From Veillonella parvula (GTDB taxonomy: Bacteria; Bacillota; Negativicutes; Veillonellales; Veillonellaceae): a stretch of 64,000 nucleotides of DNA. The translations under genes and the position numbers were made by a program. The stretch lies in NCBI RefSeq assembly GCF_902810435.1, contig NZ_LR778174.1:1289501-1353500 (forward strand), written 5' to 3'. Within the stretch, counting starts at the first letter, position 1, and each line of letters starts with the position of its first letter. This document shows positions 1 through 64,000 of this stretch, one piece after another. The notes beneath the pieces are model-generated. The model had not been told where the DNA came from. It was given only the letters and a program-made list of their open reading frames with translations, and searched no databases.

Positions 1-786
1 TGCTACGCCACCAGTCATTGTCATGCCTTCATCAGCAGCAAATACCGGGATTTTAGCAGCATCTGTAATTTGTGCCAAGTTAGCCATAGCAGATGCTAAT
101 ACATTATCTGTTGGTGTATAAATAGCTTGCACATCTTGGTTTACAAGATTTGTAGCTGCTTGTTGAATATCATTTACGTTGGAAACAGTTGCCTCTACGA
201 CAGTAATACCTTTTGTAGCAGCATACGCTTTCATTTTTTCAACTTGCAATTGGGAGTTGATTTCAGAGGATGTATAAATGGCACCAATACGCTTTACGTT
301 CGGTACTAATGCTATGATAAGATCAACCTCTTTTTCAACAGGTGTCATGTCGGATGTACCAGATACATTACCACCAGGGCGTTCATTAGATTGAACGAGT
401 TTAGCTGTCACGTAGTCTGTAATAGCTGTACCCATGATTGGCATGTCATGAGAAGCATTTGCCATCGTCTGAGCCGCAGGTGTTGCAATAGCTAATACTA
501 AATCTTTTTTATCAGATACGAAACGTTGTGCAATGCTGTTCAAATTAGATTGGTCAGCCTGTGCATTTTGTTGGTCAATTTTAATATTTTGACCATCTTT
601 ATAACCTTTAGCCGCTAAAGCATCTACGAAGCCCTTATTAGCAGCATCAAGAGATGGATGTTCTACTAATTGAATAACACCAATTTTTTTTTGGTCATTA
701 GTTGCGGTATTGGAACCACAACCGGCTACCATTGCCATAACAGCAATGGCACTAAGTGCCACTGCAATACCTTTTTTCCAGTTCAT
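1..786 (-). CDS. ABC transporter substrate-binding lipoprotein (3' end cut by window edge)
   Basis: Only the first 262 codons are present; the gene runs off the left edge. The N-terminus (MNWKKGIAVALSAIAVMAM, then VAGC) is a lipoprotein signal with the acylated Cys at residue 23. The mature part belongs to the ABC_sub_bind (DUF534/TrpX-like) family of periplasmic binding proteins, shown by GVIQLVEHPSLDAANKGF and an NAQADQSNLNSIAQRFVSD segment. It should sit in the outer leaflet of the inner membrane and pass a small ligand to an ABC permease encoded further left. A ribosome site (TAAGGAGTT) lies 5-6 nt before the ATG at 786. It is a close tandem paralogue of the next gene (24 nt away) and is probably co-transcribed with it. 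The ligand, possibly an aromatic amino acid, cannot be read from sequence. Confidence 0.85.
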   Translation of the reverse strand, partial: MNWKKGIAVALSAIAVMAMVAGCGSNTATNDQKKIGVIQLVEHPSLDAANKGFVDALAAKGYKDGQNIKIDQQNAQADQSNLNSIAQRFVSDKKDLVLAIATPAAQTMANASHDMPIMGTAITDYVTAKLVQSNERPGGNVSGTSDMTPVEKEVDLIIALVPNVKRIGAIYTSSEINSQLQVEKMKAYAATKGITVVEATVSNVNDIQQAATNLVNQDVQAIYTPTDNVLASAMANLAQITDAAKIPVFAADEGMTMTGGVA

Positions 787-810
787 GTATAACTCCTTAC
801 CAGTTATGTA

Positions 811-1788
811 TTAAATCATAGTCGCCTTGTTCATCAAATCCTCTGGTAAGGTGATGCCCAATTTTTCTAATTTATCTTTCCCCACAACTAATTTAAATTC
901 TTTCTGCATTTCGATAGGCATGTCTTCAACTTTAGCTTCGCCAGTTAAAATTTTTGCTGCCATCAAGCCTGTTTGGTAACCAAGCTTGTAGTAATCTACA
1001 GACAAGGACATAACGGCTCCACCTTTCACGTGGTTATCTTCACCGCCAAATACAGGAATTTTTGCTGGGTCGGTAATAGCTACGAGATTGCTCATAGCAG
1101 AAGCTACAACATTATCTGTTGGTACATATACAGCATCTACACGTTGAGATACGAGGTTTTGTGCCGCTTGTTGAATATCATTTACATTAGAAACTGTAAC
1201 TTCTTCAACTTTAATTCCTTTTGTAGCCGCATAAGCTTTCATCTTCTCCACTTGAATTTGAGAATTTACTTCGCTAGAGCTATAAATAGTGCCAATTGTT
1301 TTCGCATTCGGCATTACTTGTAAAATTAAATCTACTTGTTGCTCTACTGGATTCATGTCGGATGTACCAGACACATTACCGCCAGGTTTTTGATTAGATT
1401 TAACAAGTTTAGCTGCCTCGTAATCAGTAATAGCTGTACCTAAGATTGGAATATCATGAGTTGCATTCGCCATGGATTGAGCCGCTGGCGTAGCAATTGC
1501 TAAAATCAAGTTTTTCCGATCGGATACGAAACGCTGCGCAATGCTATTCAAATTAGATTGATCAGCTTGCGCATTTTGTTGATCAAAAGTAATCTTTTCT
1601 GCTAAACCTTTTTCTTTTAGCGCATCAACAAAACCCTTATTTGCCGCATCTAATGCAGGATGCTCTACCAATTGTACAACACCAACTTTGTATTCACCAT
1701 TCGATATAGTTCCATTTGAGCCACAGCCTGTAAACGCCATTAGTGCTGCCGCCGTGAGCGCTAGGGCAATACCTTTTTTTAAGTTCAT
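811..1788 (-). CDS. ABC transporter substrate-binding lipoprotein (TrpX/DUF534 family)
   Basis: Complete 325-residue periplasmic binding protein. The signal peptide MNLKKGIALALTAAALMAF ends in the lipobox FTGC (Cys22), predicting a membrane-anchored lipoprotein. The body has the two-lobed ABC_sub_bind pattern: VGVVQLVEHPALDAANKGF near residue 35, then LAIATPAAQSMANATHDIPI, NPVEQQVDLILQVMPNAKTI and VYVPTDNVVASAMSNL. The family serves importers often annotated as tryptophan/tyrosine transporters, but specificity is unproved. The gene precedes its truncated paralogue by 24 nt. Both proteins keep almost every structural motif, so this is a recent tandem duplication that may have split ligand range. 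A good sigma70 promoter lies 40-68 nt upstream. Confidence 0.88.
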   Translation of the reverse strand: MNLKKGIALALTAAALMAFTGCGSNGTISNGEYKVGVVQLVEHPALDAANKGFVDALKEKGLAEKITFDQQNAQADQSNLNSIAQRFVSDRKNLILAIATPAAQSMANATHDIPILGTAITDYEAAKLVKSNQKPGGNVSGTSDMNPVEQQVDLILQVMPNAKTIGTIYSSSEVNSQIQVEKMKAYAATKGIKVEEVTVSNVNDIQQAAQNLVSQRVDAVYVPTDNVVASAMSNLVAITDPAKIPVFGGEDNHVKGGAVMSLSVDYYKLGYQTGLMAAKILTGEAKVEDMPIEMQKEFKLVVGKDKLEKLGITLPEDLMNKATMI

Positions 1789-1827
1789 GGGGATTTCCTT
1801 CCTATCTGCAAAGATTATAATACTTTT

Positions 1828-1856
1828 ATTATAAACAAATTTATCTACTACATCAA
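1828..1856 (-). promoter_or_regulatory. Sigma70-type promoter with overlapping palindrome, upstream of the binding-protein genes
   Basis: On the minus strand TTGATG (1851-1856) is followed by exactly 17 nt and then TATAAT (1828-1833). A perfect 6+6 inverted repeat, CTACAT-CA-ATGTAG (1848-1861), covers the -35 element and would be a natural repressor site. A second TATAAT sits at 1814-1819. No T-box or riboswitch-like structure was seen in the leader. Confidence 0.6.
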
Positions 1857-1917
1857 TGTAGCAGGTTAAAGTATTTTATTTTTTATATATGCGAAAATAA
1901 AATAAGAAATCCACCTA

Positions 1918-2292
1918 TTAATCTAACGATGCTAACATATCCTCAGTCAATTCATTTGCCGCTAAAATATAGTCCTTAAGAGTTCCTTTGTCGAGAGCGA
2001 CCTTCATAACCGGCACTTCAAAGGGATCGAGGATAACGCACATCAAAATTTCACCGGTTACATAATAGCCAACCACTGCTTCGCCTTCTTCAGCATCTAA
2101 GGTTTCACGTTTTACTGTAACACAGTATGGTTTCATTACTTGTGCTGCCGCTTCTGCTACTTCTTCTCGATTTGCAATATACTCTTCAGCCTTCGTTTCG
2201 GGGATGTCAAAGATATCTACCTTTACGGTCTTAACCTCTGTCGCCTCTCCCTTCGCCGCCTCAATAGCTGCACCTAAATCTGTTTGATTCAT
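1918..2292 (-). CDS. Conserved hypothetical protein, 124 aa
   Basis: Small acidic protein with no signal peptide or membrane segment. The first half is helical and rich in Ala/Glu (AKGEATEVKTVKVDIFDIPE). The second half has short hydrophobic strands (VVGYYVTGEILMCVILDPFE). The ATG has a GAGGT ribosome site 7 nt upstream. It lies 50 nt downstream of the M18 aminopeptidase in the same direction, so it may be read through from that gene. I do not recognise the family. The composition looks native and nothing indicates transfer. Confidence 0.6.
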   Translation of the reverse strand: MNQTDLGAAIEAAKGEATEVKTVKVDIFDIPETKAEEYIANREEVAEAAAQVMKPYCVTVKRETLDAEEGEAVVGYYVTGEILMCVILDPFEVPVMKVALDKGTLKDYILAANELTEDMLASLD

Positions 2293-2342
2293 ATATACCT
2301 CACATAGAATGGACTTTCACCATCGGCAAAAGTCCCATCGCA

Positions 2343-3734
2343 TTAGATTGTTTCATCCGCCGCATTTAAGAATGCAACGTAGCATTGTTTTGCCTCGTAA
2401 ATATCAGCCTTAGATGTAACCTCCCAAGGAGCATGCATACTAAGTACGGCTACACCACAATCGATGACATTCATACCATAAAGGGCCATGATGTACGCAA
2501 TCGTACCGCCGCCACCGAGGTCTACCTTACCAAGTTCAGCAGTTTGATAAGTTACGTTATTAGACTCCATTACACGGCGGATAAAGCCCATGTACTCAGC
2601 ATTGGCATCGTTAGAACCAGCTTTACCACGAGAGCCAGTAAATTTATTGAATACTACACCCATACCAAGATAAGAAGCATTTTTCTTTTCATATGCAGAC
2701 GCATAGAGTGGATCATAGCCTGCACTTACATCGGAGGACAACATACGGGATTTTTCCAACGTACGGCGCACGCTCACCGAGTTAGGTTTACCCATAAGTG
2801 TTAAAATTTCAGCCACTGCATTTTCAAAGAAACGAGATTGCATGCCCGTAGCACCTACAGAACCAATTTCCTCTTTATCGACGAGTAAACAACAAGTAGT
2901 GCGCTTTACATTATCAACCTCAAGCATTGCCACCAAGGATGTATACGCGCATACGCGGTCATCTTGACCATACGCCATTACCATGGAACGATCAAAGCCC
3001 ATATCTCGAGCTTTACCTGCTGGTACGATTTCTAATTCAGCAGACAATAAGTCACGCTCAACAAAACCATATTCTTTTTCAAGAAGAGTATTGATAAACT
3101 TAGTAACCCCGTCTTTTTCTTCGTCTTTAACTGGACGGCTACCGATGAGTAAATCAAGAGCTTCCCCTTCAATTACTTTAGCTGCATTCTTTTGCATTTG
3201 CTCTTGACCTAAATGAGGCAACAAGTCAGTAATACAAAATACAGGATCAGTTTCTTTATCGCCAATATTAATATTGATACGAGTTCCATCTGTTTTTACC
3301 ACAACACCATGAATGGCAAGTGGCATTGCAACCCAGTGATACTTTTTAATACCACCATAATAGTGAGTGTCCCAAAATAAAAGATTACTATCTTCGTATT
3401 GAGGATTTTGTTTTACGTCAATACGTGGAGAGTCAATATGAGCCCCCAAGATATTCATGCCCAACTCGATATCATCAGTACCAATATTAAATAAAGCAAT
3501 AGATTTATCCATATGTGTGTAATAAATCTTATCACCAGCTTTAATTGACGTATTGCTTTTAATAATGTCATTTAGATTTACATAGCCCTTTGTTTCTGCC
3601 AATTCCACAGCTTGCACAACGCATTCACGTTCTGTTTTACCATTATCTAAAAATTGACGATATGTATCACTTAAAGCATATACCTTTTCCATAGTGGCAT
3701 CATCATAATTATGCCATGCATATTTACGTTCCAT
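2343..3734 (-). CDS. M18 family zinc aminopeptidase
   Basis: Cytosolic metallo-aminopeptidase of 463 residues, the normal M18 length. Zinc and catalytic residues are visible: GAHIDSPRID (His99, Asp101), VDKEEIGSVGATG near residue 285 (the Glu-Glu pair), SSDVSAGYDP with the Asp ligand, and SMHAPWEVTSKAD near the C-terminus with the last His. The family removes N-terminal residues, often acidic or hydrophobic, from peptides as dodecameric tetrahedral particles. This protein follows the longer 'aminopeptidase 1' subgroup and is only distantly similar to the second M18 enzyme at 15.9 kb. An AAAGGA ribosome site precedes the ATG. It is separated from the upstream exonuclease by a hairpin, so it probably has its own promoter. 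Confidence 0.92.
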   Translation of the reverse strand: MERKYAWHNYDDATMEKVYALSDTYRQFLDNGKTERECVVQAVELAETKGYVNLNDIIKSNTSIKAGDKIYYTHMDKSIALFNIGTDDIELGMNILGAHIDSPRIDVKQNPQYEDSNLLFWDTHYYGGIKKYHWVAMPLAIHGVVVKTDGTRININIGDKETDPVFCITDLLPHLGQEQMQKNAAKVIEGEALDLLIGSRPVKDEEKDGVTKFINTLLEKEYGFVERDLLSAELEIVPAGKARDMGFDRSMVMAYGQDDRVCAYTSLVAMLEVDNVKRTTCCLLVDKEEIGSVGATGMQSRFFENAVAEILTLMGKPNSVSVRRTLEKSRMLSSDVSAGYDPLYASAYEKKNASYLGMGVVFNKFTGSRGKAGSNDANAEYMGFIRRVMESNNVTYQTAELGKVDLGGGGTIAYIMALYGMNVIDCGVAVLSMHAPWEVTSKADIYEAKQCYVAFLNAADETI

Positions 3735-3757
3735 AATCTATCCTTTCTAAAAATTCA

Positions 3758-3786
3758 CACTCTAATATTTAGTACAACTTAGAGTG
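3758..3786 (-). terminator. Possible terminator after the LPS/exonuclease operon
   Basis: CACTCTAA and TTAGAGTG form an 8-bp stem around a 13-nt loop. On the minus strand it is followed by TGAATTTTT. It lies between the exonuclease stop and the next gene. The stem is weak and the T-run is displaced, so termination may be partial. Confidence 0.35.
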
Positions 3787-3806
3787 ATGAACCTAAGTTT
3801 ACAAAA

Positions 3807-4790
3807 TTATTTTTGGCGGTCCTTTTCAAGTTCCGCCCTGCGATATTCTAAATATTTTCGCTCTTTTTCGCGATTGATTTCAGACTTCTGAGTATATAGA
3901 GAACGAATTTCATCCGTACAATGGGTCAATACCTTTGTAATGTAGAATTTACAACTACCGGACTTAATCGTATATTTTCCAACTTTAAGTTGCACCGCAA
4001 AATCGCCATGTTTAGGACACACTCCGATAGCTAAGTGCTTATCCCCTTGTAATCGTTCAGGTCTTGTCATTTCTAAACGAGTTTGACAGTACGGACAGAA
4101 GGACATACGTACTCTTCTATCATGAACAATACGTTTTTTCTCAGAGAAATTTTCATACATAAAAAATGTCAAAATAGGAGGATATAGGAAAGGATTGTTA
4201 CTTTCCTTGCGAATTAGATCATAATGCAAAATCCCTTGTGCAATATCTAGAGTCTGACATATATGAGCCGTAAAGACAGCATCATGCAAAGCATTGTGAG
4301 CAGATAAATGCTCCGTCGATATATTGAGATCCTCTATAGCATGAGCCACAGAATACTGCTGACTTGTTCCATATCGTTGATAGGAATAAATCATCTGCGC
4401 ATCGACCCATTGATCATAAGATAATGCTTTCATCTTATGGAGCATAAGGTTCTCTCGTAGGATAAGAATATCGTCTGACCCCCATGAAAGTAGCATGTGT
4501 TCATCACCACACCATTTTTGAAAGTATTGCATAGCCGTCTTGAACGGCACACCATGATCGAGTTCACGAGAAGTTATGCCCGTCAATTCGCGCACATGTT
4601 TATGCATACGTGGCAAGTATTGAGGTTTAATGAACATTGTAAAATGATCTATAATGTCCATCTTTTCATTCAGTTTTACCGCTCCGATTTGAATGATTTC
4701 CCCTGTCAGCGGCATTTTAGTGCGCTTCATAAAGCTGATGTCGTTGCTATAAGGTTGATTCCATTCTAAATCAAATACAATATAGTTCAT
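3807..4790 (-). CDS. DEDDh 3'-5' exonuclease (DnaQ/RNase T-like) with C-terminal zinc-ribbon-like region
   Basis: Residues 1-185 are an RNase H-fold exonuclease domain with the DEDDh set: FDLEW (Asp7, Glu9), GSDD (Asp106 region) and HNALHD (His165, Asp170). These enzymes degrade single-stranded DNA or RNA ends with two metal ions. The C-terminal 140 residues carry CPYC and CPKHGDF, a likely zinc-binding unit, and then a very basic tail. The arrangement resembles the KapD-type stand-alone exonucleases of Firmicutes rather than a polymerase subunit. The start lies 4 nt after the glycosyltransferase stop and has no strong ribosome site, so translation is probably coupled. Its natural substrate is unknown. 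Confidence 0.85.
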   Translation of the reverse strand: MNYIVFDLEWNQPYSNDISFMKRTKMPLTGEIIQIGAVKLNEKMDIIDHFTMFIKPQYLPRMHKHVRELTGITSRELDHGVPFKTAMQYFQKWCGDEHMLLSWGSDDILILRENLMLHKMKALSYDQWVDAQMIYSYQRYGTSQQYSVAHAIEDLNISTEHLSAHNALHDAVFTAHICQTLDIAQGILHYDLIRKESNNPFLYPPILTFFMYENFSEKKRIVHDRRVRMSFCPYCQTRLEMTRPERLQGDKHLAIGVCPKHGDFAVQLKVGKYTIKSGSCKFYITKVLTHCTDEIRSLYTQKSEINREKERKYLEYRRAELEKDRQK

Positions 4791-4794
4791 ATGT

Positions 4795-5835
4795 TTATTT
4801 CGATTCTAAAAGCAACGTTTCCGCAGCTTTAATAACCTGTTCTTCAGAAATTATAGATAATCCTTTATAATTTCCTTCTTTAATAATTTTCTTCATACTT
4901 TTACCAATCTCATAAGAATCCATCGTTTCAAGAACGATAGCATGAGCTTGATAAGGTCCATAAAAGAATGGATTTGATGGCCCATACAGTGCCACAATTG
5001 GCACACCTTGACTGATGCCTACATGCATCGGTCCAGAGTCATTAGTAATTAACAGATTACAACGGCTCATAGCAGCTGCCAAAGGCCCTAACTGGAATTT
5101 CCCCGTAGCCACAATAGGCTTTGTTTCCATTTGTTCCACTACGGGCTGCACCATTTCAAGATCCATAGGTCCGCCAAAGAAAATCGTCTTACAACCTAAA
5201 CAACCAAAGTAATCTGCTACATGAGCAAAACGTTCAGCAGGCCAGCGTTTCTCAGGAACGGCGCTACCGATATTAAAACCAATGAGTATATCAGTATCAG
5301 TTACTCCATGTGTAGCGTAAAACTCTTGAGCCTGACGACGCCATTCTTCACAGGTTTCAATATGTAAACCAGAGTTAGAAGTATCTGTTACACCTAATTG
5401 CTCTAGTACATTAATGTACATATCCGCGGCATGACGAGTTTTACGATCTAACCGCGTATATTTTGTCATGAATGGTCTAAATAAAAAATGGCTCATACCA
5501 GTTGTGATAGGTGCATGAATCTTCCATGCTAAATATGAAGTACGCTCATTAGGATGTAAATTAATGACAATATCAGGTTTTCCCTTAGCATTAATTTCAC
5601 GAGCAACTTCATTGAGACCTGAGATACTATTATGGCGACCTTTTTTATCTACAACAATAAGTTCATCAATATTTGGATTATATTGCATTACTTGTTGTAA
5701 TTTTTCATCTATTACATACGTAATATGACTATGAGGAGCCGCTTTGCGAAGCACTTCTAAAAATGGAGTCGTTAATATAACATCTCCTAAATGCATTAAA
5801 AAGGGTACCACAATGCGCTTATAATCTAGTTCCAT
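4795..5835 (-). CDS. Glycosyltransferase family 9, LPS heptosyltransferase (WaaF-like)
   Basis: A GT9 (GT-B fold) enzyme of 346 residues. The N-terminus reads IVVPFLMHLGDVILTTPFLEV, the acceptor-side motif of heptosyltransferases. The nucleotide-binding half contains IGFNIGSAVPEKRWPAERFA, LITNDSGPMHVGISQGVP and VALYGPSNPFFYG. It should add a heptose from ADP-heptose to the LPS core at the cytoplasmic face of the inner membrane. The ATG overlaps the upstream GT9 stop (TAATG) behind an AAGGAA site. It follows the full ADP-heptose synthesis set, which supports the donor. Whether it makes the second or a later heptose linkage cannot be told. Confidence 0.88.
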   Translation of the reverse strand: MELDYKRIVVPFLMHLGDVILTTPFLEVLRKAAPHSHITYVIDEKLQQVMQYNPNIDELIVVDKKGRHNSISGLNEVAREINAKGKPDIVINLHPNERTSYLAWKIHAPITTGMSHFLFRPFMTKYTRLDRKTRHAADMYINVLEQLGVTDTSNSGLHIETCEEWRRQAQEFYATHGVTDTDILIGFNIGSAVPEKRWPAERFAHVADYFGCLGCKTIFFGGPMDLEMVQPVVEQMETKPIVATGKFQLGPLAAAMSRCNLLITNDSGPMHVGISQGVPIVALYGPSNPFFYGPYQAHAIVLETMDSYEIGKSMKKIIKEGNYKGLSIISEEQVIKAAETLLLESK

Positions 5836-6854
5836 TATAGTTCCTTTCCAAGTACTTGTTCATACACTGACCATACTGCGTCTACAGGAATTTGTGCCAT
5901 ACAGTCTGGATCATCTACTAGTGGTTGCTCAGGTGTAGCCTTAGATGTAGGTGAAATAATGAGATGTACATGACTGCCACCATAAGGACCTGTACGTTTA
6001 GGAGATGTTGTGCCAAACATGGCAATCAAAGGACGCTTCAAGGCATTTGCAATATGCAATGGTCCCGTATCGGCACTAATAAAAATTTGACAATGACGAA
6101 TCAACTCAATGAGTTCAGGCATTGTTGTAGATCCCACTAAATTAATGAGATTATCATTCTTTACGTAGTTCTCAATAAAAGTACCCTTCTCTGCGTCATC
6201 AGGGGCACCGGCGACAACAACCTTTTTACCAGATTCGCATAGACGAATACAAAGTTCTCCAAAATTAAGAAGTGGCCACTCCTTAACAATCCATCGTGCC
6301 CCTGGTACAACTACAATATATTCATCATCTACACCATGGCATTTCAACTTTTGTTTTATAGATTTCTCAGCCTCAACGTAGGCTGGCATAGGAAATTCAA
6401 TCTCCTCTACCTCGCCACCAAGTGCACGTACAGTATCAAGATACCGTTCGATAACATGGTCGTATTTATGCTCACCTACTAAGGCTTTATTAACTAGATT
6501 ACTTCCTTCGCGAAGCTCCCAGTAGCCATACTTTTCAGGTGAACCAGATAATAAAGATACAATGGCGCTTTTAGCAATACATTGAAGGTCCAGGGTCATA
6601 TCAAAATGACGACTATGCAAATCTTTGCGCAATTGATATAAATAAGCAGGCTTTTTGAGTCGTTTTTTATCGATAATAATCACATCATCGACCCAAGGTG
6701 TACCAGGCAAGAGGCTAGCAAACTGCTCGTGAATGGCCCATGTAATATGAGCATTAGGCCAATTCTTTCGCATAGCGTACAAGGTAGGCAATGCGTGAAT
6801 TACATCGCCTAAGGAACTCATCTTGATGATGAGTATATTCTTGTAATCTTTCAT
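5835..6854 (-). CDS. waaC: Glycosyltransferase family 9, LPS heptosyltransferase I-like (WaaC-like)
   Basis: 339-residue GT9 protein. The opening ILIIKMSSLGDVIHALPTL is the classic WaaC signature, with the Asp needed for acceptor deprotonation. The C-terminal donor domain has VVVPGARWIVKEWPLLNF, FISADTGPLHIANALKRP and MFGTTSPKRTGPYG, matching ADP-heptose binding. It probably adds the first L-glycero-D-manno-heptose to Kdo-lipid A. A GGAGGC site precedes the ATG and the gene lies 39 nt after gmhB. The waaC name rests on motif similarity and position and is less certain than the GT9 assignment. Confidence 0.87.
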   Translation of the reverse strand: MKDYKNILIIKMSSLGDVIHALPTLYAMRKNWPNAHITWAIHEQFASLLPGTPWVDDVIIIDKKRLKKPAYLYQLRKDLHSRHFDMTLDLQCIAKSAIVSLLSGSPEKYGYWELREGSNLVNKALVGEHKYDHVIERYLDTVRALGGEVEEIEFPMPAYVEAEKSIKQKLKCHGVDDEYIVVVPGARWIVKEWPLLNFGELCIRLCESGKKVVVAGAPDDAEKGTFIENYVKNDNLINLVGSTTMPELIELIRHCQIFISADTGPLHIANALKRPLIAMFGTTSPKRTGPYGGSHVHLIISPTSKATPEQPLVDDPDCMAQIPVDAVWSVYEQVLGKEL

Positions 6855-6893
6855 ATAGCCTCCACCCCCAAATACAACAACTCAATACACACA

Positions 6894-7388
6894 CTAAATT
6901 ATTGTTTTAATAAAATCTAATAAATTTGTACCTGTAAATAGGTAACCTTTAACCCCAGCGGCTTCAGCGGCATCAACATCACGCTGACTGTCACCTATAA
7001 GGAAACTCTCTGCAGGATTTACATCATAATCCTTAATGGCTTGATTAATCATGCCAGGTTTAGGTTTTCTACATTCACAATCCACCGCGTATAATGGAAC
7101 AGATCCTTCTTTATGATGAGGGCAGTAATAGAAATGTAAAATCGGTGCCCCACTGCGGTCTAGTTCATGAGCCATATGGTCATGTAAAATTTGAACATCA
7201 GACTCTTTATAGTAACCGCGAGCCACACCACTCTGATTTGTCACTACAATGAGATCATATCCCTTGCTATACGCATAGGCAAGCGCCTCTTTTGCACCGT
7301 CTACCCACTCTAAATCGCTGACTTTATATAGATAGCTAACATCTTTATTAATAACGCCATCGCGATCTAAAAATAATACCTTGCGCAT
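6894..7388 (-). CDS. gmhB: D-glycero-beta-D-manno-heptose 1,7-bisphosphate 7-phosphatase
   Basis: HAD-superfamily phosphatase of 164 residues, close to the usual GmhB size. Motif I is FLDRDGVIN (nucleophile Asp8, acid Asp10), motif II is VTNQSG near residue 51, and the late motif is IGDSQRDVDAA. Three Cys/His-rich positions around FYYCPHH and VDCECRKPKPG form the family zinc site. It removes the 7-phosphate between the kinase and nucleotidyltransferase steps of HldE. The ATG overlaps the hldD stop as TAATG. Its place in an unbroken hldE-hldD-gmhB-GT9 order makes the role secure. Confidence 0.93.
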   Translation of the reverse strand: MRKVLFLDRDGVINKDVSYLYKVSDLEWVDGAKEALAYAYSKGYDLIVVTNQSGVARGYYKESDVQILHDHMAHELDRSGAPILHFYYCPHHKEGSVPLYAVDCECRKPKPGMINQAIKDYDVNPAESFLIGDSQRDVDAAEAAGVKGYLFTGTNLLDFIKTII

Positions 7389-8353
7389 TAGCGTAAATAC
7401 CCTTCATTATTATCTAATAGTTCACAGTATTCTTTAACGGCATCTTCCATTTTATGGAACCCTTTATCATAGCCAGCTGCTAACAATTTAGTAGTATCAG
7501 CCTCTGTAAAGCTTTGATATTTGCCTTTTAACACCTCTGGGAATGGCACATATTCAATTTTGCCTTGACCATTGTAGTCGATTACAGCTTGCATGAATTG
7601 GTTAAAGCTATGAGCATTACCTGTACCACAGTTGAAAGTACCAGAGATTTCAGGGTGCTCCCAAAAATAAAAGTTTACATTAACTACGTCTTTTACATAG
7701 ATAAAGTCACGTGTTTGACCACCATCTTCGTAGCCATCCGTACCTTCAAAGAGGTTAATGATACCTGTTTCTTTATTTTTGTAGAACATTTGGCGTACTA
7801 AAGAAGCCATTTTATCTTTATGAGCTTCATTAGGACCATATACGTTAAAGTAACGTAAACCAACTACTTGTGCAGTATATTCACCTTCATATTTGCGTAC
7901 ATAACGGTCGAATAACAGCTTAGAATACGCATATGGATTAAGTGCTTCTTCAGCTTCAGGCTTTTCTACGAAACCATTTGTACCATTACCATATGTAGAT
8001 GCAGAGGATGCATAGATGAATGGAATACGGCGATCTTGGCAATAATGAAATAAATTTTTAGAACCTTCATAATTGTTCTTCATCATATATTTGCCATTAT
8101 ATTCCATCGTATCTGCACAAGCACCCTCGTGGAATACGACTTCAATTGGGCCTACATCGAATGTACCATCAGAAATGGCACAATCAAAATCATCACAATC
8201 GATGTAATCTAGAAATTCTAGATTTTGAATATTGCGAATCTTACGACCATCTGTAAGATCATCTACGATCAAAATATCAGTACGACCTCTGTCGTTAAGT
8301 GCTTTCACAATATTACTGCCAATAAAACCAGCACCACCTGTTACGATAATCAT
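7388..8353 (-). CDS. hldD: ADP-L-glycero-D-manno-heptose 6-epimerase
   Basis: Short-chain dehydrogenase-type epimerase of 321 residues. The NAD(P) loop TGGAGFIGSNIVKAL is at the N-terminus. Further motifs are IPFIYASSASTYGNG near residue 120 and the catalytic PYAYSKLLFD (Tyr-x3-Lys). FNVYGPNE and GGQTRDFIYVKDVV are typical of HldD. It converts ADP-D,D-heptose to the L,D form used by the heptosyltransferases. The start overlaps the last 4 nt of hldE (ATGA) with a GGAGGG ribosome site inside hldE, and its stop overlaps gmhB, so expression is tightly coupled. Confidence 0.94.
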   Translation of the reverse strand: MIIVTGGAGFIGSNIVKALNDRGRTDILIVDDLTDGRKIRNIQNLEFLDYIDCDDFDCAISDGTFDVGPIEVVFHEGACADTMEYNGKYMMKNNYEGSKNLFHYCQDRRIPFIYASSASTYGNGTNGFVEKPEAEEALNPYAYSKLLFDRYVRKYEGEYTAQVVGLRYFNVYGPNEAHKDKMASLVRQMFYKNKETGIINLFEGTDGYEDGGQTRDFIYVKDVVNVNFYFWEHPEISGTFNCGTGNAHSFNQFMQAVIDYNGQGKIEYVPFPEVLKGKYQSFTEADTTKLLAAGYDKGFHKMEDAVKEYCELLDNNEGYLR

Positions 8354-9828
8354 AATTTGCCCTCCTTAGCCATAGTAGCTATTTTCCCTACAATATCTGA
8401 TGTAGAATAGCCTTCTTTAAACGAAAGAACCTCTACATTGTCAACGGACTCCCGTCCGATAATATCTTCGATTTTATAATCTCCGCCCTTAACGAGAGTG
8501 TTAGGACGTAAATATGCTAATAGTTCAGCTGGTGTATCTTCTTCAAATAACACAACCCCATCGATGCATCGCAACGCACTCAACAAGGCCGCTCTATCCT
8601 CTTCACTTACAATTGGCCGCGTTTCCCCTTTTAAGCGTCTAACCGATGTATCAGAGTTCAACCCAATGATAAGGTGGTCACCTAACTGTGCCGCTTCTTG
8701 TAAATACGTGATATGTCCGCGGTGAAGAATGTCAAAACAACCATTGGTGAACACTACTGTCTCACCTTTGCTTTGCCATTGTGAAACGAGTTCTTTCATT
8801 TCTTCCTTTGTATATAATGGTTTAGATTGAATACTATGTTTATAGGAATGCCATAAGTCTAATAGCTCAGAACGATGTATTGGATACGTACCAACCTTAG
8901 ATACTACGATACCCGCTGCACCATTGGCGATATGCAAGGCTAAACGCATCGATAAACCACTTGCAAGACAGGTCATCATCATGGATACAACGGTATCTCC
9001 TGCACCACTTACATCGAATACCTCTTGTTGAGTAGCAGGATTATGCCATGTACGGCCATCCTTTGCAATAACCGTAATCCCTTTTGCAGAGCGCGTAGCT
9101 ACAATATAATCTAAATCTACAGTAGCGAGTACAGACTTAGCAGCCTCTACGATAGTAGCATCATCATTTTCTAATTTACGGCCTACACATTCACCGAGTT
9201 CTTTTACATTCGGTGTAATACATGTAGCACCATTATATTTAGACCAGTCTGCACCCTTAGGATCTACGATTGTTTGCACACCATATTCCTTAGCCAAACT
9301 AAAGATTGTCTTCAACAAGGTAGGTGTACAAACGCCTTTACCATAGTCGGATACGACAATACCATCGATACCAACTTTACATAGATTTTCGAGCCAACTA
9401 GCTAGTTGTTGCTCTTCTTGGTACGTCAGATCTGTAATCGTTTCAAAATCAAGACGCATCATCTGTTGACGATCACCTAAGATGCGCATCTTAGTAATAG
9501 TAGAACGGTCATCACTAGTGATTAAACCAGTCGTATCGATTTTATCAGTATCAAGTAAATTTTTTAATAAATGGCCATGGTCGTCATTACCTGCTAGTGC
9601 ACCAAGGTATACCTTACAGTCTAAATTAGACAGATTAGATGCAACATTACCAGCTCCACCAAGGACCTCTTTCATCTTGGACACGCGGTTTACAGGAACC
9701 GGTGCTTCTGGAGAAATACGACTTACATCACCAAAAACATAACGATCTACCATTACATCGCCTACAACGGCAATCTTCAAGTTTGGCAGTTGCTTTGTTA
9801 AAAATTGATTAATGGTAGTATTTATCAT
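8350..9828 (-). CDS. hldE: Bifunctional heptose 7-phosphate kinase / heptose 1-phosphate adenylyltransferase
   Basis: About 492 residues with both RfaE domains. The N-terminal PfkB-type kinase (about 1-320) contains VGDVMVDRYVFGDVSRISPE and DVSGAGDTVV, with the catalytic Asp. The C-terminal nucleotidyltransferase contains FTNGCFDILHRGHITYL (HxGH-type) and LKGGDYKIEDIIGRE. It makes D,D-heptose-1,7-bisphosphate and then ADP-D,D-heptose. I place the start at the ATG at 9828, not 30 nt further upstream, because AGGTGG lies 5 nt before it and homologues begin close to this point. It sits between gmhA and hldD in pathway order. Confidence 0.94.
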   Translation of the reverse strand: MINTTINQFLTKQLPNLKIAVVGDVMVDRYVFGDVSRISPEAPVPVNRVSKMKEVLGGAGNVASNLSNLDCKVYLGALAGNDDHGHLLKNLLDTDKIDTTGLITSDDRSTITKMRILGDRQQMMRLDFETITDLTYQEEQQLASWLENLCKVGIDGIVVSDYGKGVCTPTLLKTIFSLAKEYGVQTIVDPKGADWSKYNGATCITPNVKELGECVGRKLENDDATIVEAAKSVLATVDLDYIVATRSAKGITVIAKDGRTWHNPATQQEVFDVSGAGDTVVSMMMTCLASGLSMRLALHIANGAAGIVVSKVGTYPIHRSELLDLWHSYKHSIQSKPLYTKEEMKELVSQWQSKGETVVFTNGCFDILHRGHITYLQEAAQLGDHLIIGLNSDTSVRRLKGETRPIVSEEDRAALLSALRCIDGVVLFEEDTPAELLAYLRPNTLVKGGDYKIEDIIGRESVDNVEVLSFKEGYSTSDIVGKIATMAKEGKL

Positions 9829-9921
9829 AATCCACCTATTCCTTACCCAAATATACATGTCTTCTTATTTATAATAGCCTTTGTTTGAAATAACATGTAC
9901 CTATATCTAATAACCTAGTGG

Positions 9922-10491
9922 TTAGTAATCTTCTTCAATAATTTCGCATATAATGTGGCCAGCTAAGATATGCATTTCTTGAATGCGCGCTGTCACATTA
10001 CTGGGAATAGCCAGCGTAATATCACATAGTTCGGCTAGTTTGCCGCCCCCTTCACCGGTGAAAGCAATGGTATGCATACCAATAGAACGGGCCATTTCTG
10101 CAGCTTTTACAACATTCTTGGAGTTACCAGAAGTAGAAATACCGATGAGAACATCACCTGTACGGCCTAAGCCCTCTACTTGACGTGCAAAAACAGATTC
10201 AAAATCATAGTCATTCGCAATAGCTGTTAATGCGGATGTATCAGTAGTTAATGCAATGCCTACAAGAGAGCGCCGTTCCTTTTTAAAGCGACAAATCAAT
10301 TCAGCTGCTAAATGTTGAGAGTCCGCCGCAGAGCCACCATTACCACAGAACAAAATTTTATTACCATTTTCTAAAGCCGCTTTACAGCGATATCCGATTT
10401 CTTGAATGGTATCCATATGTTCCATCGTTTTACCAAACACTTCAAGATGCTCTGTAAAACGATCTGCAATGATTGGATTTAAATCAGTCAT
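9922..10491 (-). CDS. gmhA: Sedoheptulose 7-phosphate isomerase (phosphoheptose isomerase)
   Basis: 189-residue SIS-domain protein, the standard GmhA length. Signature segments are [40 protein letters not shown] and [18 protein letters not shown]. The zinc/catalytic residues lie in [15 protein letters not shown] and the C-terminal [12 protein letters not shown]. It catalyses the first step of heptose synthesis, sedoheptulose-7-phosphate to D-glycero-D-manno-heptose-7-phosphate. The ATG overlaps the dipeptidase stop (TAATG) with AAGGAG upstream. It lies 93 nt before hldE in the same direction. Confidence 0.94.
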
Positions 10492-11417
10492 TATAAAATC
10501 TCCTTTAGTAGTCTATCTGCATTTTTCCAGAATAACTTTTCACACTGTTCCACAGATAAGCCTGCCTCTTTAAATGCATCATAAAGACGACTCATTTGAG
10601 ACATATCTGCAATCTCTGTGTCGGGTGGAATCCCATCAAAATCAGTTCCTAATGCCACTACATCTTCACCGCCCTTGTCGATGAGATATAGACCATGTTT
10701 AACAATATCTTCAATGCGACTAATTGGCGATGTGCCGAGAAAATTCTGTGCAAAATTAAGTCCTATAATACCTCCCTTATTAGCGATAAGTCTAATAAGA
10801 TTATCTGGCAAATTTCGCGTATGAGACCGTAATTCCCGTGCATTTGAATGAGATGCTATAAAAGGAACATCTAAAATATCTCCTAGTTGCTCTGTACCAG
10901 CATCGTTAAGATGAGAGCAATCAACAATTATCCCTAACTCTTGCATAGCTTCTACAAATTCAACACCTTTAGATGTTAATTTCTTATGTTGCTCACCACA
11001 ATGTGGCTCGCCAAGTCCATTTGGATAGTTCCATGTTAGCGTTATAAGTCTGACTCCATCTTGGTAAGCTTGGTTAAGTTTATTTAAATCGCCACCTAGT
11101 ACGCCACCTTCCTCAATAGACATAAGTGCCCCAATCTTACCAGTCTTGTATACAGACTCTACATCTTGATAAGAGAGCACATGTTGTATGTGCTCTCCAT
11201 AGTGATGAATTTGTGATACACACAAATTACGCATCTCTTCATAGCGGCCATAAGGGTCATTCGTCTCACCCATATTAATAAAGAGTGCAAAGTCTTGTAT
11301 CTTGCTATGAGCCTTTTGTAATTTTTCTATATCGATTTTCCAAGTATTGCGATATAAATCACCACTATCAGGATGATCTAGCAATTGCATCATCGTATCA
11401 CAATGTAAATCTATCAT
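10491..11417 (-). CDS. Membrane dipeptidase (M19 family)
   Basis: 308-residue amidohydrolase-fold dipeptidase. Zinc ligands appear in IDLHCDTMM (His-x-Asp), the bridging Glu in LMSIEEGG, and later His residues in VDCSHLND and [28 protein letters not shown] carries the final Asp region. The family hydrolyses dipeptides, including D-residue-containing ones, and may recycle wall peptides. There is no signal peptide, so it is cytoplasmic. It is translationally coupled to gmhA although it has no step in heptose synthesis; shared transcription is the likelier reason for the pairing. A GAGG ribosome site is present. Confidence 0.88.
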
Positions 11418-11477
11418 AAAGCCTCACACATTGCTAATTTCAAAACCATGTATAACCAATCAGTAATACAGAATCAA

Positions 11478-11969
11478 TTATTCTTCTACGACAGGTTTGC
11501 GTTTCGGCTTTTTAGCGTCTAACTTCTTCAGAGCTTTTAACTCTTCCATAAAGCTATCAATATTATCAAACTTACGATATACACTAGCAAAACGAACATA
11601 TGCAACTTGATCTATGTCTTTCAGTTGTTGTAACACAAGCTCACCAATGCGATCAGTTGTAACCTCTTGGTTAATTTCATTCCGAATATCACGCTCTACA
11701 TCATTAACTACTTGCTCCATCACAGACATAGGAACTGTACGCTTATCACAAGAGCGCAATAACCCATTCAGTAGCTTACCGCGGTCAAATAATTCACGTC
11801 GTCCATTTTTCTTCAATACCATAAGTGGTACTTCTTCTATAATTTCATAGGTAGTAAAGCGACGGCCACAATTGATACATTCACGGCGACGGCGAATACT
11901 ATTACCTTCATCAGTCGTTCTAGAGTCTGTTACCTTCGTGTCTGTGTGTTGGCAATAAGGACATCTCAT
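11478..11969 (-). CDS. nrdR: Transcriptional repressor NrdR
   Basis: 163 residues with the complete NrdR plan. An N-terminal zinc ribbon (CPYCQH, then CINCGRRF) is followed by an ATP-cone domain (VLKKNGRREL through about residue 140). NrdR senses dATP/ATP and represses ribonucleotide reductase genes by binding tandem NrdR boxes. RRRRECINC is the expected DNA-contact segment. The C-terminus is Lys-rich. It precedes the dipeptidase by 60 nt on the same strand and could head the whole LPS transcription unit. No nrd genes are in the window. Confidence 0.95.
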   Translation of the reverse strand: MRCPYCQHTDTKVTDSRTTDEGNSIRRRRECINCGRRFTTYEIIEEVPLMVLKKNGRRELFDRGKLLNGLLRSCDKRTVPMSVMEQVVNDVERDIRNEINQEVTTDRIGELVLQQLKDIDQVAYVRFASVYRKFDNIDSFMEELKALKKLDAKKPKRKPVVEE

Positions 11970-12065
11970 CTGTTACTACTCCTTTTCTACTAATCATTCT
12001 AAAATAACGCATAATACGCCCATTTTCTCTATATTATATAGTACCATGAAACCCTTGAAAATACA

Positions 12066-12095
12066 AAGAATCCCTAGGATTTCCTAGGGATTCTT
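12066..12095 (-). terminator. Rho-independent terminator of pyc
   Basis: A perfect 14-bp stem (AAGAATCCCTAGGA and its complement) closes on a 2-nt loop, or 13 bp on a tetraloop. It is followed on the minus strand by TTTGTATTTTC. It lies about 70 nt past the pyc stop and before nrdR. Confidence 0.7.
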
Positions 12096-12167
12096 CCATT
12101 ATTCTTCAATTTTTCATTTTATGAAATATTTGAGAAATAATATTTTTAATTTTAAATGATTGTTAGC

Positions 12168-15100
12168 TTATCGTTTTAAAGCATCTTCAATACGAAGCAA
12201 GCAGTCACCAGATTCGATACGGCTACCTTCACGTACAAGGATTTCTTCTACGATACCATCGATAGGAGCTGTGATTGTTGTTTCCATTTTCATCGCTTCT
12301 GTAACAATCAATGGTTCACCTTTAGTTACAGATTGACCATTCTTAACGAGGATCTTAACAACGGAACCAGACAATGTAGCACCTATTTCACCAGGGTTAG
12401 ATTCATCCGCTTTGCGACGAACTACACCAGTTGTCTTAGCATGTTTATCATGAACCTTAATACTACGAGGTTGACCATTAAACTCGAACAATATGATACG
12501 ATTACCATCTTCATCAGGATCAGAAACACCATTCATTTTAATGATAAGTGTTTTACCTTTCTCGATAGTTACTTGGATTTCTTCGCCCCGTTTCATACCA
12601 AAGAAGAATGTCGGCGTATCTAATACAGATACATCGCCAAAGTCTTTAACAAATTTGTTGTAATCTTGGTAAACCTTAGGGTACAAGCAATATGCACTAA
12701 TATCTTCATCAGTTGTTTGGGCTCCCATTTCGCTTAATTCATGACGAATATGTTCAAAGTCTGTTGGTGGTAACACCGCACCAGGACGAACTGTGATTGG
12801 GCGAGCACCTTTCAAGATGATCTTTTGTAATTTTTCAGGGAAGCCTTGATATGGAGTACCAAGACGACCTTCAAAGAATTCAACTACTGACTGAGGGAAA
12901 TCCAATACATCGCCTTTTTCGTAGATATCTTTTTCAGTCAAATTGTTTTGTACCATGTACAATGTCATATCGCCTACAACTTTAGAAGATGGAGTTACTT
13001 TAATGATATCACCAAACATCATATTTACTTGGTGATACATTTTCTTAATGTCAGTCCAACGATCACCAAGTCCTACCATCTTAGCTTGTTGTTGCAAGTT
13101 GGAATATTGACCACCCGGCATTTCATGTTGATATACTTCAGTATTAGGATATGCTTCTGCTTTATCTACACCTTTGTAGTATGGTCGAATGCTACCAAAA
13201 TAATGAGACATTTCTTCCATGTAATCGATGTTCATTTCTGGTTGACGTTCATGACCAGACAATGCATAGTACATGGAGTTCATGCTAGGTTGAGAAGTAC
13301 CATTAGCAAATGCGGAGTATGCTAAGTCGATTACGTCAACACCAGCGTCTACAGCGCGGCCATATGTATAAATAGAGTTACCAGAGCCTTCATGAGTATG
13401 TAAATGAATTGGCACAGAGACAGCATCTTTCAAGGCAGATACCAAATTATAAGAAGCTTGAGGTTTCAAAAGACCAGCCATATCTTTAATGGCAATAATA
13501 TTGGCACCAGCTTTTTCAAGCTCTTTCGCCATATTTACGTAGTAGTCCAAGTTGTATTTTGTACGAGCCCCATCAAGGATATCGCCAGTGTAGCACAATG
13601 CAACTTCAGCTATTTTATTTTGTGCACGCACTTCATCGATAGCAACATGCATATTATCAAGACTATTCAAGCTATCAAATACGCGGAAAACATCAATACC
13701 ATTAGCAGCAGCCCGTTGAATGAATTGACGAACTACGTTGTCTGGATACGATGTGTAACCTACAGCATTAGCACCGCGAAGAAGCATTTGAAGCAATGTA
13801 TTTGGAACTTCGCGACGGAACATGCGCAAACGCTCCCATGGATCTTCATGCAAGAATCGATAAGATACGTCGAATGTAGCCCCGCCCCAACATTCTAAGG
13901 AGAATAAGTTAGGTACACCTTTTGCAGCATGACCTGCTACGCGAGCCATATCAATGGTACGAAGACGTGTAGCAAACAAAGATTGGTGAGCATCACGCCA
14001 TGTGGTATCAGTAAAGAATACTTGTTTTTGTTCAGATAACCATTTACTGAATTTATCTGGTCCAAGTTCATCAAATTTTTGTTTTGTACCAGCTGCAGGA
14101 CTTACATCCAAAGTAGATGGCATTTGAATCGGTTCAAAGTCAGGAACCTCTTGAGCCCCTGCACCAGAATAACCATTAATTGTAACATCAGCAATGTAAC
14201 GTAACAATTTGGTACCACGGTCACGATCTGGTTTTAATTCGAATAATTCAGGATGTTCTTCAATGAAGTTTACATTATAAGAACCACTTTGGAATTCAGG
14301 ATGTTCCAATACATTAATCAAGAAGTGAATATTTGTTTTTACACCACGAATACGGAACTCTTTTAAGCAACGAAGCATTTTACGAATAGTTTCTTCGTTA
14401 TTAGGGCCAAATGCTGTCGCTTTCACAAGCAAAGAGTCATAATAAGGTGTTACAACGGCACCAGTAAATGCATTACCAGAGTCAAGACGGATACCAAAAC
14501 CACCGGAGCTACGGTATGCCAAGATTTTACCGGTATCAGGCATAAAGTTGTTTTTAGGGTCTTCAGTGGTAATACGACATTGGATAGCAGTACCTTTACA
14601 AGGGACTTTATCTTGTTCAGGAATACCTATTTCAGGACTATGTAAGCTAAAGCCTTCAGCGATTCTAATTTGAGCATGAACAATATCAATATCTGTAATC
14701 ATTTCTGTTACAGTATGCTCTACTTGAATACGTGGATTAACTTCGATGAAGTAGAAGCTACCGTCAGCAGTTACCAAAAATTCTACAGTACCTGCATTCA
14801 CATAGCCAACATTTTTCATTATTTTAACGGCAGCATCACATACAGCTTTACGAGTTTCTAAGGACAACGCAAAAGCTGGCGCCATTTCTACAACCTTTTG
14901 GTGACGACGTTGAACAGAGCAATCACGTTCATGTAAATGAACAACATTACCATGTTCATCACCTAAGATTTGAACTTCAATATGTTTAGGTTCTACGATA
15001 AGTTTTTCTACATATACATCATCATCGCCAAATGCAGCTTTCGCTTCAGATTTAGCGCGATCATATGCATCTCGAAGGTCTTCTTTATGATGAACTTCAC

Positions 15101-15614
15101 GCATACCACGACCGCCGCCGCCATTAACGGCTTTAATCATCAATGGGAACCCATGTGTATCAGCAAATTCTTCTAGTTGAGCATAATCTTTTAAAGCCCC
15201 ATCAGAACCTGGGATCATTGGAATTTTTGCTAATTTAGCTTGCTCACGAGCATTTACTTTATCACCAAACATATTCAAATGCTTGATTTTAGGCCCGATA
15301 AAGATAATACCTTCTTCTTCACAACGACGAGCAAAGCCTTCATTTTCAGATAAGAAACCATAACCTGGATGGATAGCATCGATGTCATGTTCTTTTGCAA
15401 TACGGATGATATCTTCTATATCGAGATATGCATCAACTGGTTTTTTACCTTCGCCTACGAGATAGGCTTCGTCAGCTTGGTTACGATGCAAGGATAATGT
15501 ATCCTCTTTAGAATAAATGGCTACAGTTTTAATACCCATTTCATTACATGCACGGAACACGCGGATCGCAATTTCTCCACGGTTGGCAACCAATACGGAT
15601 TTAATTTTTCTCAT
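12168..15614 (-). CDS. pyc: Pyruvate carboxylase
   Basis: Full-length single-chain enzyme (about 1148 aa) that forms oxaloacetate from pyruvate, bicarbonate and ATP. The biotin carboxylase domain (about 1-450) starts SVLVANRGEIAIRVFRA and has the ATP-grasp lid GGGGRGMREV. The carboxyltransferase domain (about 525-800) starts FTDTTWRDAHQSLFATRLRT and holds HTHEGSG metal ligands. The biotin carrier domain at the C-terminus has EAMKMET, whose Lys is biotinylated. I chose the ATG at 15614 because AGGAGG lies 7 nt upstream; a longer reading adds eight residues without a ribosome site. In a lactate-fermenting Veillonella this anaplerotic step feeds the succinate/propionate pathway. It has its own terminator and a 281-nt leader region. 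Confidence 0.96.
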   Translation of the reverse strand: MRKIKSVLVANRGEIAIRVFRACNEMGIKTVAIYSKEDTLSLHRNQADEAYLVGEGKKPVDAYLDIEDIIRIAKEHDIDAIHPGYGFLSENEGFARRCEEEGIIFIGPKIKHLNMFGDKVNAREQAKLAKIPMIPGSDGALKDYAQLEEFADTHGFPLMIKAVNGGGGRGMREVHHKEDLRDAYDRAKSEAKAAFGDDDVYVEKLIVEPKHIEVQILGDEHGNVVHLHERDCSVQRRHQKVVEMAPAFALSLETRKAVCDAAVKIMKNVGYVNAGTVEFLVTADGSFYFIEVNPRIQVEHTVTEMITDIDIVHAQIRIAEGFSLHSPEIGIPEQDKVPCKGTAIQCRITTEDPKNNFMPDTGKILAYRSSGGFGIRLDSGNAFTGAVVTPYYDSLLVKATAFGPNNEETIRKMLRCLKEFRIRGVKTNIHFLINVLEHPEFQSGSYNVNFIEEHPELFELKPDRDRGTKLLRYIADVTINGYSGAGAQEVPDFEPIQMPSTLDVSPAAGTKQKFDELGPDKFSKWLSEQKQVFFTDTTWRDAHQSLFATRLRTIDMARVAGHAAKGVPNLFSLECWGGATFDVSYRFLHEDPWERLRMFRREVPNTLLQMLLRGANAVGYTSYPDNVVRQFIQRAAANGIDVFRVFDSLNSLDNMHVAIDEVRAQNKIAEVALCYTGDILDGARTKYNLDYYVNMAKELEKAGANIIAIKDMAGLLKPQASYNLVSALKDAVSVPIHLHTHEGSGNSIYTYGRAVDAGVDVIDLAYSAFANGTSQPSMNSMYYALSGHERQPEMNIDYMEEMSHYFGSIRPYYKGVDKAEAYPNTEVYQHEMPGGQYSNLQQQAKMVGLGDRWTDIKKMYHQVNMMFGDIIKVTPSSKVVGDMTLYMVQNNLTEKDIYEKGDVLDFPQSVVEFFEGRLGTPYQGFPEKLQKIILKGARPITVRPGAVLPPTDFEHIRHELSEMGAQTTDEDISAYCLYPKVYQDYNKFVKDFGDVSVLDTPTFFFGMKRGEEIQVTIEKGKTLIIKMNGVSDPDEDGNRIILFEFNGQPRSIKVHDKHAKTTGVVRRKADESNPGEIGATLSGSVVKILVKNGQSVTKGEPLIVTEAMKMETTITAPIDGIVEEILVREGSRIESGDCLLRIEDALKR

Positions 15615-15895
15615 GTATTGCCTCCTACTAGCTTCCACAAATATGAACTATCAGCTTTCATTTTTATTAATATATGAATATTTCCTATACTTACAGATAA
15701 ATCAATATTACGGAAGACCTCATCAAAATTTATGATGAGTTTTTATATTCATAATAATATATACTTATTATACAATATTTTCATTATATTTAAAGGATTA
15801 TACCAATTATGAAAGTATAAAATATATTTTTTACTGTTCATTACAAAAAATCATATGTCTTTTAATAATGCACATCGAATTAATTCTTTTTTATA
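15615..15895 (-). promoter_or_regulatory. Long AT-rich upstream region of pyc
   Basis: 281 nt without a gene. It contains several TATAAT-like hexamers on the minus strand, none with a good -35 partner. A 7-bp hairpin, CTCATCA/TGATGAG (15719-15739), lies ahead of pyc and has a T-run on the plus-strand side. The pyc promoter must lie here, but I cannot fix it. No known riboswitch pattern was recognised. Confidence 0.3.
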
Positions 15896-17245
15896 TCATT
15901 TATCACCTAAAAAGTGATTCATTAATCGATTTAATTGCTCTTGATCAGCTGCCCCCATCAATTCTCTTGCAGAATGCATGGCTAAAAGTGGCAAGCCTAC
16001 ATCAACAGTACGCATCGGTAACATAGCTGATGAAATCGAACCTACAGTAGATCCACCTGGAGTATCTGAACGATTTACATAAATCTGATACTGTGCATCC
16101 GCTTCTTCACAAAGACCTTTAACGATAGCAATGGCCTTAGCATCTCCGGCGTAAGATTGGCTACATGCAATCTTGAGGGATAACCCTTTATTAAGTACAG
16201 GAATATTCGTAATATCATTTTTCTCTGGATAGTTTGGATGTAATCCGTGAGCCACATCGGAGGAAATCATAAAACCTTTAGAAATAAAACTGTCCATCTC
16301 TTGATTAGAATATCCTAATGCGTCATAGACGCGTTTAATGAGATTTGGTAATATCATACCCGCCCCACCTTGTTTTGTACGACTGCCCACCTCTTCATTA
16401 TCAAAGAAAATAGCACAGCGAACACCATTGGCATTCATTTTACGTGCCTGAATAATACCAGATAGTACACCAAAGCAAGATGTTAAATTATCTAAACGAG
16501 GTGAGCTAATAAAATCACTTTCCGTACCGAGCACACAACCTAGTTCCGTAGGATATAAAGTCATTTCGTAAGATAATATTTCAGAAGGATCACAATCTAC
16601 TTCATCAGCTAAAAACTTCGTCCACTCATCGTATTGAGTGTCTGATTCTGGAAATAAACTAGGATTATTTCTATTATTTAAAGGCTTTGTAGGATTATCT
16701 TCATTACTTCGTTCCATCATCAATATAGGAAGCATTTCTTTTTGACGATTTAGTTTAATCCCATCATTAACAGAGCGATTCATATGAATTGCTAAATTTG
16801 GAACAATAGCGATAGGCCGTTTTGTATCGACTAGAACAGAATCTACGTCAAAGGCATTTTTCCCTTTTAACACAACCGTACCTGCTGCACCTAATGGACG
16901 GTCAAGCCATGTATTTTCGATAAGACCACCATACATTTCAACATTTAATTTTGTATATCCTTTGACAGAGGTTATAGGGTTTGGTTTAACACGAATAGCA
17001 GGAAAATCTGTATGAGCCGACGCAATACGTAATGTGTGCTCTGGTTTCTTACCTATATGAAAGGCAAATAAGGTGGTGCCAAACACATTAACTACATAAG
17101 ACCCAGAATCTAACTGCCACTCATCTTCTAAACTGAGCTCTGTAAAACCCGAGTCCAATAACATTTGTAAGCTTGTATCTACTGTGTGATACGGAGATGT
17201 ACAAGCGCCAATATACTTTAATAATTGTTCATTATCAAACTTCAT
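15896..17245 (-). CDS. M18 family zinc aminopeptidase (second copy)
   Basis: 449-residue M18 enzyme. Metal-binding motifs are SAHTDFPAIRVKPNP (His78, Asp80), FFDNEEVGSRTKQGG (Glu-Glu), MISSDVAHGLHPNYPEKND and the C-terminal AMHSARELMGAAD. The sequence is closer to the aspartyl-aminopeptidase/ApeB type than the enzyme at 2.3 kb, so the two probably differ in substrate preference. An AGGAGGG ribosome site precedes the ATG. It is flanked by the pyc leader on one side and a strong terminator on the other, so it is likely monocistronic. It is cytosolic, with no signal peptide. Confidence 0.92.
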   Translation of the reverse strand: MKFDNEQLLKYIGACTSPYHTVDTSLQMLLDSGFTELSLEDEWQLDSGSYVVNVFGTTLFAFHIGKKPEHTLRIASAHTDFPAIRVKPNPITSVKGYTKLNVEMYGGLIENTWLDRPLGAAGTVVLKGKNAFDVDSVLVDTKRPIAIVPNLAIHMNRSVNDGIKLNRQKEMLPILMMERSNEDNPTKPLNNRNNPSLFPESDTQYDEWTKFLADEVDCDPSEILSYEMTLYPTELGCVLGTESDFISSPRLDNLTSCFGVLSGIIQARKMNANGVRCAIFFDNEEVGSRTKQGGAGMILPNLIKRVYDALGYSNQEMDSFISKGFMISSDVAHGLHPNYPEKNDITNIPVLNKGLSLKIACSQSYAGDAKAIAIVKGLCEEADAQYQIYVNRSDTPGGSTVGSISSAMLPMRTVDVGLPLLAMHSARELMGAADQEQLNRLMNHFLGDK

Positions 17246-17361
17246 AGATCCCTCCTATGCACAAATTACATAAATTTGTACAATTAGCTTGAATAGTTTA
17301 TTACGTATATTATTCTACAATATTTACATTAATTATCTATTAACTACTCATATTTTATCAT

Positions 17362-17389
17362 AAAAAGCCGCCCCTAACGGGACGGCTTT
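17362..17389 (-). terminator. Rho-independent terminator of the DASS symporter gene
   Basis: GC-rich stem AAAGCCGTCCCG / GGGGCGGCTTT (about 11-12 bp, one wobble) with a 3-nt loop. The minus-strand 3' arm runs into TTTTTA. It lies about 90 nt past the symporter stop. Confidence 0.8.
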
Positions 17390-17477
17390 CACCATACATT
17401 GTAATTTACATTTAACTTTTATCTAAGAAATCCTAAAGTTAAATACATTACACATATAAAATTTATAGTACCTAGTC

Positions 17478-18878
17478 TTACCACATACCAATCAACTTCA
17501 TCCATACAGAACCAAGACCCATAAAGATGATTAAGTTGATTACAGATGTAAAGAAACCGAGTTTCCACCATGTGTTTTGAGGAACATAACCAGTATTGAA
17601 GATTACTGGAGATGGACCTGCTGCATAGTGAGTCAAGGACATACACAAGTTAGAAGTGAATGCAATCATCAATAATGTCAACATTGGTGGTGCACCTGCA
17701 GAGATAGCTATAGCAGAGAACGCTACGAACATTGCAGAAATATGTGCTGTCAAAGATGCAAATACATAATGTGCATACGTGTTAACAAGAACTGCTACAA
17801 CAAAAGCAATTACCCAAGAGCCTTCAGGGATAATACCACCCACTTGAACTGTAGCCCATTTGATAAAGCCTAATTTAGAAAGGAACCCGGCAAAGCCCAT
17901 CAAAGTCCCCATCCAAACCAATGTATCCCAAGCACCTTTTTCACTCTTAACATCATCCCAAATAAGAACACCTGTAGCAAGCAAAATGGAAATACCCAAA
18001 AATGCAACTGTTGTCGCATCAAGTTTTGTGAATTGTGAAGTGGCCCATAATACTAAGGCTAAAATAAATACGCCAAGCATAACCCATTCTTGGAAGCTCA
18101 TTTTACCAAGACCTTTTAACTCTTCACGAATCATTTGTTGCGCTTCGCGAGCGTCTTTAATTTCAGGTGGATATACTTTGTAAATGAAGTACGGCATAAT
18201 AATCAATGCAATGATACCAGGAACAATTGCTGCCATAGCCCAATCCCCCCAAGTAATGCCAATGCCAAAGGATTGAAGTGCTAAAGCCGCCACCAAGGTA
18301 TTACCAGCCATGGATGTTTGGAACATAGCAGATGTAATTGTATTAACTTGATAAATAGATTGCATCAAAAAGGAACCAATTTTGCGAGGACCATTTTGTG
18401 GTTCAGAACCAAAAGCTTTTGCCAAGCTTGTAGTAATTGGCATGATAACGCCACCCACACGAGCTGTGTTAGAAGGTGTTGCGGGAGCCAAAATCAAATC
18501 AGATAAAGCCAATGCGTATGCTAAACGTAATGAACTGCTACCAAAAGCAGAAATCAAGTTATACGCAATACGTTTCCCCAAACCAGTTTTAATAAAGCCA
18601 CGAGAGAATAAGAAAGCGCCTACGATCAACCAGATAGCAGAGTTAGCAAAACCAGAGATGCCTTCGCTAATTTTCAACGTACCTGTCAAAGCAGCCACAG
18701 TAATAACAACGATGGATACGCCACCAATCGGTAATGGCTGAGTAATAAAGCCTACGATAGTAGCTACAAAGATGGCGAATAAATGCCAAGACTGAGGAGT
18801 TAGCCCCTCTGGAGTTGGAATAAACCAAAGGCCTACCCCGAAGGCCGCTGGAATAATCCAGTTTAATAGTTTTTTCAT
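17478..18878 (-). CDS. DASS/SLC13-family sodium:anion (dicarboxylate-type) symporter
   Basis: About 466 residues with roughly a dozen hydrophobic segments. The family signature SNT appears in LAPATPSNTARVGGVIMP near residue 130, and a second inverted-repeat motif lies near TSNLCMSLTHYAAGPSPVIF. DASS carriers bring in C4-dicarboxylates, citrate or sulfate with sodium. For this fermentative organism malate, fumarate or succinate traffic is plausible but inferred. I set the start at the ATG at 18878: AGGAGG lies 7 nt before it and only 1 nt before the alternative ATG at 18884. It is a single-gene unit with its own terminator. Confidence 0.88.
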   Translation of the reverse strand: MKKLLNWIIPAAFGVGLWFIPTPEGLTPQSWHLFAIFVATIVGFITQPLPIGGVSIVVITVAALTGTLKISEGISGFANSAIWLIVGAFLFSRGFIKTGLGKRIAYNLISAFGSSSLRLAYALALSDLILAPATPSNTARVGGVIMPITTSLAKAFGSEPQNGPRKIGSFLMQSIYQVNTITSAMFQTSMAGNTLVAALALQSFGIGITWGDWAMAAIVPGIIALIIMPYFIYKVYPPEIKDAREAQQMIREELKGLGKMSFQEWVMLGVFILALVLWATSQFTKLDATTVAFLGISILLATGVLIWDDVKSEKGAWDTLVWMGTLMGFAGFLSKLGFIKWATVQVGGIIPEGSWVIAFVVAVLVNTYAHYVFASLTAHISAMFVAFSAIAISAGAPPMLTLLMIAFTSNLCMSLTHYAAGPSPVIFNTGYVPQNTWWKLGFFTSVINLIIFMGLGSVWMKLIGMW

Positions 18879-18969
18879 ACACATACCTCCTACATAGGAA
18901 AAAGCTCAAAAAAAATATTTATATCTTCTTATCATAAATATAATATATTTCAAGATAAAAAGATGTGAG

Positions 18970-19003
18970 AAAAAGCTGTGCATCACAAAGTATGCACAGC
19001 TTT
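18970..19003 (-). terminator. Rho-independent terminator of the Mrp gene
   Basis: 12-bp perfect stem AAAGCTGTGCAT/ATGCACAGCTTT with an 8-nt loop. It is followed on the minus strand by TTTTTCTCAC, starting 17 nt after the Mrp stop. Confidence 0.8.
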
Positions 19004-19019
19004 CATTATCATATAAATC

Positions 19020-19853
19020 CTATTCAGGTAGAGATACGTTCTCTAAGTTTGTTTTTTCGATAGACTCAATATCACCTTGGTCGCAAAGGTTTGCAATAGT
19101 TGGATCGATTGGTAAACGGTTTAACAATAAAAGACCGTACTTTTGAAGGATTTCTTCAATGTGGCTTTCACCAAAGATTTGGTAATCCTTACCGTTATCT
19201 GGGCAATGGAAGTAAGAGTAGTTTTCCACGACACCAATAATAGGCACTTGCATTAAATCAGCCATTTTTACTGCTTTTTCAACAATCATGGATACCAAGT
19301 CTTGAGGAGATGTAACGATAATGATGCCATCCAATTTCAAGGATTGGTATACAGTAATCGCTACGTCACCTGTTCCTGGTGGCATATCAACGAATAAATA
19401 GTCGATGTCTTTCCAAATAACATCTGTATAGAATTGCTTTACAACATTGCCTAGAATAGGACCTCGCCATAAAACAGGATCAGTATCATTTTCCAAAAGA
19501 AGGTTAACAGACATAACGTCAATACCACCTTTGGATTTTACGGGATACATACCGATTTCGTCGGCATACGCTTTTTCCTTGATACCGAACATCTTAGGAA
19601 TGGAAGGACCTGTAATATCAGCATCGAGGATACCTACTTTGTAACCTTTACGCGCCATGGTAATGGCCATCAAGCTTGTAACCGAGGATTTACCTACGCC
19701 GCCTTTACCAGATACGACGCCGATTACATGTTTAACAGAACTAAGCTCGTGTAATTGAGCTGTAAGATCTTGAGGTTGTTGAGGCGCGCCACCACCGCAA
19801 CCAGAAGATTGAGATGGGCATCCGCCACAATCACTGCTGCTACCGCAACCCAT
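19020..19853 (-). CDS. mrp: Mrp/NBP35 (ApbC)-family ATP-binding iron-sulfur carrier
   Basis: About 277 residues. A Cys-rich N-terminus (MGCGSSSDCGGCPSQSSGCG) precedes a deviant-Walker P-loop domain: VSGKGGVGKSSVTSLMA, then ILDADITGPSIPKMFG and YLFVDMPPGTGDVAITV. Mrp proteins bind and transfer [4Fe-4S] clusters in the cytosol. The C-terminal cluster motif reads HCPDNGK, so only one Cys of the usual CxxC is kept, as in some anaerobe homologues. The start at 19853 (ATG) has AGGTG 6 nt before it; an in-frame GTG three codons upstream lies inside that ribosome site. It is followed by its own terminator. Confidence 0.92.
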   Translation of the reverse strand: MGCGSSSDCGGCPSQSSGCGGGAPQQPQDLTAQLHELSSVKHVIGVVSGKGGVGKSSVTSLMAITMARKGYKVGILDADITGPSIPKMFGIKEKAYADEIGMYPVKSKGGIDVMSVNLLLENDTDPVLWRGPILGNVVKQFYTDVIWKDIDYLFVDMPPGTGDVAITVYQSLKLDGIIIVTSPQDLVSMIVEKAVKMADLMQVPIIGVVENYSYFHCPDNGKDYQIFGESHIEEILQKYGLLLLNRLPIDPTIANLCDQGDIESIEKTNLENVSLPE

Positions 19854-19975
19854 AGTAAACACCTACTTTCTTTGAGGTTATACCTCATATCTATATTAAA
19901 AACTTATTTCTATATGGTAAACACAATGTATCTACTTATATATTGTATCACGTTATATCAAAAATTATCAATATA

Positions 19976-21169
19976 TTACTCACCACAGAATTCTTTAGTT
20001 AAAGAGCCCAGAATTTCCATGCCCTTCGTGATTTCATCTACAGTTGGCACAGTATAACTCAAGCGAAATGCATGACCTTCCCCTGCTCCATCTGCTGCAA
20101 AGGCACCACATTTAATTATTCCTACATTGCGATCCATACAAGTTTCAAAAAATACATCACAATCTACATCCTCAGGCATCGTCATCCATGCAAACATACC
20201 ACCTGTAGGTTGCGTTAATTTAACTTTAGAGCTGGCATACTTTTCAAAAGCGTTAAGTAATGCATCACACTTTGTTTTATATACTTTACGCACATTATCC
20301 AAATGTGCGTCATAATCGATAGTATCAAGAACCTTAGCTACAACTTTTTGAGTAACCAACGGCATTTGCCCTGCCGTATTATTTTTCAATGCTTGAATAG
20401 CCTCAATTACCTTAGCTGGACCAAATAAAAAGCCTACACGCAAGCCGGCAGATAATGTCTTAGAATAAGAACCTGCATATAGAACGCGGTCTTCTGTATC
20501 AAAAGATTTAAATGTTGGAATATATTCGCCAGCAAAACGGATTTCACCATATGGGTCATCTTCATAGATAAATAAATCATATTTAGATGCTATAGCGTAA
20601 ATTTCCTTACGGCGTTCTAAAGGCATAGTAATGCCTGTTGGATTCTGAAAGTTAGGAATTAGATAAATATATTTACCTTTACCAGATTGAGCCGCTTTTT
20701 CTAACTCACTTGGAATCATACCGTGCTCGTCAGTTTTAACACCTAATGCTTTACCGCCCATATTGCGTACAGAGTTGATAGCACTGGTGAAAGTAAATTC
20801 ATCCATATAAACTTCATCGCCTGGTTCTAATACGGTAATGGGTACAAGACCTAGTAATTGACCCGCTCCATTAGAAATAATGAGACTTTGTCCGTTAGGA
20901 TTCATCTTATGTGTATTTACAAGACGTTCCAACGTAAGTTCAGCAAGACGCGCATCACCTTGCATAGGTCCATATTGTAAAAGACTCATAGGATTAGAGT
21001 GAACCACCTCATCAAAAGCCTTTTCGATGACCTCTACAGGAATTGCTTCTGGCGCAGGATTGCCGATACCAAAACTGATAAAGCCTTCTACTCCTACACC
21101 ACGTTCAAAAACTTCACGAATAAAATTAGGCCCTTTTAAGGTTACACGTTCAGGAAGAGAAAAGCTCAT
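19976..21169 (-). CDS. PLP-dependent aminotransferase (fold type I, 2-aminoadipate/aromatic aminotransferase-like)
   Basis: 397 residues of the MocR/LysN-like aminotransferase group, without the N-terminal wHTH domain of MocR regulators. Cofactor-binding motifs are NGAGQLLGLVPITVLEPGDE, LIPNFQNPTGITMPLERR, EDDPYGEIRF and SYSKTLSAGLRVGF, with the Schiff-base Lys. It transfers amino groups between an amino acid and a 2-oxoacid; the substrate cannot be assigned. A GAGGCGA ribosome site precedes the ATG. It has the same direction as mrp (122 nt away), but nothing links the two functionally. Confidence 0.87.
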   Translation of the reverse strand: MSFSLPERVTLKGPNFIREVFERGVGVEGFISFGIGNPAPEAIPVEVIEKAFDEVVHSNPMSLLQYGPMQGDARLAELTLERLVNTHKMNPNGQSLIISNGAGQLLGLVPITVLEPGDEVYMDEFTFTSAINSVRNMGGKALGVKTDEHGMIPSELEKAAQSGKGKYIYLIPNFQNPTGITMPLERRKEIYAIASKYDLFIYEDDPYGEIRFAGEYIPTFKSFDTEDRVLYAGSYSKTLSAGLRVGFLFGPAKVIEAIQALKNNTAGQMPLVTQKVVAKVLDTIDYDAHLDNVRKVYKTKCDALLNAFEKYASSKVKLTQPTGGMFAWMTMPEDVDCDVFFETCMDRNVGIIKCGAFAADGAGEGHAFRLSYTVPTVDEITKGMEILGSLTKEFCGE

Positions 21170-21312
21170 ACTATCGCCTCTTTCATATATTTATACCAAA
21201 ATCATACAAATTGAGTGTAAATAAAAACATTAATTACAAGAACTGATTATTAATTTATCTGAAGTCAATATATAAACAATCATTTTGTATATTAAAAAGT
21301 TTAATTTTTAGA

Positions 21313-22050
21313 TTACGCATTAGGATCGTGCTCTTGCTCAGCATTTCTCTTATTTATATAGTGTTTGTACACTTGCCACAAAACAAAGTACACTACACCA
21401 ACCACAAGTACAATAATTCCTAATCGCCCCATATTTTCTTGGAAGTTTACAATATCTGTACCAATAGCCACTTCTAAAGCTGTTGATGGGAATTTACCAA
21501 TTAAATTAGCCAATATATAATCTCTCGGCTTAATTTTACTGATAGCCCCTAGCGCTGTGATTACGCCAGATGGAAAATACGGCAAGGACCGGGCAAATAA
21601 CATGACCACAAAACCGTTTTTACCCGAAAAATCATCTACTTTCATTAACACGGTACTCTTAGCAATCAACTTGTCCGCTGTATCACGCAAAAAGTAACGC
21701 ATAATATAAAAGCTAATAACTACCCCAATTGTTTCTGCTAGCCAAGAAATAATGATGCCTGGCCACAAACCGAATACCAAACCATTTGCAGTTGAAATAA
21801 AAATGGATGGCAAGAATCCTACAGCATTAACGAAAATATCGAGGACCATACTCACAACCATAGCCATGGGACCAAAGCTTTGAATATACTCCGCTACCTC
21901 CTCCATAGAGCCACTCGTTGCCAAGTGCCACATGGTCGGATAAAACGTAGGATCTACTATATTTATGGCAATTAATAAAACAATGAAACCAATGCCTGCT
22001 ATTAACTGTACCCAACCTTCACCAGAAGGTTTTAAATTTCTTTTACTCAT
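21313..22050 (-). CDS. TVP38/TMEM64 (VTT/DedA-like) integral membrane protein
   Basis: 245 residues with about six hydrophobic stretches. Central motifs are FISTANGLVFGLWPGIIISW, GFVVMLFARSLPYFPSGVIT and the re-entrant-type NLIGKFPSTALEVAIGTD. These are the VTT-domain features shared with bacterial YdjX and eukaryotic TMEM64 lipid scramblases. It is an inner-membrane protein, probably involved in lipid or undecaprenyl carrier flipping or membrane homeostasis. A GAGGT site precedes the ATG. The C-terminus is short, charged and cytoplasmic (YINKRNAEQEHDPNA). Confidence 0.85.
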   Translation of the reverse strand: MSKRNLKPSGEGWVQLIAGIGFIVLLIAINIVDPTFYPTMWHLATSGSMEEVAEYIQSFGPMAMVVSMVLDIFVNAVGFLPSIFISTANGLVFGLWPGIIISWLAETIGVVISFYIMRYFLRDTADKLIAKSTVLMKVDDFSGKNGFVVMLFARSLPYFPSGVITALGAISKIKPRDYILANLIGKFPSTALEVAIGTDIVNFQENMGRLGIIVLVVGVVYFVLWQVYKHYINKRNAEQEHDPNA

Positions 22051-22326
22051 ATATACCTCGTATTAAAAAGACTAGCTTAATTATATCACGTATTCTATAG
22101 GGAGGTTATAACTAGTTCTATTTCTTCCCCCCAATTTAACTAGCTATATGTTTACTGAATAACAATAATGGAATAAAACATATCGTTCGTTTAGATACTA
22201 CCAATTAAAAATATTTATTTTAATTGGTAGTATCTTCAAAATATATATATTTTAATAGCATAATAATTATCTATAGATGTATAATACTACTATAACGAGA
22301 ATTTCCTTAAAGAAAGAAGGTATAAT

Positions 22327-22719
22327 ATGGTATCAGCAGGTCAAACAGCTACAGCAACAGTTCTAGTAACTGAATCTAATATTGCAAAAACAATGAAGTC
22401 TGGTTCTTTAGATGTCTTTGCTACACCAGCGATGTGTGCACTCATGGAGGAAGCTGCACAAGCTGCAGTACAGCCATATTTAGAGGACGGTGAAGGCACG
22501 GTAGGTATCGCCCTCTCCATCACTCACGAAGCCCCTACGCCTTTAGGCGCAACAGTAACAGCAAAAGCTACTGTAAGCGCTGTAGAAGGTCGTAAAATCA
22601 CATTCGATATCGAAGCCTCTGATGGCATTGGTGTTATCGGTCGCGGTACACATGAACGGTTTGTAATTAATAACGAAAAATTCATGGCTAAGGTAGCAAG
22701 TCGAGCCAATTCTAATTAA
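22327..22719 (+). CDS. Hotdog-fold thioesterase (fluoroacetyl-CoA thioesterase FlK-like)
   Basis: 130-residue single hotdog domain. The helix region GSLDVFATPAMCALMEEAAQ and strands ALSITHEAPTPLGATVTAKA and VIGRGTHERFVIN match the FlK-like thioesterases, including the Thr/Glu/His type catalytic positions (TPAM, MEEAA, SITHEAP). It would hydrolyse a small acyl-CoA in the cytosol. The start ATG is 6 nt after AGAAGGT. It stands alone, transcribed opposite to both neighbours, and shares a bidirectional terminator with ilvE. Confidence 0.82.
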   Translation: MVSAGQTATATVLVTESNIAKTMKSGSLDVFATPAMCALMEEAAQAAVQPYLEDGEGTVGIALSITHEAPTPLGATVTAKATVSAVEGRKITFDIEASDGIGVIGRGTHERFVINNEKFMAKVASRANSN

Positions 22720-22772
22720 CGCTCTTCCCTACGCTTAGGGTTAACAACATTTTATAGAACTATATTATAAAA

Positions 22773-22798
22773 CGGCATCTATCATACGATAGATGCCG
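22773..22798. terminator. Bidirectional terminator between thioesterase and ilvE
   Basis: 11-bp perfect stem CGGCATCTATC/GATAGATGCCG with loop ATAC. The minus-strand exit is TTTTATAAT and the plus-strand exit is CTTCTTATT. It serves two convergent genes. Confidence 0.75.
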
Positions 22799-22836
22799 CT
22801 TCTTATTACTTTTAAAATACTAAAACCAATAAAGGA

Positions 22837-23859
22837 TTAGCAAATTTCAACGATCCAACCTTCTGGAGCTTCGATTTCACCATGTTGAATGCCAAGTAAT
22901 GTGTCATATAATTTTTTAGTGATAGGCCCCATATCATCCATGCCAGCAGGTACATTAATGGTACCTTCTGGAGTATCGATTTGGCCTACTGGAGATATAA
23001 CAGCAGCAGTACCACAAAGACCAATTTCAGCAAAGTCTTTTAATTCATCTTTATGAACTGGACGATGTTCTACTTCCATGCCAAGATAATGTTCCGCTAC
23101 GTACATCAAGGAACGACGTGTAATAGATGGCAAAATACTATCGGATTTAGGTGTTACTAATTTACCATCTTTAGTGATAAAGATAAAGTTTGCACCACCT
23201 GTTTCTTCAACATGAGTTCTAGTAGCCGCATCAAGGTACATGTTTTCTGCATAACCTTTGTTGTGAGCATCAGTGATGGCATACAAACTCATTGCATAGT
23301 TTAAGCCCGCTTTAATATGACCAGTACCATGAGGAGCTGCACGATCAAAATCAGTAATACGGATTTTAATTGGTTTAGCACCACCTTTGAAATAAGGACC
23401 TACTGGTGTTGTGAAAATACGGAATTGATATTCATCAGCTGGTTTTACACCGATAACAGAGTTTGTACCCATCATGTAAGGGCGAATATAAAGGCTTGCA
23501 CCATGGCCATATGGAGGAACAAAGTCTTTATTTGCTTTTACAACTTCTTTTACAGCTTCGAGGAAACGACCTTCAGGTAATGTAGGCATTACAAGGCGTT
23601 CCGCAGACTCGTTCAAACGAGCTGCATTTAGATCTGGACGGAAACATACGATGTGACCATCTTTAGTGTAATAAGCTTTCAAACCTTCGAAAATAGTTTG
23701 AGCGTATTGGAATACACCAGCACATTCGTTTAATACCACATTAGAATCAGTAATTAAACCACCTTCGTCCCATTTACCATCTTTATATGTAGATACATAA
23801 CGGTAGTCAGTTTCCACATAACCGAAACCGAGATTATCCCAATCTATATTCTTGCTCAT
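22837..23859 (-). CDS. ilvE: Branched-chain amino acid aminotransferase
   Basis: About 340-residue fold-type IV PLP enzyme. Key segments are FEGLKAYYTKDGHIVCFRPD, GHIKAGLNYAMSLYAITDA with the PLP Lys, and VEETGGANFIFITKDGKLVTP. It catalyses the final transamination to Leu, Ile and Val, or the first step of their breakdown. I place the start at 23859 because GGAGGT lies 7 nt before it; the alternative start five codons upstream overlaps that site. No T-box or CodY-like site is evident in the divergent region towards the FAH gene. Confidence 0.94.
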   Translation of the reverse strand: MSKNIDWDNLGFGYVETDYRYVSTYKDGKWDEGGLITDSNVVLNECAGVFQYAQTIFEGLKAYYTKDGHIVCFRPDLNAARLNESAERLVMPTLPEGRFLEAVKEVVKANKDFVPPYGHGASLYIRPYMMGTNSVIGVKPADEYQFRIFTTPVGPYFKGGAKPIKIRITDFDRAAPHGTGHIKAGLNYAMSLYAITDAHNKGYAENMYLDAATRTHVEETGGANFIFITKDGKLVTPKSDSILPSITRRSLMYVAEHYLGMEVEHRPVHKDELKDFAEIGLCGTAAVISPVGQIDTPEGTINVPAGMDDMGPITKKLYDTLLGIQHGEIEAPEGWIVEIC

Positions 23860-24047
23860 AACAATGACCTCCATACATATAAATTATACATATAATCTTA
23901 ACACTATATATGTGTAATTTCAATAGATTCTATAGAAATCATCATAGTTCTATAAAAAACATCAAGTATAATAATTTTATTTATTAGGAATTATATTATA
24001 ATAATTATATGATAATAACATTACATGCCTTTTAGGAGAATTACTTT

Positions 24048-24710
24048 ATGAAAGAAAATATTACGACCTTAATACCTAATGCAAACAATATCATCTGTAT
24101 TGGTTTAAATTACGCAGATCACATTGCTGAAACCAGTCTTGCTACACATGAATTTCCAGAAATATTTATGAAAACCTCAAACGCTTTAGCTGGAAATCAT
24201 GATACGATTACCATAGAGAATGAATCATTACATTATGACTATGAAGGCGAGCTAGTTATCATCATTGGTAAAGCTGGTAAAAATATTTCCAAAGAAAAAG
24301 CAGTAGACCATATCTTAGGGTATACCATCGGCAATGATGTATCGGCTCGTACTTTACAGTTTAGAGGTTCCCAATGGATACTCGGTAAATCTTTAGATAA
24401 TTTTGCCCCTATTGGTCCTACTATTGTTCCACCTCATACATTTGATTTTGAAAGTGCTACCATCACCACTACTGTAAATGGTGAAATACGACAAAATGCA
24501 AAATTACAACAAATGATATTTAAGCCGGATGCGATTATAGAATTTGTGTCTCAATATATTACACTACAGGAAGGTGACATTATCTTTACGGGTACACCTA
24601 GTGGCGTTGTACTTGGCAAGAATGAAAGCAAATACTCTTGGCTTAAGCCTGGTGATACTGTATCCATTTCCATAAGTGGTATTGGCACACTAGAAAATAA
24701 ATTTGTCTAA
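24048..24710 (+). CDS. Fumarylacetoacetate hydrolase (FAH) family protein
   Basis: 220 residues, the compact FAH-fold form. Metal- and substrate-binding segments are CIGLNYADHIAET, YDYEGELVIIIGK, YTIGNDVSARTLQ, WILGKSLDNFAPIGP and DIIFTGTPSGVVLG. The Glu/Glu/Asp metal set of FAHD1/YcgM-type enzymes is present. Family members act on acylpyruvates, oxaloacetate (decarboxylase) or 2-hydroxyhepta-2,4-dienedioate. A housekeeping oxaloacetate or acylpyruvate role is most likely here because no aromatic catabolism genes are nearby. AGGAGA precedes the ATG, and a strong terminator follows. Confidence 0.87.
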   Translation: MKENITTLIPNANNIICIGLNYADHIAETSLATHEFPEIFMKTSNALAGNHDTITIENESLHYDYEGELVIIIGKAGKNISKEKAVDHILGYTIGNDVSARTLQFRGSQWILGKSLDNFAPIGPTIVPPHTFDFESATITTTVNGEIRQNAKLQQMIFKPDAIIEFVSQYITLQEGDIIFTGTPSGVVLGKNESKYSWLKPGDTVSISISGIGTLENKFV

Positions 24711-24792
24711 AATATATGGTTTATTATAGTAGCGTATTTACGCTTATTATAGATATGAACTAAACCATCTATTTACAATCCAAATACATATA

Positions 24793-24847
24793 AAAAGAGA
24801 TTACCCTTATGTAGCTCCAACTACACAAAGGAATAATCTCTTTTTTT
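24793..24847 (+). terminator. Rho-independent terminator after the FAH gene
   Basis: Outer stem AAAGAGATTA/TAATCTCTTT is closed by an inner TGTAG/CTACA hairpin. A run of seven or more T follows on the plus strand. Confidence 0.8.
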
Positions 24848-24932
24848 ATAATGTATTGTTTTGATTTCCTTTTATAGTGTACGATTTATGTTTTCTAGTA
24901 TCTAAATACGCCCAATGAAGTATAGAAAACAT

Positions 24933-25430
24933 TTACTTATGTTTTGCCTCGAGTTCTAATAAATATTGCTTTCGATCAAGACCTCCTGCATATCCAGTTA
25001 ACTTGCCATTGCTACCAATTACACGATGACAAGGAACAATGATAGAAATTGGATTGTGCCCTACAGCACCCCCTACGGCTTGAGCAGACATTTTTTCTTT
25101 ACCTTGCTTTGTAGCAATCTTTTTACCAATATCTCCATAGGTCGTAGTCTCCCCATATGGAATTGTCTGTAAGATAGACCATACAGACTTGCGGAACTCT
25201 GTGCCCTCTAACTCAATTGGTGGTGTAACAAAAGGTTTTCTACCAGAGAAATATTGATCTAACCACATAATAGTCACTTCAAAAGGACCTGTTTTTTGTT
25301 CTATATAATCTGCATCATCATACGTAGGTGCGTGACTTTCATCAACAAAAAACAAATCTGTTAAGTATGATAATGTACCAAGCATAATCATGGTTCCTAA
25401 TGGACTTTCATAGGTATATTTATAATTCAT
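24933..25430 (-). CDS. ogt: Methylated-DNA-[protein]-cysteine S-methyltransferase
   Basis: 165-residue suicide DNA-repair protein that takes the methyl group from O6-methylguanine. The active-site motif PCHRVIGSNGKLTGYAGGL is intact, with the acceptor Cys near residue 134 and the helix-turn-helix finger before it (IPYGETTTYGDIGKKIA). It lacks the Ada regulatory N-terminus. The gene begins 17 nt after the SirTM gene on the same strand and probably shares its transcript, so direct DNA-alkyl repair and ADP-ribose metabolism are co-expressed. AAGGAG precedes the ATG. Confidence 0.93.
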   Translation of the reverse strand: MNYKYTYESPLGTMIMLGTLSYLTDLFFVDESHAPTYDDADYIEQKTGPFEVTIMWLDQYFSGRKPFVTPPIELEGTEFRKSVWSILQTIPYGETTTYGDIGKKIATKQGKEKMSAQAVGGAVGHNPISIIVPCHRVIGSNGKLTGYAGGLDRKQYLLELEAKHK

Positions 25431-25447
25431 AGTACATTAACTCCTTC

Positions 25448-26299
25448 TTAAGATAACAAATCATTCAACACTTTTAGTATATCATCATTAAATGCTATTG
25501 TATTATGCTGAATTTCAAATGGAATCGTTTGCTTTTCCATATTAATTAGCACATATAATGCATCTATATTATCGTCTGCCATCCGCATAAATGGATATTT
25601 AATAATCATGGGCGTATTAAATCCCACACCTAATTCTAACAATACAATAGGTTTATCTTTATGCTTCTCTACAAAAGCGGTATATCCTTTCTGCGCCGCA
25701 TACCAACCTTCATCTTGAACAAAAGTGCTATCAATACGAAGATTCATGGTCATTGATCTCCCACATTTAGGACAATGAGGAATCAAGTATGTAGGAATTT
25801 TCATATCTCTTTGCTCATCTACCATACGCTGTACTTGTTCTTTATTATCATAGGTCTTTTGATGACATGGCTCTGAGCACTGCCACAACCCATAATCCCC
25901 CTGCATGTAGTAAAACTTATTTTTATCTACACCGGCTAATTGCATTTGATGATCTACATTTGTAGTAATGACAAAATAGTTTTTACCTTCTAATAATTTC
26001 ATTAACTGAAGATAAGGTTCACCGACTTGTATGTCATATCGATTATAGTACGTAAGACGGCTAAAAAACGCCCAATATTCTTCCAGACTTTCATAATTAT
26101 AAAATCCGCCTGAATACATGTCGGTTATACCATATTTTTTGTAAAAGTCGTCAAAGTATTTGTGAAAGCGTTCACCACTATAGGTAAATCCTGCTGCAGT
26201 TGACATTCCTGCACCTACACCGACTAATAAGGCATCCGCATTGTTAATCGCTTCTTTTACACGATGTATATTATCCCAATAATTTGTTGTAGATGTCAT
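25448..26299 (-). CDS. SirTM-class sirtuin (macrodomain-linked protein ADP-ribosyltransferase)
   Basis: 283-residue Sir2-fold protein. The NAD loop is VGAGMSTAAGFTYSGERF, and four zinc-type Cys lie in QCSEPCHQ and CPKCGRSM. ITTNVDHQ holds the conserved Asn. The usual catalytic HG motif is replaced by YMQGDYG, a Gln at the His position, which is the hallmark of macrodomain-linked class M sirtuins (SirTM). In characterised examples these ADP-ribosylate a lipoylated GcvH-like carrier under oxidative stress. The gene overlaps the macrodomain gene by 29 nt, with AAGGAT before the ATG. No GcvH-L or lipoate ligase gene lies within the window, so the target here is open. Confidence 0.85.
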   Translation of the reverse strand: MTSTTNYWDNIHRVKEAINNADALLVGVGAGMSTAAGFTYSGERFHKYFDDFYKKYGITDMYSGGFYNYESLEEYWAFFSRLTYYNRYDIQVGEPYLQLMKLLEGKNYFVITTNVDHQMQLAGVDKNKFYYMQGDYGLWQCSEPCHQKTYDNKEQVQRMVDEQRDMKIPTYLIPHCPKCGRSMTMNLRIDSTFVQDEGWYAAQKGYTAFVEKHKDKPIVLLELGVGFNTPMIIKYPFMRMADDNIDALYVLINMEKQTIPFEIQHNTIAFNDDILKVLNDLLS

Positions 26300-27050
26300 A
26301 ATCTATATCCTTAAATACATTAAATACCACTTGGATTTTACTATTACTTTCTTTTAAATAGGTTCTCACAGTATGGACTGCAATTTGTGCCGCCTCTTCA
26401 TTAGGAAATCTAAACTCACCGGTAGAGATACAACAGAATGCAATGGAATGTAAGTTGTAAGCATTGGCTAGTTGTAAACAAGACCGATAGCAAGAAGCTA
26501 ATTCATTTCGCTCTTTATCTGTTACCTCTTCGTAAATAATAGGTCCCACCGTGTGAAGTACATGCTTTGCCGGCAAATTATACCCATAAGTCATACGAGC
26601 TACACCCGTTTTTTCAGGCATTTCCATATACTCAGTCATTCTTGCACATTCCATACGAAGCTCAATACCAGAAAAGGTATGAATAGCGTTATCAATACAC
26701 TTATGATTTGGAGCAAAACATCCGAGCAATTTATTATTGGCTGCATTTACAATAGCGTCTACAGATAATCGAGTAATATCTCCTTGCCACAGATAAATCT
26801 GAGGCTCTCGCTCTTCCATATCATTAATGGTTACGATTCCCTTTTCACGGGCTAATGTAATTAAATATTCATCCTCTATCTTCATCCATTCAAGAGGCAT
26901 AGCACCAGCAGGACGAATATTACATAGTGCTCTAAATAGAGTAAACTGTTCTTTTTCACTTACGGGAATATCTATATATTCGTTATGTTTCTCTTTATAT
27001 TCTGCTACCAATCCCTCTAAAAGATAGCGTAATCGTTCCTGCTGTGTCAT
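26271..27050 (-). CDS. Zinc-type macrodomain protein-ADP-ribose hydrolase
   Basis: 259 residues: an alpha-helical N-terminal extension (1-75) and a macrodomain (about 85-255). VNAANNKLLGCFAPNHKCID is the ADP-ribose loop plus the Cys/His/Cys zinc ligands of SirTM-associated macrodomains. VLHTVGPIIYE and CISTGEFRFPNEEAA complete the pocket. It should remove the modification made by the adjacent sirtuin. Upstream of it, on the minus strand, is a terminator from another unit, so this gene heads the macrodomain-SirTM-ogt operon. GGAG precedes the ATG. Confidence 0.88.
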   Translation of the reverse strand: MTQQERLRYLLEGLVAEYKEKHNEYIDIPVSEKEQFTLFRALCNIRPAGAMPLEWMKIEDEYLITLAREKGIVTINDMEEREPQIYLWQGDITRLSVDAIVNAANNKLLGCFAPNHKCIDNAIHTFSGIELRMECARMTEYMEMPEKTGVARMTYGYNLPAKHVLHTVGPIIYEEVTDKERNELASCYRSCLQLANAYNLHSIAFCCISTGEFRFPNEEAAQIAVHTVRTYLKESNSKIQVVFNVFKDIDYDIYNKLLG

Positions 27051-27098
27051 ATATAACTCCTAAATAGAATTAACTGGATTATAAACCTATTATATAGT

Positions 27099-27130
27099 AA
27101 AAAACTGCTAGCACATAATATGCTAGCAGT
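27099..27130 (-). terminator. Rho-independent terminator after the ABM-domain gene
   Basis: 10-bp stem ACTGCTAGCA/TGCTAGCAGT with a 7-nt loop and TTTTTT on the minus strand. It separates the exported-protein gene from the macrodomain operon. Confidence 0.8.
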
Positions 27131-27159
27131 AACTTTACTGATTAGTATTATATCAAAAA

Positions 27160-27927
27160 CTAAGGTCTAACAAAAGCTTGACCACCATGATTAAAGAGGA
27201 TATCTCCATCTAGTACTTTAGTAGTAACCCCTTGTAGACTACCTTGGATTTGGCTCATCATAAAGCGATAGCCTGGGCTATTCAAGTGTTTAATAAGAGC
27301 TTCCTGATCGCTATAAATCTGAATAACGTACCAGCGATTCTTTGCGTTTCTTTCACGAAGCACATAACCAGCCTTATAACCCGCATCGTCCCGAACGGCA
27401 CGTTCCATATCGAGTTGATATTGTCGTTGTACCGTATCGATTTCATTGCTATCAACAGTAAACTCAGTTAAGGTAACTACTGCCTTACCATCATTGACGA
27501 TAGATAATGCATCTTTCTTTTCAAATAAAAGTACAGACTGTACATCGTACATCTTACGATTTGTTAATTTAGAACCGACTTCATTAACAAATGCTTGATA
27601 ATGGTCAGATTTGCGATGTGCTTCAATGGCAGCTAAATCTTTATAGATTTCAACTACATAAGACTCCGAAGGATTCCCCTTTACATGAGCCACATTCATG
27701 GACAATGTATTAGGCTCTTTTTCCATAGATGCTGTCAGATTGGCTACACCTGCACTATTATAAGTTCCTTGTAGCTCTACAGGTACTTCGAAACGATACA
27801 TACCTACACTAGGTGCTGTATCTACAGATTGATCCCGTTCCATAACAAGAGCTGCAAAAGATGTGCTTACACCTAATACGGCAATAACAGATGTAACTAT
27901 CATACGTTTTAATAATGTTCTATTCAT
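27160..27927 (-). CDS. Exported protein with two ABM-like (monooxygenase-fold) domains
   Basis: About 255 residues. The N-terminus MNRTLLKRMIVTSVIAVLGV with a following hydrophobic stretch is a signal peptide or anchor. Two alpha/beta-barrel units follow: residues about 38-135 (YVVEIYKDLAAIEAHRKSDH) and 145-240 (WYVIQIYSDQEALIKHLNSP). Both resemble antibiotic-biosynthesis monooxygenase (ABM) domains, which form small ferredoxin-like folds. Cytosolic ABM proteins degrade quinones or haem, but a periplasmic tandem form has no assigned role that I know. The start at 27927 is preferred because AGGAAG lies just before it. The downstream terminator shows that it ends its unit, possibly with the ProX-like gene upstream. 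Confidence 0.7.
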   Translation of the reverse strand: MNRTLLKRMIVTSVIAVLGVSTSFAALVMERDQSVDTAPSVGMYRFEVPVELQGTYNSAGVANLTASMEKEPNTLSMNVAHVKGNPSESYVVEIYKDLAAIEAHRKSDHYQAFVNEVGSKLTNRKMYDVQSVLLFEKKDALSIVNDGKAVVTLTEFTVDSNEIDTVQRQYQLDMERAVRDDAGYKAGYVLRERNAKNRWYVIQIYSDQEALIKHLNSPGYRFMMSQIQGSLQGVTTKVLDGDILFNHGGQAFVRP

Positions 27928-27962
27928 AGATCTTCCTAAACTGCTCCTAAAACACTTCAAAA

Positions 27963-28451
27963 TTACAATGTAATATATTCTACTATTGTACCATGCTCTT
28001 CAATAAGTTTAACTAGTTCTTTGCCTTGAAGCCACACGGTCGCATCATTTTGGTTCGGATGTATGCCGATTAAATTATTTTCGTAGTCCGCATCAATATA
28101 ATAATGTACCTTACGGTCCTCATCATGGAGCAAGCAAAATGGAGATACATGACCTGGTTTAATCTTCAATATATCCCATAGTTCTTCTTCGGAACCAAAA
28201 GAAATTTTTTTAAGTTTGTGATCTTTACGAAATTGTTTTAAATCTACACGCTTTGATCCACGAACGGTAATTAAATAGTAATGCTCCCGCTTATGGTCTC
28301 GAATAAATAGATTCTTCGCATCCCACTCAGGATACGGCAACTGCACATTTGGCTTATCGTCCATACTAAATAATGGTGCGTGATCTGTAATTTCAAAATC
28401 GATATGATGGTCACGCAAACAATCATATACGCCTTGTTTATCTAAATTCAT
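27963..28451 (-). CDS. YbaK/ProX-family prolyl-tRNA editing deacylase
   Basis: About 162 residues of the YbaK/aminoacyl-tRNA deacylase fold. Typical segments are DFEITDHAPLFSMDD, KNLFIRDHKREHYYLITVRG with the conserved Lys, and GHVSPFCLLHD. The family clears Ala-tRNA(Pro) as a free-standing domain related to the ProRS editing insert. The ATG at 28451 has GGAAG 5 nt upstream; a GTG four codons earlier overlaps it. It directly abuts the AT-rich defence-like operon and marks the end of the core-like sequence on this side. Confidence 0.88.
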   Translation of the reverse strand: MNLDKQGVYDCLRDHHIDFEITDHAPLFSMDDKPNVQLPYPEWDAKNLFIRDHKREHYYLITVRGSKRVDLKQFRKDHKLKKISFGSEEELWDILKIKPGHVSPFCLLHDEDRKVHYYIDADYENNLIGIHPNQNDATVWLQGKELVKLIEEHGTIVEYITL

Positions 28452-28491
28452 TATTACTTCCACATAATATCAACTAAATCTATAGACTTTT

Positions 28492-29400
28492 CTAATAATA
28501 GTTTACCCATAAAGGTTGTGTTCCAACAGCCTTTTCAACAGAACTTATCCAATCTGCAACTTCTTGAAGCCTAATTGATAACACTTCATAATCAATAACA
28601 CCTTCATCTGCATCATCCCATAATTTATTCAATGCAGATTTAACTCCCTCTTCAGGAAAAAATACCCCATCATGTTCAAAACTATCAAACAATGCGCCCG
28701 TTCCATTTTTTTCGCAAATTCCATTTGAATTAATTAACCATCCGTCAAAAGTTCTCTTAATTATATATATCTCTTCATGAGCATATCGACGAGTGTAAAC
28801 AATAAATTTCATTTCTCGATTTAAGCTCAAATCACTTTTATTAGACAAAATAATCCCTTCTTTTTTTATCTCAGTTAATAATGCATTTAGACAATCTATA
28901 TTATCATAGAATTTTATTGTATCCACCTCTGGGTCAAGCCTTCTATTAAAAAGTAAATATTTATTAAATATAGGCATATTTCCCCAGTGTAATAACGGTA
29001 ATATACACTCAATTTTTTTTAATATATCTCGGTATTCTTCAGAGTAAAAATTTTTATATCGATTTCGTTTTATATCTTCATAATACCTACCATATATTCT
29101 TATAAAATCAGCTTCTGCAGCGCATAAAGAATCCTTTATAATGGTTCTAGATAAAAATACTTTTTCCAGAAAATTTCTCATAACCGAATTTAGTATAAAT
29201 ACATTACTTTCTTCTGTAAAAAACTCAGAAACGAAGTATTTAAAATCATATTCCTTAAAAGCAAACCAGTTTTTAATTTCTGTTTTTGTAAATATATAAT
29301 TATCAATTATTTCTTTATCAATCAAAAATTTAACTATATTGATTTTAAGATTTCGTATACGCACCTTACTCCATAAACTTTCATTTTCAGAATCACTCAT
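28492..29400 (-). CDS. Unknown protein, last gene of the MBL/STAND/radical SAM operon
   Basis: 302 residues, with no family recognised. The N-terminal 160 residues are helical and basic/aromatic (SKVRIRNLKINIVKFLIDKE). The C-terminal part is acidic and includes REMKFIVYTRRYAHEEIYII and a terminal ADWISSVEKAVGTQPLWVNY. There is no signal peptide or transmembrane segment. It starts 16 nt after the radical SAM gene behind an AAGGTG site and is the 3' gene of the cluster. Base composition is as AT-rich as its partners and unlike the ProX-like gene that follows. It could be an effector, an accessory protein or a modification substrate. Confidence 0.7.
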   Translation of the reverse strand: MSDSENESLWSKVRIRNLKINIVKFLIDKEIIDNYIFTKTEIKNWFAFKEYDFKYFVSEFFTEESNVFILNSVMRNFLEKVFLSRTIIKDSLCAAEADFIRIYGRYYEDIKRNRYKNFYSEEYRDILKKIECILPLLHWGNMPIFNKYLLFNRRLDPEVDTIKFYDNIDCLNALLTEIKKEGIILSNKSDLSLNREMKFIVYTRRYAHEEIYIIKRTFDGWLINSNGICEKNGTGALFDSFEHDGVFFPEEGVKSALNKLWDDADEGVIDYEVLSIRLQEVADWISSVEKAVGTQPLWVNYY

Positions 29401-29416
29401 AATACACCTTAAATAT

Positions 29417-30433
29417 TTACTCTATACAACTAATCGAAAAACACGGACAACCACCATGACAAAATTGATAGTGTTCACAATTCATACATTTGTTCGATTT
29501 AAAAAACAATGTCTTTCTTATCTGATTAAAAACTAAGGAGTTTTGCCAAATCTCCAATAAAGAGGTACTTAAAATACTTTCACCGTTTAACCCTTGACCA
29601 CACATAAACGAACAGGGATAAACCATCCCTTGCTCAGATATAAATGCTGAATACCTTGATGCTTCACAATAATCTACACTCTCTAGAACTAGACTATTTT
29701 TAATCATAGTTAGATGTGATATCATGCAGCTATCAAAACCTACTTGACAACGTGAAAAGTTAATTACATCATATAAAAATGTTGATAATTCTTTTGTTGA
29801 TTTCAAGACAGTTCTTTTCTCTAGACCAACTGGTTTATAATTCAAAAATATTATAGCATTTACCTTATCAATTATTTCTAAATTTAAAAGATCTCTAGCT
29901 TTCGAAATATTATCCGCATCTAATACAAAATGAATATTTACCTTAATATCACGATTAAAACATTCTTCAATAAGTGTTATTGCATTATTATATGGTTCGT
30001 ACCAACTAACGGCCAAAGCACCGCAATATACCTTAGTAGCATCTAGAATTTCTGAAGTCATACCATCTCCATTTGTCGTATATGATGGTATTATATTATT
30101 TTCTCTAGCAATTTTTAAAAAATCAACAAAATCAGGATGTTGGTTGGGATTTCCTCCTCCTAATGCTACTTGAAATACTTTTAATTCTTTTGCTTCATTA
30201 ATGATATCTCTATATAAAGAAGTACTCATATGTTTGCCAACTTTACTAGAATTTCTATAGCAAAATGAACAGTTTCTTTCACAATAATTTGTAATAGAAA
30301 TATCAAGTAATTCTGGACCTGATTTTTTCCAGTTATTACAATTATCAGCTCCATCTAAACGAATAGTTTTTCCAGTATTCTCATCAAATAGAGCTTTATA
30401 ACCATATTTATCACTAATAAAACGCATTACCAT
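29417..30433 (-). CDS. Radical SAM/SPASM-type enzyme
   Basis: 338 residues. The radical SAM cluster motif CERNCSFCY holds Cys51, Cys55 and Cys58. The barrel includes the GGGNP motif (VALGGGNPNQHPDF). The C-terminal third has a SPASM/twitch-type Cys set (YPCSFMCGQG, then CMNCEHYQFCHGGCPC), which binds auxiliary Fe-S clusters. Enzymes of this layout usually modify ribosomally made peptides or proteins, for example by thioether or C-C cross-links. The start is either ATG 30433 or ATG 30427; the latter forms a TAATG junction with the upstream stop. The adjacent NSSSTSF-motif protein is the natural candidate substrate. Confidence 0.85.
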   Translation of the reverse strand: MVMRFISDKYGYKALFDENTGKTIRLDGADNCNNWKKSGPELLDISITNYCERNCSFCYRNSSKVGKHMSTSLYRDIINEAKELKVFQVALGGGNPNQHPDFVDFLKIARENNIIPSYTTNGDGMTSEILDATKVYCGALAVSWYEPYNNAITLIEECFNRDIKVNIHFVLDADNISKARDLLNLEIIDKVNAIIFLNYKPVGLEKRTVLKSTKELSTFLYDVINFSRCQVGFDSCMISHLTMIKNSLVLESVDYCEASRYSAFISEQGMVYPCSFMCGQGLNGESILSTSLLEIWQNSLVFNQIRKTLFFKSNKCMNCEHYQFCHGGCPCFSISCIE

Positions 30434-30840
30434 CCACTAATATTTCCATTAAAGTAAATATCATCCTCACATACTATAAAACTTTCACAACAAAAATATA
30501 CTTCTGCAACTGTCTCAGCATCAGATCGAAATGTACCAAAAAAAACATCTTGACCCATATTTATAAGTTCTGTTACTTTGCTAATAGTATTTTCATTAAA
30601 ACCTTCTTGTTTCAAAAAATTCTCTATATCTATACAATGGGGATCCTCTTTTATAACATCGATAATATTTCTTTTATTTACCTCAATAGAGTCAAATAAA
30701 TCTTCAAAAAACTTATTGAGTATACATTTATTTTCTACTCCAATAGATTCTAGAAAAGAGGACTTATTAAGATCATTTTTTGTAGAAATAATAAATGATG
30801 TAGATGAGCTATTTGTTACAAAACCATTTCTAATCTTCAT
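30427..30840 (-). CDS. Small protein with N-terminal MKIRNGFVTNSSSTSF motif
   Basis: 137 residues. The N-terminus MKIRNGFVTNSSSTSFII matches a recurrent leader-like motif (KIRxGFVxNSSSSSF) that I know from many phage and Clostridia/Negativicutes proteins of unknown function with varied C-terminal parts. The remainder is acidic, with repeated DVIKEDPHCIDIENF-type helices and a Cys pair (VYFCCESFIVCED). It overlaps the upstream gene by 11 nt and the radical SAM gene by up to 7 nt, so the three are translationally coupled. I infer that the Ser/Asn run is a recognition or modification site, but no chemistry is proven. Confidence 0.75.
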   Translation of the reverse strand: MKIRNGFVTNSSSTSFIISTKNDLNKSSFLESIGVENKCILNKFFEDLFDSIEVNKRNIIDVIKEDPHCIDIENFLKQEGFNENTISKVTELINMGQDVFFGTFRSDAETVAEVYFCCESFIVCEDDIYFNGNISGW

Positions 30841-31240
30841 AACTAACCTCTACCAATAACCGATTAATAATTATTAGAATTTCATCATTAAACTCTATAA
30901 GATTCTGTATATTATAGCTATTGCTATAAGGATTTAGCTTCCATAATATCTCATTATCCTTAAAAGATAATTTTTCAATATCCTCATAGTCAATTAATTC
31001 TTTATTGTATAAGAATTGTATAAAAGATGAATACTCATTTTTGTAATATTTTTCATAAAACTCAGTTAAATTTATACCACCTGATAAAATATTATTTAAA
31101 ATGCGCTTAACATAATATTCACCAAAAGAGTCTTTTCGCATTCCACAATTTTTAATTATTTGTTTAATAATAAATTCTGGTGTAATATCTGACTTCACTT
31201 TTAAGTAATATGTTTCATCTAATCTAATAATTATACACAT
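30830..31240 (-). CDS. Unknown small protein in the defence-like operon
   Basis: 136 residues with a beta-hairpin-like start (MCIIIRLDETYYLKVKSD), then helices (GEYYVKRILNNILSGGINLTE) and an Ile-rich C-terminus. The overall pattern, a short protein just before a radical SAM gene, is compatible with a peptide-recognition (RRE-like) or chaperone role. However, no clear PqqD-type signature is visible. It begins 1 nt after the trypsin-STAND stop with a GGGAG site inside that gene and overlaps the NSSSTSF gene by 11 nt. Confidence 0.65.
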   Translation of the reverse strand: MCIIIRLDETYYLKVKSDITPEFIIKQIIKNCGMRKDSFGEYYVKRILNNILSGGINLTEFYEKYYKNEYSSFIQFLYNKELIDYEDIEKLSFKDNEILWKLNPYSNSYNIQNLIEFNDEILIIINRLLVEVSYED

Positions 31241-31241
31241 C

Positions 31242-34019
31242 TTATTTCTCCCATATATTAGTTAGCTGATCAAAAATACTTCTATAATTATCCTCTATTA
31301 TATGAGACTTTAAATTACAAATTCTATTATTACAGTTAGCTTCATTTAAAACTGAAAGAATATCATTCACATTCTTTTTTATAAATATATATGTATTATT
31401 AATACCAACGTATTCTTCAAGTATTTCTAAAGATTCAGATGGAATGATAGAGTAAGCTTTTTGCCATAAGTCATTAATTAAATTGGGCATTATATGATAA
31501 ATAAATATCGATAATTTTAACGCATCAACATAATTTCTTCGCTCTACTAAAATCTCAAAATTATCAATTGATCTTTTAATAAACTCATCACCCAATATCA
31601 CATAATTATTATAACTAAAAGCTTGTTCATATCTATTATTTATTTTAAATGGAAACAACTTTCGAATAATCACATCATATTTTCCAGGAGTTTTAGAAAA
31701 CTCTAGTAAAAAATCAAACAACACATCAATAGAGCTATTTTTAAAATATCCACGATCTCGACGATTTATTAAAAATTTACATATTTGTATACTATAAGGA
31801 CCTCCATTAAAAAGATGCTTCTTCCATAATTGAATATCATCCTCCCTGATATATGAGTCTTCTAAGTTCCATATATTTTTCCAATATATAGAACTATAAT
31901 TTGAATACTTTTTAATGATATTTTCAATTTCTGATGACTCAGTTCTTGATAGGAAAAAGATATACTTTTGTACTCCTTCTAATATACTCCACTTATTATC
32001 ATGCATATCTCTCCAAAATTTTGGGAAAATCTCAGCTGCCTTTTCTAAACGTACTATATATCGAGTCAAACAATAATCACGAAACTCATCAAAAGTAAAG
32101 CTTATTATTTCATCAACATCCTCTACAAATCCCTTTTTTAATCTAAATTCTGTTTTAAAAATTACATCGGATTCCAATAATTGATAAGCAATTTGTAAAT
32201 CTTCTGAATTTAGTTCATCCAATCGTATATGTGAAAATTCTTTAGTATCAATCATAATCTCAGCAATGTGTTCTATAAGTTTATCAAATAGATTTCCATT
32301 AATTTGATTCCCACTATTAATTAACTCTAATTTTTTTAAATCATAATATTTCTGAAATAAAGAATATTTGTATATATCATATAAATGTACTTGACGTTTC
32401 TTTTTATTGACTTCACAAAAAAATCTAAGCAATAGAGTATCTCTAGTTAATTGATCATAGACTGCCTCTGGTAATGTACTTTCTAAAATTTCTACATCAA
32501 AAAACTTTAAATAGCCCTTGAAAATTCTTTTTTTAGATAAATCAGACCTAAATTGCCTCATATTCATTCTACAAAATTGTCTTCCAAAATTATCATCGGA
32601 TAGCATACCGAAACGCTCATCATACTTTTCATTCCTTGTAGATAAAATTATTTTTATATAAGGATACTTTAATAATTCTGAAATTGATGATTTTATATAG
32701 TTTCCAAAATTATTAAGTGTTGTATTTTCATTAAGACCATCAATTACAATAACAATAAAAGTTCCTGTTATCTCCCACAGTTTCATCAATGACTTTTTAA
32801 CATACTCTTTTTCCCATTGATTATTTATAGTAATTACCTCTAATATTTCTGTTGCCGGATTTTCAATAAAGCTTGAAGCATTGAAATAGAATGTTGGAAT
32901 ATTTCTTTTTACAAGAAAATTAGATGTAAAATCACATAAAAAATTAGTTTTACCTTGGCCAGCATTATTAGTAATTACTACTATACGTTTAGAAATAAAC
33001 TCCAAGTAATTAGCTATTTGTTTTAGCTTAAATTCAATAGAATTATTAAACATACTTCTATGAATAAAAAAATCTTCAAGATTCTCTGAATCGTTATAAT
33101 CAATCTTTTTTTTAGCTATTTCAATTATATTAATATAATGTTTTATTTTTGCATCTACATTGCTCAATTGATTAAAAAAATTATTAGGAGAAATTTTTTC
33201 TGAATATTCTGCAAAAGAAATCTCTTCGCCCTTTAAAACTTTATTTATATTTGAATAATCTAATGATTGTAATTCATCAATTGATTTACTTAAAAATAAA
33301 ATTGGATCACTAAAGTATCTCATATTCTCTTTAAAAATATCATCTTCCACAAAGATACTAGGGATATATTTCGCGCTCTTCTTATTTTTTTCAATTTCAC
33401 ATAATGTTTGACTTTTACTAGTATCTAAAAGTTCATCTATATATTTACTTTGAGTAATCGCTTCACCAGGCAAATATTGTCTAAACTTATTTATAGATGT
33501 AAATCCAATTCCCAATACACCAGATTGATCCGTAACTTGTATTTGAACTATCCCCACGGCTCGACTATTAAGAATTATAGGGGATCCAGAAAGACCACTA
33601 TAATCTTGAAGTTTCCCCTTTATAATACTTCCAACTTCATAGTCACAATGTATGAGTGTATTATTACTAGGATATATACCTTTTCCACTTAAAGAATGTT
33701 CTATAAGTAAATATGATCTATAACCTTCTATTTCCACTCTATCTTCTTCAGAAAAAATTTCTTGATCAGTAAAAAATAAAGTATCTGATTGCTCATAAAA
33801 TAAATCTTTAAATTTTAAATCATGTATTTTAATTAATGCTATATCATTACCATGAAAAATAACATCACCCTTAAAAGTTTCATTTAGATATTCAACATTA
33901 ACACGTTCATCAGGTGAAATGACATGTTCAGCCGTAATTACAGTACAACTATCAATTACTATACCGGTACCATACTTTTCAACTTCTTCTTGTTTTATCT
34001 TCACAATATTTGAATACAT
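31242..34019 (-). CDS. Trypsin-like protease - STAND/NACHT-like ATPase fusion
   Basis: 925 residues. Residues 1-190 are a trypsin-fold protease with the triad visible: ITAEHVI (His32), HGNDIALI (Asp59) and SGLSGSPII (Ser144). There is no signal peptide, so it acts in the cytoplasm. Residues about 320-560 are a STAND-type P-loop ATPase with Walker A NAGQGKTN (about 352-359), Walker B IVIVIDGLNEN (Asp427) and sensor ILSTRNE. The C-terminal 360 residues are helical, as expected of a sensor/repeat region. Proteins of this type oligomerise on sensing a ligand and unleash the N-terminal effector. The pairing with an MBL gene 16 nt upstream resembles AVAST type I anti-phage systems. Very low GC. Confidence 0.85.
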   Translation of the reverse strand: MYSNIVKIKQEEVEKYGTGIVIDSCTVITAEHVISPDERVNVEYLNETFKGDVIFHGNDIALIKIHDLKFKDLFYEQSDTLFFTDQEIFSEEDRVEIEGYRSYLLIEHSLSGKGIYPSNNTLIHCDYEVGSIIKGKLQDYSGLSGSPIILNSRAVGIVQIQVTDQSGVLGIGFTSINKFRQYLPGEAITQSKYIDELLDTSKSQTLCEIEKNKKSAKYIPSIFVEDDIFKENMRYFSDPILFLSKSIDELQSLDYSNINKVLKGEEISFAEYSEKISPNNFFNQLSNVDAKIKHYINIIEIAKKKIDYNDSENLEDFFIHRSMFNNSIEFKLKQIANYLEFISKRIVVITNNAGQGKTNFLCDFTSNFLVKRNIPTFYFNASSFIENPATEILEVITINNQWEKEYVKKSLMKLWEITGTFIVIVIDGLNENTTLNNFGNYIKSSISELLKYPYIKIILSTRNEKYDERFGMLSDDNFGRQFCRMNMRQFRSDLSKKRIFKGYLKFFDVEILESTLPEAVYDQLTRDTLLLRFFCEVNKKKRQVHLYDIYKYSLFQKYYDLKKLELINSGNQINGNLFDKLIEHIAEIMIDTKEFSHIRLDELNSEDLQIAYQLLESDVIFKTEFRLKKGFVEDVDEIISFTFDEFRDYCLTRYIVRLEKAAEIFPKFWRDMHDNKWSILEGVQKYIFFLSRTESSEIENIIKKYSNYSSIYWKNIWNLEDSYIREDDIQLWKKHLFNGGPYSIQICKFLINRRDRGYFKNSSIDVLFDFLLEFSKTPGKYDVIIRKLFPFKINNRYEQAFSYNNYVILGDEFIKRSIDNFEILVERRNYVDALKLSIFIYHIMPNLINDLWQKAYSIIPSESLEILEEYVGINNTYIFIKKNVNDILSVLNEANCNNRICNLKSHIIEDNYRSIFDQLTNIWEK

Positions 34020-34035
34020 GTCTTACTCCAAATCA

Positions 34036-35193
34036 TTAAAAGTATATTTTAGATTTCCCAAAATAAGTCTTGTATTTATAAGTTAGCTCTAAATTAGATA
34101 AAATTGCTTTTCTTCTAATATCATAATTAAAATAAAGTTCAGAAACATCCGATTTTATAAGTCTTGCTAAAAATTCGTCTTCAGGGTGATTGCGACGGCC
34201 ATTTGTAGAAATGAATGCTTTATTAAATTTAATATTCTCTAATAAAGCAATATTGGGTTTAGTTGTTCCATGATGAGAAATTTTAACAAAATCATATTTA
34301 TTACTAGCGACTTTAATCCAATCAGAACTTTCAGAATCTGCCATAAAAAGAAATTTTCTACCTTTATATGACATCTCAACAACAATTGATGCACGATTAA
34401 CATCATTCATTGGGGCTAATGAAGATGTTCCAATCCAAGAATCTATATCTATTGGTGATACACCAATTTGTGAGACTGGAATATCAGATATGGCTTCACG
34501 CCCCATACTTAAGAGCATATTTTGTAAAAAAGTTAAAAAATCCTTTTTCTTCAATTCATAATTGGGGCCTAAAGAATCAATACAAACTTTATTAATCCAA
34601 GATTCTAAGTTTAATAATAGTTTTTGATTAGGATTTAAACATCTAATAGAATACTCTCCTTGTTTTAATCTAACACCTTCAACTATTGGTCTTCCATCAT
34701 TGATAGAATTGAGATTATAATGATTTTCTTCACATAGCAATTCAAATGTCTGTGCCAAATTTGCAGAAATCAATCCCGCTCCAGAACCTATGAGACCTAA
34801 AAATTGTTCAAAAACCTTACCATATTTTTCTTCATTTTTACTTGATAATTTCTCGACAACATGTTTTTGTAATATAGTACTATGTTTTATCAGATTAAAA
34901 ATCCCATTAAACCATATTTCTTCAATCTGAATTATATTTGGATTTAAATTATCACCATTATCCTTTAAAAATGAAATAGCCCCTCCAATATGATCTTCAT
35001 CATAATGGGTAATAATAAGAAGCGAAATTACATAATCTTCACTAGATAATCTTAATAATAATGGCTTTAATTCATATTCATACGTTGATTTATATCCACA
35101 ATCAATCAAAATACATCTTTTATTTGCTAATTGTAGAAGCACACAATCTCCAGATTCCGCTTTCAACAAATGAATAATATTACATATATTCAT
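34036..35193 (-). CDS. MBL-fold metallohydrolase, first gene of the defence-like operon
   Basis: 385-residue metallo-beta-lactamase-fold protein. The metal site reads IITHYDEDHIGG (His63, Asp65, Asp67, His68), with Asp in place of the usual second His. Later come FLFMADSESS (bridging Asp) and VKISHHGTTKP (His). The plan resembles the ComEC-type C-terminal MBL domain, whose relatives act on nucleic acids or nucleotides. A 130-residue insert separates the two metal motif groups. It has no signal peptide. It opens a six-gene leftward operon with 16 nt to the trypsin-STAND gene. AGGAA precedes the ATG. Confidence 0.83.
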   Translation of the reverse strand: MNICNIIHLLKAESGDCVLLQLANKRCILIDCGYKSTYEYELKPLLLRLSSEDYVISLLIITHYDEDHIGGAISFLKDNGDNLNPNIIQIEEIWFNGIFNLIKHSTILQKHVVEKLSSKNEEKYGKVFEQFLGLIGSGAGLISANLAQTFELLCEENHYNLNSINDGRPIVEGVRLKQGEYSIRCLNPNQKLLLNLESWINKVCIDSLGPNYELKKKDFLTFLQNMLLSMGREAISDIPVSQIGVSPIDIDSWIGTSSLAPMNDVNRASIVVEMSYKGRKFLFMADSESSDWIKVASNKYDFVKISHHGTTKPNIALLENIKFNKAFISTNGRRNHPEDEFLARLIKSDVSELYFNYDIRRKAILSNLELTYKYKTYFGKSKIYF

Positions 35194-35289
35194 AGTAATT
35201 CAGTTCCTATAATCATATAACATCATATAACAAAGTTTAATAGCAAATAATTTGCAAATAGAATCATAATTTTAGTAATTTAGTTCTAC

Positions 35290-36312
35290 TTATTGGGGAA
35301 TTTTATAGGTACCATCAAATACAAATAATTCAGGATGTTCATGTACGAATGATTCTTCATAGATTCCATCATATTCATATACTACATCATCTTTTTTATC
35401 GAGAAAATCGAACAACTCCTCTTCATTTTCCCAGTCTTTCAAAATGGTCCATCGTTCTTCCCTATCAAATGGAATGGACCCACCAAAATAATCGATTACA
35501 GATTGTAAATTATCTGCTAATGGATCCATCTTGAAGAGGCGTAAGCCAGCTAGAGCATCCTTCCATACAATACCCGTAGAGTTATAGAAGAACTGATGAT
35601 GACCACCATTATTAACCTCTGCGAAGTACCAAGATATAGCATTAAGGTATCGCTGTTCTAAAGTAAAACCTTTAGCAGATTCTAAATAGTCATCATAAGA
35701 ACCATAAATATTGATAGTCCAATACGCAGGCTCATTGATAGTCCACATATCATCTGTAGCTTGGATTTCTTCAATAGTAATGGTCCGATGACGAGGTACA
35801 CCTTCTCGTTTCTTCTTTTTCTCTGCTACATAATTGCTATAAGCTTTACATAACTCAGGATACTCTGCTTCACACTGTTCAAAGTCCATCTGCATATAGC
35901 ACATATCAATGACTTCAAAACAGTACGATTTTATATCATCCAGATTCTTTTCCTGAGCTAAACGTACGCCCTGATCTACTAATCTTAGCATCTGTTTCAT
36001 AATATCTGATGTATACGATTCATTATTATCTAAAGCAATGGCTCCATACGCATAGGCACAGCGATAATACCACACCGCATCACGATATTTTTCATCAATA
36101 GACTCTAATACCTTAATTGCCTCTTTTTCATTGCCATTATTGTTATAAGCTCTACCGAGCTCACCTAACAGAGATATAGATAAATTTTCTGTGCCCACAC
36201 TAGTTAACACATCAATAATAGTTTCTACTTGTTCAGTATCATTAAGATCTTTAACAGTTTGTAATTGCTCTATATCAGAAAGTGCTTTAAATTGTTCAAC
36301 CGTTAATGTCAT
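35290..36312 (-). CDS. TPR-like / DUF4375-domain protein (immunity-like)
   Basis: 340 residues. Residues about 35-165 form TPR-type helical repeats (LLGELGRAYNNNGNEKEAIK, VWYYRCAYAYGAIA). The C-terminal half contains YLNAISWYFAEVNNGGHHQF, characteristic of DUF4375 (DMP19-type). DUF4375 proteins often sit in bacterial immunity-gene arrays, where they may neutralise contact-dependent or secreted toxins. The TPR module is clearly homologous to that in the next upstream gene, so the two arose by duplication with exchange of end domains. AGGATG precedes the ATG. Confidence 0.78.
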   Translation of the reverse strand: MTLTVEQFKALSDIEQLQTVKDLNDTEQVETIIDVLTSVGTENLSISLLGELGRAYNNNGNEKEAIKVLESIDEKYRDAVWYYRCAYAYGAIALDNNESYTSDIMKQMLRLVDQGVRLAQEKNLDDIKSYCFEVIDMCYMQMDFEQCEAEYPELCKAYSNYVAEKKKKREGVPRHRTITIEEIQATDDMWTINEPAYWTINIYGSYDDYLESAKGFTLEQRYLNAISWYFAEVNNGGHHQFFYNSTGIVWKDALAGLRLFKMDPLADNLQSVIDYFGGSIPFDREERWTILKDWENEEELFDFLDKKDDVVYEYDGIYEESFVHEHPELFVFDGTYKIPQ

Positions 36313-36368
36313 TATGCCACATCCTGTCGTATTACAAATATAGTCTTATAGTTAACATTATTTAGAAA

Positions 36369-37274
36369 CTAGCTACCACAAACAATAAAGAATACAGGTA
36401 TACTATCTTCATTATCTATAAGTCCGTAACCTTCACATTCATGACCTTCGTATTCAATACCTTCAAAGAATACGTGATCACCAAGTTCTTTATTAGCCAT
36501 TAAATTATGCAATTTAAAGAGCAATTCTTCTCTAGTAAAATATGTACCATTATCCGCCACAAGATGAGCCATAATTTCTACCTGCCACATGCCATCTTCT
36601 TTATCTTCTTCAAGTAATTCCTCATCGGTAACACGTTCATTATCAAAAAGTTGATCTTCACTTTCAATCCAAGCTTCATAGGTTACTAGAATTTCCGGTT
36701 CTTCTAATCTATCGTCGTCATCTGCTTCATCATCTACATATTTCTTTACATTTTCATTGTATTCTTTGGAAAACTCTTCTCTGCTATATGTTTGCTTATT
36801 AAATACCCAATGTACTACATCATATGTAGGATAGTTATCTTCTTCGCATTCATTAATATCTCCAGTAACTTTACCTTCCGTAGTAGCTTTACCTTCTGTA
36901 GTATCTTTACTATTTTTCTTATCAAAAAGATTCTTAATGGTTTCAAATATCACAGGATAATCCTCCTTGTACTCTTTTGGCTTAATTTTAAATAGTTGAT
37001 ACTTTACTACTTCACAGCACCAACCAAGCTGTTTATCTAAGTGAGCTTCTTTCGTCATTTTTATGCCTGTCTCTATTAACTGTAATGCCTTCTGTACATG
37101 TTCAGATTCGTAACATTCACCACATCCTAACATCGCATGAGCATAGCCACAACGATAATACCAAGACCAATCACGATGTGCCTCATCTATACGATTAAAT
37201 AAATCGATAGCCTCTGCTGCCCGTCCATTATTGTTATACATACGTCCTAAGGTGCTTAGCAATATAGAGGACAA
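36369..37274 (-). CDS. 3' part of a frameshifted SUKH-TPR protein (TPR region and unknown C-terminal domain)
   Basis: 301 residues from a TTG with no ribosome site. It opens in mid-repeat (ILLSTLGRMYNNNGRAAEAI) and aligns with residue 45 onward of the paralogue at 35.3-36.3 kb. The homologous residues that precede it (NNIGIDNLSS) are readable just upstream in the same frame but have no start. It is therefore the second half of the gene beginning at 37897. The C-terminal 100 residues (MAHLVADNGTYFTREELLFK, HVFFEGIEYEGHECEGYGL) differ from the paralogue and are unassigned. An acidic linker (DDEADDDDRLEEPE) lies between. It is probably not translated efficiently as such. Confidence 0.6.
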   Translation of the reverse strand: MSSILLSTLGRMYNNNGRAAEAIDLFNRIDEAHRDWSWYYRCGYAHAMLGCGECYESEHVQKALQLIETGIKMTKEAHLDKQLGWCCEVVKYQLFKIKPKEYKEDYPVIFETIKNLFDKKNSKDTTEGKATTEGKVTGDINECEEDNYPTYDVVHWVFNKQTYSREEFSKEYNENVKKYVDDEADDDDRLEEPEILVTYEAWIESEDQLFDNERVTDEELLEEDKEDGMWQVEIMAHLVADNGTYFTREELLFKLHNLMANKELGDHVFFEGIEYEGHECEGYGLIDNEDSIPVFFIVCGS

Positions 37275-37285
37275 ATTATCGATGC

Positions 37286-37897
37286 CTATATTATTAACAG
37301 CTCCATCGCACGCTTGATATCGATATCCTCTTGACCATTAAGGAACTTAACCTTTTCCGCATCACTTAATTCTTGAAACTCTTCGTTCGTAATGTCTTCT
37401 ATACTGATATATAAGCCCTTAATAAAATCACCAAAGTTATCTGCTAATAGAGTAATTGAGTAATCACATTCTTGGTCTACACGGACAACCTTAGGTTCGC
37501 CTATAGGACCACACTCACGATAATCGAGGAAAATCATGTCATGCCCACCAGAAATCGTATCGGCTACAACGACACCGATAGGGGGATATTTTACTTTCGA
37601 AATCCAAAATTCATTCCCTATCTCACCTAAAAGAGAGTATTTCTTATCTCTATCGATGCCATATATACCTGTTATATATACACAATCCCTATTATCATTG
37701 ATAAAACAATTTTTATTTACTACACCACCATTATGGTTTTTAAGTAACTCAATATAAGCTGCCGGCAATGTATACCCTAGATTTGCTTCAGCTGCTTTAA
37801 TATCCTCATCAGTAACAGGTTTACCTATATAGGATTCAAATGCATAATCAACATCGTTCCAAAATCCGTTCCAATCAAAGTCTTTTAGATTACTCAT
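37286..37897 (-). CDS. 5' part of a frameshifted SUKH-TPR protein (SMI1/KNR4 immunity domain)
   Basis: 203 residues. Residues 1-160 are an SMI1/KNR4 (SUKH) domain: AEANLGYTLPAAYIELLKNH followed by NGG, then YPPIGVVVADTISGGHDMIF. SUKH proteins are immunity factors against toxin domains of polymorphic and contact-dependent systems. The last 40 residues (FQELSDAEKVKFLNGQEDID) match the N-terminus of the TPR paralogue at 35.3 kb. The frame is then lost at LLII-stop, while the TPR continues in another frame from 37292 or so. One missing base would restore a protein of about 509 residues. AGGAGAG precedes the ATG. Confidence 0.72.
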   Translation of the reverse strand: MSNLKDFDWNGFWNDVDYAFESYIGKPVTDEDIKAAEANLGYTLPAAYIELLKNHNGGVVNKNCFINDNRDCVYITGIYGIDRDKKYSLLGEIGNEFWISKVKYPPIGVVVADTISGGHDMIFLDYRECGPIGEPKVVRVDQECDYSITLLADNFGDFIKGLYISIEDITNEEFQELSDAEKVKFLNGQEDIDIKRAMELLII

Positions 37898-37926
37898 AAT
37901 ACTCTCTCCTAGTTAAATAGATTATT

Positions 37927-38397
37927 TTAACCAAATAGTTTCTCATCAGTGGAATATTCTTTAATTAAAACTTTTACCCTGCGTCGTAACAAAATGGTAT
38001 CAACAATATAGGAAAAAATGATATAAGGAAATACATTTATAATCGCTATAGGGGCTAAAATAACTGCTACTCGCAATAGGTCAAGTGAATATGCATACCA
38101 TTTAAAATCAATGGTATTTATAATGGGTATAACATAGTCTATTACGCTTACTTCCCATTGCATTACGGGGTTTAGTTCTTCACTAGTTCCTAATAGCCAA
38201 ACGAAACTTACAGCAAAGATCAAACAATATAATATGCCAACAGGAATCAATATCTTCGCTCTCTTTTTTAACAGATTACGACAAATCTCATGTTCTTCCT
38301 CTGGTGTTACATCATATACCATATTGCATTGAATCTGAATCCGTCTAAATCGATAGCGAATATACTTATACAAAAGGTTATTCGGTGTATATAGCAT
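37927..38397 (-). CDS. Small integral membrane protein of unknown function
   Basis: About 156 residues with two or three hydrophobic segments: ILIPVGILYCLIFAVSFVWL, then a stretch around LLRVAVILAPIAIINVFPYI. A basic N-terminus (YKYIRYRFRRIQIQ) and a basic C-terminus (LLRRRVKVLIKEY) suggest both face the cytoplasm. The ATG at 38397 follows GGAG by 6 nt; a GTG four codons earlier overlaps it. It lies 30 nt from the SUKH gene in the immunity-like array. No family recognised; a membrane-located immunity protein is possible. Confidence 0.6.
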   Translation of the reverse strand: MLYTPNNLLYKYIRYRFRRIQIQCNMVYDVTPEEEHEICRNLLKKRAKILIPVGILYCLIFAVSFVWLLGTSEELNPVMQWEVSVIDYVIPIINTIDFKWYAYSLDLLRVAVILAPIAIINVFPYIIFSYIVDTILLRRRVKVLIKEYSTDEKLFG

Positions 38398-38444
38398 AAT
38401 AAGCTCCACATATACGTTATAATGGGGAAAACATTAAGAATATA

Positions 38445-38807
38445 TTAGCCATCTATGGCAAAATAATGCAAATCTTTAAATTCATCATCCCAAAATGTAA
38501 AGGAAAAGATATGGGTATCATCAAAGGTTTGCTCGCAATAGGTTACAGCATCACGTTCGGGTTCAATAATAGGCGTACCAATACGTCTTTTCACTTCTTC
38601 AATGGTTATCGTCCCATACCAATCGCTTATTTCGTTATAGATGAAAGTAACAATTGTATCTATATTCTTATGGTAATTAACAGCTAATAACTTTGCCGTA
38701 TCTAAATTAGCATCTGTTGGTTTCTCATCCCAGCAAAACTGTATTCCTTCGTAGGATATGGTATATTGTCTTAACTGTTCATCATATATTGCAGAATTAG
38801 TTATCAT
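38445..38807 (-). CDS. Hypothetical protein, DUF2262-like
   Basis: 120 residues, soluble. The segment IDTIVTFIYNEISDWYGTIT with the following EEVKRRIGTPIIEPERDAVT has the look of the DUF2262 domain found in immunity-type loci, but this is a memory-based, low-certainty assignment. The start overlaps the upstream gene by 11 nt with GAAGGG before the ATG, so the two are coupled. Confidence 0.6.
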   Translation of the reverse strand: MITNSAIYDEQLRQYTISYEGIQFCWDEKPTDANLDTAKLLAVNYHKNIDTIVTFIYNEISDWYGTITIEEVKRRIGTPIIEPERDAVTYCEQTFDDTHIFSFTFWDDEFKDLHYFAIDG

Positions 38808-39216
38808 TTGTACCCTTCACATAGCTTTCCATCTTCGGTCTTAAATCTAACACTATTTCCCAACTATCTAATGCTGGCACCTTATGATGTGCAATAAAAT
38901 CTGCTATTATCTGTAATACCTCTTGGGGGCCTTGCTCATTTTTACCATATATAATAGCGCCTTTCTCACCATTATTAGTTACACTAATTTCTGTATGTAA
39001 TAAATCAGTATCTTGATCACTACAAACTTGTACAAAGTTATACTTTTTATTATCTATTAAGATTGCATTTAATGGTAATATAACTACAAAATCTTGCTCT
39101 TGATCTTGAATAGCATATAGATTTTGCTCAACTTCATTCAGTGTAATACCTTCATATTTATAAGTACCTACATCAATTGACCAATCAGTATATGTTTTAT
39201 CGAAGTCAGCTATCAT
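38797..39216 (-). CDS. Hypothetical protein, 139 aa
   Basis: Soluble mixed alpha/beta protein (TYTDWSIDVGTYKYEGITLN, DFVVILPLNAILIDNKKYNF) ending in an acidic/polar tail. No family recognised. It is the upstream partner of a translationally coupled pair with the DUF2262-like gene. AGGAT lies before the ATG. Its location within an array of SUKH, DUF4375 and ankyrin genes suggests an immunity or immunity-accessory role, by context only. Confidence 0.58.
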   Translation of the reverse strand: MIADFDKTYTDWSIDVGTYKYEGITLNEVEQNLYAIQDQEQDFVVILPLNAILIDNKKYNFVQVCSDQDTDLLHTEISVTNNGEKGAIIYGKNEQGPQEVLQIIADFIAHHKVPALDSWEIVLDLRPKMESYVKGTNDN

Positions 39217-39259
39217 ATATATCCTATTCTCCTTAACTACATATTAAAATTACCTTATT

Positions 39260-40321
39260 TTAAAATAAAGTTTCTAATTGACCTGACATATCCGCCATAA
39301 ATTCATCAAATTTACAAAGTTCTCGTAACTCTTGATGTTCTATATCATAACAACTAATCTTTTTACTTTTAGGATCCCACACAATTTGCCACTCATTATA
39401 CTCGCCTAGTTCTTTAGATAAACGCAATAGATTACGACGACCTAATTTAAATGGAATCGTATCAATAAGTGGGAAGAACTCTATAGATATAAAATCGGAG
39501 TCTGGTAATTCAAAGTAAAGATGATCGCCCTCTAAAAAATTTACTAATGCTTTTGGTAATTTAAAGGGCTTTAACTGATCCATCTTATTCTGTATATCAT
39601 GGAACTCAGCAGGCTCTAAAGATTTAAAATACTCTGCCATTTCCATATCGCCCTTTTCAATGGCAATGCTATAGGGACGCATACCATCCTTTTCCGTAAT
39701 GGTTACATCAGCACCATGTTCTACCAAGTATTTACACATCTTTAAGTCTACATACCGAGCTGCTACACACAATGGGGTTGGTTTAAAGGGATATACAGAA
39801 TCAGGCTTGTTGTAGTTAATATCTACACCATTGTGGATGAAAAAATCTAGGACCTCATAATTTCTATCTGTAATGGCATTTCTGAAAGCTCGACCACCAT
39901 ATTGCTGTACCGTATGGCCTAAGTCATGAATAATCTGTAAGTGATTATATTTCTTGCCATATAAGGCAGCTTGAAAAGCATCTACTTTCACACGGTTCAA
40001 AGCATGAACATTGGCACCATGAGCCACAACATAATCTATAATCTCTTTATTACCATATCTAACAGCTAATAAGAAACTAGGATTTTCTGCCTCATTAAGA
40101 TTAGCACCATGTTCTACTAACCATTGAACACTTGGCAAACAACACATGACTAAAGCTAATTCTAAGGGTGTATGCTCACTATATTCATCATTTTCTATGA
40201 CTTCATGAATATCCCAACCAGCCGCCAACGCCGACACAAGTGCAAGTAGATTACCCTCAATAATATCCGTCACTATTTTAGGCACAGATTCAAAAGTACC
40301 TAAATCTTTTATCTCTATCAT
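39260..40321 (-). CDS. Ankyrin-repeat protein
   Basis: 353 residues. Roughly six ankyrin repeats span residues 25-235, with consensus pieces HTPLELALVMCCLPSVQWLV, HGANLNEAENPSFLLAVRYG, HGANVHALNR and EHGADVTITEKDGMRPYSIA. The last 120 residues are a separate globular domain ending FDEFMADMSGQLETLF. Ankyrin repeats bind proteins; in immunity arrays such proteins can block toxins. No signal peptide. GGGAGAGAG precedes the ATG. Immediately upstream is repeat copy A with a TATAAT box about 50 nt before the start. Confidence 0.8.
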   Translation of the reverse strand: MIEIKDLGTFESVPKIVTDIIEGNLLALVSALAAGWDIHEVIENDEYSEHTPLELALVMCCLPSVQWLVEHGANLNEAENPSFLLAVRYGNKEIIDYVVAHGANVHALNRVKVDAFQAALYGKKYNHLQIIHDLGHTVQQYGGRAFRNAITDRNYEVLDFFIHNGVDINYNKPDSVYPFKPTPLCVAARYVDLKMCKYLVEHGADVTITEKDGMRPYSIAIEKGDMEMAEYFKSLEPAEFHDIQNKMDQLKPFKLPKALVNFLEGDHLYFELPDSDFISIEFFPLIDTIPFKLGRRNLLRLSKELGEYNEWQIVWDPKSKKISCYDIEHQELRELCKFDEFMADMSGQLETLF

Positions 40322-40368
40322 GTCTCTCTCCCATGAACTATATTTTTAAAATGATTATCACTAATTAC

Positions 40369-40428
40369 ATTATATTACATTTATAAGTATGATTGTATAG
40401 TAAAAGCCCCTCGTATAAGCGAAAGGCT
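40369..40428 (-). repeat. 60-nt terminator/promoter-like module, copy A
   Basis: One of three near-identical elements (see 44911 and 46151). Read on the minus strand it holds a terminator hairpin (AGCCTTTCG/CGAGGGGCT, with U-G pairs) ending in TTTTAC. It then has a pseudo-palindrome of 20 nt (ACAATCATACTTATAAATGT) and AATATAAT. It ends the gene at 40542-41189 and leads into the ankyrin gene. Confidence 0.75.
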
Positions 40429-40541
40429 ATCATATATCAAATACAATTCTAAAATCTCAATTTATCTTTTCATAACGAAATAACAAGAACATTAATAAAT
40501 TTTAATCCATGCACATTTAAAAATTGCATTCCACAGATAGT

Positions 40542-41189
40542 CTATTTACCATGACGCTTGGCAACTTGACAGATAATCTCTTCATCACTCTTTTCATCAC
40601 TTGGATTAGGAGAAAAATAAAAACTAAGATTCTGATCTTCTCTATATTTATAATATAAAAAAGATCTTAAAGTACGAGCCTTATTACTATTTTCTATAGT
40701 TCTAGTATTCTTATGACCATTTGTACTCCCATTACGTTTAACATCATAACAAAATATTGCATCAGGATTATTACCTTCACATCTTGAACCTTCTAATCTC
40801 CTAAGCAAATCGCTCTTTTCCTCTATTTTCTTAACAGGTATAAACTTTGCAAAAATTTTCGAAAAATCAATAAATAAGTCACGATTAGCATCGCTTCTAT
40901 TGATATTAAAAAATTTAGCGAACTCATCTCTACTATTAAAATATATTTCCCAAAAATCTGCATAAGCATGAATAGAATCTTTAACATTATTGCCTCTAAT
41001 AAATTCTAATTTTACTTTTGCATAATCACTTGGTTTTCTCTCGTTTTCGTTATACACTTTAAGAATTACTACATAATTTTCACTCTTATACTTAAACCAA
41101 AAAGTATCGATTATCCATTCATTTTCCTTCATACTCTTTAATAACTTTCGAAGATTTTCAAATCTAACCTCAGCCACAAAACGCACCAC
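40542..41189 (-). CDS. Hypothetical protein, possibly DUF6037 family
   Basis: 215 residues, basic and soluble. The central part DLFIDFSKIFAKFIPVKKIE and the C-terminal SNKARTLRSFLYYKYREDQN followed by NLSFYFSPNPSDEKSDEEI resemble DUF6037 proteins, known from phage and accessory regions. The start is uncertain: two consecutive GTG codons (41189, 41186) follow GAAGG closely, and a third GTG lies at 41177. It is terminated by repeat copy A. No function can be given. Confidence 0.6.
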   Translation of the reverse strand: MVRFVAEVRFENLRKLLKSMKENEWIIDTFWFKYKSENYVVILKVYNENERKPSDYAKVKLEFIRGNNVKDSIHAYADFWEIYFNSRDEFAKFFNINRSDANRDLFIDFSKIFAKFIPVKKIEEKSDLLRRLEGSRCEGNNPDAIFCYDVKRNGSTNGHKNTRTIENSNKARTLRSFLYYKYREDQNLSFYFSPNPSDEKSDEEIICQVAKRHGK

Positions 41190-41221
41190 CTTCTATTTTG
41201 ATAAAACTAATCTTATAAATA

Positions 41222-41638
41222 TTATCTAACAGCGTCAAACTCTTCACAATTCAGTTTTGCTTTTAAATCTCTAAAATATATTTTTTGTTGTCGTTTCAAA
41301 TATAAGCTTATAAATGGCTTAAGTATTGATTTTTTAGAAACAATATTTTCTGTAAAATCTAGAATCGTTTTATCTCCCTCCGCATAAAATTTTCCAACCC
41401 AAGTACCCTTAATATTTTTATTTTCTATCTCAAATATCCATGACTGGTATTTGATACATTCTGTAATTTTAAAATAAGTTTCAATACCATCCTTTGTAAT
41501 CTCTATAAAGTTATGCTCATCTATAATTCTTACATCTTTTAAATCACTTCTCCATGAATAATCATTCAGATTTGTCACTGTATCCCATACTATTTCTATT
41601 GGACATATTAATGTAGCTCTTAAATTAGAAACTGCCAT
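41222..41638 (-). CDS. SRPBCC (START-like) family protein
   Basis: About 138 residues with the helix-grip pattern. It begins MAVSNLRATLICPIEIVWDT, has VTNLNDYSWRSDLKDVRIID, and ends with a long amphipathic helix (KPFISLYLKRQQKIYFRDLK). SRPBCC folds bind hydrophobic ligands in a deep cavity; no ligand can be inferred. I prefer the ATG at 41638 because GAGGTG lies 6 nt upstream; the longer reading adds a hydrophobic run with no ribosome site. It is transcribed divergently from the broken TonB receptor. Confidence 0.75.
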   Translation of the reverse strand: MAVSNLRATLICPIEIVWDTVTNLNDYSWRSDLKDVRIIDEHNFIEITKDGIETYFKITECIKYQSWIFEIENKNIKGTWVGKFYAEGDKTILDFTENIVSKKSILKPFISLYLKRQQKIYFRDLKAKLNCEEFDAVR

Positions 41639-41839
41639 AGTAATCACCTCAAATATATTAAAAATACACATAATCAATAAAAGATGGATTAAACTCTTTA
41701 ACCTACTTACATATCTCTACAACCCCCTTAATAATATTCATATTAATATAAGTAGTATTCATAACATGATAATATTCAGAAACATATTTCAATGATATAC
41801 TTAAAATAGTGTATTTTTATTTATTAAAGGGTTGTGTGT

Positions 41840-44111
41840 ATGAGAAAAAGTAAATGTAAGAAAAAAGCAAGTGGTTGCAATCAAACCATTACCTCGAAAG
41901 CTCTATTATTTTCCATGATTTTAACGGCTATGAGTGGTCAAATTGTAAATGCCATTGACAAGAATGTAACAGATGAACCTGTACCATTACCAACTTATAA
42001 TGTGACTGTGACAGCTACAAGAACAATGGAAGACATTGTATGTTTCTGTTGTAACAACGGAAGATATTGAAGCGCGAAGAGCTGATACGGTAGCAGATGC
42101 TCTACAAATGTTGCCTGGTGTTTATAAAAGCCAAAAAGCCAATGGCGGCTTACAAATCCGTGGATTTGACTCTACCAATACATTAGTACTACTTAATGGT
42201 GTACCAATGAATAATACATTTAATAATAGTGTTGATTGGGAAGCTATACCGGTACATTCAATTGAACGAATTGAGCTAGTACGTGGCCCTAGCTCTTCTT
42301 TATATGGTGGTAGAGGTGTGGCAGGTGTTATCAGCATACAAACGAAACAAGCAGAACCAAAACAATCCGTAAAAGACATTCATTGGCATGGTCAAGTTGG
42401 ATATGGCTCTCATGGAACACTGAATGACGAGTTAGGCTTTGACGCTCGTGTATCAGATCGTGTTGCTGTTGGTATGTCTTTTGAACAAAGACGTACCGAT
42501 GGATATCCAGGTTTCTTCATTACTGGCAAAGCAGCAAAAATCAAACCTAATACAAAAACAGTGACACCTGATAATCCTGTACCACAAACCAAAGATGGTG
42601 CCTATCTATTAGGTAGTCGAGGTAATAAGTCATATAATAATAAAAGTCTTTCAACCTATATAACGATGAATCTACGTGACAAGGAAGCTTTAACATATTC
42701 ATATCTATACACAAAAAATAGATATGCCTATGAAAATCCTATGAGTACGATTACAGTAAATGGTAAACCAGTTTTCTCAGGAAACATCAAAATAAATGAT
42801 CAAAAATATGTGGCTCTTAGAACAAGTAGATATTTAGGCTATGATGGATTGAAAGAATATCACGCTCATAATTTACAATATAAAAATGACAAGAGCAAAT
42901 TACAAGTTATTTTTAATGTATTGGATCGCAAGAAAGACGGATTCTCTAGTCCTAATAGTCCAAACACACCAAACTATAATGGACCTGGCGATGACTCCTT
43001 CTACCCTGGAAAAACAATTAACTTAGATGTACAAAAAATCTGGGACCGTATGGGTAAACATACTCTTGTTGCTGGATTAAACTGGAAAAAAGAAAACTTT
43101 GATCAAAAACGAAGAGAACTAACAAATTGGAGAAATCATTCCTCTTTTGATTCTACAACATATCCAGGTGGATTGTATGAAATTAACAAAGGCGCTACTA
43201 ACAATCTAGCATTATTCATACAAGATACTTATCGACCTAATAATGATTGGGCAATTTATACAGGGCTTCGTATAGACCGATTTAAAAAGTACCATGGACA
43301 ACACGTTACGTATGATAAGGTTAATAAAAAATATGACACCGTAAATCATGGAGAAGGCACATATACAGAATTGAGTCCTAGATTGGCTATTGAACATTAT
43401 TTGAATGACTCTTTGAACGTGTATGCTTCTTACGGACACTCCTTTAACCCACCTCCATTGAGCCAAGTGTATCGATATAGTGATATTGTAAAAGCCAATC
43501 CTAACTTAGATCCAGAACGGTCTGACTCATTTGAAATTGGTCTAAAAAAAGAATGGAATACAAAAACAACATTAAATGTATCTGGATTCTATGTAAAAAC
43601 AAAAGACAAAATAAAATATGTAACCTATTATGATCGTAATGGTGATGTAGATTATAAAATGTATAATAATGTGGACCTAGAAACTCGCCGTGGTGTAGAA
43701 CTAGAAGTTCGACATAAATTATCATCAAAATGGTCTGTATTTGGAAATTATACTTGGCAAATGGGCCGTATTAAACACAAAGAACTTCCTAATACAAATA
43801 CTAACGAATATACGGAAGTAAATTATGATATTCCTAAACATATATTCCATGCAGGGCTTGAATATACTAGTGGCAAATGGAATGCACTTTGGGATACTCA
43901 ATATGTAAGTCGTCGTCAATCTGTAGATGACATTACTGGTCAATATGGTTCTGAGGATAGTTACTTTATTTCTAATATAGCTATGAATTATAAGTTCTCT
44001 AAAGAGGCGACATTGCAGTTTGGTATTCAAAATGTATTTAACCGCATATTCTTTAATGATGAAGCAACAGCCGGTCGTACATACTCCGCAAGTATGAAGT
44101 TTAAATTCTAG
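41840..44111 (+). pseudogene. TonB-dependent outer-membrane receptor, frameshifted near codon 65
   Basis: The reading frame from ATG 41840 (AGGG 8 nt upstream) gives a signal peptide and the plug start YNVTVTATRTMEDI, then stops at about 42068. The second frame, readable from 42036 to 44111 (about 690 residues), continues with SVVTTEDIEARRADTVADAL, the plug motifs QIRGFDSTNTLVLLNGVP and RIELVRGPSSSLYG, and a complete 22-strand-type barrel ending in the canonical aromatic SMKFKF. Homologues carry a few residues between MEDI and SVVT that are missing here, so a small out-of-frame deletion is likely. As written, the product would lack export, so iron-siderophore, haem or cobalamin uptake by this protein is probably lost. 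A TTG at 42036 is not a credible start. Confidence 0.82.
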
Positions 44112-44130
44112 TAATCATTGGTCAAATTAT

Positions 44131-44211
44131 AGTAAAAGCCCTTCATATATGATATGTACCCCCTTTACTGGACAACCAGTAAAGGGGGTACATATCACTA
44201 TGCGAAGGGCT
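44131..44211. terminator. Converging terminator with an inserted hairpin (partial copy D of the repeat)
   Basis: AGCCCTTC (44137-44144) pairs with GAAGGGCT (44204-44211), and the minus-strand exit is TTTTACT. This matches the terminator half of the 60-nt module, but the loop holds a second, much stronger hairpin (44151-44196). It serves the TonB receptor (+) and the DUF4304-like gene (-). Confidence 0.7.
44151..44196. repeat. Perfect 21-bp inverted repeat, IS-end-like
   Basis: GATATGTACCCCCTTTACTGG, 4-nt loop ACAA, then the exact complement. The inner TGTACCCCC start looks like transposon terminal inverted repeats joined head to head. It is absent from the other copies of the surrounding terminator, so it was inserted. 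Confidence 0.75.
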
Positions 44212-44217
44212 TCTCTA

Positions 44218-44871
44218 TTATTTGTCTATTTCGAGTCCATTGATAAAAGCAAACTTAACCATATCAGCTCCATAAAACTCTCCTTCATCTAATAAGATAC
44301 TTTCCTTCGGCAAGTCTTTCAAATGATTATAAAAGCCAATATATTTACTGCTTAACTTATCTTTTTCTATTATCTTATTAAAATACTGCTCAGCCTTAGC
44401 TTTTCCACCAAAGTGATAAATATAATACAGTAAATTATGATCAATTATATCTCCATCTATAAACTTTTCAATATTACTTTCTGTATCTTCAAAATCATCA
44501 AATATTGGCATGATATGTTCCTCAAGTAATTTGCTAACTTCATCTACAGTATACTGATAGCTTGCTCCTGCTAATTGCCACCAGTGCCAAGCTTTTCTAT
44601 TTAATAAGCTTCCAAGCTCTCCGCCATAAACAAATCCATTATGATAATTAGCCTTCTTCATATCTTTTGAATAAATAAAAATATGTGGAACAAATTCTAC
44701 ACTACACGCATAATTATTTCTGTTAGCCTGAAAACAGATTTCAAAGGTAAGATCTTTATTTTTAGAGATTTTCTTTAACTTCTGACCTTTACCGGTCACC
44801 TTAAAATCTGGAAAATGACTCGCTATATCTTGCCACGCTTTTTCACATACCTCTCTAGGCTTCAATGTCAT
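44218..44871 (-). CDS. Hypothetical protein, DUF4304-like
   Basis: About 217 residues. FKVTGKGQKLKKISKNKDLT followed by a FEICFQANRNN strand and VEFVPHIFIYSKD fits the DUF4304 pattern (a domain common in immunity-type loci). The C-terminal 90 residues are helical and acidic. The start at 44871 (ATG) follows GAGGAG by 7 nt; the earlier TTG lies upstream of the ribosome site. It is preceded by repeat copy B, which supplies a TATAAT box, and ends at the converging terminator. Confidence 0.65.
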   Translation of the reverse strand: MTLKPREVCEKAWQDIASHFPDFKVTGKGQKLKKISKNKDLTFEICFQANRNNYACSVEFVPHIFIYSKDMKKANYHNGFVYGGELGSLLNRKAWHWWQLAGASYQYTVDEVSKLLEEHIMPIFDDFEDTESNIEKFIDGDIIDHNLLYYIYHFGGKAKAEQYFNKIIEKDKLSSKYIGFYNHLKDLPKESILLDEGEFYGADMVKFAFINGLEIDK

Positions 44872-44910
44872 ACTAATACTCCTCAAATATCTTATAACTT
44901 ATTGATATTA

Positions 44911-44970
44911 ATTATATTACATCTACTAGTATGAGTGTATAGTAAAAGCCCTTCGCCTATGTGAAGGGCT
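44911..44970 (-). repeat. 60-nt terminator/promoter-like module, copy B
   Basis: On the minus strand: hairpin AGCCCTTCAC...GAAGGGCT, TTTTACTATAC, pseudo-palindrome ACACTCATACTAGTAGATGT, then AATATAAT. It ends the PNPOx gene and leads into the DUF4304-like gene. Confidence 0.75.
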
Positions 44971-44976
44971 AATCTA

Positions 44977-45456
44977 TTATTTTTCTTGTACTTGTTTTCC
45001 ACTCATATGCTCAATGGTGATTTCAAACATCTGTGTTGCTCTCCCATTACGAGCAATTTGTTCATCAGCTAAAGTTTCATCAGGATAATACTTCATAGCA
45101 AATTCTTTTAATCGCTCTATAGATTCTGGTCCAGCCTCTAATAAACGACACCGCCCAAACACAACTACGCTTTGTACATACGGTGCCCAGAATTCAGATT
45201 CATCAATACGCTCATTACCATATACGGTAAAACATACCTTATCTGAAGTTTTCAATGCATCTACTTTATGACCCGCTTTAGCTCCATGAAAGTAAATTTT
45301 CCTCTTATCAGAATCATAAAAATAATTGATAGGAATAGCATACGGATAGCTCTCATCACCATTCATAGCAATAATTCCACGACGATTAGATTGTAATAAA
45401 GCTTCTGCAGCACTATGGTCTATTTCATTTATCTTTTTACGAACTGGTTTAAACAT
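44977..45456 (-). CDS. Pyridoxamine 5'-phosphate oxidase-like (NimA-related) flavoprotein
   Basis: 159-residue split-barrel flavin-binding protein. ALLQSNRRGIIAMNGDESYP with PYAIPINYFYDSDKRKIYFH and SDKVCFTVYG are typical of NimA-like FMN proteins. Relatives reduce nitroimidazoles or other small molecules; resistance cannot be claimed from sequence. The C-terminus ends MSGKQVQEK. AGGAGAT precedes the ATG. It lies 9 nt after the PD-(D/E)XK-like gene in the same direction and is closed by repeat copy B. Confidence 0.85.
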   Translation of the reverse strand: MFKPVRKKINEIDHSAAEALLQSNRRGIIAMNGDESYPYAIPINYFYDSDKRKIYFHGAKAGHKVDALKTSDKVCFTVYGNERIDESEFWAPYVQSVVVFGRCRLLEAGPESIERLKEFAMKYYPDETLADEQIARNGRATQMFEITIEHMSGKQVQEK

Positions 45457-45465
45457 ATATATCTC

Positions 45466-46110
45466 CTAATTTTTCTTACTAATTGTATTTACAAGATACA
45501 TGAAAGTACCACTATTAGTATTATCAACTTTAGAATACTCTTTCCAGTTTATGGGATACATACCCGTTAATACTATGGGTGCTTCCATTCCACGCATTGT
45601 TCCTTTTCCTGTATTAGCGTCCCAATTCATGCATCCAGTTTTAATAGAACCATTCTCAATAGAAAATTCAGCATATGTACAATTTACCTTTGTCGGAGGC
45701 TTTAGATAAGACATCTCACTAGTTATCTTAATAGTATAACCTTCAATAAATTTACTAGTCTTATCCCTGAACTCCTCTATACGCATAATATCTTTTAAAT
45801 AATTATAGCAGCCTTGATCCTTAGCCCCTTGCTCCTTCAACACATACACTTCATCATTTATAGTTTTAATGCATCTTTTTGTCGTATATTTAAGCTCAAT
45901 AGGAATCCATTTACCATTTAATATAACAAGAATATCAAGATGTAAGCTAGGATTAAATTCAGGCACAAATTCTAATCGAATTTCACAATCAGGGTATTTC
46001 TTTTTTATGAGCCAAGCTAAGCTAAACTGAAAGTCTGCTTCAGAATGAAATATTGGTCGCCACATACTCAATAGGTGCATTATCTCATGAATATCTAAGA
46101 TTGATTCCAT
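45466..46110 (-). CDS. PD-(D/E)XK nuclease-like protein
   Basis: 214 residues. The layout Glu24 (HSEADFQFSLAWLIKKKYPD), Asp59 (HLDILVILNGKWIP) and Glu72-x-Lys74 (IPIELKY) matches the core of PD-(D/E)XK nucleases. The second half (about 110-214) has no recognised motif. Such orphan proteins can be restriction-type nucleases, toxins or inactive relatives. GAGGT precedes the ATG, and repeat copy C lies just upstream and supplies a TATAAT box. No methylase partner is nearby. Confidence 0.65.
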   Translation of the reverse strand: MESILDIHEIMHLLSMWRPIFHSEADFQFSLAWLIKKKYPDCEIRLEFVPEFNPSLHLDILVILNGKWIPIELKYTTKRCIKTINDEVYVLKEQGAKDQGCYNYLKDIMRIEEFRDKTSKFIEGYTIKITSEMSYLKPPTKVNCTYAEFSIENGSIKTGCMNWDANTGKGTMRGMEAPIVLTGMYPINWKEYSKVDNTNSGTFMYLVNTISKKN

Positions 46111-46150
46111 AACACATACCTCATCGAATACAATACATCTATTTATTCTA

Positions 46151-46209
46151 ATTATATTACATTTATAAGTATGAATGTATAGTAAAAGCCTTCAGATAAG
46201 TGAAGGGCT
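46151..46209 (-). repeat. 60-nt terminator/promoter-like module, copy C
   Basis: On the minus strand: hairpin AGCCCTTCA/TGAAGGCT, TTTTACTATAC, pseudo-palindrome ACATTCATACTTATAAATGT, then AATATAAT. It ends the HEPN-like gene and leads into the PD-(D/E)XK-like gene. Confidence 0.75.
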
Positions 46210-46245
46210 TTTAGTCTAGACAACAAAATATCATTATTGATTATT

Positions 46246-46671
46246 TTAATATCCACGATATTCATGCAATAAGTGAGATAGTTTATTATTCAACTCTATA
46301 AAATTTATCAAATAATGCTCATCTATATAAAATTGTTGATTGGTAATTCTATCTTTTGTAGCTAAAATTTGCTCTTCTTTAGATGACGTACATCTGAAAC
46401 TATGAATGATGCGATTTCTCTTATAAACAATATCTGAAAATAACTCGGCTATTTCTGCACCAGCATTTTTCGTAATTGTTTGAGCAATAGGCGATTTAAG
46501 TTGGCCTGATTCTTTATCAATCAAGTCATACCAAGAATAATCACTATCTGTATTAATAATGTTCTCTATAATAAAACCATTATTAGAGATAAATACTGAA
46601 ATAGCCATCCCCAACAAGTAAACATACTCGTCCTTAGGTAAAGATATCCTAGCAAGTGATCGAAGCTCCAT
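46246..46671 (-). CDS. HEPN-like small protein
   Basis: 141 residues, all-helical by appearance. VYKRNRIIHSF (Arg85, His90) is the Rx4H motif of HEPN-domain RNases, placed two thirds along the domain as usual. HEPN proteins often cut RNA in toxin-antitoxin or defence systems, though many non-catalytic relatives exist. No MNT nucleotidyltransferase antitoxin lies beside it. AAAGGAG precedes the ATG, and copy C of the repeat ends it. HEPN membership rests on one motif and the helical pattern. Confidence 0.6.
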   Translation of the reverse strand: MELRSLARISLPKDEYVYLLGMAISVFISNNGFIIENIINTDSDYSWYDLIDKESGQLKSPIAQTITKNAGAEIAELFSDIVYKRNRIIHSFRCTSSKEEQILATKDRITNQQFYIDEHYLINFIELNNKLSHLLHEYRGY

Positions 46672-46753
46672 TTTCTTACTCCTTTAAAAGATACGACTTA
46701 TATTATTTATCTACAAGAAGAAATAGTCTCATAATAGTTTATAAAATATCAAT

Positions 46754-47545
46754 TTAAATAGTTATTTGTCTATCACTATATATTCTTGTTTCAAAATAAC
46801 CATAGCCTAAATTTGACGCCTTCCAGTCTCCAGCAACTATAATAAATTTATCTTTATTTTCAAATACCATATTTCTTATCTTTTTATAAAGGTTTATATC
46901 AGAAATAGATAATATAAAATGATAATTAGGATTTGCTACAGGGGCTACTAAATAAATCTCATTTTTATCACTATCGTAAAAGCGACCTTTTACACAAGAC
47001 TCAATTATTTTAAAGCCGAAAACACCTTTAGGATACCAGTATGCAGTTCTATCATCTAAAATCATTCTTCCAATTTTCTCATTTCCATATGAGTAATTAG
47101 GAGGAAATCGTTTGCATATAGAATATATCTGCTTTATTGTACTGAGTGTGAGATTATAATATTCACCATATGAAGATTTTTTAGAATTCCCACTTGAATT
47201 TTTCGGATTCTTCTTAACTAAAAGATTTTGCATCGCATTTTCAAAAGAAAAATTTAATTCATTAAATTTATTGTCATCAAAAGCGACTGAACTATTTGCA
47301 TAAGGACAATTAGCAATATGTTTATACGCAGATTTAGTTGCTCTAAAATATGCTTTCCGAGAGCCATCACCAGCACATACAAATAATTTACTATTACATA
47401 GCGGATTTGGACAATAAAAAGATTTATCCCTATTTTCTTCAAGAGCCTCACTTGCTAGTATTAAATCTTGTCTTTCTTTATCTCTATATGCATGGTTAGC
47501 CAAAGAATCATCTCCATTTATAATTAACCAACTTACTAACCCCAT
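46754..47545 (-). CDS. Hypothetical protein with N-terminal zinc-finger-like motif
   Basis: 263 residues. YCPNPLCNSKLFVCAGD followed by YFRATKSAYKHIANCPYAN gives a C-x4-C...H-x4-C arrangement like the zinc-binding start of CoiA-type proteins. The middle is Ser/Lys/Asn-rich (KNPKNSSGNSKKSSYGEYYN). The end is beta-rich (FIIVAGDWKASNLGYGYFET). No nuclease signature is visible, so a CoiA role is not supported. AGGAAA precedes the ATG. It sits at the edge of the accessory region, 70 nt from the rlmD stop. Confidence 0.6.
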   Translation of the reverse strand: MGLVSWLIINGDDSLANHAYRDKERQDLILASEALEENRDKSFYCPNPLCNSKLFVCAGDGSRKAYFRATKSAYKHIANCPYANSSVAFDDNKFNELNFSFENAMQNLLVKKNPKNSSGNSKKSSYGEYYNLTLSTIKQIYSICKRFPPNYSYGNEKIGRMILDDRTAYWYPKGVFGFKIIESCVKGRFYDSDKNEIYLVAPVANPNYHFILSISDINLYKKIRNMVFENKDKFIIVAGDWKASNLGYGYFETRIYSDRQITI

Positions 47546-47614
47546 TATTATATTTCCTATAAAATTTACTATAATTGAATTTCTCTCCCGCTCTTACATA
47601 ACCAGTACTAATAC

Positions 47615-49132
47615 TTACTGCGTCACTTCGTTTCTAGTAAGCAAAGCCACCGCTTCGACATGTGCTGTCATAGGGAACATGTCAACAGGTTGTACTTCTT
47701 CTAGTTCATAGCCATAGTGTGTGAGGATTTCAATGTCACGCGCCATAGTTGCTGGGTTACAGGATACGTAGACAATGCGTTTTGGTTCCATACCTGCAGC
47801 AGAGGTTAGTACTTCTTCTTTACAGCCCGCTCGGATTGGGTCGAATACGATGACATCTGGTCGTACGCCTGCTTTATAGAGTTTTGGCATTTCTACAGCC
47901 GCATCGGCGACGATAAACTCTGTATTATCATAGCCATTGCGTCGGGCGTTTTCACGAGCGTTGTTAATAGCTGGTTCTACGATTTCTATGCCAATAACAT
48001 GTTTTGCCTTATGAGCTAAAAACAATGAAATGGTACCTGTTCCACAGTACGCATCGATAACAGTTTCCTCCCCTTTTAGGTTCGCATATTTTAGTGCTTG
48101 ATCGTAAAGGACTGTAGTTTGTTCTGGATTAACTTGGAAAAAAGAGTGAGGTGATAAAGTAAACCGCAAGTCTTTAATATGGTCTGTAATAGTCCCATCT
48201 CCATAAAGGATGCGATTTTTAGGTCCAAGAATAACATTTGTACGCTTACCATTCACGTTATGAACGATTGTTTCCACTTGAGGCACACGTTCAGTCAGGT
48301 TTTTAACCCACTTTTCTTGATGCGGTAAGTTATCTGTTGCGGTTACAAGAATAACCATCCATCCAGATTGTCCAATACGACCGATTACATGGCGTAGTAT
48401 ACCTTTGCCTGTATGTTCATTATAAGGTTCGATATCAAATTCTTTAGCAATTTGATAGCAGGCTTGAGCAATGCTATTATTGCCTTCATCTTGTATGGGA
48501 CAATTCGTGCCTTGCACGATATCGTGAGAACCCATGGCATAAAATCCCATGAGAATATCACCTTTAGTACCACCTACAGGCATTTGCATTTTGTTACGAT
48601 ATGCCCAAGGGTCTTTTGGACCTAATGCGGGTTTCACAAGTTCTGGGTTTTGATGTCCAATGCGTTCTATAACATCTTTCACCTTTTGTGTTTTTAGTGA
48701 AAGCTGCCCTTCATAGGTAATATGTTGTAATTGACAACCACCACAGAATCCGTAAAGATCACAACTGGCATCGATCCGATTCGGCGCCATAGTAACGATT
48801 TCCAAGAGTCTACCTGTAGCATACGTTTTTTTCACCATAGTAATAGATACTTTCACTGTTTCCCCAGGTAAGGCAAAGGGAACAAACACTGTAAAGTCCT
48901 CTACGCGACCTACCCCTTCGCCACTACTGCCAATACCGTGAATGGTAACTAATACTTCGTCCCCAAGTTTAACAGGGGCATTTAAAAGAGCTTGTTGTTT
49001 TTTAGATACAGAAGTATTGGTATTTTGTTGTCCATTATAATGATTGGAATTCTGTTTCCCATTAGATCGATTTTTATTCTGTTGTTTAAATTTCGATTTA
49101 TTCTTACGAGATGTACGACTTGTACCATTCAT
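47615..49132 (-). CDS. rlmD: 23S rRNA (uracil-5-)-methyltransferase, RlmD/RlmCD (RumA) family
   Basis: About 505 residues. After a basic, Asn/Lys/Gln-rich N-terminal tail (about 50 aa) comes a TRAM domain (GDEVLVTIHGIGSSGEGVGR). The [4Fe-4S] cysteines are in CDLYGFCGGCQLQH. The SAM motif is VIDAYCGTGTISLFLAHKAK, and the nucleophile lies in VYVSCNPATMARD. It methylates C5 of a uridine in 23S rRNA; whether it modifies one or two sites is unknown. The ATG at 49132 overlaps the terC stop as TAATG, which fixes this start over an upstream TTG. Confidence 0.92.
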   Translation of the reverse strand: MNGTSRTSRKNKSKFKQQNKNRSNGKQNSNHYNGQQNTNTSVSKKQQALLNAPVKLGDEVLVTIHGIGSSGEGVGRVEDFTVFVPFALPGETVKVSITMVKKTYATGRLLEIVTMAPNRIDASCDLYGFCGGCQLQHITYEGQLSLKTQKVKDVIERIGHQNPELVKPALGPKDPWAYRNKMQMPVGGTKGDILMGFYAMGSHDIVQGTNCPIQDEGNNSIAQACYQIAKEFDIEPYNEHTGKGILRHVIGRIGQSGWMVILVTATDNLPHQEKWVKNLTERVPQVETIVHNVNGKRTNVILGPKNRILYGDGTITDHIKDLRFTLSPHSFFQVNPEQTTVLYDQALKYANLKGEETVIDAYCGTGTISLFLAHKAKHVIGIEIVEPAINNARENARRNGYDNTEFIVADAAVEMPKLYKAGVRPDVIVFDPIRAGCKEEVLTSAAGMEPKRIVYVSCNPATMARDIEILTHYGYELEEVQPVDMFPMTAHVEAVALLTRNEVTQ

Positions 49133-49800
49133 TACGAGTCTCTTTTCTTCCAAATTTTAATCATACCAGTTACAATGAGTACAAAGAATACCGTTCCAAA
49201 TTTCACCAATAACTCTTCCCCTTGAATATAGGGAACAAGGAGTGGATCTTCTACAATCATTTCACCAGCAACCCAACCTAATAAAGCACCACCAGCCCAA
49301 AGGATGACAGGAAACTTATTAATGATACGAGCAAATAGTGTAGAGCAGAACACAATGATTGGAACAGTGATTAACATACCAACAATAACGAGCTCTAAAT
49401 GTCCTTTAGCGGCACCAACTACGCCAATTACATTATCGATACTCATCATCGCATCAGCCACAATGATTGTCCAAATGGCTCCCATTAAGGAATTCTTAGC
49501 TTCGATATGTGCATCTTCATCTCCACCTTTTAAGAGTTGAATGGCAATCCATACAAGTACAAGTCCACCACCTAAGTGAATAAGAGGAATTAAAGTAAGT
49601 GCTTCTACTAAAAGAGTGGCAAATACAAGGCGCATTCCAATAGCCCCCACTGTACCCCAGATAACAGCTTTCTTTTGTAATTCTGGTGCCAATTTACCCG
49701 CTGCCATCCCAATAACAACGGCATTATCCCCGGCCAATAATATATCGATCAAAATAATTTTGCTAATCGTTATCCACGTTGCAACTTCTAAAAATTCCAT
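49132..49800 (-). CDS. TerC-family integral membrane protein (copy 2)
   Basis: 222 residues with about seven hydrophobic helices. Conserved acidic motifs within the membrane are ILIDILLAGDNAVVIGMAAG and VADAMMSIDNVIGVVGAAKG, the metal-binding core of TerC/YjbE proteins. These export manganese or load it onto secreted proteins. It is a clear paralogue of the next gene. The stop overlaps rlmD, so the two are co-translated. GAGGTAAG precedes the ATG. Confidence 0.88.
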   Translation of the reverse strand: MEFLEVATWITISKIILIDILLAGDNAVVIGMAAGKLAPELQKKAVIWGTVGAIGMRLVFATLLVEALTLIPLIHLGGGLVLVWIAIQLLKGGDEDAHIEAKNSLMGAIWTIIVADAMMSIDNVIGVVGAAKGHLELVIVGMLITVPIIVFCSTLFARIINKFPVILWAGGALLGWVAGEMIVEDPLLVPYIQGEELLVKFGTVFFVLIVTGMIKIWKKRDS

Positions 49801-49955
49801 TCTATACTTACCTCAATTCACTCTGCTAATTCTATAACTATCCCTTAACTATACCACAAATTCTCTATTTTCTCATCTAAAAGAAAGCTCTTAGACTACC
49901 ACTGTTATTCTTAAGATTAGCCTATAAGGTTCATTATAATGACTATACTTTTACG

Positions 49956-49997
49956 AAAAAAATATCTCTCCTCCTACGACTAGAAGAAGAGATATAT
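49956..49997 (-). terminator. Rho-independent terminator after TerC copy 1
   Basis: Stem ATATCTCTTCTTC / GGAGGAGAGATAT (13 bp, three G-U pairs) with an 8-nt loop, followed by TTTTTTT on the minus strand, just past the stop at 50002. Confidence 0.75.
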
Positions 49998-50001
49998 TAC
50001 A

Positions 50002-50661
50002 TTATTTTTTAAGTTTCTTTACTAACAAAGATGCCCCTACTACGAGAATAACAGCACCAATTTTAATGAGTAATGCATACGGTTCTACGGTATGTGAAAT
50101 TAATTTATCTTCCACACTCATCGCTGCACCCACCCAGGCAAGGATACCGCCACCAACGTAAAGGATGATTGGAAAGCGTTCGATAACTTTTACAAATAAA
50201 GTACTACCATAAATGATAATAGGTACTGTAATAAGCATACCGACAGCAACTAATGTCATATTACCACTAGCGGCACCAACTACACCAATAACATTATCAA
50301 TACCCATAATTCCATCTGCAATAACAATGGTCATGATAGCAGCGCGCAAATTATCTTTAGCCTCGATATTGTGCTCGCTATCATCATCAACAACAAGCTT
50401 GTAACCGATCCATAAAAGAAGGATACCACCAACTAAACGAAGAGCAGGAATATTGTTCAATGCCTCTACAAATAGGAATGCCATAACAAGACGTAAAATA
50501 ATAGCGCCAGCTGTGCCCCAGAAAATCGCCTTCTTCTGTAAATGTGCGGGTAGGTTGCGAGCCGCCATACCAATAACGATGGCATTATCACCAGCTAATA
50601 AAATATCAATAACGATGATTTGAAGCATCGCTAATAAGCCTTGTACAGTTAAGATGTCCAA
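50002..50661 (-). CDS. TerC-family integral membrane protein (copy 1)
   Basis: About 219 residues, around seven membrane helices. IIVIDILLAGDNAIVIGMAA and VIADGIMGIDNVIGVVGAAS are the TerC metal-site motifs. I set the start at TTG 50661: AAGGAGG lies 5 nt upstream, inside any longer reading. It is separated from its paralogue by a strong terminator, so the two are independently transcribed. Firmicute yjbE-type genes are often under the Mn-sensing yybP-ykoY riboswitch, but I see no such structure in the 247 nt upstream. Confidence 0.87.
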   Translation of the reverse strand: MDILTVQGLLAMLQIIVIDILLAGDNAIVIGMAARNLPAHLQKKAIFWGTAGAIILRLVMAFLFVEALNNIPALRLVGGILLLWIGYKLVVDDDSEHNIEAKDNLRAAIMTIVIADGIMGIDNVIGVVGAASGNMTLVAVGMLITVPIIIYGSTLFVKVIERFPIILYVGGGILAWVGAAMSVEDKLISHTVEPYALLIKIGAVILVVGASLLVKKLKK

Positions 50662-50932
50662 TGTATCCTCCTTAGAATAAAACAATAGTATATATATTAT
50701 AATCGATATAGTAAAGTAGTGTAAAATTCAATTATCAACATATATATACGTTTTTATCATAATTCTTTCTTATTAAATAAGATAGTTTATATAAGGTCAT
50801 TTCTCCCCTTACATAATCACAATATGGGCTCTATTTTTTTTATAAATTTAATTCCTTTTTCCCTTAGGTTTTGGCTATTAAATTAAGCTACTTTATGATA
50901 TGGTATAGTATATCGTTACTAGGGAGGTTAGT

Positions 50933-52291
50933 ATGTATCAAACATATTCTATACTGCAAAAATTATGGTTGTTTATAAAACTATTTACTCCAATGTGCAT
51001 CACTCAATTTTCCCTGATTGGGGCGACCTTTATCGCCATCTTTTTAACGGGGCAATATAGTACGACTGATTTAGCTGGTGTTGCTACGGGATATAATTTA
51101 TGGCTCCTCTTCTATATCTTTGCACAAGGTACATTAATGGGTATCACACCAATTATTTCTCAACTATTAGGAGCTAAGAAAACAGATGATATTCCAATAA
51201 TCTTTCATCAAGGCCTTTTCATCGGTACAGGACTAGCATTTTTAATTTTACTAATCGGTATATTCGGCTTACGGCCTTTATTGACATATTTAAATCTTGA
51301 GCCGGCCGCCACCGAGGTATGTATTAGTTATCTGAAAGCCTTTGCACTTGGTTTATTCCCATTACTCTGGGTAAATACCTTGCGTAACACTGTCGATTCT
51401 CACGGATTAACGCATTACTCCATGGCCATCGTCTTTACAAGCTTTGTGATTAACGTATTCTTAAATTATGCACTCATCTTTGGTCATTACGGTTTTCCTG
51501 AAATTGGTGGTGTTGGTGCTGGCTACGGTATTGCTGGTGCCTGTTGGACAAACTTAGTTCTATTTAGCTTAGTCATTCTATTGCATCCTAAGTTAAAAGG
51601 CTATCGCATCTATAAAGATTTCCATAGCCCGAATTTTCACTATATCCGTGAACAATTACAAGTTGGTATACCCATTGGTTTTTCTATCTTTTTTGAAGCT
51701 AGTATCTTTAGCATTGCTGGGCTCTTAATGGTTCACTTTGGATCTGCTGTAGTAGCAGCTCATCAATCTGTCATTTCTTTTACTAATGTATTCTACTGCT
51801 TACCATTAAGTATCGCCATGTCCGCTACCATTGCCGTTGCCTATGAACTCGGTGCAGGACGAAAAATAGAAGCTATCCAATACTCTTATATTTCTCGTGT
51901 ATTAGCCATCATCATAGCCGTTCTCATTTGTGCCTTTACGTTCACTCATATGGATAATATTGCGGATCTATTTACAAATGATGATGAAGTATATGAACTT
52001 ATTTATCAATTCCTTGGATATGGCGTATTCTTTGCCGCTATCGATGCCATCGGTACTCCATTACAAGGTATTCTAAGAGCTTACAAGGATGTAAAAATAG
52101 TGCTTTACATCTCCCTCGTATCGTATTGGGGCGTATGTTTCCCAACAGCTTATACCCTTGCCAAAAATCCTAATTATGGACCATTTGGCGTATGGATTGG
52201 GTTGTTGGCTAGCGTAGTAGTTGCGGGTATATTATTTACACTTCGCACATACTACATACAACATTACAAACCTAGAACTATTGTAAAATAA
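50933..52291 (+). CDS. MATE-family efflux transporter
   Basis: 452 residues with about 12 hydrophobic helices in two homologous halves. YNLWLLFYIFAQGTLMGITP and VGIPIGFSIFFEASIFSIAG are the matching half-repeat segments, and LGAGRKIEAIQYS is the conserved loop. MATE proteins export cationic drugs or metabolites using sodium or proton gradients; the substrate is unknown. GGGAGG precedes the ATG. It is a lone plus-strand gene that shares a strong terminator with the convergent uvrC. Confidence 0.9.
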   Translation: MYQTYSILQKLWLFIKLFTPMCITQFSLIGATFIAIFLTGQYSTTDLAGVATGYNLWLLFYIFAQGTLMGITPIISQLLGAKKTDDIPIIFHQGLFIGTGLAFLILLIGIFGLRPLLTYLNLEPAATEVCISYLKAFALGLFPLLWVNTLRNTVDSHGLTHYSMAIVFTSFVINVFLNYALIFGHYGFPEIGGVGAGYGIAGACWTNLVLFSLVILLHPKLKGYRIYKDFHSPNFHYIREQLQVGIPIGFSIFFEASIFSIAGLLMVHFGSAVVAAHQSVISFTNVFYCLPLSIAMSATIAVAYELGAGRKIEAIQYSYISRVLAIIIAVLICAFTFTHMDNIADLFTNDDEVYELIYQFLGYGVFFAAIDAIGTPLQGILRAYKDVKIVLYISLVSYWGVCFPTAYTLAKNPNYGPFGVWIGLLASVVVAGILFTLRTYYIQHYKPRTIVK

Positions 52292-52292
52292 T

Positions 52293-52342
52293 AAAATCAC
52301 CTATTGATTACGCTCAAGTGTAAGTAATCAATAGGTGATTTT
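52293..52342. terminator. Bidirectional terminator between MATE gene and uvrC
   Basis: 19-bp perfect stem (AAAATCACCTATTGATTAC and complement), 12-nt loop, T-run on both exits, stronger on the plus strand. Confidence 0.85.
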
Positions 52343-52343
52343 T

Positions 52344-54170
52344 TTATTTTAGAGCCTCTTGTTTCTCTACTTTGGACATACGGAAGAAATTATATAGCGC
52401 TTCTGCCGTCTTATAATTCATAGATTCTACATTTGCAAGTTCATCAATAGATGCCTCTTTCATGGCCTCTAAACTATTAAAGTGAGCCCATAAGGCCTTA
52501 CGGCGTTTAGGCCCGATACCTTCAATATGGTCAAGAATAGATTCAAGATTTCGCTTACCGCGCAACTTACGGTGATAGGTAATGGCAAAGCGATGCGCTT
52601 CATCACGAATTTGTTGAAGTAATTGAAGCTCCGGCGTGTGATGACTCAAAATGATACTTTCAGATTGTCCCTCTACAAAGACCTCTTCAATACGCTTAGC
52701 CAAGGAGATAACTGGCACATCTGTAACACCAACGGCACGGATTAACGGCAAAGCCGCATTGAGCTGACCTTTACCACCATCGATGATAATAAGATCTGGC
52801 ATAGGCCAGTCTGTTTCATTCCCGTAACGACGTTCCATGATTTCAGCCATCGATTTAAAATCATCAGGTTTACCTTGTGTGGTTTTCAGTTTAAAGCGGC
52901 GATATTCTTTCTTCGCAGGCTTGCCACCTTCAAAAACAACCATAGAAGCCACCGTTTCAGTTCCTTGTGTATGAGATATATCAAAACACTCCATACGTTC
53001 GGGTAAACGTGGTAAGTCGAGAATCTCGGCTAGCTTCTTAACCGCCCCGCCAGTCTTATCGATTTGGTGCTGCCACTGACGACGACGTTCTTCAAGGAAA
53101 GTTTCCGCATTTTCATGAGCCATCTTGATCATATCCATCTTATAGCCACGTTGTGGCACAGATACATCTACGTGTTGACCTTTTAACTGTGTAAACCATT
53201 CCGTTAATAAGTCCCTATCTGTACTCTCCATAGGTAGTAGTAACTCTTTAGGAATAAAGTTTGTATCTCCATAGTATTGCTTGATAAAGTCCGTCATAAT
53301 GGTTTCTGAACTATCGCCATCATGTTGCACAAAGTAATTCTCACGGCCTAACAGACGACCACCGCGGATGAATAGCAACTGTACACAGGCCATCGATGTA
53401 TCTACAGCCAATCCTAAGACGTCTAAGTCGCCACGTTGAGTAACCATGCGTTGTTTTTCTTGTATCTTTTCAATGCTAGACAATTGATCACGATAACGTG
53501 CCGCATCTTCAAAGCGCAAATCTTCTGCAGCAGCCTCCATCTTTGATTTAATTTCCTTTAGCAATGGTATAGGTTTACCTTCAAAAAGTTCTATGATTTC
53601 GTCAATATACTTCCGATAATCGGGTACCGATATTTTATTAAAACACGGTGCCTCGCAATAATGCATATGATACTGTAAGCATGGGCGTTCTACCTTCATA
53701 GATTTACAGGTCCGCAATGGATAGTACTGTCGTATTAATTTCAGTACCACATGAACAGATGTGACATCTGTAAAAGGGCCAAAGTACTTAGCTCCATCAC
53801 GCTCTAGGCGACGCGTCATATATACTCGAGGATAGTCCTCTTGCACTGATATTTTAACATAGGGATACGTCTTATCATCACGAAGCCTAATATTATATTT
53901 CGGTTCATGCTCCTTGATAAGTGTATTCTCCAAGATGAGCGCTTCCATCTCCGTTTTTGTTTGAATGACTTCCACATCGACGGCTCGTTTCATCATGGCC
54001 GTAACCTTTGGTGCGCGGTTCGCATCGTTACGTACATAGGAACGCACACGGTTGCGCAGATTAATAGCTTTACCTACATAGATGATGCGGTTATATTGAT
54101 CACGCCATAAATAGACACCTGGCGTCGTTGGCAGATGACTGACCTTTTCCAGTAATTCTTCAGACGGCAT
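52344..54170 (-). CDS. uvrC: Excinuclease ABC subunit C
   Basis: 608 residues, normal length. The GIY-YIG domain is at the start (TPGVYLWRDQYNRIIYVGKA) and makes the 3' incision. A UVR domain (MEAAAEDLRFEDAARYRDQL) binds UvrB. The RNase H-like 5' incision domain (MECFDISHTQGTETVASMVV, DLIIIDGGKGQLNAA) and the C-terminal helix-hairpin-helix pair (IEGIGPKRRKALWAHFNSLE) are intact. AGGAGG precedes the ATG. It is the third gene of a same-strand uvrB-uvrA-uvrC row with 134-nt gaps. Confidence 0.97.
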   Translation of the reverse strand: MPSEELLEKVSHLPTTPGVYLWRDQYNRIIYVGKAINLRNRVRSYVRNDANRAPKVTAMMKRAVDVEVIQTKTEMEALILENTLIKEHEPKYNIRLRDDKTYPYVKISVQEDYPRVYMTRRLERDGAKYFGPFTDVTSVHVVLKLIRQYYPLRTCKSMKVERPCLQYHMHYCEAPCFNKISVPDYRKYIDEIIELFEGKPIPLLKEIKSKMEAAAEDLRFEDAARYRDQLSSIEKIQEKQRMVTQRGDLDVLGLAVDTSMACVQLLFIRGGRLLGRENYFVQHDGDSSETIMTDFIKQYYGDTNFIPKELLLPMESTDRDLLTEWFTQLKGQHVDVSVPQRGYKMDMIKMAHENAETFLEERRRQWQHQIDKTGGAVKKLAEILDLPRLPERMECFDISHTQGTETVASMVVFEGGKPAKKEYRRFKLKTTQGKPDDFKSMAEIMERRYGNETDWPMPDLIIIDGGKGQLNAALPLIRAVGVTDVPVISLAKRIEEVFVEGQSESIILSHHTPELQLLQQIRDEAHRFAITYHRKLRGKRNLESILDHIEGIGPKRRKALWAHFNSLEAMKEASIDELANVESMNYKTAEALYNFFRMSKVEKQEALK

Positions 54171-54304
54171 GTTTCCTCCTTTCCTTGTAGATTACAAGAG
54201 AATAGCTTACACACTTCTTTAAATAATGCCCTTCATGAGTTGAAGGATGTAGTCTATTCTCTTTATGATTTTTCTTTTATAGAAACTTAATTATATGTAC
54301 TATT

Positions 54305-57157
54305 TTATTTCTTATGCTTTGCTGCTTTCATAAATTTCTTAGTCTGTTCCAATACAGGACCTAAGAATTTGCCGGTATAGCTTTCTTTCACCTTAACAAT
54401 TTCCTCAGGCGTACCAGTTGCCACGATAGTGCCTCCGCGATTACCACCTTCAGGACCAAGATCAATAATGTGATCAGCCATCTTAATAACATCTAAATTA
54501 TGTTCGATAACAACAACTGTATCTCCGCCCTCTACAAGTTGTTGCAATACATGTAACAACTTACGAATATCTTCAGCATGAAGACCTGTAGTAGGCTCAT
54601 CGAGGATGTATAGCGTTTTACCGGTGCTACGACGCGCTAGTTCTGTAGCTAATTTAACCCGTTGAGCCTCACCACCAGATAATGTAGTAGCCGCCTGACC
54701 TAAACGGATATACCCAAGGCCAACCTCTTGGAGGGTAACCATCTTACGGTTAATTTTAGGGATGGCACTAAAGAATTCTACCGCATCATCAACTGTCATA
54801 TCTAATACATCAGCAATGGATTTACCTTTATATTTAACCTCCAAGGTTTCACGATTATATCGCGCTCCTTTGCAGACTTCACAAGGCACGTATACATCTG
54901 GAAGAAAATGCATTTCAATCTTGATAATACCATCACCACGACAAGCTTCACAGCGGCCACCTTTTACGTTAAAGCTAAAGCGCCCTTGTTTGTAACCGCG
55001 CATCTTTGCTTCCGGTGTTTGACTATAGAGCTCGCGTATGGCATCGAATACACCCGTGTATGTAGCTGGATTGGAACGAGGTGTACGGCCAATCGGACTT
55101 TGATCAATATTGATGATTTTATCGATATGTTCAAGACCACGGATTTCTTTATGAGCCCCTACTTTGTGGTTAGAGCGATATAATTGATTAGCTAAACCTT
55201 TGTAGAGAATTTCATTAATCAAGGTAGACTTACCAGAACCGCTGACACCAGTAACAACATTAAACAAGCCAATAGGGAATTTTACATTTACATTTTGTAA
55301 ATTGTTTTCCTTAGCACCGCGAATTTCAATGCAGTTCTTACCTGGTTTACGGCGTTCTTCCGGAAGAGCGATAAATTTACGACCACTCAAATACTGACCA
55401 GTAATGGAGTTTTCTACCTTCATCACTTCCTTAACAGTACCTTCTGCAATGATTTGACCCCCATGTTCACCTGCTCCAGGACCGATATCTACTAAATAAT
55501 CGGCAGCACGCATCGTATCTTCATCATGTTCTACAACGAGCAAGGTATTGCCTAAGTCACGTAACCCTTTTAATGTATCGATGAGTCGATCATTATCGCG
55601 TTGATGTAAACCGATAGATGGCTCATCTAGGATATATAATACACCTACTAAGCCAGAGCCGATCTGTGTAGCTAACCGAATACGCTGTGCTTCACCACCA
55701 GATAATGTGCCTGCACTACGGTTCATTGTTAAGTAATCGAGACCTACATTATTAAGAAAACCTAGACGAGCATTGATTTCCTTTAAAATTTGAGCACCAA
55801 TCACTTGTTCACGTTCAGTTAACTGTAGATTACCAAAGAAATCGAGTGCTTCTTTAATAGTTAACTGCGTTACTTCGTTGATATTCTTATCCCCTACAGT
55901 AATAGCTAATACTTCAGGTTTAAGACGAGCCCCATGACATGTAGTACACGGCTTAATAGACATAAACTTTTCAAATTCTTCACGCATAGAGTCTGTAGAG
56001 GCTTCACTATGACGGCGCTTAACCATCGGTAAAATACCTTCGTACTCAGTAAAGAATTCCTTTATCTCACCTCTCATATTTTCATAGGTGAAGCTTACCT
56101 TATCCGTCGTACCGTACATCACCTTTTTCTGTAATGCTTTCGGCAATTCATCATAGGTGGAGTCTAAGGAATATCCATTAGCTTTTAATAGACCTTCTAC
56201 TTGACGCATAAACCAAGCATTAGGATTGGAGCTCAAGGCTTGCACGCAACCATCGGCAAAGCTAATAGATCCATCTGGAATAACGCGCTCCTCATCAACC
56301 TCCATAGTAGAACCAATCCCTAAACAAGATGGGCACGCACCAAACGGACTATTAAAAGAGAACATACGTGGTTCAATTTTAGGTAATGAAATATGACAAT
56401 CTGGGCACGCAAAATGTTGGCTATACATGTGTTCAGGTCCGTCTACCTCTTGAATCACAACGATGCCTTCTGCCCATTTTGAAGCGGTCTCCATAGAGTC
56501 AGCCAACCGAGATTCAATGCCTTCTTTTACAACGAGACGGTCCACAACGATATCGATGGAATGCTTCTTATTTTTCTCTAATACAATTTCTTCGTCCAAG
56601 GTACGCACTACACCGTCTACTCGAGCACGAACAAAGCCTTCCTTGCGAAGTTGTTCAAACACCGATTTATGTTCCCCTTTTTTACCTTGAATCATAGGGG
56701 CCAGCACTAAAACCTTTGTACCTTCGGGAAAGCTCATTACATCGTCGGTCATTTGTTGTATTGTTTGCTGAGTAATAGGCTTACCACACTCTGGACAGTG
56801 TGCATGACCTACGCGTGCAAATAACAGACGTAAATAGTCGTAAATCTCCGTTACGGTACCAACCGTAGAACGAGGGTTGCGACTCGTCGTCTTTTGGTCG
56901 ATAGAAATGGCTGGAGATAAACCTTCAATATAATCGACATCGGGTTTATCCATTTGTCCCAAAAATTGACGTGCATACGCAGACAGGGACTCAACATAAC
57001 GTCGTTGCCCTTCTGCGTAAATCGTATCAAATGCTAGGGATGATTTACCCGAACCACTGAGGCCAGTTAAGACGATAAACTGATCACGTGGTAAGGATAT
57101 ATCAATATTTTTTAGGTTATGCTGACGCGCACCTTTTACAATCAATTGATCTTTCAT
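54305..57157 (-). CDS. uvrA: Excinuclease ABC subunit A
   Basis: 950 residues, full length, with two ABC ATPase modules. The first has [20 protein letters not shown] and signature [20 protein letters not shown]. The second has [20 protein letters not shown] and [20 protein letters not shown]. Zinc-finger cysteines are in [23 protein letters not shown] and CEVCKGAR. It scans DNA for lesions as a dimer with UvrB. AGGAAAG precedes the ATG. A weak terminator separates it from uvrB. Confidence 0.97.
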
Positions 57158-57173
57158 TATCTTTCCTATTTAA

Positions 57174-57201
57174 AGAGATGATACCAAACGGCATCATCTC
57201 T
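57174..57201 (-). terminator. Possible terminator or attenuator between uvrB and uvrA
   Basis: 12-bp stem (one G-U) AGAGATGATGCC/GGTATCATCTCT with loop GTTT. Only TTTAAAT follows on the minus strand and it lies 17-44 nt before the uvrA ATG, so it may be leaky. Confidence 0.4.
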
Positions 57202-57291
57202 CTGATTACTAACATGAAATAATATATGTATATTATCGCACATATAGTCTATATAATCTATGTGTTTTCTTACAATCTTCTAAAATTGCTC

Positions 57292-59469
57292 CTAAGATTT
57301 ACTTTTTGGACTTGTCCGCTTTCTAGATTTGGTAGAAACTGGCTTCTTCAACTTGCTATCTCCTGCACTATGCATATCGGACCATTGTTGACGTAATACG
57401 CCCAATTGATCACGTAACTTAGCTGCGGTTTCAAATTCAAGTTGCTTGGCGGCGGCCTTCATTTGACGATCTAGCTCTTCAATCTTATTGTACAATTCTT
57501 CCGGTGTTATATCTGCCACCTTAGGTGTTGATGTATCTTGAACATATGGTTCGTGTCCATGATCCATGCCCTCTGAGGATTTTTTTTGTTTTCCTTTTTT
57601 CGGTGAAAGTCCCTTTCCATCGGTAACCATATCTTCTTCGATTTTCGTTAATTCGATAAGCTCTTTTACATCTTTAGATACAGATTTAGGCGTAATATTA
57701 TGTTCAATATTATAAGTCTCTTGCACGGCACGACGACGATCGGTTTCATCGATAGCTCGTTGCATAGAACCTGTTACACGATCTGCGTACATGATAACAT
57801 GACCATTCACATTACGGGCCGCACGACCTATAGTTTGAATCATAGCCGTATCGGAGCGCAAGAAACCTTCCTTATCCGCATCTAAGATAGCAACTAAGGA
57901 AACCTCTGGCATATCGAGGCCTTCACGAAGCAAGTTAATACCAACTAATACATCGAATACGCCAGCCCGCAAATCACGAATGATTTCGGCCCGCTCAATA
58001 GTAACAATATCGGAATGAAGATAGCGAACTCGTACGCCCATTTCCTTCAAGAATTCCGTTAAGTCCTCAGCCATCTTCTTCGTCAATGTCGTAACAAGAA
58101 CCCGTTCGTTCTTGGCAGCTCGTTTGTGAATTTCTCCAAGCAAGTCATCCATTTGCCCCTTAATAGGACGAATTTCTATAGATGGATCTAATAGGCCCGT
58201 AGGACGTATGATTTGCTCTGCAATATTCGTTTCTACTTCCATTTCGTATGGACCAGGCGTTGCCGATACGTAAACAATTTGATTGATACGCTCTACAAAT
58301 TCATCGAATTGAAGCGGTCTATTATCGAGTGCAGAAGGAAGGCGGAAACCGTATTCTATAAGAGATTCTTTACGCGCACGGTCACCATTGTACATGGCCC
58401 GTATCTGAGGCATCGTCACATGAGACTCGTCCACCATGATGAGAAAATCATCTGGGAAATAATCAATCAATGTAAACGGTGCTTCCCCAGCCTTGCGTTC
58501 AGACATATGACGTGAATAGTTTTCGATGCCCGAGCAATAGCCCATTTCTTGCATCATTTCTATATCATAACGGGTACGCTGTTCTAAGCGCTGAGCCTCC
58601 AATAGACGGTCAGCAGCCTTTAACTTCGCTAACTGCTCATCTAGTTCGGCTTCTATACGCTCTACGGCAATATTCATCTTCTCTTTCGTCGTCACATAGT
58701 GAGATGCCGGATAGACAGCAACGTGTTTGCGTTCCGCAATAATTTCACCCGTCAAGGAATCTACCTCTACGAGGCGGTCGATTTCATCACCAAAAAGCTC
58801 CACCCGAATGGCTCTTTCACTATAAGCGGCAGGGAAAATATCAATCGTATCCCCTTGTACACGGAAGGTGCCGCGAATAAAGTTCATATCATTTCTCGTA
58901 TATTGAATATCTACGAGTTTAGATAAGATTTCATCGCGCGATTTCGTTTGACCTAAGCGTAAGGACAATACAAGATCAGAATAGTCCTCAGGGTCACCTA
59001 AGCCATAAATACAGCTAACAGAGGCAACGATAATGACATCTCGGCGCTCAAATAGGCTCATCGTAGCGCTATGTCGCAGTTTATCGATTTCATCATTAAT
59101 AGACGCATCCTTCTCGATATATGTATCACTAGAAGGAATATAGGCCTCCGGTTGATAAAAATCGTAGTAAGATACAAAATATTCTACCGCATTATTAGGG
59201 AAGAAACTTTTAAACTCGCTACATAATTGAGCAGCCAAGGTTTTATTGTGAGCAATGATCAAGGTCGGCTTTTGAACTGCCTCAATAACCTTGGCCATTG
59301 TAAAGGTCTTACCAGTACCAGTGGCACCGAGCAAAACTTGGGCCCATTCACCGCGTTCAATGCCTTCCGTTAAGGATTGAATCGCAATAGGTTGGTCCCC
59401 TGTAGGTGCAAAGGGCGCCTCCACTTTAAATGGTTGGCCCCCCTCGTAATTATATGTACTATGCTTCAT
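57292..59469 (-). CDS. uvrB: Excinuclease ABC subunit B
   Basis: 725 residues. Superfamily 2 helicase-type motifs include [20 protein letters not shown], the beta-hairpin [30 protein letters not shown] and [20 protein letters not shown]. The C-terminal UVR domain reads [20 protein letters not shown]. It verifies lesions and recruits UvrC. A Ser/Lys-rich tail ([14 protein letters not shown]) makes it longer than many homologues. Its ATG overlaps the stop of the small upstream gene (TAATG), tying it to the smc-ftsY transcript. Confidence 0.97.
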
Positions 59470-59852
59470 TACTGTTCATCCTGATGTTTACGGATGGCTT
59501 TCATTTCTTCATCCGTCAAACGACGACCTACATTTTCCGCTTGATTCAACGTATCCTCACCTTCTAAGACTTCGATGAGCATAGCAATAGAAAAGCGATC
59601 TAGTGTAGGTGTGGTCTTCTGGATTTCATCAGCCATCATCCAATCTGATTCAGTATAGTTATTAATACGTTCTGTAATTTCTTCCCAGTTTGAAAGTAGC
59701 AATCTCGTAATGGGGCGATATAGTTCAATACCGAAGTACTCGATTAAGCTAACTATCTTATTCATATTTTCTAGGCTAACATTACATTCATTTTTTTTAT
59801 TTTCAGATTCTACATATTCAAGTAAGAATTCCCGGTTATATTTATTTGTCAC
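59469..59852 (-). CDS. Small unknown protein between ftsY and uvrB
   Basis: 127 residues, acidic and helical ([60 protein letters not shown]). No helix-turn-helix or metal motif was seen. In many Firmicutes ylxM follows ftsY, but this protein does not read as YlxM. It begins at a GTG inside the last 11 nt of ftsY and its stop overlaps the uvrB ATG, so it bridges two unrelated core genes by translational coupling. Function unknown. Confidence 0.7.
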
Positions 59853-60777
59853 CTTGAATCATTCCTTTATTAAATAGTGCATTAGCAAATTCTTTTGCAT
59901 TAAATGGACGCAAGTCATCCATACCTTCGCCAACGCCAATCCAGCGTACGGGTACGCCCAGTTCCTCTTTAATAGAGATAACTACGCCGCCTTTTGCTGT
60001 ACCATCTAGTTTAGTTACTACAATACCATTTACTGGTACAGCTTGACCAAATAATTTAGCTTGGCTTACTGCATTTTGACCCGTAGTACCATCTAAAACG
60101 AGCAATGTTTGATGCGGCGCACCTTCTACGTGGTTATTCGCTACGCGCCCCATCTTTTTAAGCTCTTCCATAAGGTTAACCTTAGTATGTAGACGACCAG
60201 CCGTATCTACGATAACAAGGTCTGCATTACGAGCTTTCGCAGCTTCCATTGCATCATATACAACGGCAGCAGGGTCTGCGCCTTCTTTATGTTTAACAAT
60301 CGGCACACCAACGCGATCAGCCCAAATGGATAATTGGTCAGCTGCAGCGGCACGGAATGTATCACCTGCAGCAATGATAACCTTTTTACCTTCTTTAGTA
60401 TAATAGTTAGCCAATTTAGCGATTGTCGTTGTTTTACCAACACCATTTACACCAACTACGAGGATAACCTCAGGATGGTGCAAAGTAATTTCATCTTCTT
60501 GATCGATGAGCATTTCCGTGATGCGGTCTTCCATAAACGGCATTACATCGCCTGTATGATTAATGATACCTTCTGTTACACCACGACGAATTTCTTTCAT
60601 CAAGTATTCTGTCGTCTTAGGGCCTAGATCACTAGTAAGCATAACTGCTTCTAAATCATCTAAAAAATCATCATCGATTTGCGCATAACCAATAACGATG
60701 CTTTCTACATTTTTTACAAAAGACTTACGAGTTTTCTCTAAACCGTCTTTAATTCTATCAAAGAATCCAAATGCCAT
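59842..60777 (-). CDS. ftsY: Signal recognition particle receptor FtsY
   Basis: 311 residues comprising the N and G domains only (no long acidic A domain). GTPase motifs: [20 protein letters not shown] (G1), [34 protein letters not shown] (G3), [12 protein letters not shown] (G4) and [17 protein letters not shown]. It receives SRP-ribosome complexes at the inner membrane. The ATG overlaps the smc stop (TAATG) with GGAGG upstream. smc-ftsY is the usual Firmicute order. Confidence 0.97.
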
Positions 60778-63700
60778 TATGCTAGATCCTCCTTCACATC
60801 TTCAAATGCTACTGTTAATAATCGCGATACACCGCGTTCCACCATGGTTACCCCTTGAAGTACTTCGGCAGCTTCCATCGTCTTTTTACGGTGAGATACA
60901 ACGATAAATTGTGTTTCTTTATTTATTCGATTTAAGTAAGAGCTAAATCGTTCAACATTAGCTTCGTCAAGCGCCGCGTCAACTTCGTCAAGCACACAGA
61001 ACGGAGCTGGACGATAGTCAAGGAATGAGAACAATAAAGCGATAACCGTAAGAGCACGCTCACCACCCGATAAAAGTGTCAATTGTTGACGCTTTTTCCC
61101 TGGTGGTTGAATGTAGAAGTCGATACCACCCGTCAAGATATTATCTGGATCAGTAAGTACAATTTGCGCAGTACCACCGCCAAACAATTGGCTGAATACT
61201 TCTTGGAATCTACGGCCTACCACATCCAATACATCATATAGCTGTGTACTCATCGCCTTATCCATTTCGGCAATAACCGCCTGTAATTGCGCCTTTGCCG
61301 TATCTAAATCAGCTAATTGTGTGGTTAAGAAATCATAGCGTTCTTTAGTCTCTTCGTATTCCTCAACGGCATTTGGATTGACTGGACCCAATTCGGCAAT
61401 TTCGGCTATCAAACGAGCTTGCTCATCCTTCCAATCGCTAACGGAGCCTTCAATGCGAAGGACTTGAGCATCTTCCAAAGTAAAGCCTAGCTCTTGTAAT
61501 TCTTCTACAAAGCGCTCACAGTCCATGCGATGACGTGTAATTTTACCTTCCATATCAACAAGGCGACCTTGCACCACTTTGTAGCGTTGATTCAATCGGT
61601 CTTGCTCACTGAGGATAGATTCCATTTCCTCGCGCCCCGTAGATGTTTTATCATAAGCTTCATCGCGAAGGGCACGTAATCGTTCAACCTCAGCCGTAGC
61701 AGAGGTCAACTCTTGTTCTGCAACTTCCTGAGCCAGAGGGATATCCTCTTCATAGCGTTGTGTAGTACTAACTAACAAATTACGAAGTGGTGTTAAACGC
61801 TCAATAATACTAGAAATAGACTGATTACGCTGTTCACGTTGTGATTCCCGTTCCTGAATGGTATGTCGCAAGGTATCACAAGTAAGGCGAGCTTCTGTAA
61901 AAGCTTCATACGCCTCTTGTTGCACCTTTTGCAACACGGTTAATCGACCCATCAACGCCCCTTGATTACCATCCATACCATGATCCTCTTGCAAGGAAGC
62001 TAATGCTGTTTCTTGATCTTTCAAGTTAGCTGTTGTAGTAGCCAAATCAATATCAATTTGTACTAAACGTTGCTCTTCTTCATGGAGAACACGTTTCTTA
62101 CGATCCAGCTGATTTTGTATATTTTGTACCTTTGTTTCACTAGCCACATAGAGTAAGTTCGTATGTTGATAGCTTTCATCAAGAGTCGCTTGATCCTTTT
62201 CAGTCTCTTCAACCCGTTTTTCAAGGCTTTCTAAGTTAGCTATTAAGGAGCGAATTTGTTCTTCAATTTGTACCAGTTCTTGTTCAAGACTAGCAGCCTC
62301 TTCCTTGCGGCTCAATACAGAAGCACGCTTACGTTTTGTGGCACCACCGGTTAGAGAACCACCAGGTTGAAATTGTTCCCCTGTAAGAGTTACGATGCGC
62401 AATTGCTGATTGTATTTTTTCTGTAATCCAATGGCATCATCCATGGAAGACACTACCAAGGTGCGCCCCAATAAGTATTGGAAAATATGGGCGTATTTAT
62501 TATCAAAAGAAATACAATCAACAGCAGTGCCTAATACACAGCTTTCATGTAAAGCCGGTGTATCATATGGTTTACCTTTAACAGAATCCATCGGCAAAAA
62601 GGTTACGCGACCACCTTGGATAGATTTCAAATAATTGACACCCTCCGCAGCAGCGCGAGCTGTAGTAGTTACAACGTGGTTAACACTACCGCCTAAGGCC
62701 GTTTCGATAGCCGTAGTATATTTCTCCTCTACCGTAAAGAGATCGCCAACAGCGCCCGTGATCTGTTCGCGCCAAGAACCTTTACCATTGAGGATGTTCT
62801 TTGTGCCTTCTAAGTAACCTTCGTGCTGTTCCTCCCACTGTGCTAATAGTTCTAATCGACCTTTTGCACGTTGTTCTTGAGTGCGCAGCTTTTGTAATTC
62901 CTTACGCTCTTCACGCGCTTTCATGACCGCATCCTTAGCATCATCAACGAGGGCTTGTCGTTGAGCAGATAAGGCATTAAACTTTTGACCTAGCGCTTCA
63001 AATTCAGAACGAGCGACTTGTAGTTCACTATCTACCTGTGCTATTTCAGATTCTAGAATAGCACATTGATTTTTACTTTCCCCCTTGCGAGCTTCTAAGC
63101 TCCGAATACTAGCCTTAGCCGTTTCAATAGCACTCACAACTTCTAATTGACGTTTCTCAAAAGCCTCTCGATTGGATTGCAAGGATTGGAACTTAGCTTG
63201 TTCTGACCTTACATCTTCAACAGCCTTTTTGTAACTCGCTTCTAATTCTTCTAGATTAGACTCTTTTTCTACTAATTGAGCACTTTCATCTTGAATCAAT
63301 TGATTTAAGATGCGCAATTGTTGCTCCTCGCCCTTTTGCGTAGCCTCTAGCTCGCTAATGCGCATAGACGTTTCATCTAATTCACGGCGCGCTGTTTTTA
63401 GTTGCTCTTCTAAGAGACGTAAATGACCAGATAAGCGTTCTTCATCGCGTTGCTTTTCAGTATATTGAGCCTCCCACAACTTAAGCTGTTCCTGCTCTTT
63501 TGACGAGGACGATTGCAATTCGTGACGACGAGCCTCTAATTTAGACAATTCAGTTTGAAGCTCAATTTCTTCATCTTTAAAGGCAATATTATCGTTTTCA
63601 AAACGTGTTAAAAGACGATCAGAGGTCTTATAATTGTGGAAGCCTAATGCCCCATCATAATCGCGCTTTGCGCGGCTTAAGGTCATATATTTTTTAGTCT

Positions 63701-64000
63701 TTTCCGCTTTTTCAGACAAAGGTCCTAATTGCTCTTCAATGGTAGCCATTACGTCTCGTACACGCTCCATATTACGATCTGTACTGGCAATACGACGCAA
63801 TGCATCTTCTTTATTGATCTTAAAGCGAGAAATACCTGCTACATCTTCAAAGATAAGGCGCCGTTCTTCAGGTTTAGAATTTAAAATAGCATCAATTCGG
63901 TTCTGCCCAATGATAGCCATGGAGTCTCTACCAAGACCGGTATCTGCTAGTAAAAGATGTATGTCCTTTAAACGACAAGATCGCTTATTAATGAGGAACT
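60777..64000 (-). CDS. smc: Chromosome segregation protein SMC (5' end cut by window edge)
   Basis: The frame is open to the right edge: upstream of the internal Met at 63920 it continues FLINKRSCRLKDIHLLLADT and GLGRDS, normal SMC sequence. The true start and Walker A therefore lie outside the window. About 1074 codons are present. Visible are a long coiled coil, the hinge (AIETALGGSVNHVVTTTARA), the return coil, the ABC signature LTLLSGGERALTVIALLFSF and Walker B FCVLDEVDAALDEANVERF. It compacts and segregates the chromosome with ScpAB. Confidence 0.96.
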   Translation of the reverse strand, partial: FLINKRSCRLKDIHLLLADTGLGRDSMAIIGQNRIDAILNSKPEERRLIFEDVAGISRFKINKEDALRRIASTDRNMERVRDVMATIEEQLGPLSEKAEKTKKYMTLSRAKRDYDGALGFHNYKTSDRLLTRFENDNIAFKDEEIELQTELSKLEARRHELQSSSSKEQEQLKLWEAQYTEKQRDEERLSGHLRLLEEQLKTARRELDETSMRISELEATQKGEEQQLRILNQLIQDESAQLVEKESNLEELEASYKKAVEDVRSEQAKFQSLQSNREAFEKRQLEVVSAIETAKASIRSLEARKGESKNQCAILESEIAQVDSELQVARSEFEALGQKFNALSAQRQALVDDAKDAVMKAREERKELQKLRTQEQRAKGRLELLAQWEEQHEGYLEGTKNILNGKGSWREQITGAVGDLFTVEEKYTTAIETALGGSVNHVVTTTARAAAEGVNYLKSIQGGRVTFLPMDSVKGKPYDTPALHESCVLGTAVDCISFDNKYAHIFQYLLGRTLVVSSMDDAIGLQKKYNQQLRIVTLTGEQFQPGGSLTGGATKRKRASVLSRKEEAASLEQELVQIEEQIRSLIANLESLEKRVEETEKDQATLDESYQHTNLLYVASETKVQNIQNQLDRKKRVLHEEEQRLVQIDIDLATTTANLKDQETALASLQEDHGMDGNQGALMGRLTVLQKVQQEAYEAFTEARLTCDTLRHTIQERESQREQRNQSISSIIERLTPLRNLLVSTTQRYEEDIPLAQEVAEQELTSATAEVERLRALRDEAYDKTSTGREEMESILSEQDRLNQRYKVVQGRLVDMEGKITRHRMDCERFVEELQELGFTLEDAQVLRIEGSVSDWKDEQARLIAEIAELGPVNPNAVEEYEETKERYDFLTTQLADLDTAKAQLQAVIAEMDKAMSTQLYDVLDVVGRRFQEVFSQLFGGGTAQIVLTDPDNILTGGIDFYIQPPGKKRQQLTLLSGGERALTVIALLFSFLDYRPAPFCVLDEVDAALDEANVERFSSYLNRINKETQFIVVSHRKKTMEAAEVLQGVTMVERGVSRLLTVAFEDVKEDLA

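Follow-up and report, generated by a model that had tools for sequence, protein, structure and literature searches.

The tag gene and its neighbours in Veillonella parvula

The window, by which we mean the whole stretch of 64,000 nucleotides of the Veillonella parvula genome analysed here, carries on its minus strand a run of six open reading frames encoding an MBL-fold hydrolase, a trypsin-NACHT protein, a 136-aa protein, a protein with a conserved N-terminal tag, a radical SAM (rSAM) enzyme and a 302-aa protein. The features are as follows.

34036..35193, minus strand: MBL-fold hydrolase, Avs1a/LmuA-like (Pfam, NCBIfam, PADLOC)
31242..34019, minus strand: trypsin-like and NACHT STAND protein of 925 aa, Avs2/Avs1b-like (both Pfam models, Trypsin_2 and NACHT, below their cut-offs; Avs2 in PADLOC with E 1.2e-17)
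30830..31240, minus strand: small cassette protein, 136 aa (equivalent position in plasmid cassettes)
30427..30840, minus strand: tag protein, 137 aa, last residue Trp (ORF and homologues)
30793..30840, minus strand: N-terminal tag, residues 1-16, MKIRNGFVTNSSSTSF (conserved in 85 homologues, present on dissimilar phage proteins)
29417..30433, minus strand: putative radical SAM/SPASM maturase, 338 aa (Pfam domains, AlphaFold2 model)
28492..29400, minus strand: 302-aa protein 3' of the rSAM gene (relatives in other cassettes)

The tag protein (ORF 30427-30840, minus strand) opens with MKIRNGFVTNSSSTSFIIS, and the tag motif occurs a single time in the whole window. The first-pass annotation had stated that this N-terminus overlaps the radical SAM gene; the two genes do overlap, by 7 nt, yet it is the 3' end of the tag gene that runs into the rSAM frame (29417-30433) and not its N-terminus. 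The tag profile finds one clear match in the host genome (2,146,482 bases), namely this locus with E 1.1e-12, and a second match with E 0.065 that covers only ten profile positions. A search with the rSAM profile found the enzyme in none of the 13 same-genus genomes listed, and the cassette in the window therefore looks acquired.

Residues 1-16 are invariant or near-invariant in 85 aligned homologues of the tag protein, with N10, S11, S12 and T14 invariant throughout, and C117 is near-invariant as well. This conservation, the single occurrence in the window and the one clear match in the host genome speak against a chance motif. The structural model computed from these 85 rows has a pLDDT of 87.9, with residues 1-7 under 50, a predicted first strand at residues 13-20 and a body of helices and a few strands. 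As modelled, the tag is thus a loose N-terminal tail running into the first strand, and since its C-terminal half coincides with this predicted strand, it may be conserved to some extent for structural reasons. The fold has no match in the PDB or among the viral models of BFVD at E<=0.001. The sequence of the tag protein has two Pfam matches, both under the cut-off, and none at E<=1 in NCBIfam (June 2026) or PADLOC; when all 85 members were compared with Pfam only four chance-like matches were obtained, one member each. Kinship of the whole window tag protein to phage records was considered and rejected, as there was no match with E up to 10; only the tag is shared with them. The unnamed PHROGs family phrog_7397 matches all nine tag proteins scanned (E 1e-14 to 0.012), and in eight of them the match is confined to the first 18-41 residues.

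The neighbouring enzyme is a SPASM-type radical SAM protein. It scores 49 bits with the Pfam Radical_SAM model (cut-off 29.5), and its C-terminal part scores 28.4 bits with PF13186 (over 21.5) and 38.2 with TIGR04085 (over 27). The three-cysteine core C51, C55 and C58 is invariant as aligned in 107 rSAM rows. Many viral members have a wider gap between the first two cysteines, with the spacing CX7CX6C in one clade, which may explain why the generic model PF04055 misses some of the family. The enzyme does not belong to a named NCBIfam maturase family: its best match is MftC with 93.8 bits against a cut-off of 265, and no maturase model reaches its cut-off among the 25 of 66 matching families that were listed. 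For the viral member 1 of 18 there were matches to three NCBIfam families, all far below the cut-off.

The AlphaFold2 model of the enzyme, based on the 107 rows, has a pLDDT of 93.5. Its best matches among solved folds are SuiB (E 5e-16), PqqE, SkfB, the sactipeptide thioether enzyme 5why, which we take to be CteB, and TigE; lower in the list stand BtrN, anSME, AbmM, DesII and viperin, so that small-molecule enzymes are also represented. In the model the barrel is preceded by only ~40 residues, which contain short strands, and an RRE of the usual size is not seen there.

Tag and enzyme in bacterial cassettes

A tblastn search of plasmids with the window rSAM revealed a subfamily with 41-43% identity in Agrobacterium, Rhodobacter and Rhizobium. 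The four plasmid loci read have the gene order SMEK-NACHT, a protein of ~121 aa, a tag protein of ~131 aa and the rSAM; the NACHT gene is split in one plasmid locus, L005. A profile built from five rSAMs (A1) was then compared with 84,980 species genomes, and the best 80 of 102 stretches were kept. These 80 loci span Bacillota, Bacteroidota, Pseudomonadota, Campylobacterota, Chloroflexota, Cyanobacteriota, Planctomycetota, Verrucomicrobiota, Acidobacteriota and others, and one locus is labelled archaeal.

A NACHT relative is present in 66 of these best 80 loci, and all 66 have a match to the small cassette protein at E<=0.01; at locus L165 a single open frame contains both this match and the NACHT match. 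Ten metagenome-assembled genomes labelled Deltaproteobacteria have no NACHT relative in the stretch, some of the stretches being short, and eight of these ten carry one to four tag genes. For 63 NACHT proteins, namely the window protein and 62 of the 66 relatives, we scanned the first 330 residues; four frames under 2.2 kb were excluded. At E<=0.01 the N-termini are SMEK in 20 cases, trypsin-like in 19, TIR in two and nucleoside phosphorylase (PNP) and alpha/beta hydrolase in one each. The window STAND protein and all seven relatives scanned have an Avs2-like core, and we find here a STAND core with a swappable effector domain, although the Pfam NACHT score lies under the cut-off. Relatives of the MBL-fold hydrolase were found upstream in 19 loci, all of them within the 20 loci with a trypsin-type NACHT protein; in L131, the twentieth, the contig starts just before the NACHT frame. 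The 302-aa protein has relatives in 12 of the 80 loci, again all within the 20 trypsin-type loci. The conserved members of the cassette are the NACHT protein, the small protein, the tag protein and the rSAM.

The first-pass annotation had proposed that a radical SAM gene should be enriched next to the tag. In the bacterial genomes this expectation was borne out: 74 of the 80 rSAM-family loci (best 80 of 102) carry a tag ORF, A1 being built from five tagged cassettes, so that tag-type relatives were favoured. In five of the six tagless loci the rSAM lies within 500 bases of the contig end (L139, L156, L166, L182, L192); in the sixth, L135, the 8 kb upstream are without a tag and the contig ends about 650 bases past the rSAM. 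Among 300 genomes of the class, eight match the rSAM profile at E<=1e-15 and ten the tag profile at E<=0.01, seven of the ten at E<=2.1e-5. All seven clear tag genomes are among the eight rSAM genomes, with a gap between tag and rSAM of 24 to 378 bases. The three weaker tag matches (E 0.007-0.0099) are partial and lie in frames unlike tag genes. The eighth rSAM genome, G321, matches with E 1.1e-16 over 132 of 344 positions in an open frame of 484 aa and has no tag match.

The tag itself varies within limits. The seven clear tag genomes contain tags with NSSSVSF (twice), NSSSANF and NSSSSCF, in some cases with different sequences behind the tag, and we therefore regard N10-S11-S12-S13 and F16 as its firm part. 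In 71 distinct bacterial tags position 7 is F in 65 and Y in six, and position 9 is T in 49 and S in 22. The cassette tag proteins have a length of 131-140 aa in 64 of the 66 NACHT-bearing loci and of 107 in two; the same number, 64 of 66, end in Trp, the remaining two being the 107-codon forms.

One and the same tag on dissimilar phage proteins

We searched viral sequences with the degenerate pattern M-K-x-x-x-[GD]-F-[VI]-x-N-(five S/T-type codons)-F, by which the positions inside the pattern are biased. At least 120 viral stretches match, whereas a decoy pattern of similar but somewhat stricter make-up matches none. These loci contain at least 241 tag-bearing frames, some cut by the end of the locus, and at least 247 with a slightly wider rule, so that the recurrence of this opening in dissimilar phage proteins, described in the first-pass annotation, could be confirmed. 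Within one phage the Ser codons of the tags switch between AGY and TCN; the conservation is thus at the level of the protein and not of the DNA.

The annotation had also held that one N-terminus is followed by variable C-terminal parts, and the clustering agrees with this. Among the matches listed there are 305 distinct tag proteins, viral and bacterial, that are complete and no shorter than 60 aa; from residue 23 on they fall into 80 clusters with 54 singletons (BLAST E 1e-4, >=30 columns), an upper figure for truly unrelated parts because BLAST misses distant kinship. The largest cluster combines 85 bacterial and 13 viral proteins. The 231 complete viral tag proteins have 33-327 aa with a median of 134, and judged by these lengths and those of the cassette proteins the tag proteins are not the short precursor peptides of a RiPP system.

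RiPP precursors consist of an N-terminal leader and a C-terminal core. The tag could by analogy be a leader only, that is a docking site, with the rSAM modifying residues elsewhere, for example near the C-terminus. The terminal Trp of nearly all cassette tag proteins and the near-invariant C117 would suit such an arrangement; in phage proteins the modified residues might then lie in motifs specific to each family. The last residue of the viral tag proteins is, however, varied (Gly 44, His 40, Tyr 29 and others), and with no common C-terminal residue and many clusters a common core is hard to see; we regard this explanation as unlikely.

Starting from the tag, we find the rSAM family in 28 of 40 viral tag records, the best E in each being 2.8e-28 or lower. 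The record of L095, one of these 28, carries a tag protein of the cassette type. In 21 control viral records neither the rSAM family (at E<=1e-10) nor the tag profile was found, while the same profiles match in the tag records and in other viral records, respectively. Twelve of the 40 tag records have no match to the rSAM family, one of them being 214 kb long and possibly incomplete, and a broader rSAM profile, in a scan without a positive control of its own, also found none in these twelve. The generic Radical_SAM model PF04055 has matches in 27 of the 40 tag records, 22 of them over the cut-off; because some records contained family members that it failed to detect, we relied on the family profile.

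Starting from the enzyme, a query built from 18 tag-phage enzymes (A5), by which tag-type relatives are favoured, yielded 97 loci, of which the best 80 were kept. A tag lies in the flanks of up to 10 kb in 63 of these 80, and all 208 flank tags are on the strand of the rSAM. No tag occurs in 62 control loci (485 kb, compared with 1,523 kb for the rSAM loci) or in letter-shuffled copies. Fourteen of the remaining 17 rSAM records have tags elsewhere in the record, giving 77 of 80 in all; the three records without a tag are 14.7, 24.6 and 38.5 kb long. Thirty of the 80 records had already come from the tag scan, some being inside the query alignment, and among the other 50 there is a tag nearby in 34 and in the record as a whole in 47. 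Thus the enrichment proposed in the first-pass annotation holds for viruses as well as for bacteria; it is strong and specific to one rSAM family. On the genomic side this supports the annotation's reading of the tag protein as a likely radical SAM substrate.

A survey of 50,697 phage records with the proteins of phage RB16 gave a similar picture. The tag protein RB16p111 matches 175 records at E<=1 and the RB16 rSAM 174 at E<=1e-5, 170 of these over at least 80% of the length, and in both cases the matches are nearly all RB43-like by name. The tallies for tag and rSAM are 115 and 112 in Klebsiella, 20 and 20 in Enterobacter, 14 and 14 in Cronobacter, 11 and 11 in Citrobacter and 9 and 9 in Escherichia phages, this agreement being one between organism tallies and not between lists of records. 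No Vibrio record is in the tally of RB16p111 matches; five tag proteins are encoded in the 42 kb that were read of Vibrio phage D479, a phage found through its rSAM.

Tag and rSAM could have been inherited as neighbours, one module having spread jointly with no working relation between the two genes, and in bacteria the cassette indeed occurs as a block over many phyla. In RB16 and Lw1, however, the two tag genes lie ~19-23 kb from the rSAM gene, a distance which argues against mere gene neighbourhood, and in D479 the tag genes are ~1.4 to 10 kb away with other genes in between. Moreover the viral tag proteins, although of many clusters, have common tag variants in each locus, as described below. 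We consider joint inheritance alone a very improbable explanation.

The agreement of tags within a locus was analyzed with 61 viral loci containing at least two tags (188 tags, 256 pairs) by re-dealing the tags among the loci. The observed agreement at tag positions 4, 6 and 9 is 0.973, 0.992 and 0.973, compared with shuffled means of 0.818, 0.572 and 0.597, and was reached by none of 1000 shuffles, a figure that is not a probability because the loci are not independent and some tag proteins of the same locus are related. Positions 14 and 15 are also above all shuffles and position 5 above all but one; there is no excess agreement at positions 3, 13, 16, 17 and 18 in these 61 loci. The tag variants also follow the enzyme. 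Near one rSAM clade (L302-L304, together with L301, which was too long for the tree and was counted with this clade) all 16 tags have D6/T9, whereas in the other 23 viral stretches, some of them without a tag, all 67 tags have S9 and none has D6. When rSAM distances were compared with tag types over 63 loci by a Mantel test, no clear correlation emerged (r 0.099, reached in 174 of 2000 permutations), 61 of the 63 loci being G6/S9. A tag which fits the enzyme of its own genome, whatever protein carries it, is the pattern that a trans-acting reader would select.

This matching also bears on the possibility that the tag is a targeting or structural element, used for virion packaging or forming the first strand of a shared, fast-evolving fold, and that the rSAM is linked to it in some other way. 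The internal proteins of phage T4, which share an N-terminal capsid-targeting sequence, provide a precedent for this possibility, the predicted strand at residues 13-20 points in the same direction, and a distant kinship of the C-terminal parts can escape clustering by BLAST. The same rSAM family nevertheless accompanies the tag in the bacterial NACHT cassettes too, and the positions matched within a locus include 4, 6 and 9, which lie before the strand, positions 6 and 9 being matched to the rSAM clade in addition. We therefore think that a purely targeting or structural role is improbable.

In a quick tree of the rSAM sequences the 81 bacterial members group together (97*) and are joined to the three-member viral clade (100*), the 23 other viral enzymes lying across the root. 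The tree is unrooted, with the midpoint chosen for drawing, and a branch at 97* separates all viral rows from the rest; the tree program flagged the long branch of L320. The topology would agree with the uptake of a phage module into an immune cassette, as far as a tree without an outgroup can suggest a direction.

A proposed portable tag and its probable maturase

Considering the association with one enzyme family, the several dissimilar proteins per enzyme in phages, the matched variation and the class of the enzyme, we think it likely that the NSSSTSF tag is a portable element, recognised and most probably modified in trans by a dedicated SPASM radical SAM enzyme, and that this pair has been built into a STAND cassette. 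We infer that the tag is both bound and modified by the enzyme. Against this reading stand the twelve viral tag records in which no family rSAM was detected. In most bacterial cassettes the rSAM would serve a single tag protein, and in phages several dissimilar, often tandem, ones. The modification would most likely be inside the tag, since the tag is the only part that the substrates are seen to share. As to its nature, we would guess at an event of -2 Da, namely a three-residue cyclophane between Phe7 and Ser/Thr9 (F-V-[ST]); an oxidation of Ser or a cross-link in the Asn-Ser run would fit equally well. The guess of a cyclophane was prompted by MscB, which is reported to link C4 of Phe with C-beta of Ser (PMC11002830), and by reports of conflict systems in which an FxSxx peptide occurs together with an rSAM-SPASM enzyme (PMC7159879). 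The peptide on which such a change of mass would be expected is the tryptic peptide from residue 5, which is NGFVTNSSSTSFIISTK for the window tag protein and SGFVSNSSSSSFIVR for RB16p111.

The arrangement of the locus resembles SuiA/SuiB, PqqA/PqqE and MftA/MftC in that a SPASM rSAM gene adjoins the gene of its presumed substrate. The fold of the enzyme is closest to SuiB and PqqE, and its best NCBIfam match is MftC, far under the cut-off. Unlike in these pairs of RiPP precursor and SPASM enzyme the presumed substrates are proteins of ~100-180 aa and not peptides, there are several substrates per enzyme in phages, and the ~40 residues before the barrel appear too few for the usual RRE. With the triceptide enzymes (XncB, OscB, MscB) the system has in common an F-x-[ST] motif in the substrate, and the aromatic-x-x motif expected of a triceptide (3-CyFE) substrate is present in the tag; here, however, the motif stands at the N-terminus of larger proteins, and the rSAM is at most a candidate member of this group. 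In prochlorosin-type systems a conserved N-terminal leader precedes a variable remainder and one promiscuous maturase forms lanthipeptide products. The tag system would likewise have one enzyme for many substrates, but the substrates are larger proteins and the enzyme is a radical SAM enzyme.

Among immune systems the VMAP ternary conflict systems, according to Kaur et al. 2020 (PMC7159879), combine an rSAM-SPASM gene with an FxSxx-containing peptide and an AP-ATPase effector. They differ from the present cassette in that the motif belongs to a C-terminal peptide on which a peptidase acts, whereas here we find an N-terminal tag, a NACHT protein and counterparts in phages. Like AVAST (Avs) type 1, the cassette in the window has an MBL hydrolase beside a trypsin-STAND protein, here with an Avs2-like core; it stays below the curated cut-offs both for Avs1a (NF041809, 180.6 bits against 420) and for Avs1b (NF041810, 20.5 bits against 1500), and unlike AVAST it contains extra genes, including the tag protein and the rSAM.

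The presence of just one host tag protein, accompanied by a maturase and standing beside an effector-bearing STAND protein, suggests a sensed bait. Judging from the gene content, the cassette tag protein would probably be the sensed component, and an incoming phage with tag proteins or a maturase of its own would disturb it, thereby releasing the NACHT effector; phages that have this tag and enzyme would be the obvious triggers. That many phages mark many unrelated accessory proteins by means of tag and rSAM, and that bacteria use the pair as the bait of a STAND protein, is a picture we put forward tentatively, being slightly more inclined to doubt it than to accept it.

A search of the open-licence papers in PMC found, among the papers listed, no description of the tag or of the pair of tag and rSAM. 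For a SPASM maturase with its substrate and for the STAND cassette there are known models; a phage-wide tag would go further, provided that the modification is proven. Radical SAM maturases are best known for acting on single peptides, and here a single rSAM family is associated with a tag found in some 80 sequence clusters of proteins among the matches listed. Tag and rSAM occur in phages that can be cultivated, such as RB16 and Lw1 with E. coli as the host, as well as in the immune-like cassettes of many phyla. Should the tag prove to be modified, a protein tag together with the enzyme for it would be available ready-made, a group of phage proteins now annotated as 'hypothetical' would be explained and there would be a concrete guess for the trigger of an Avs-like cassette. 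If true, this would amount to a new kind of protein tagging and to a new kind of trigger of bacterial immunity.

Tag proteins of bacterial loci

The tag, a conserved 16-residue N-terminus with the NSSSTSF opening, is encoded by one to four genes in the metagenome-assembled genomes labelled Deltaproteobacteria (loci L137, L141, L142, L144, L146, L148, L149 and L152), which also carry the radical SAM/SPASM gene of the presumed tag maturase. NACHT was not found in the stretches examined of these eight loci, and 16 of their 23 tag proteins end in Tyr and not in Trp. The cassette tag proteins of the bacterial loci L150 and L158 are short, at 107 codons, do not end in Trp, and may be frameshifted.

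Phage tag genes and viral maturase relatives

The two tag genes of phage RB16 flank one gene on both sides:

L300 (phage RB16), 3921-6140: RB16p109, a 739-aa vWA-domain protein

Phage Lw1 has an equally long gene (739 aa) at the corresponding position.

The core cysteines are unusually spaced in viral radical SAM proteins (L301-L304, L308, L318 and others), with CX7CX6C in one viral clade and long first gaps in other members. For some viral records matched by our family profile there was no match to Pfam Radical_SAM. In one viral record (L301, 1428-3314) the radical SAM frame is continuous with a preceding endonuclease-like part, giving one open frame of 629 aa. Judged by eye, this preceding part looks like a GIY-YIG-type endonuclease, and the frame may be either a fusion or an insertion.

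Surroundings of the Veillonella cassette

The only tRNA called by ARAGORN across the window (692-787, minus strand; anticodon tta, reading TAA) may be spurious or a remnant. Upstream of the cassette we find three genes:

Window 35290-37897: DMP19/TPR protein, TPR-like protein and SUKH (SMI1/KNR4) protein

Similar gene types are likewise present in toxin-immunity clusters, and this resemblance suggests a conflict island.
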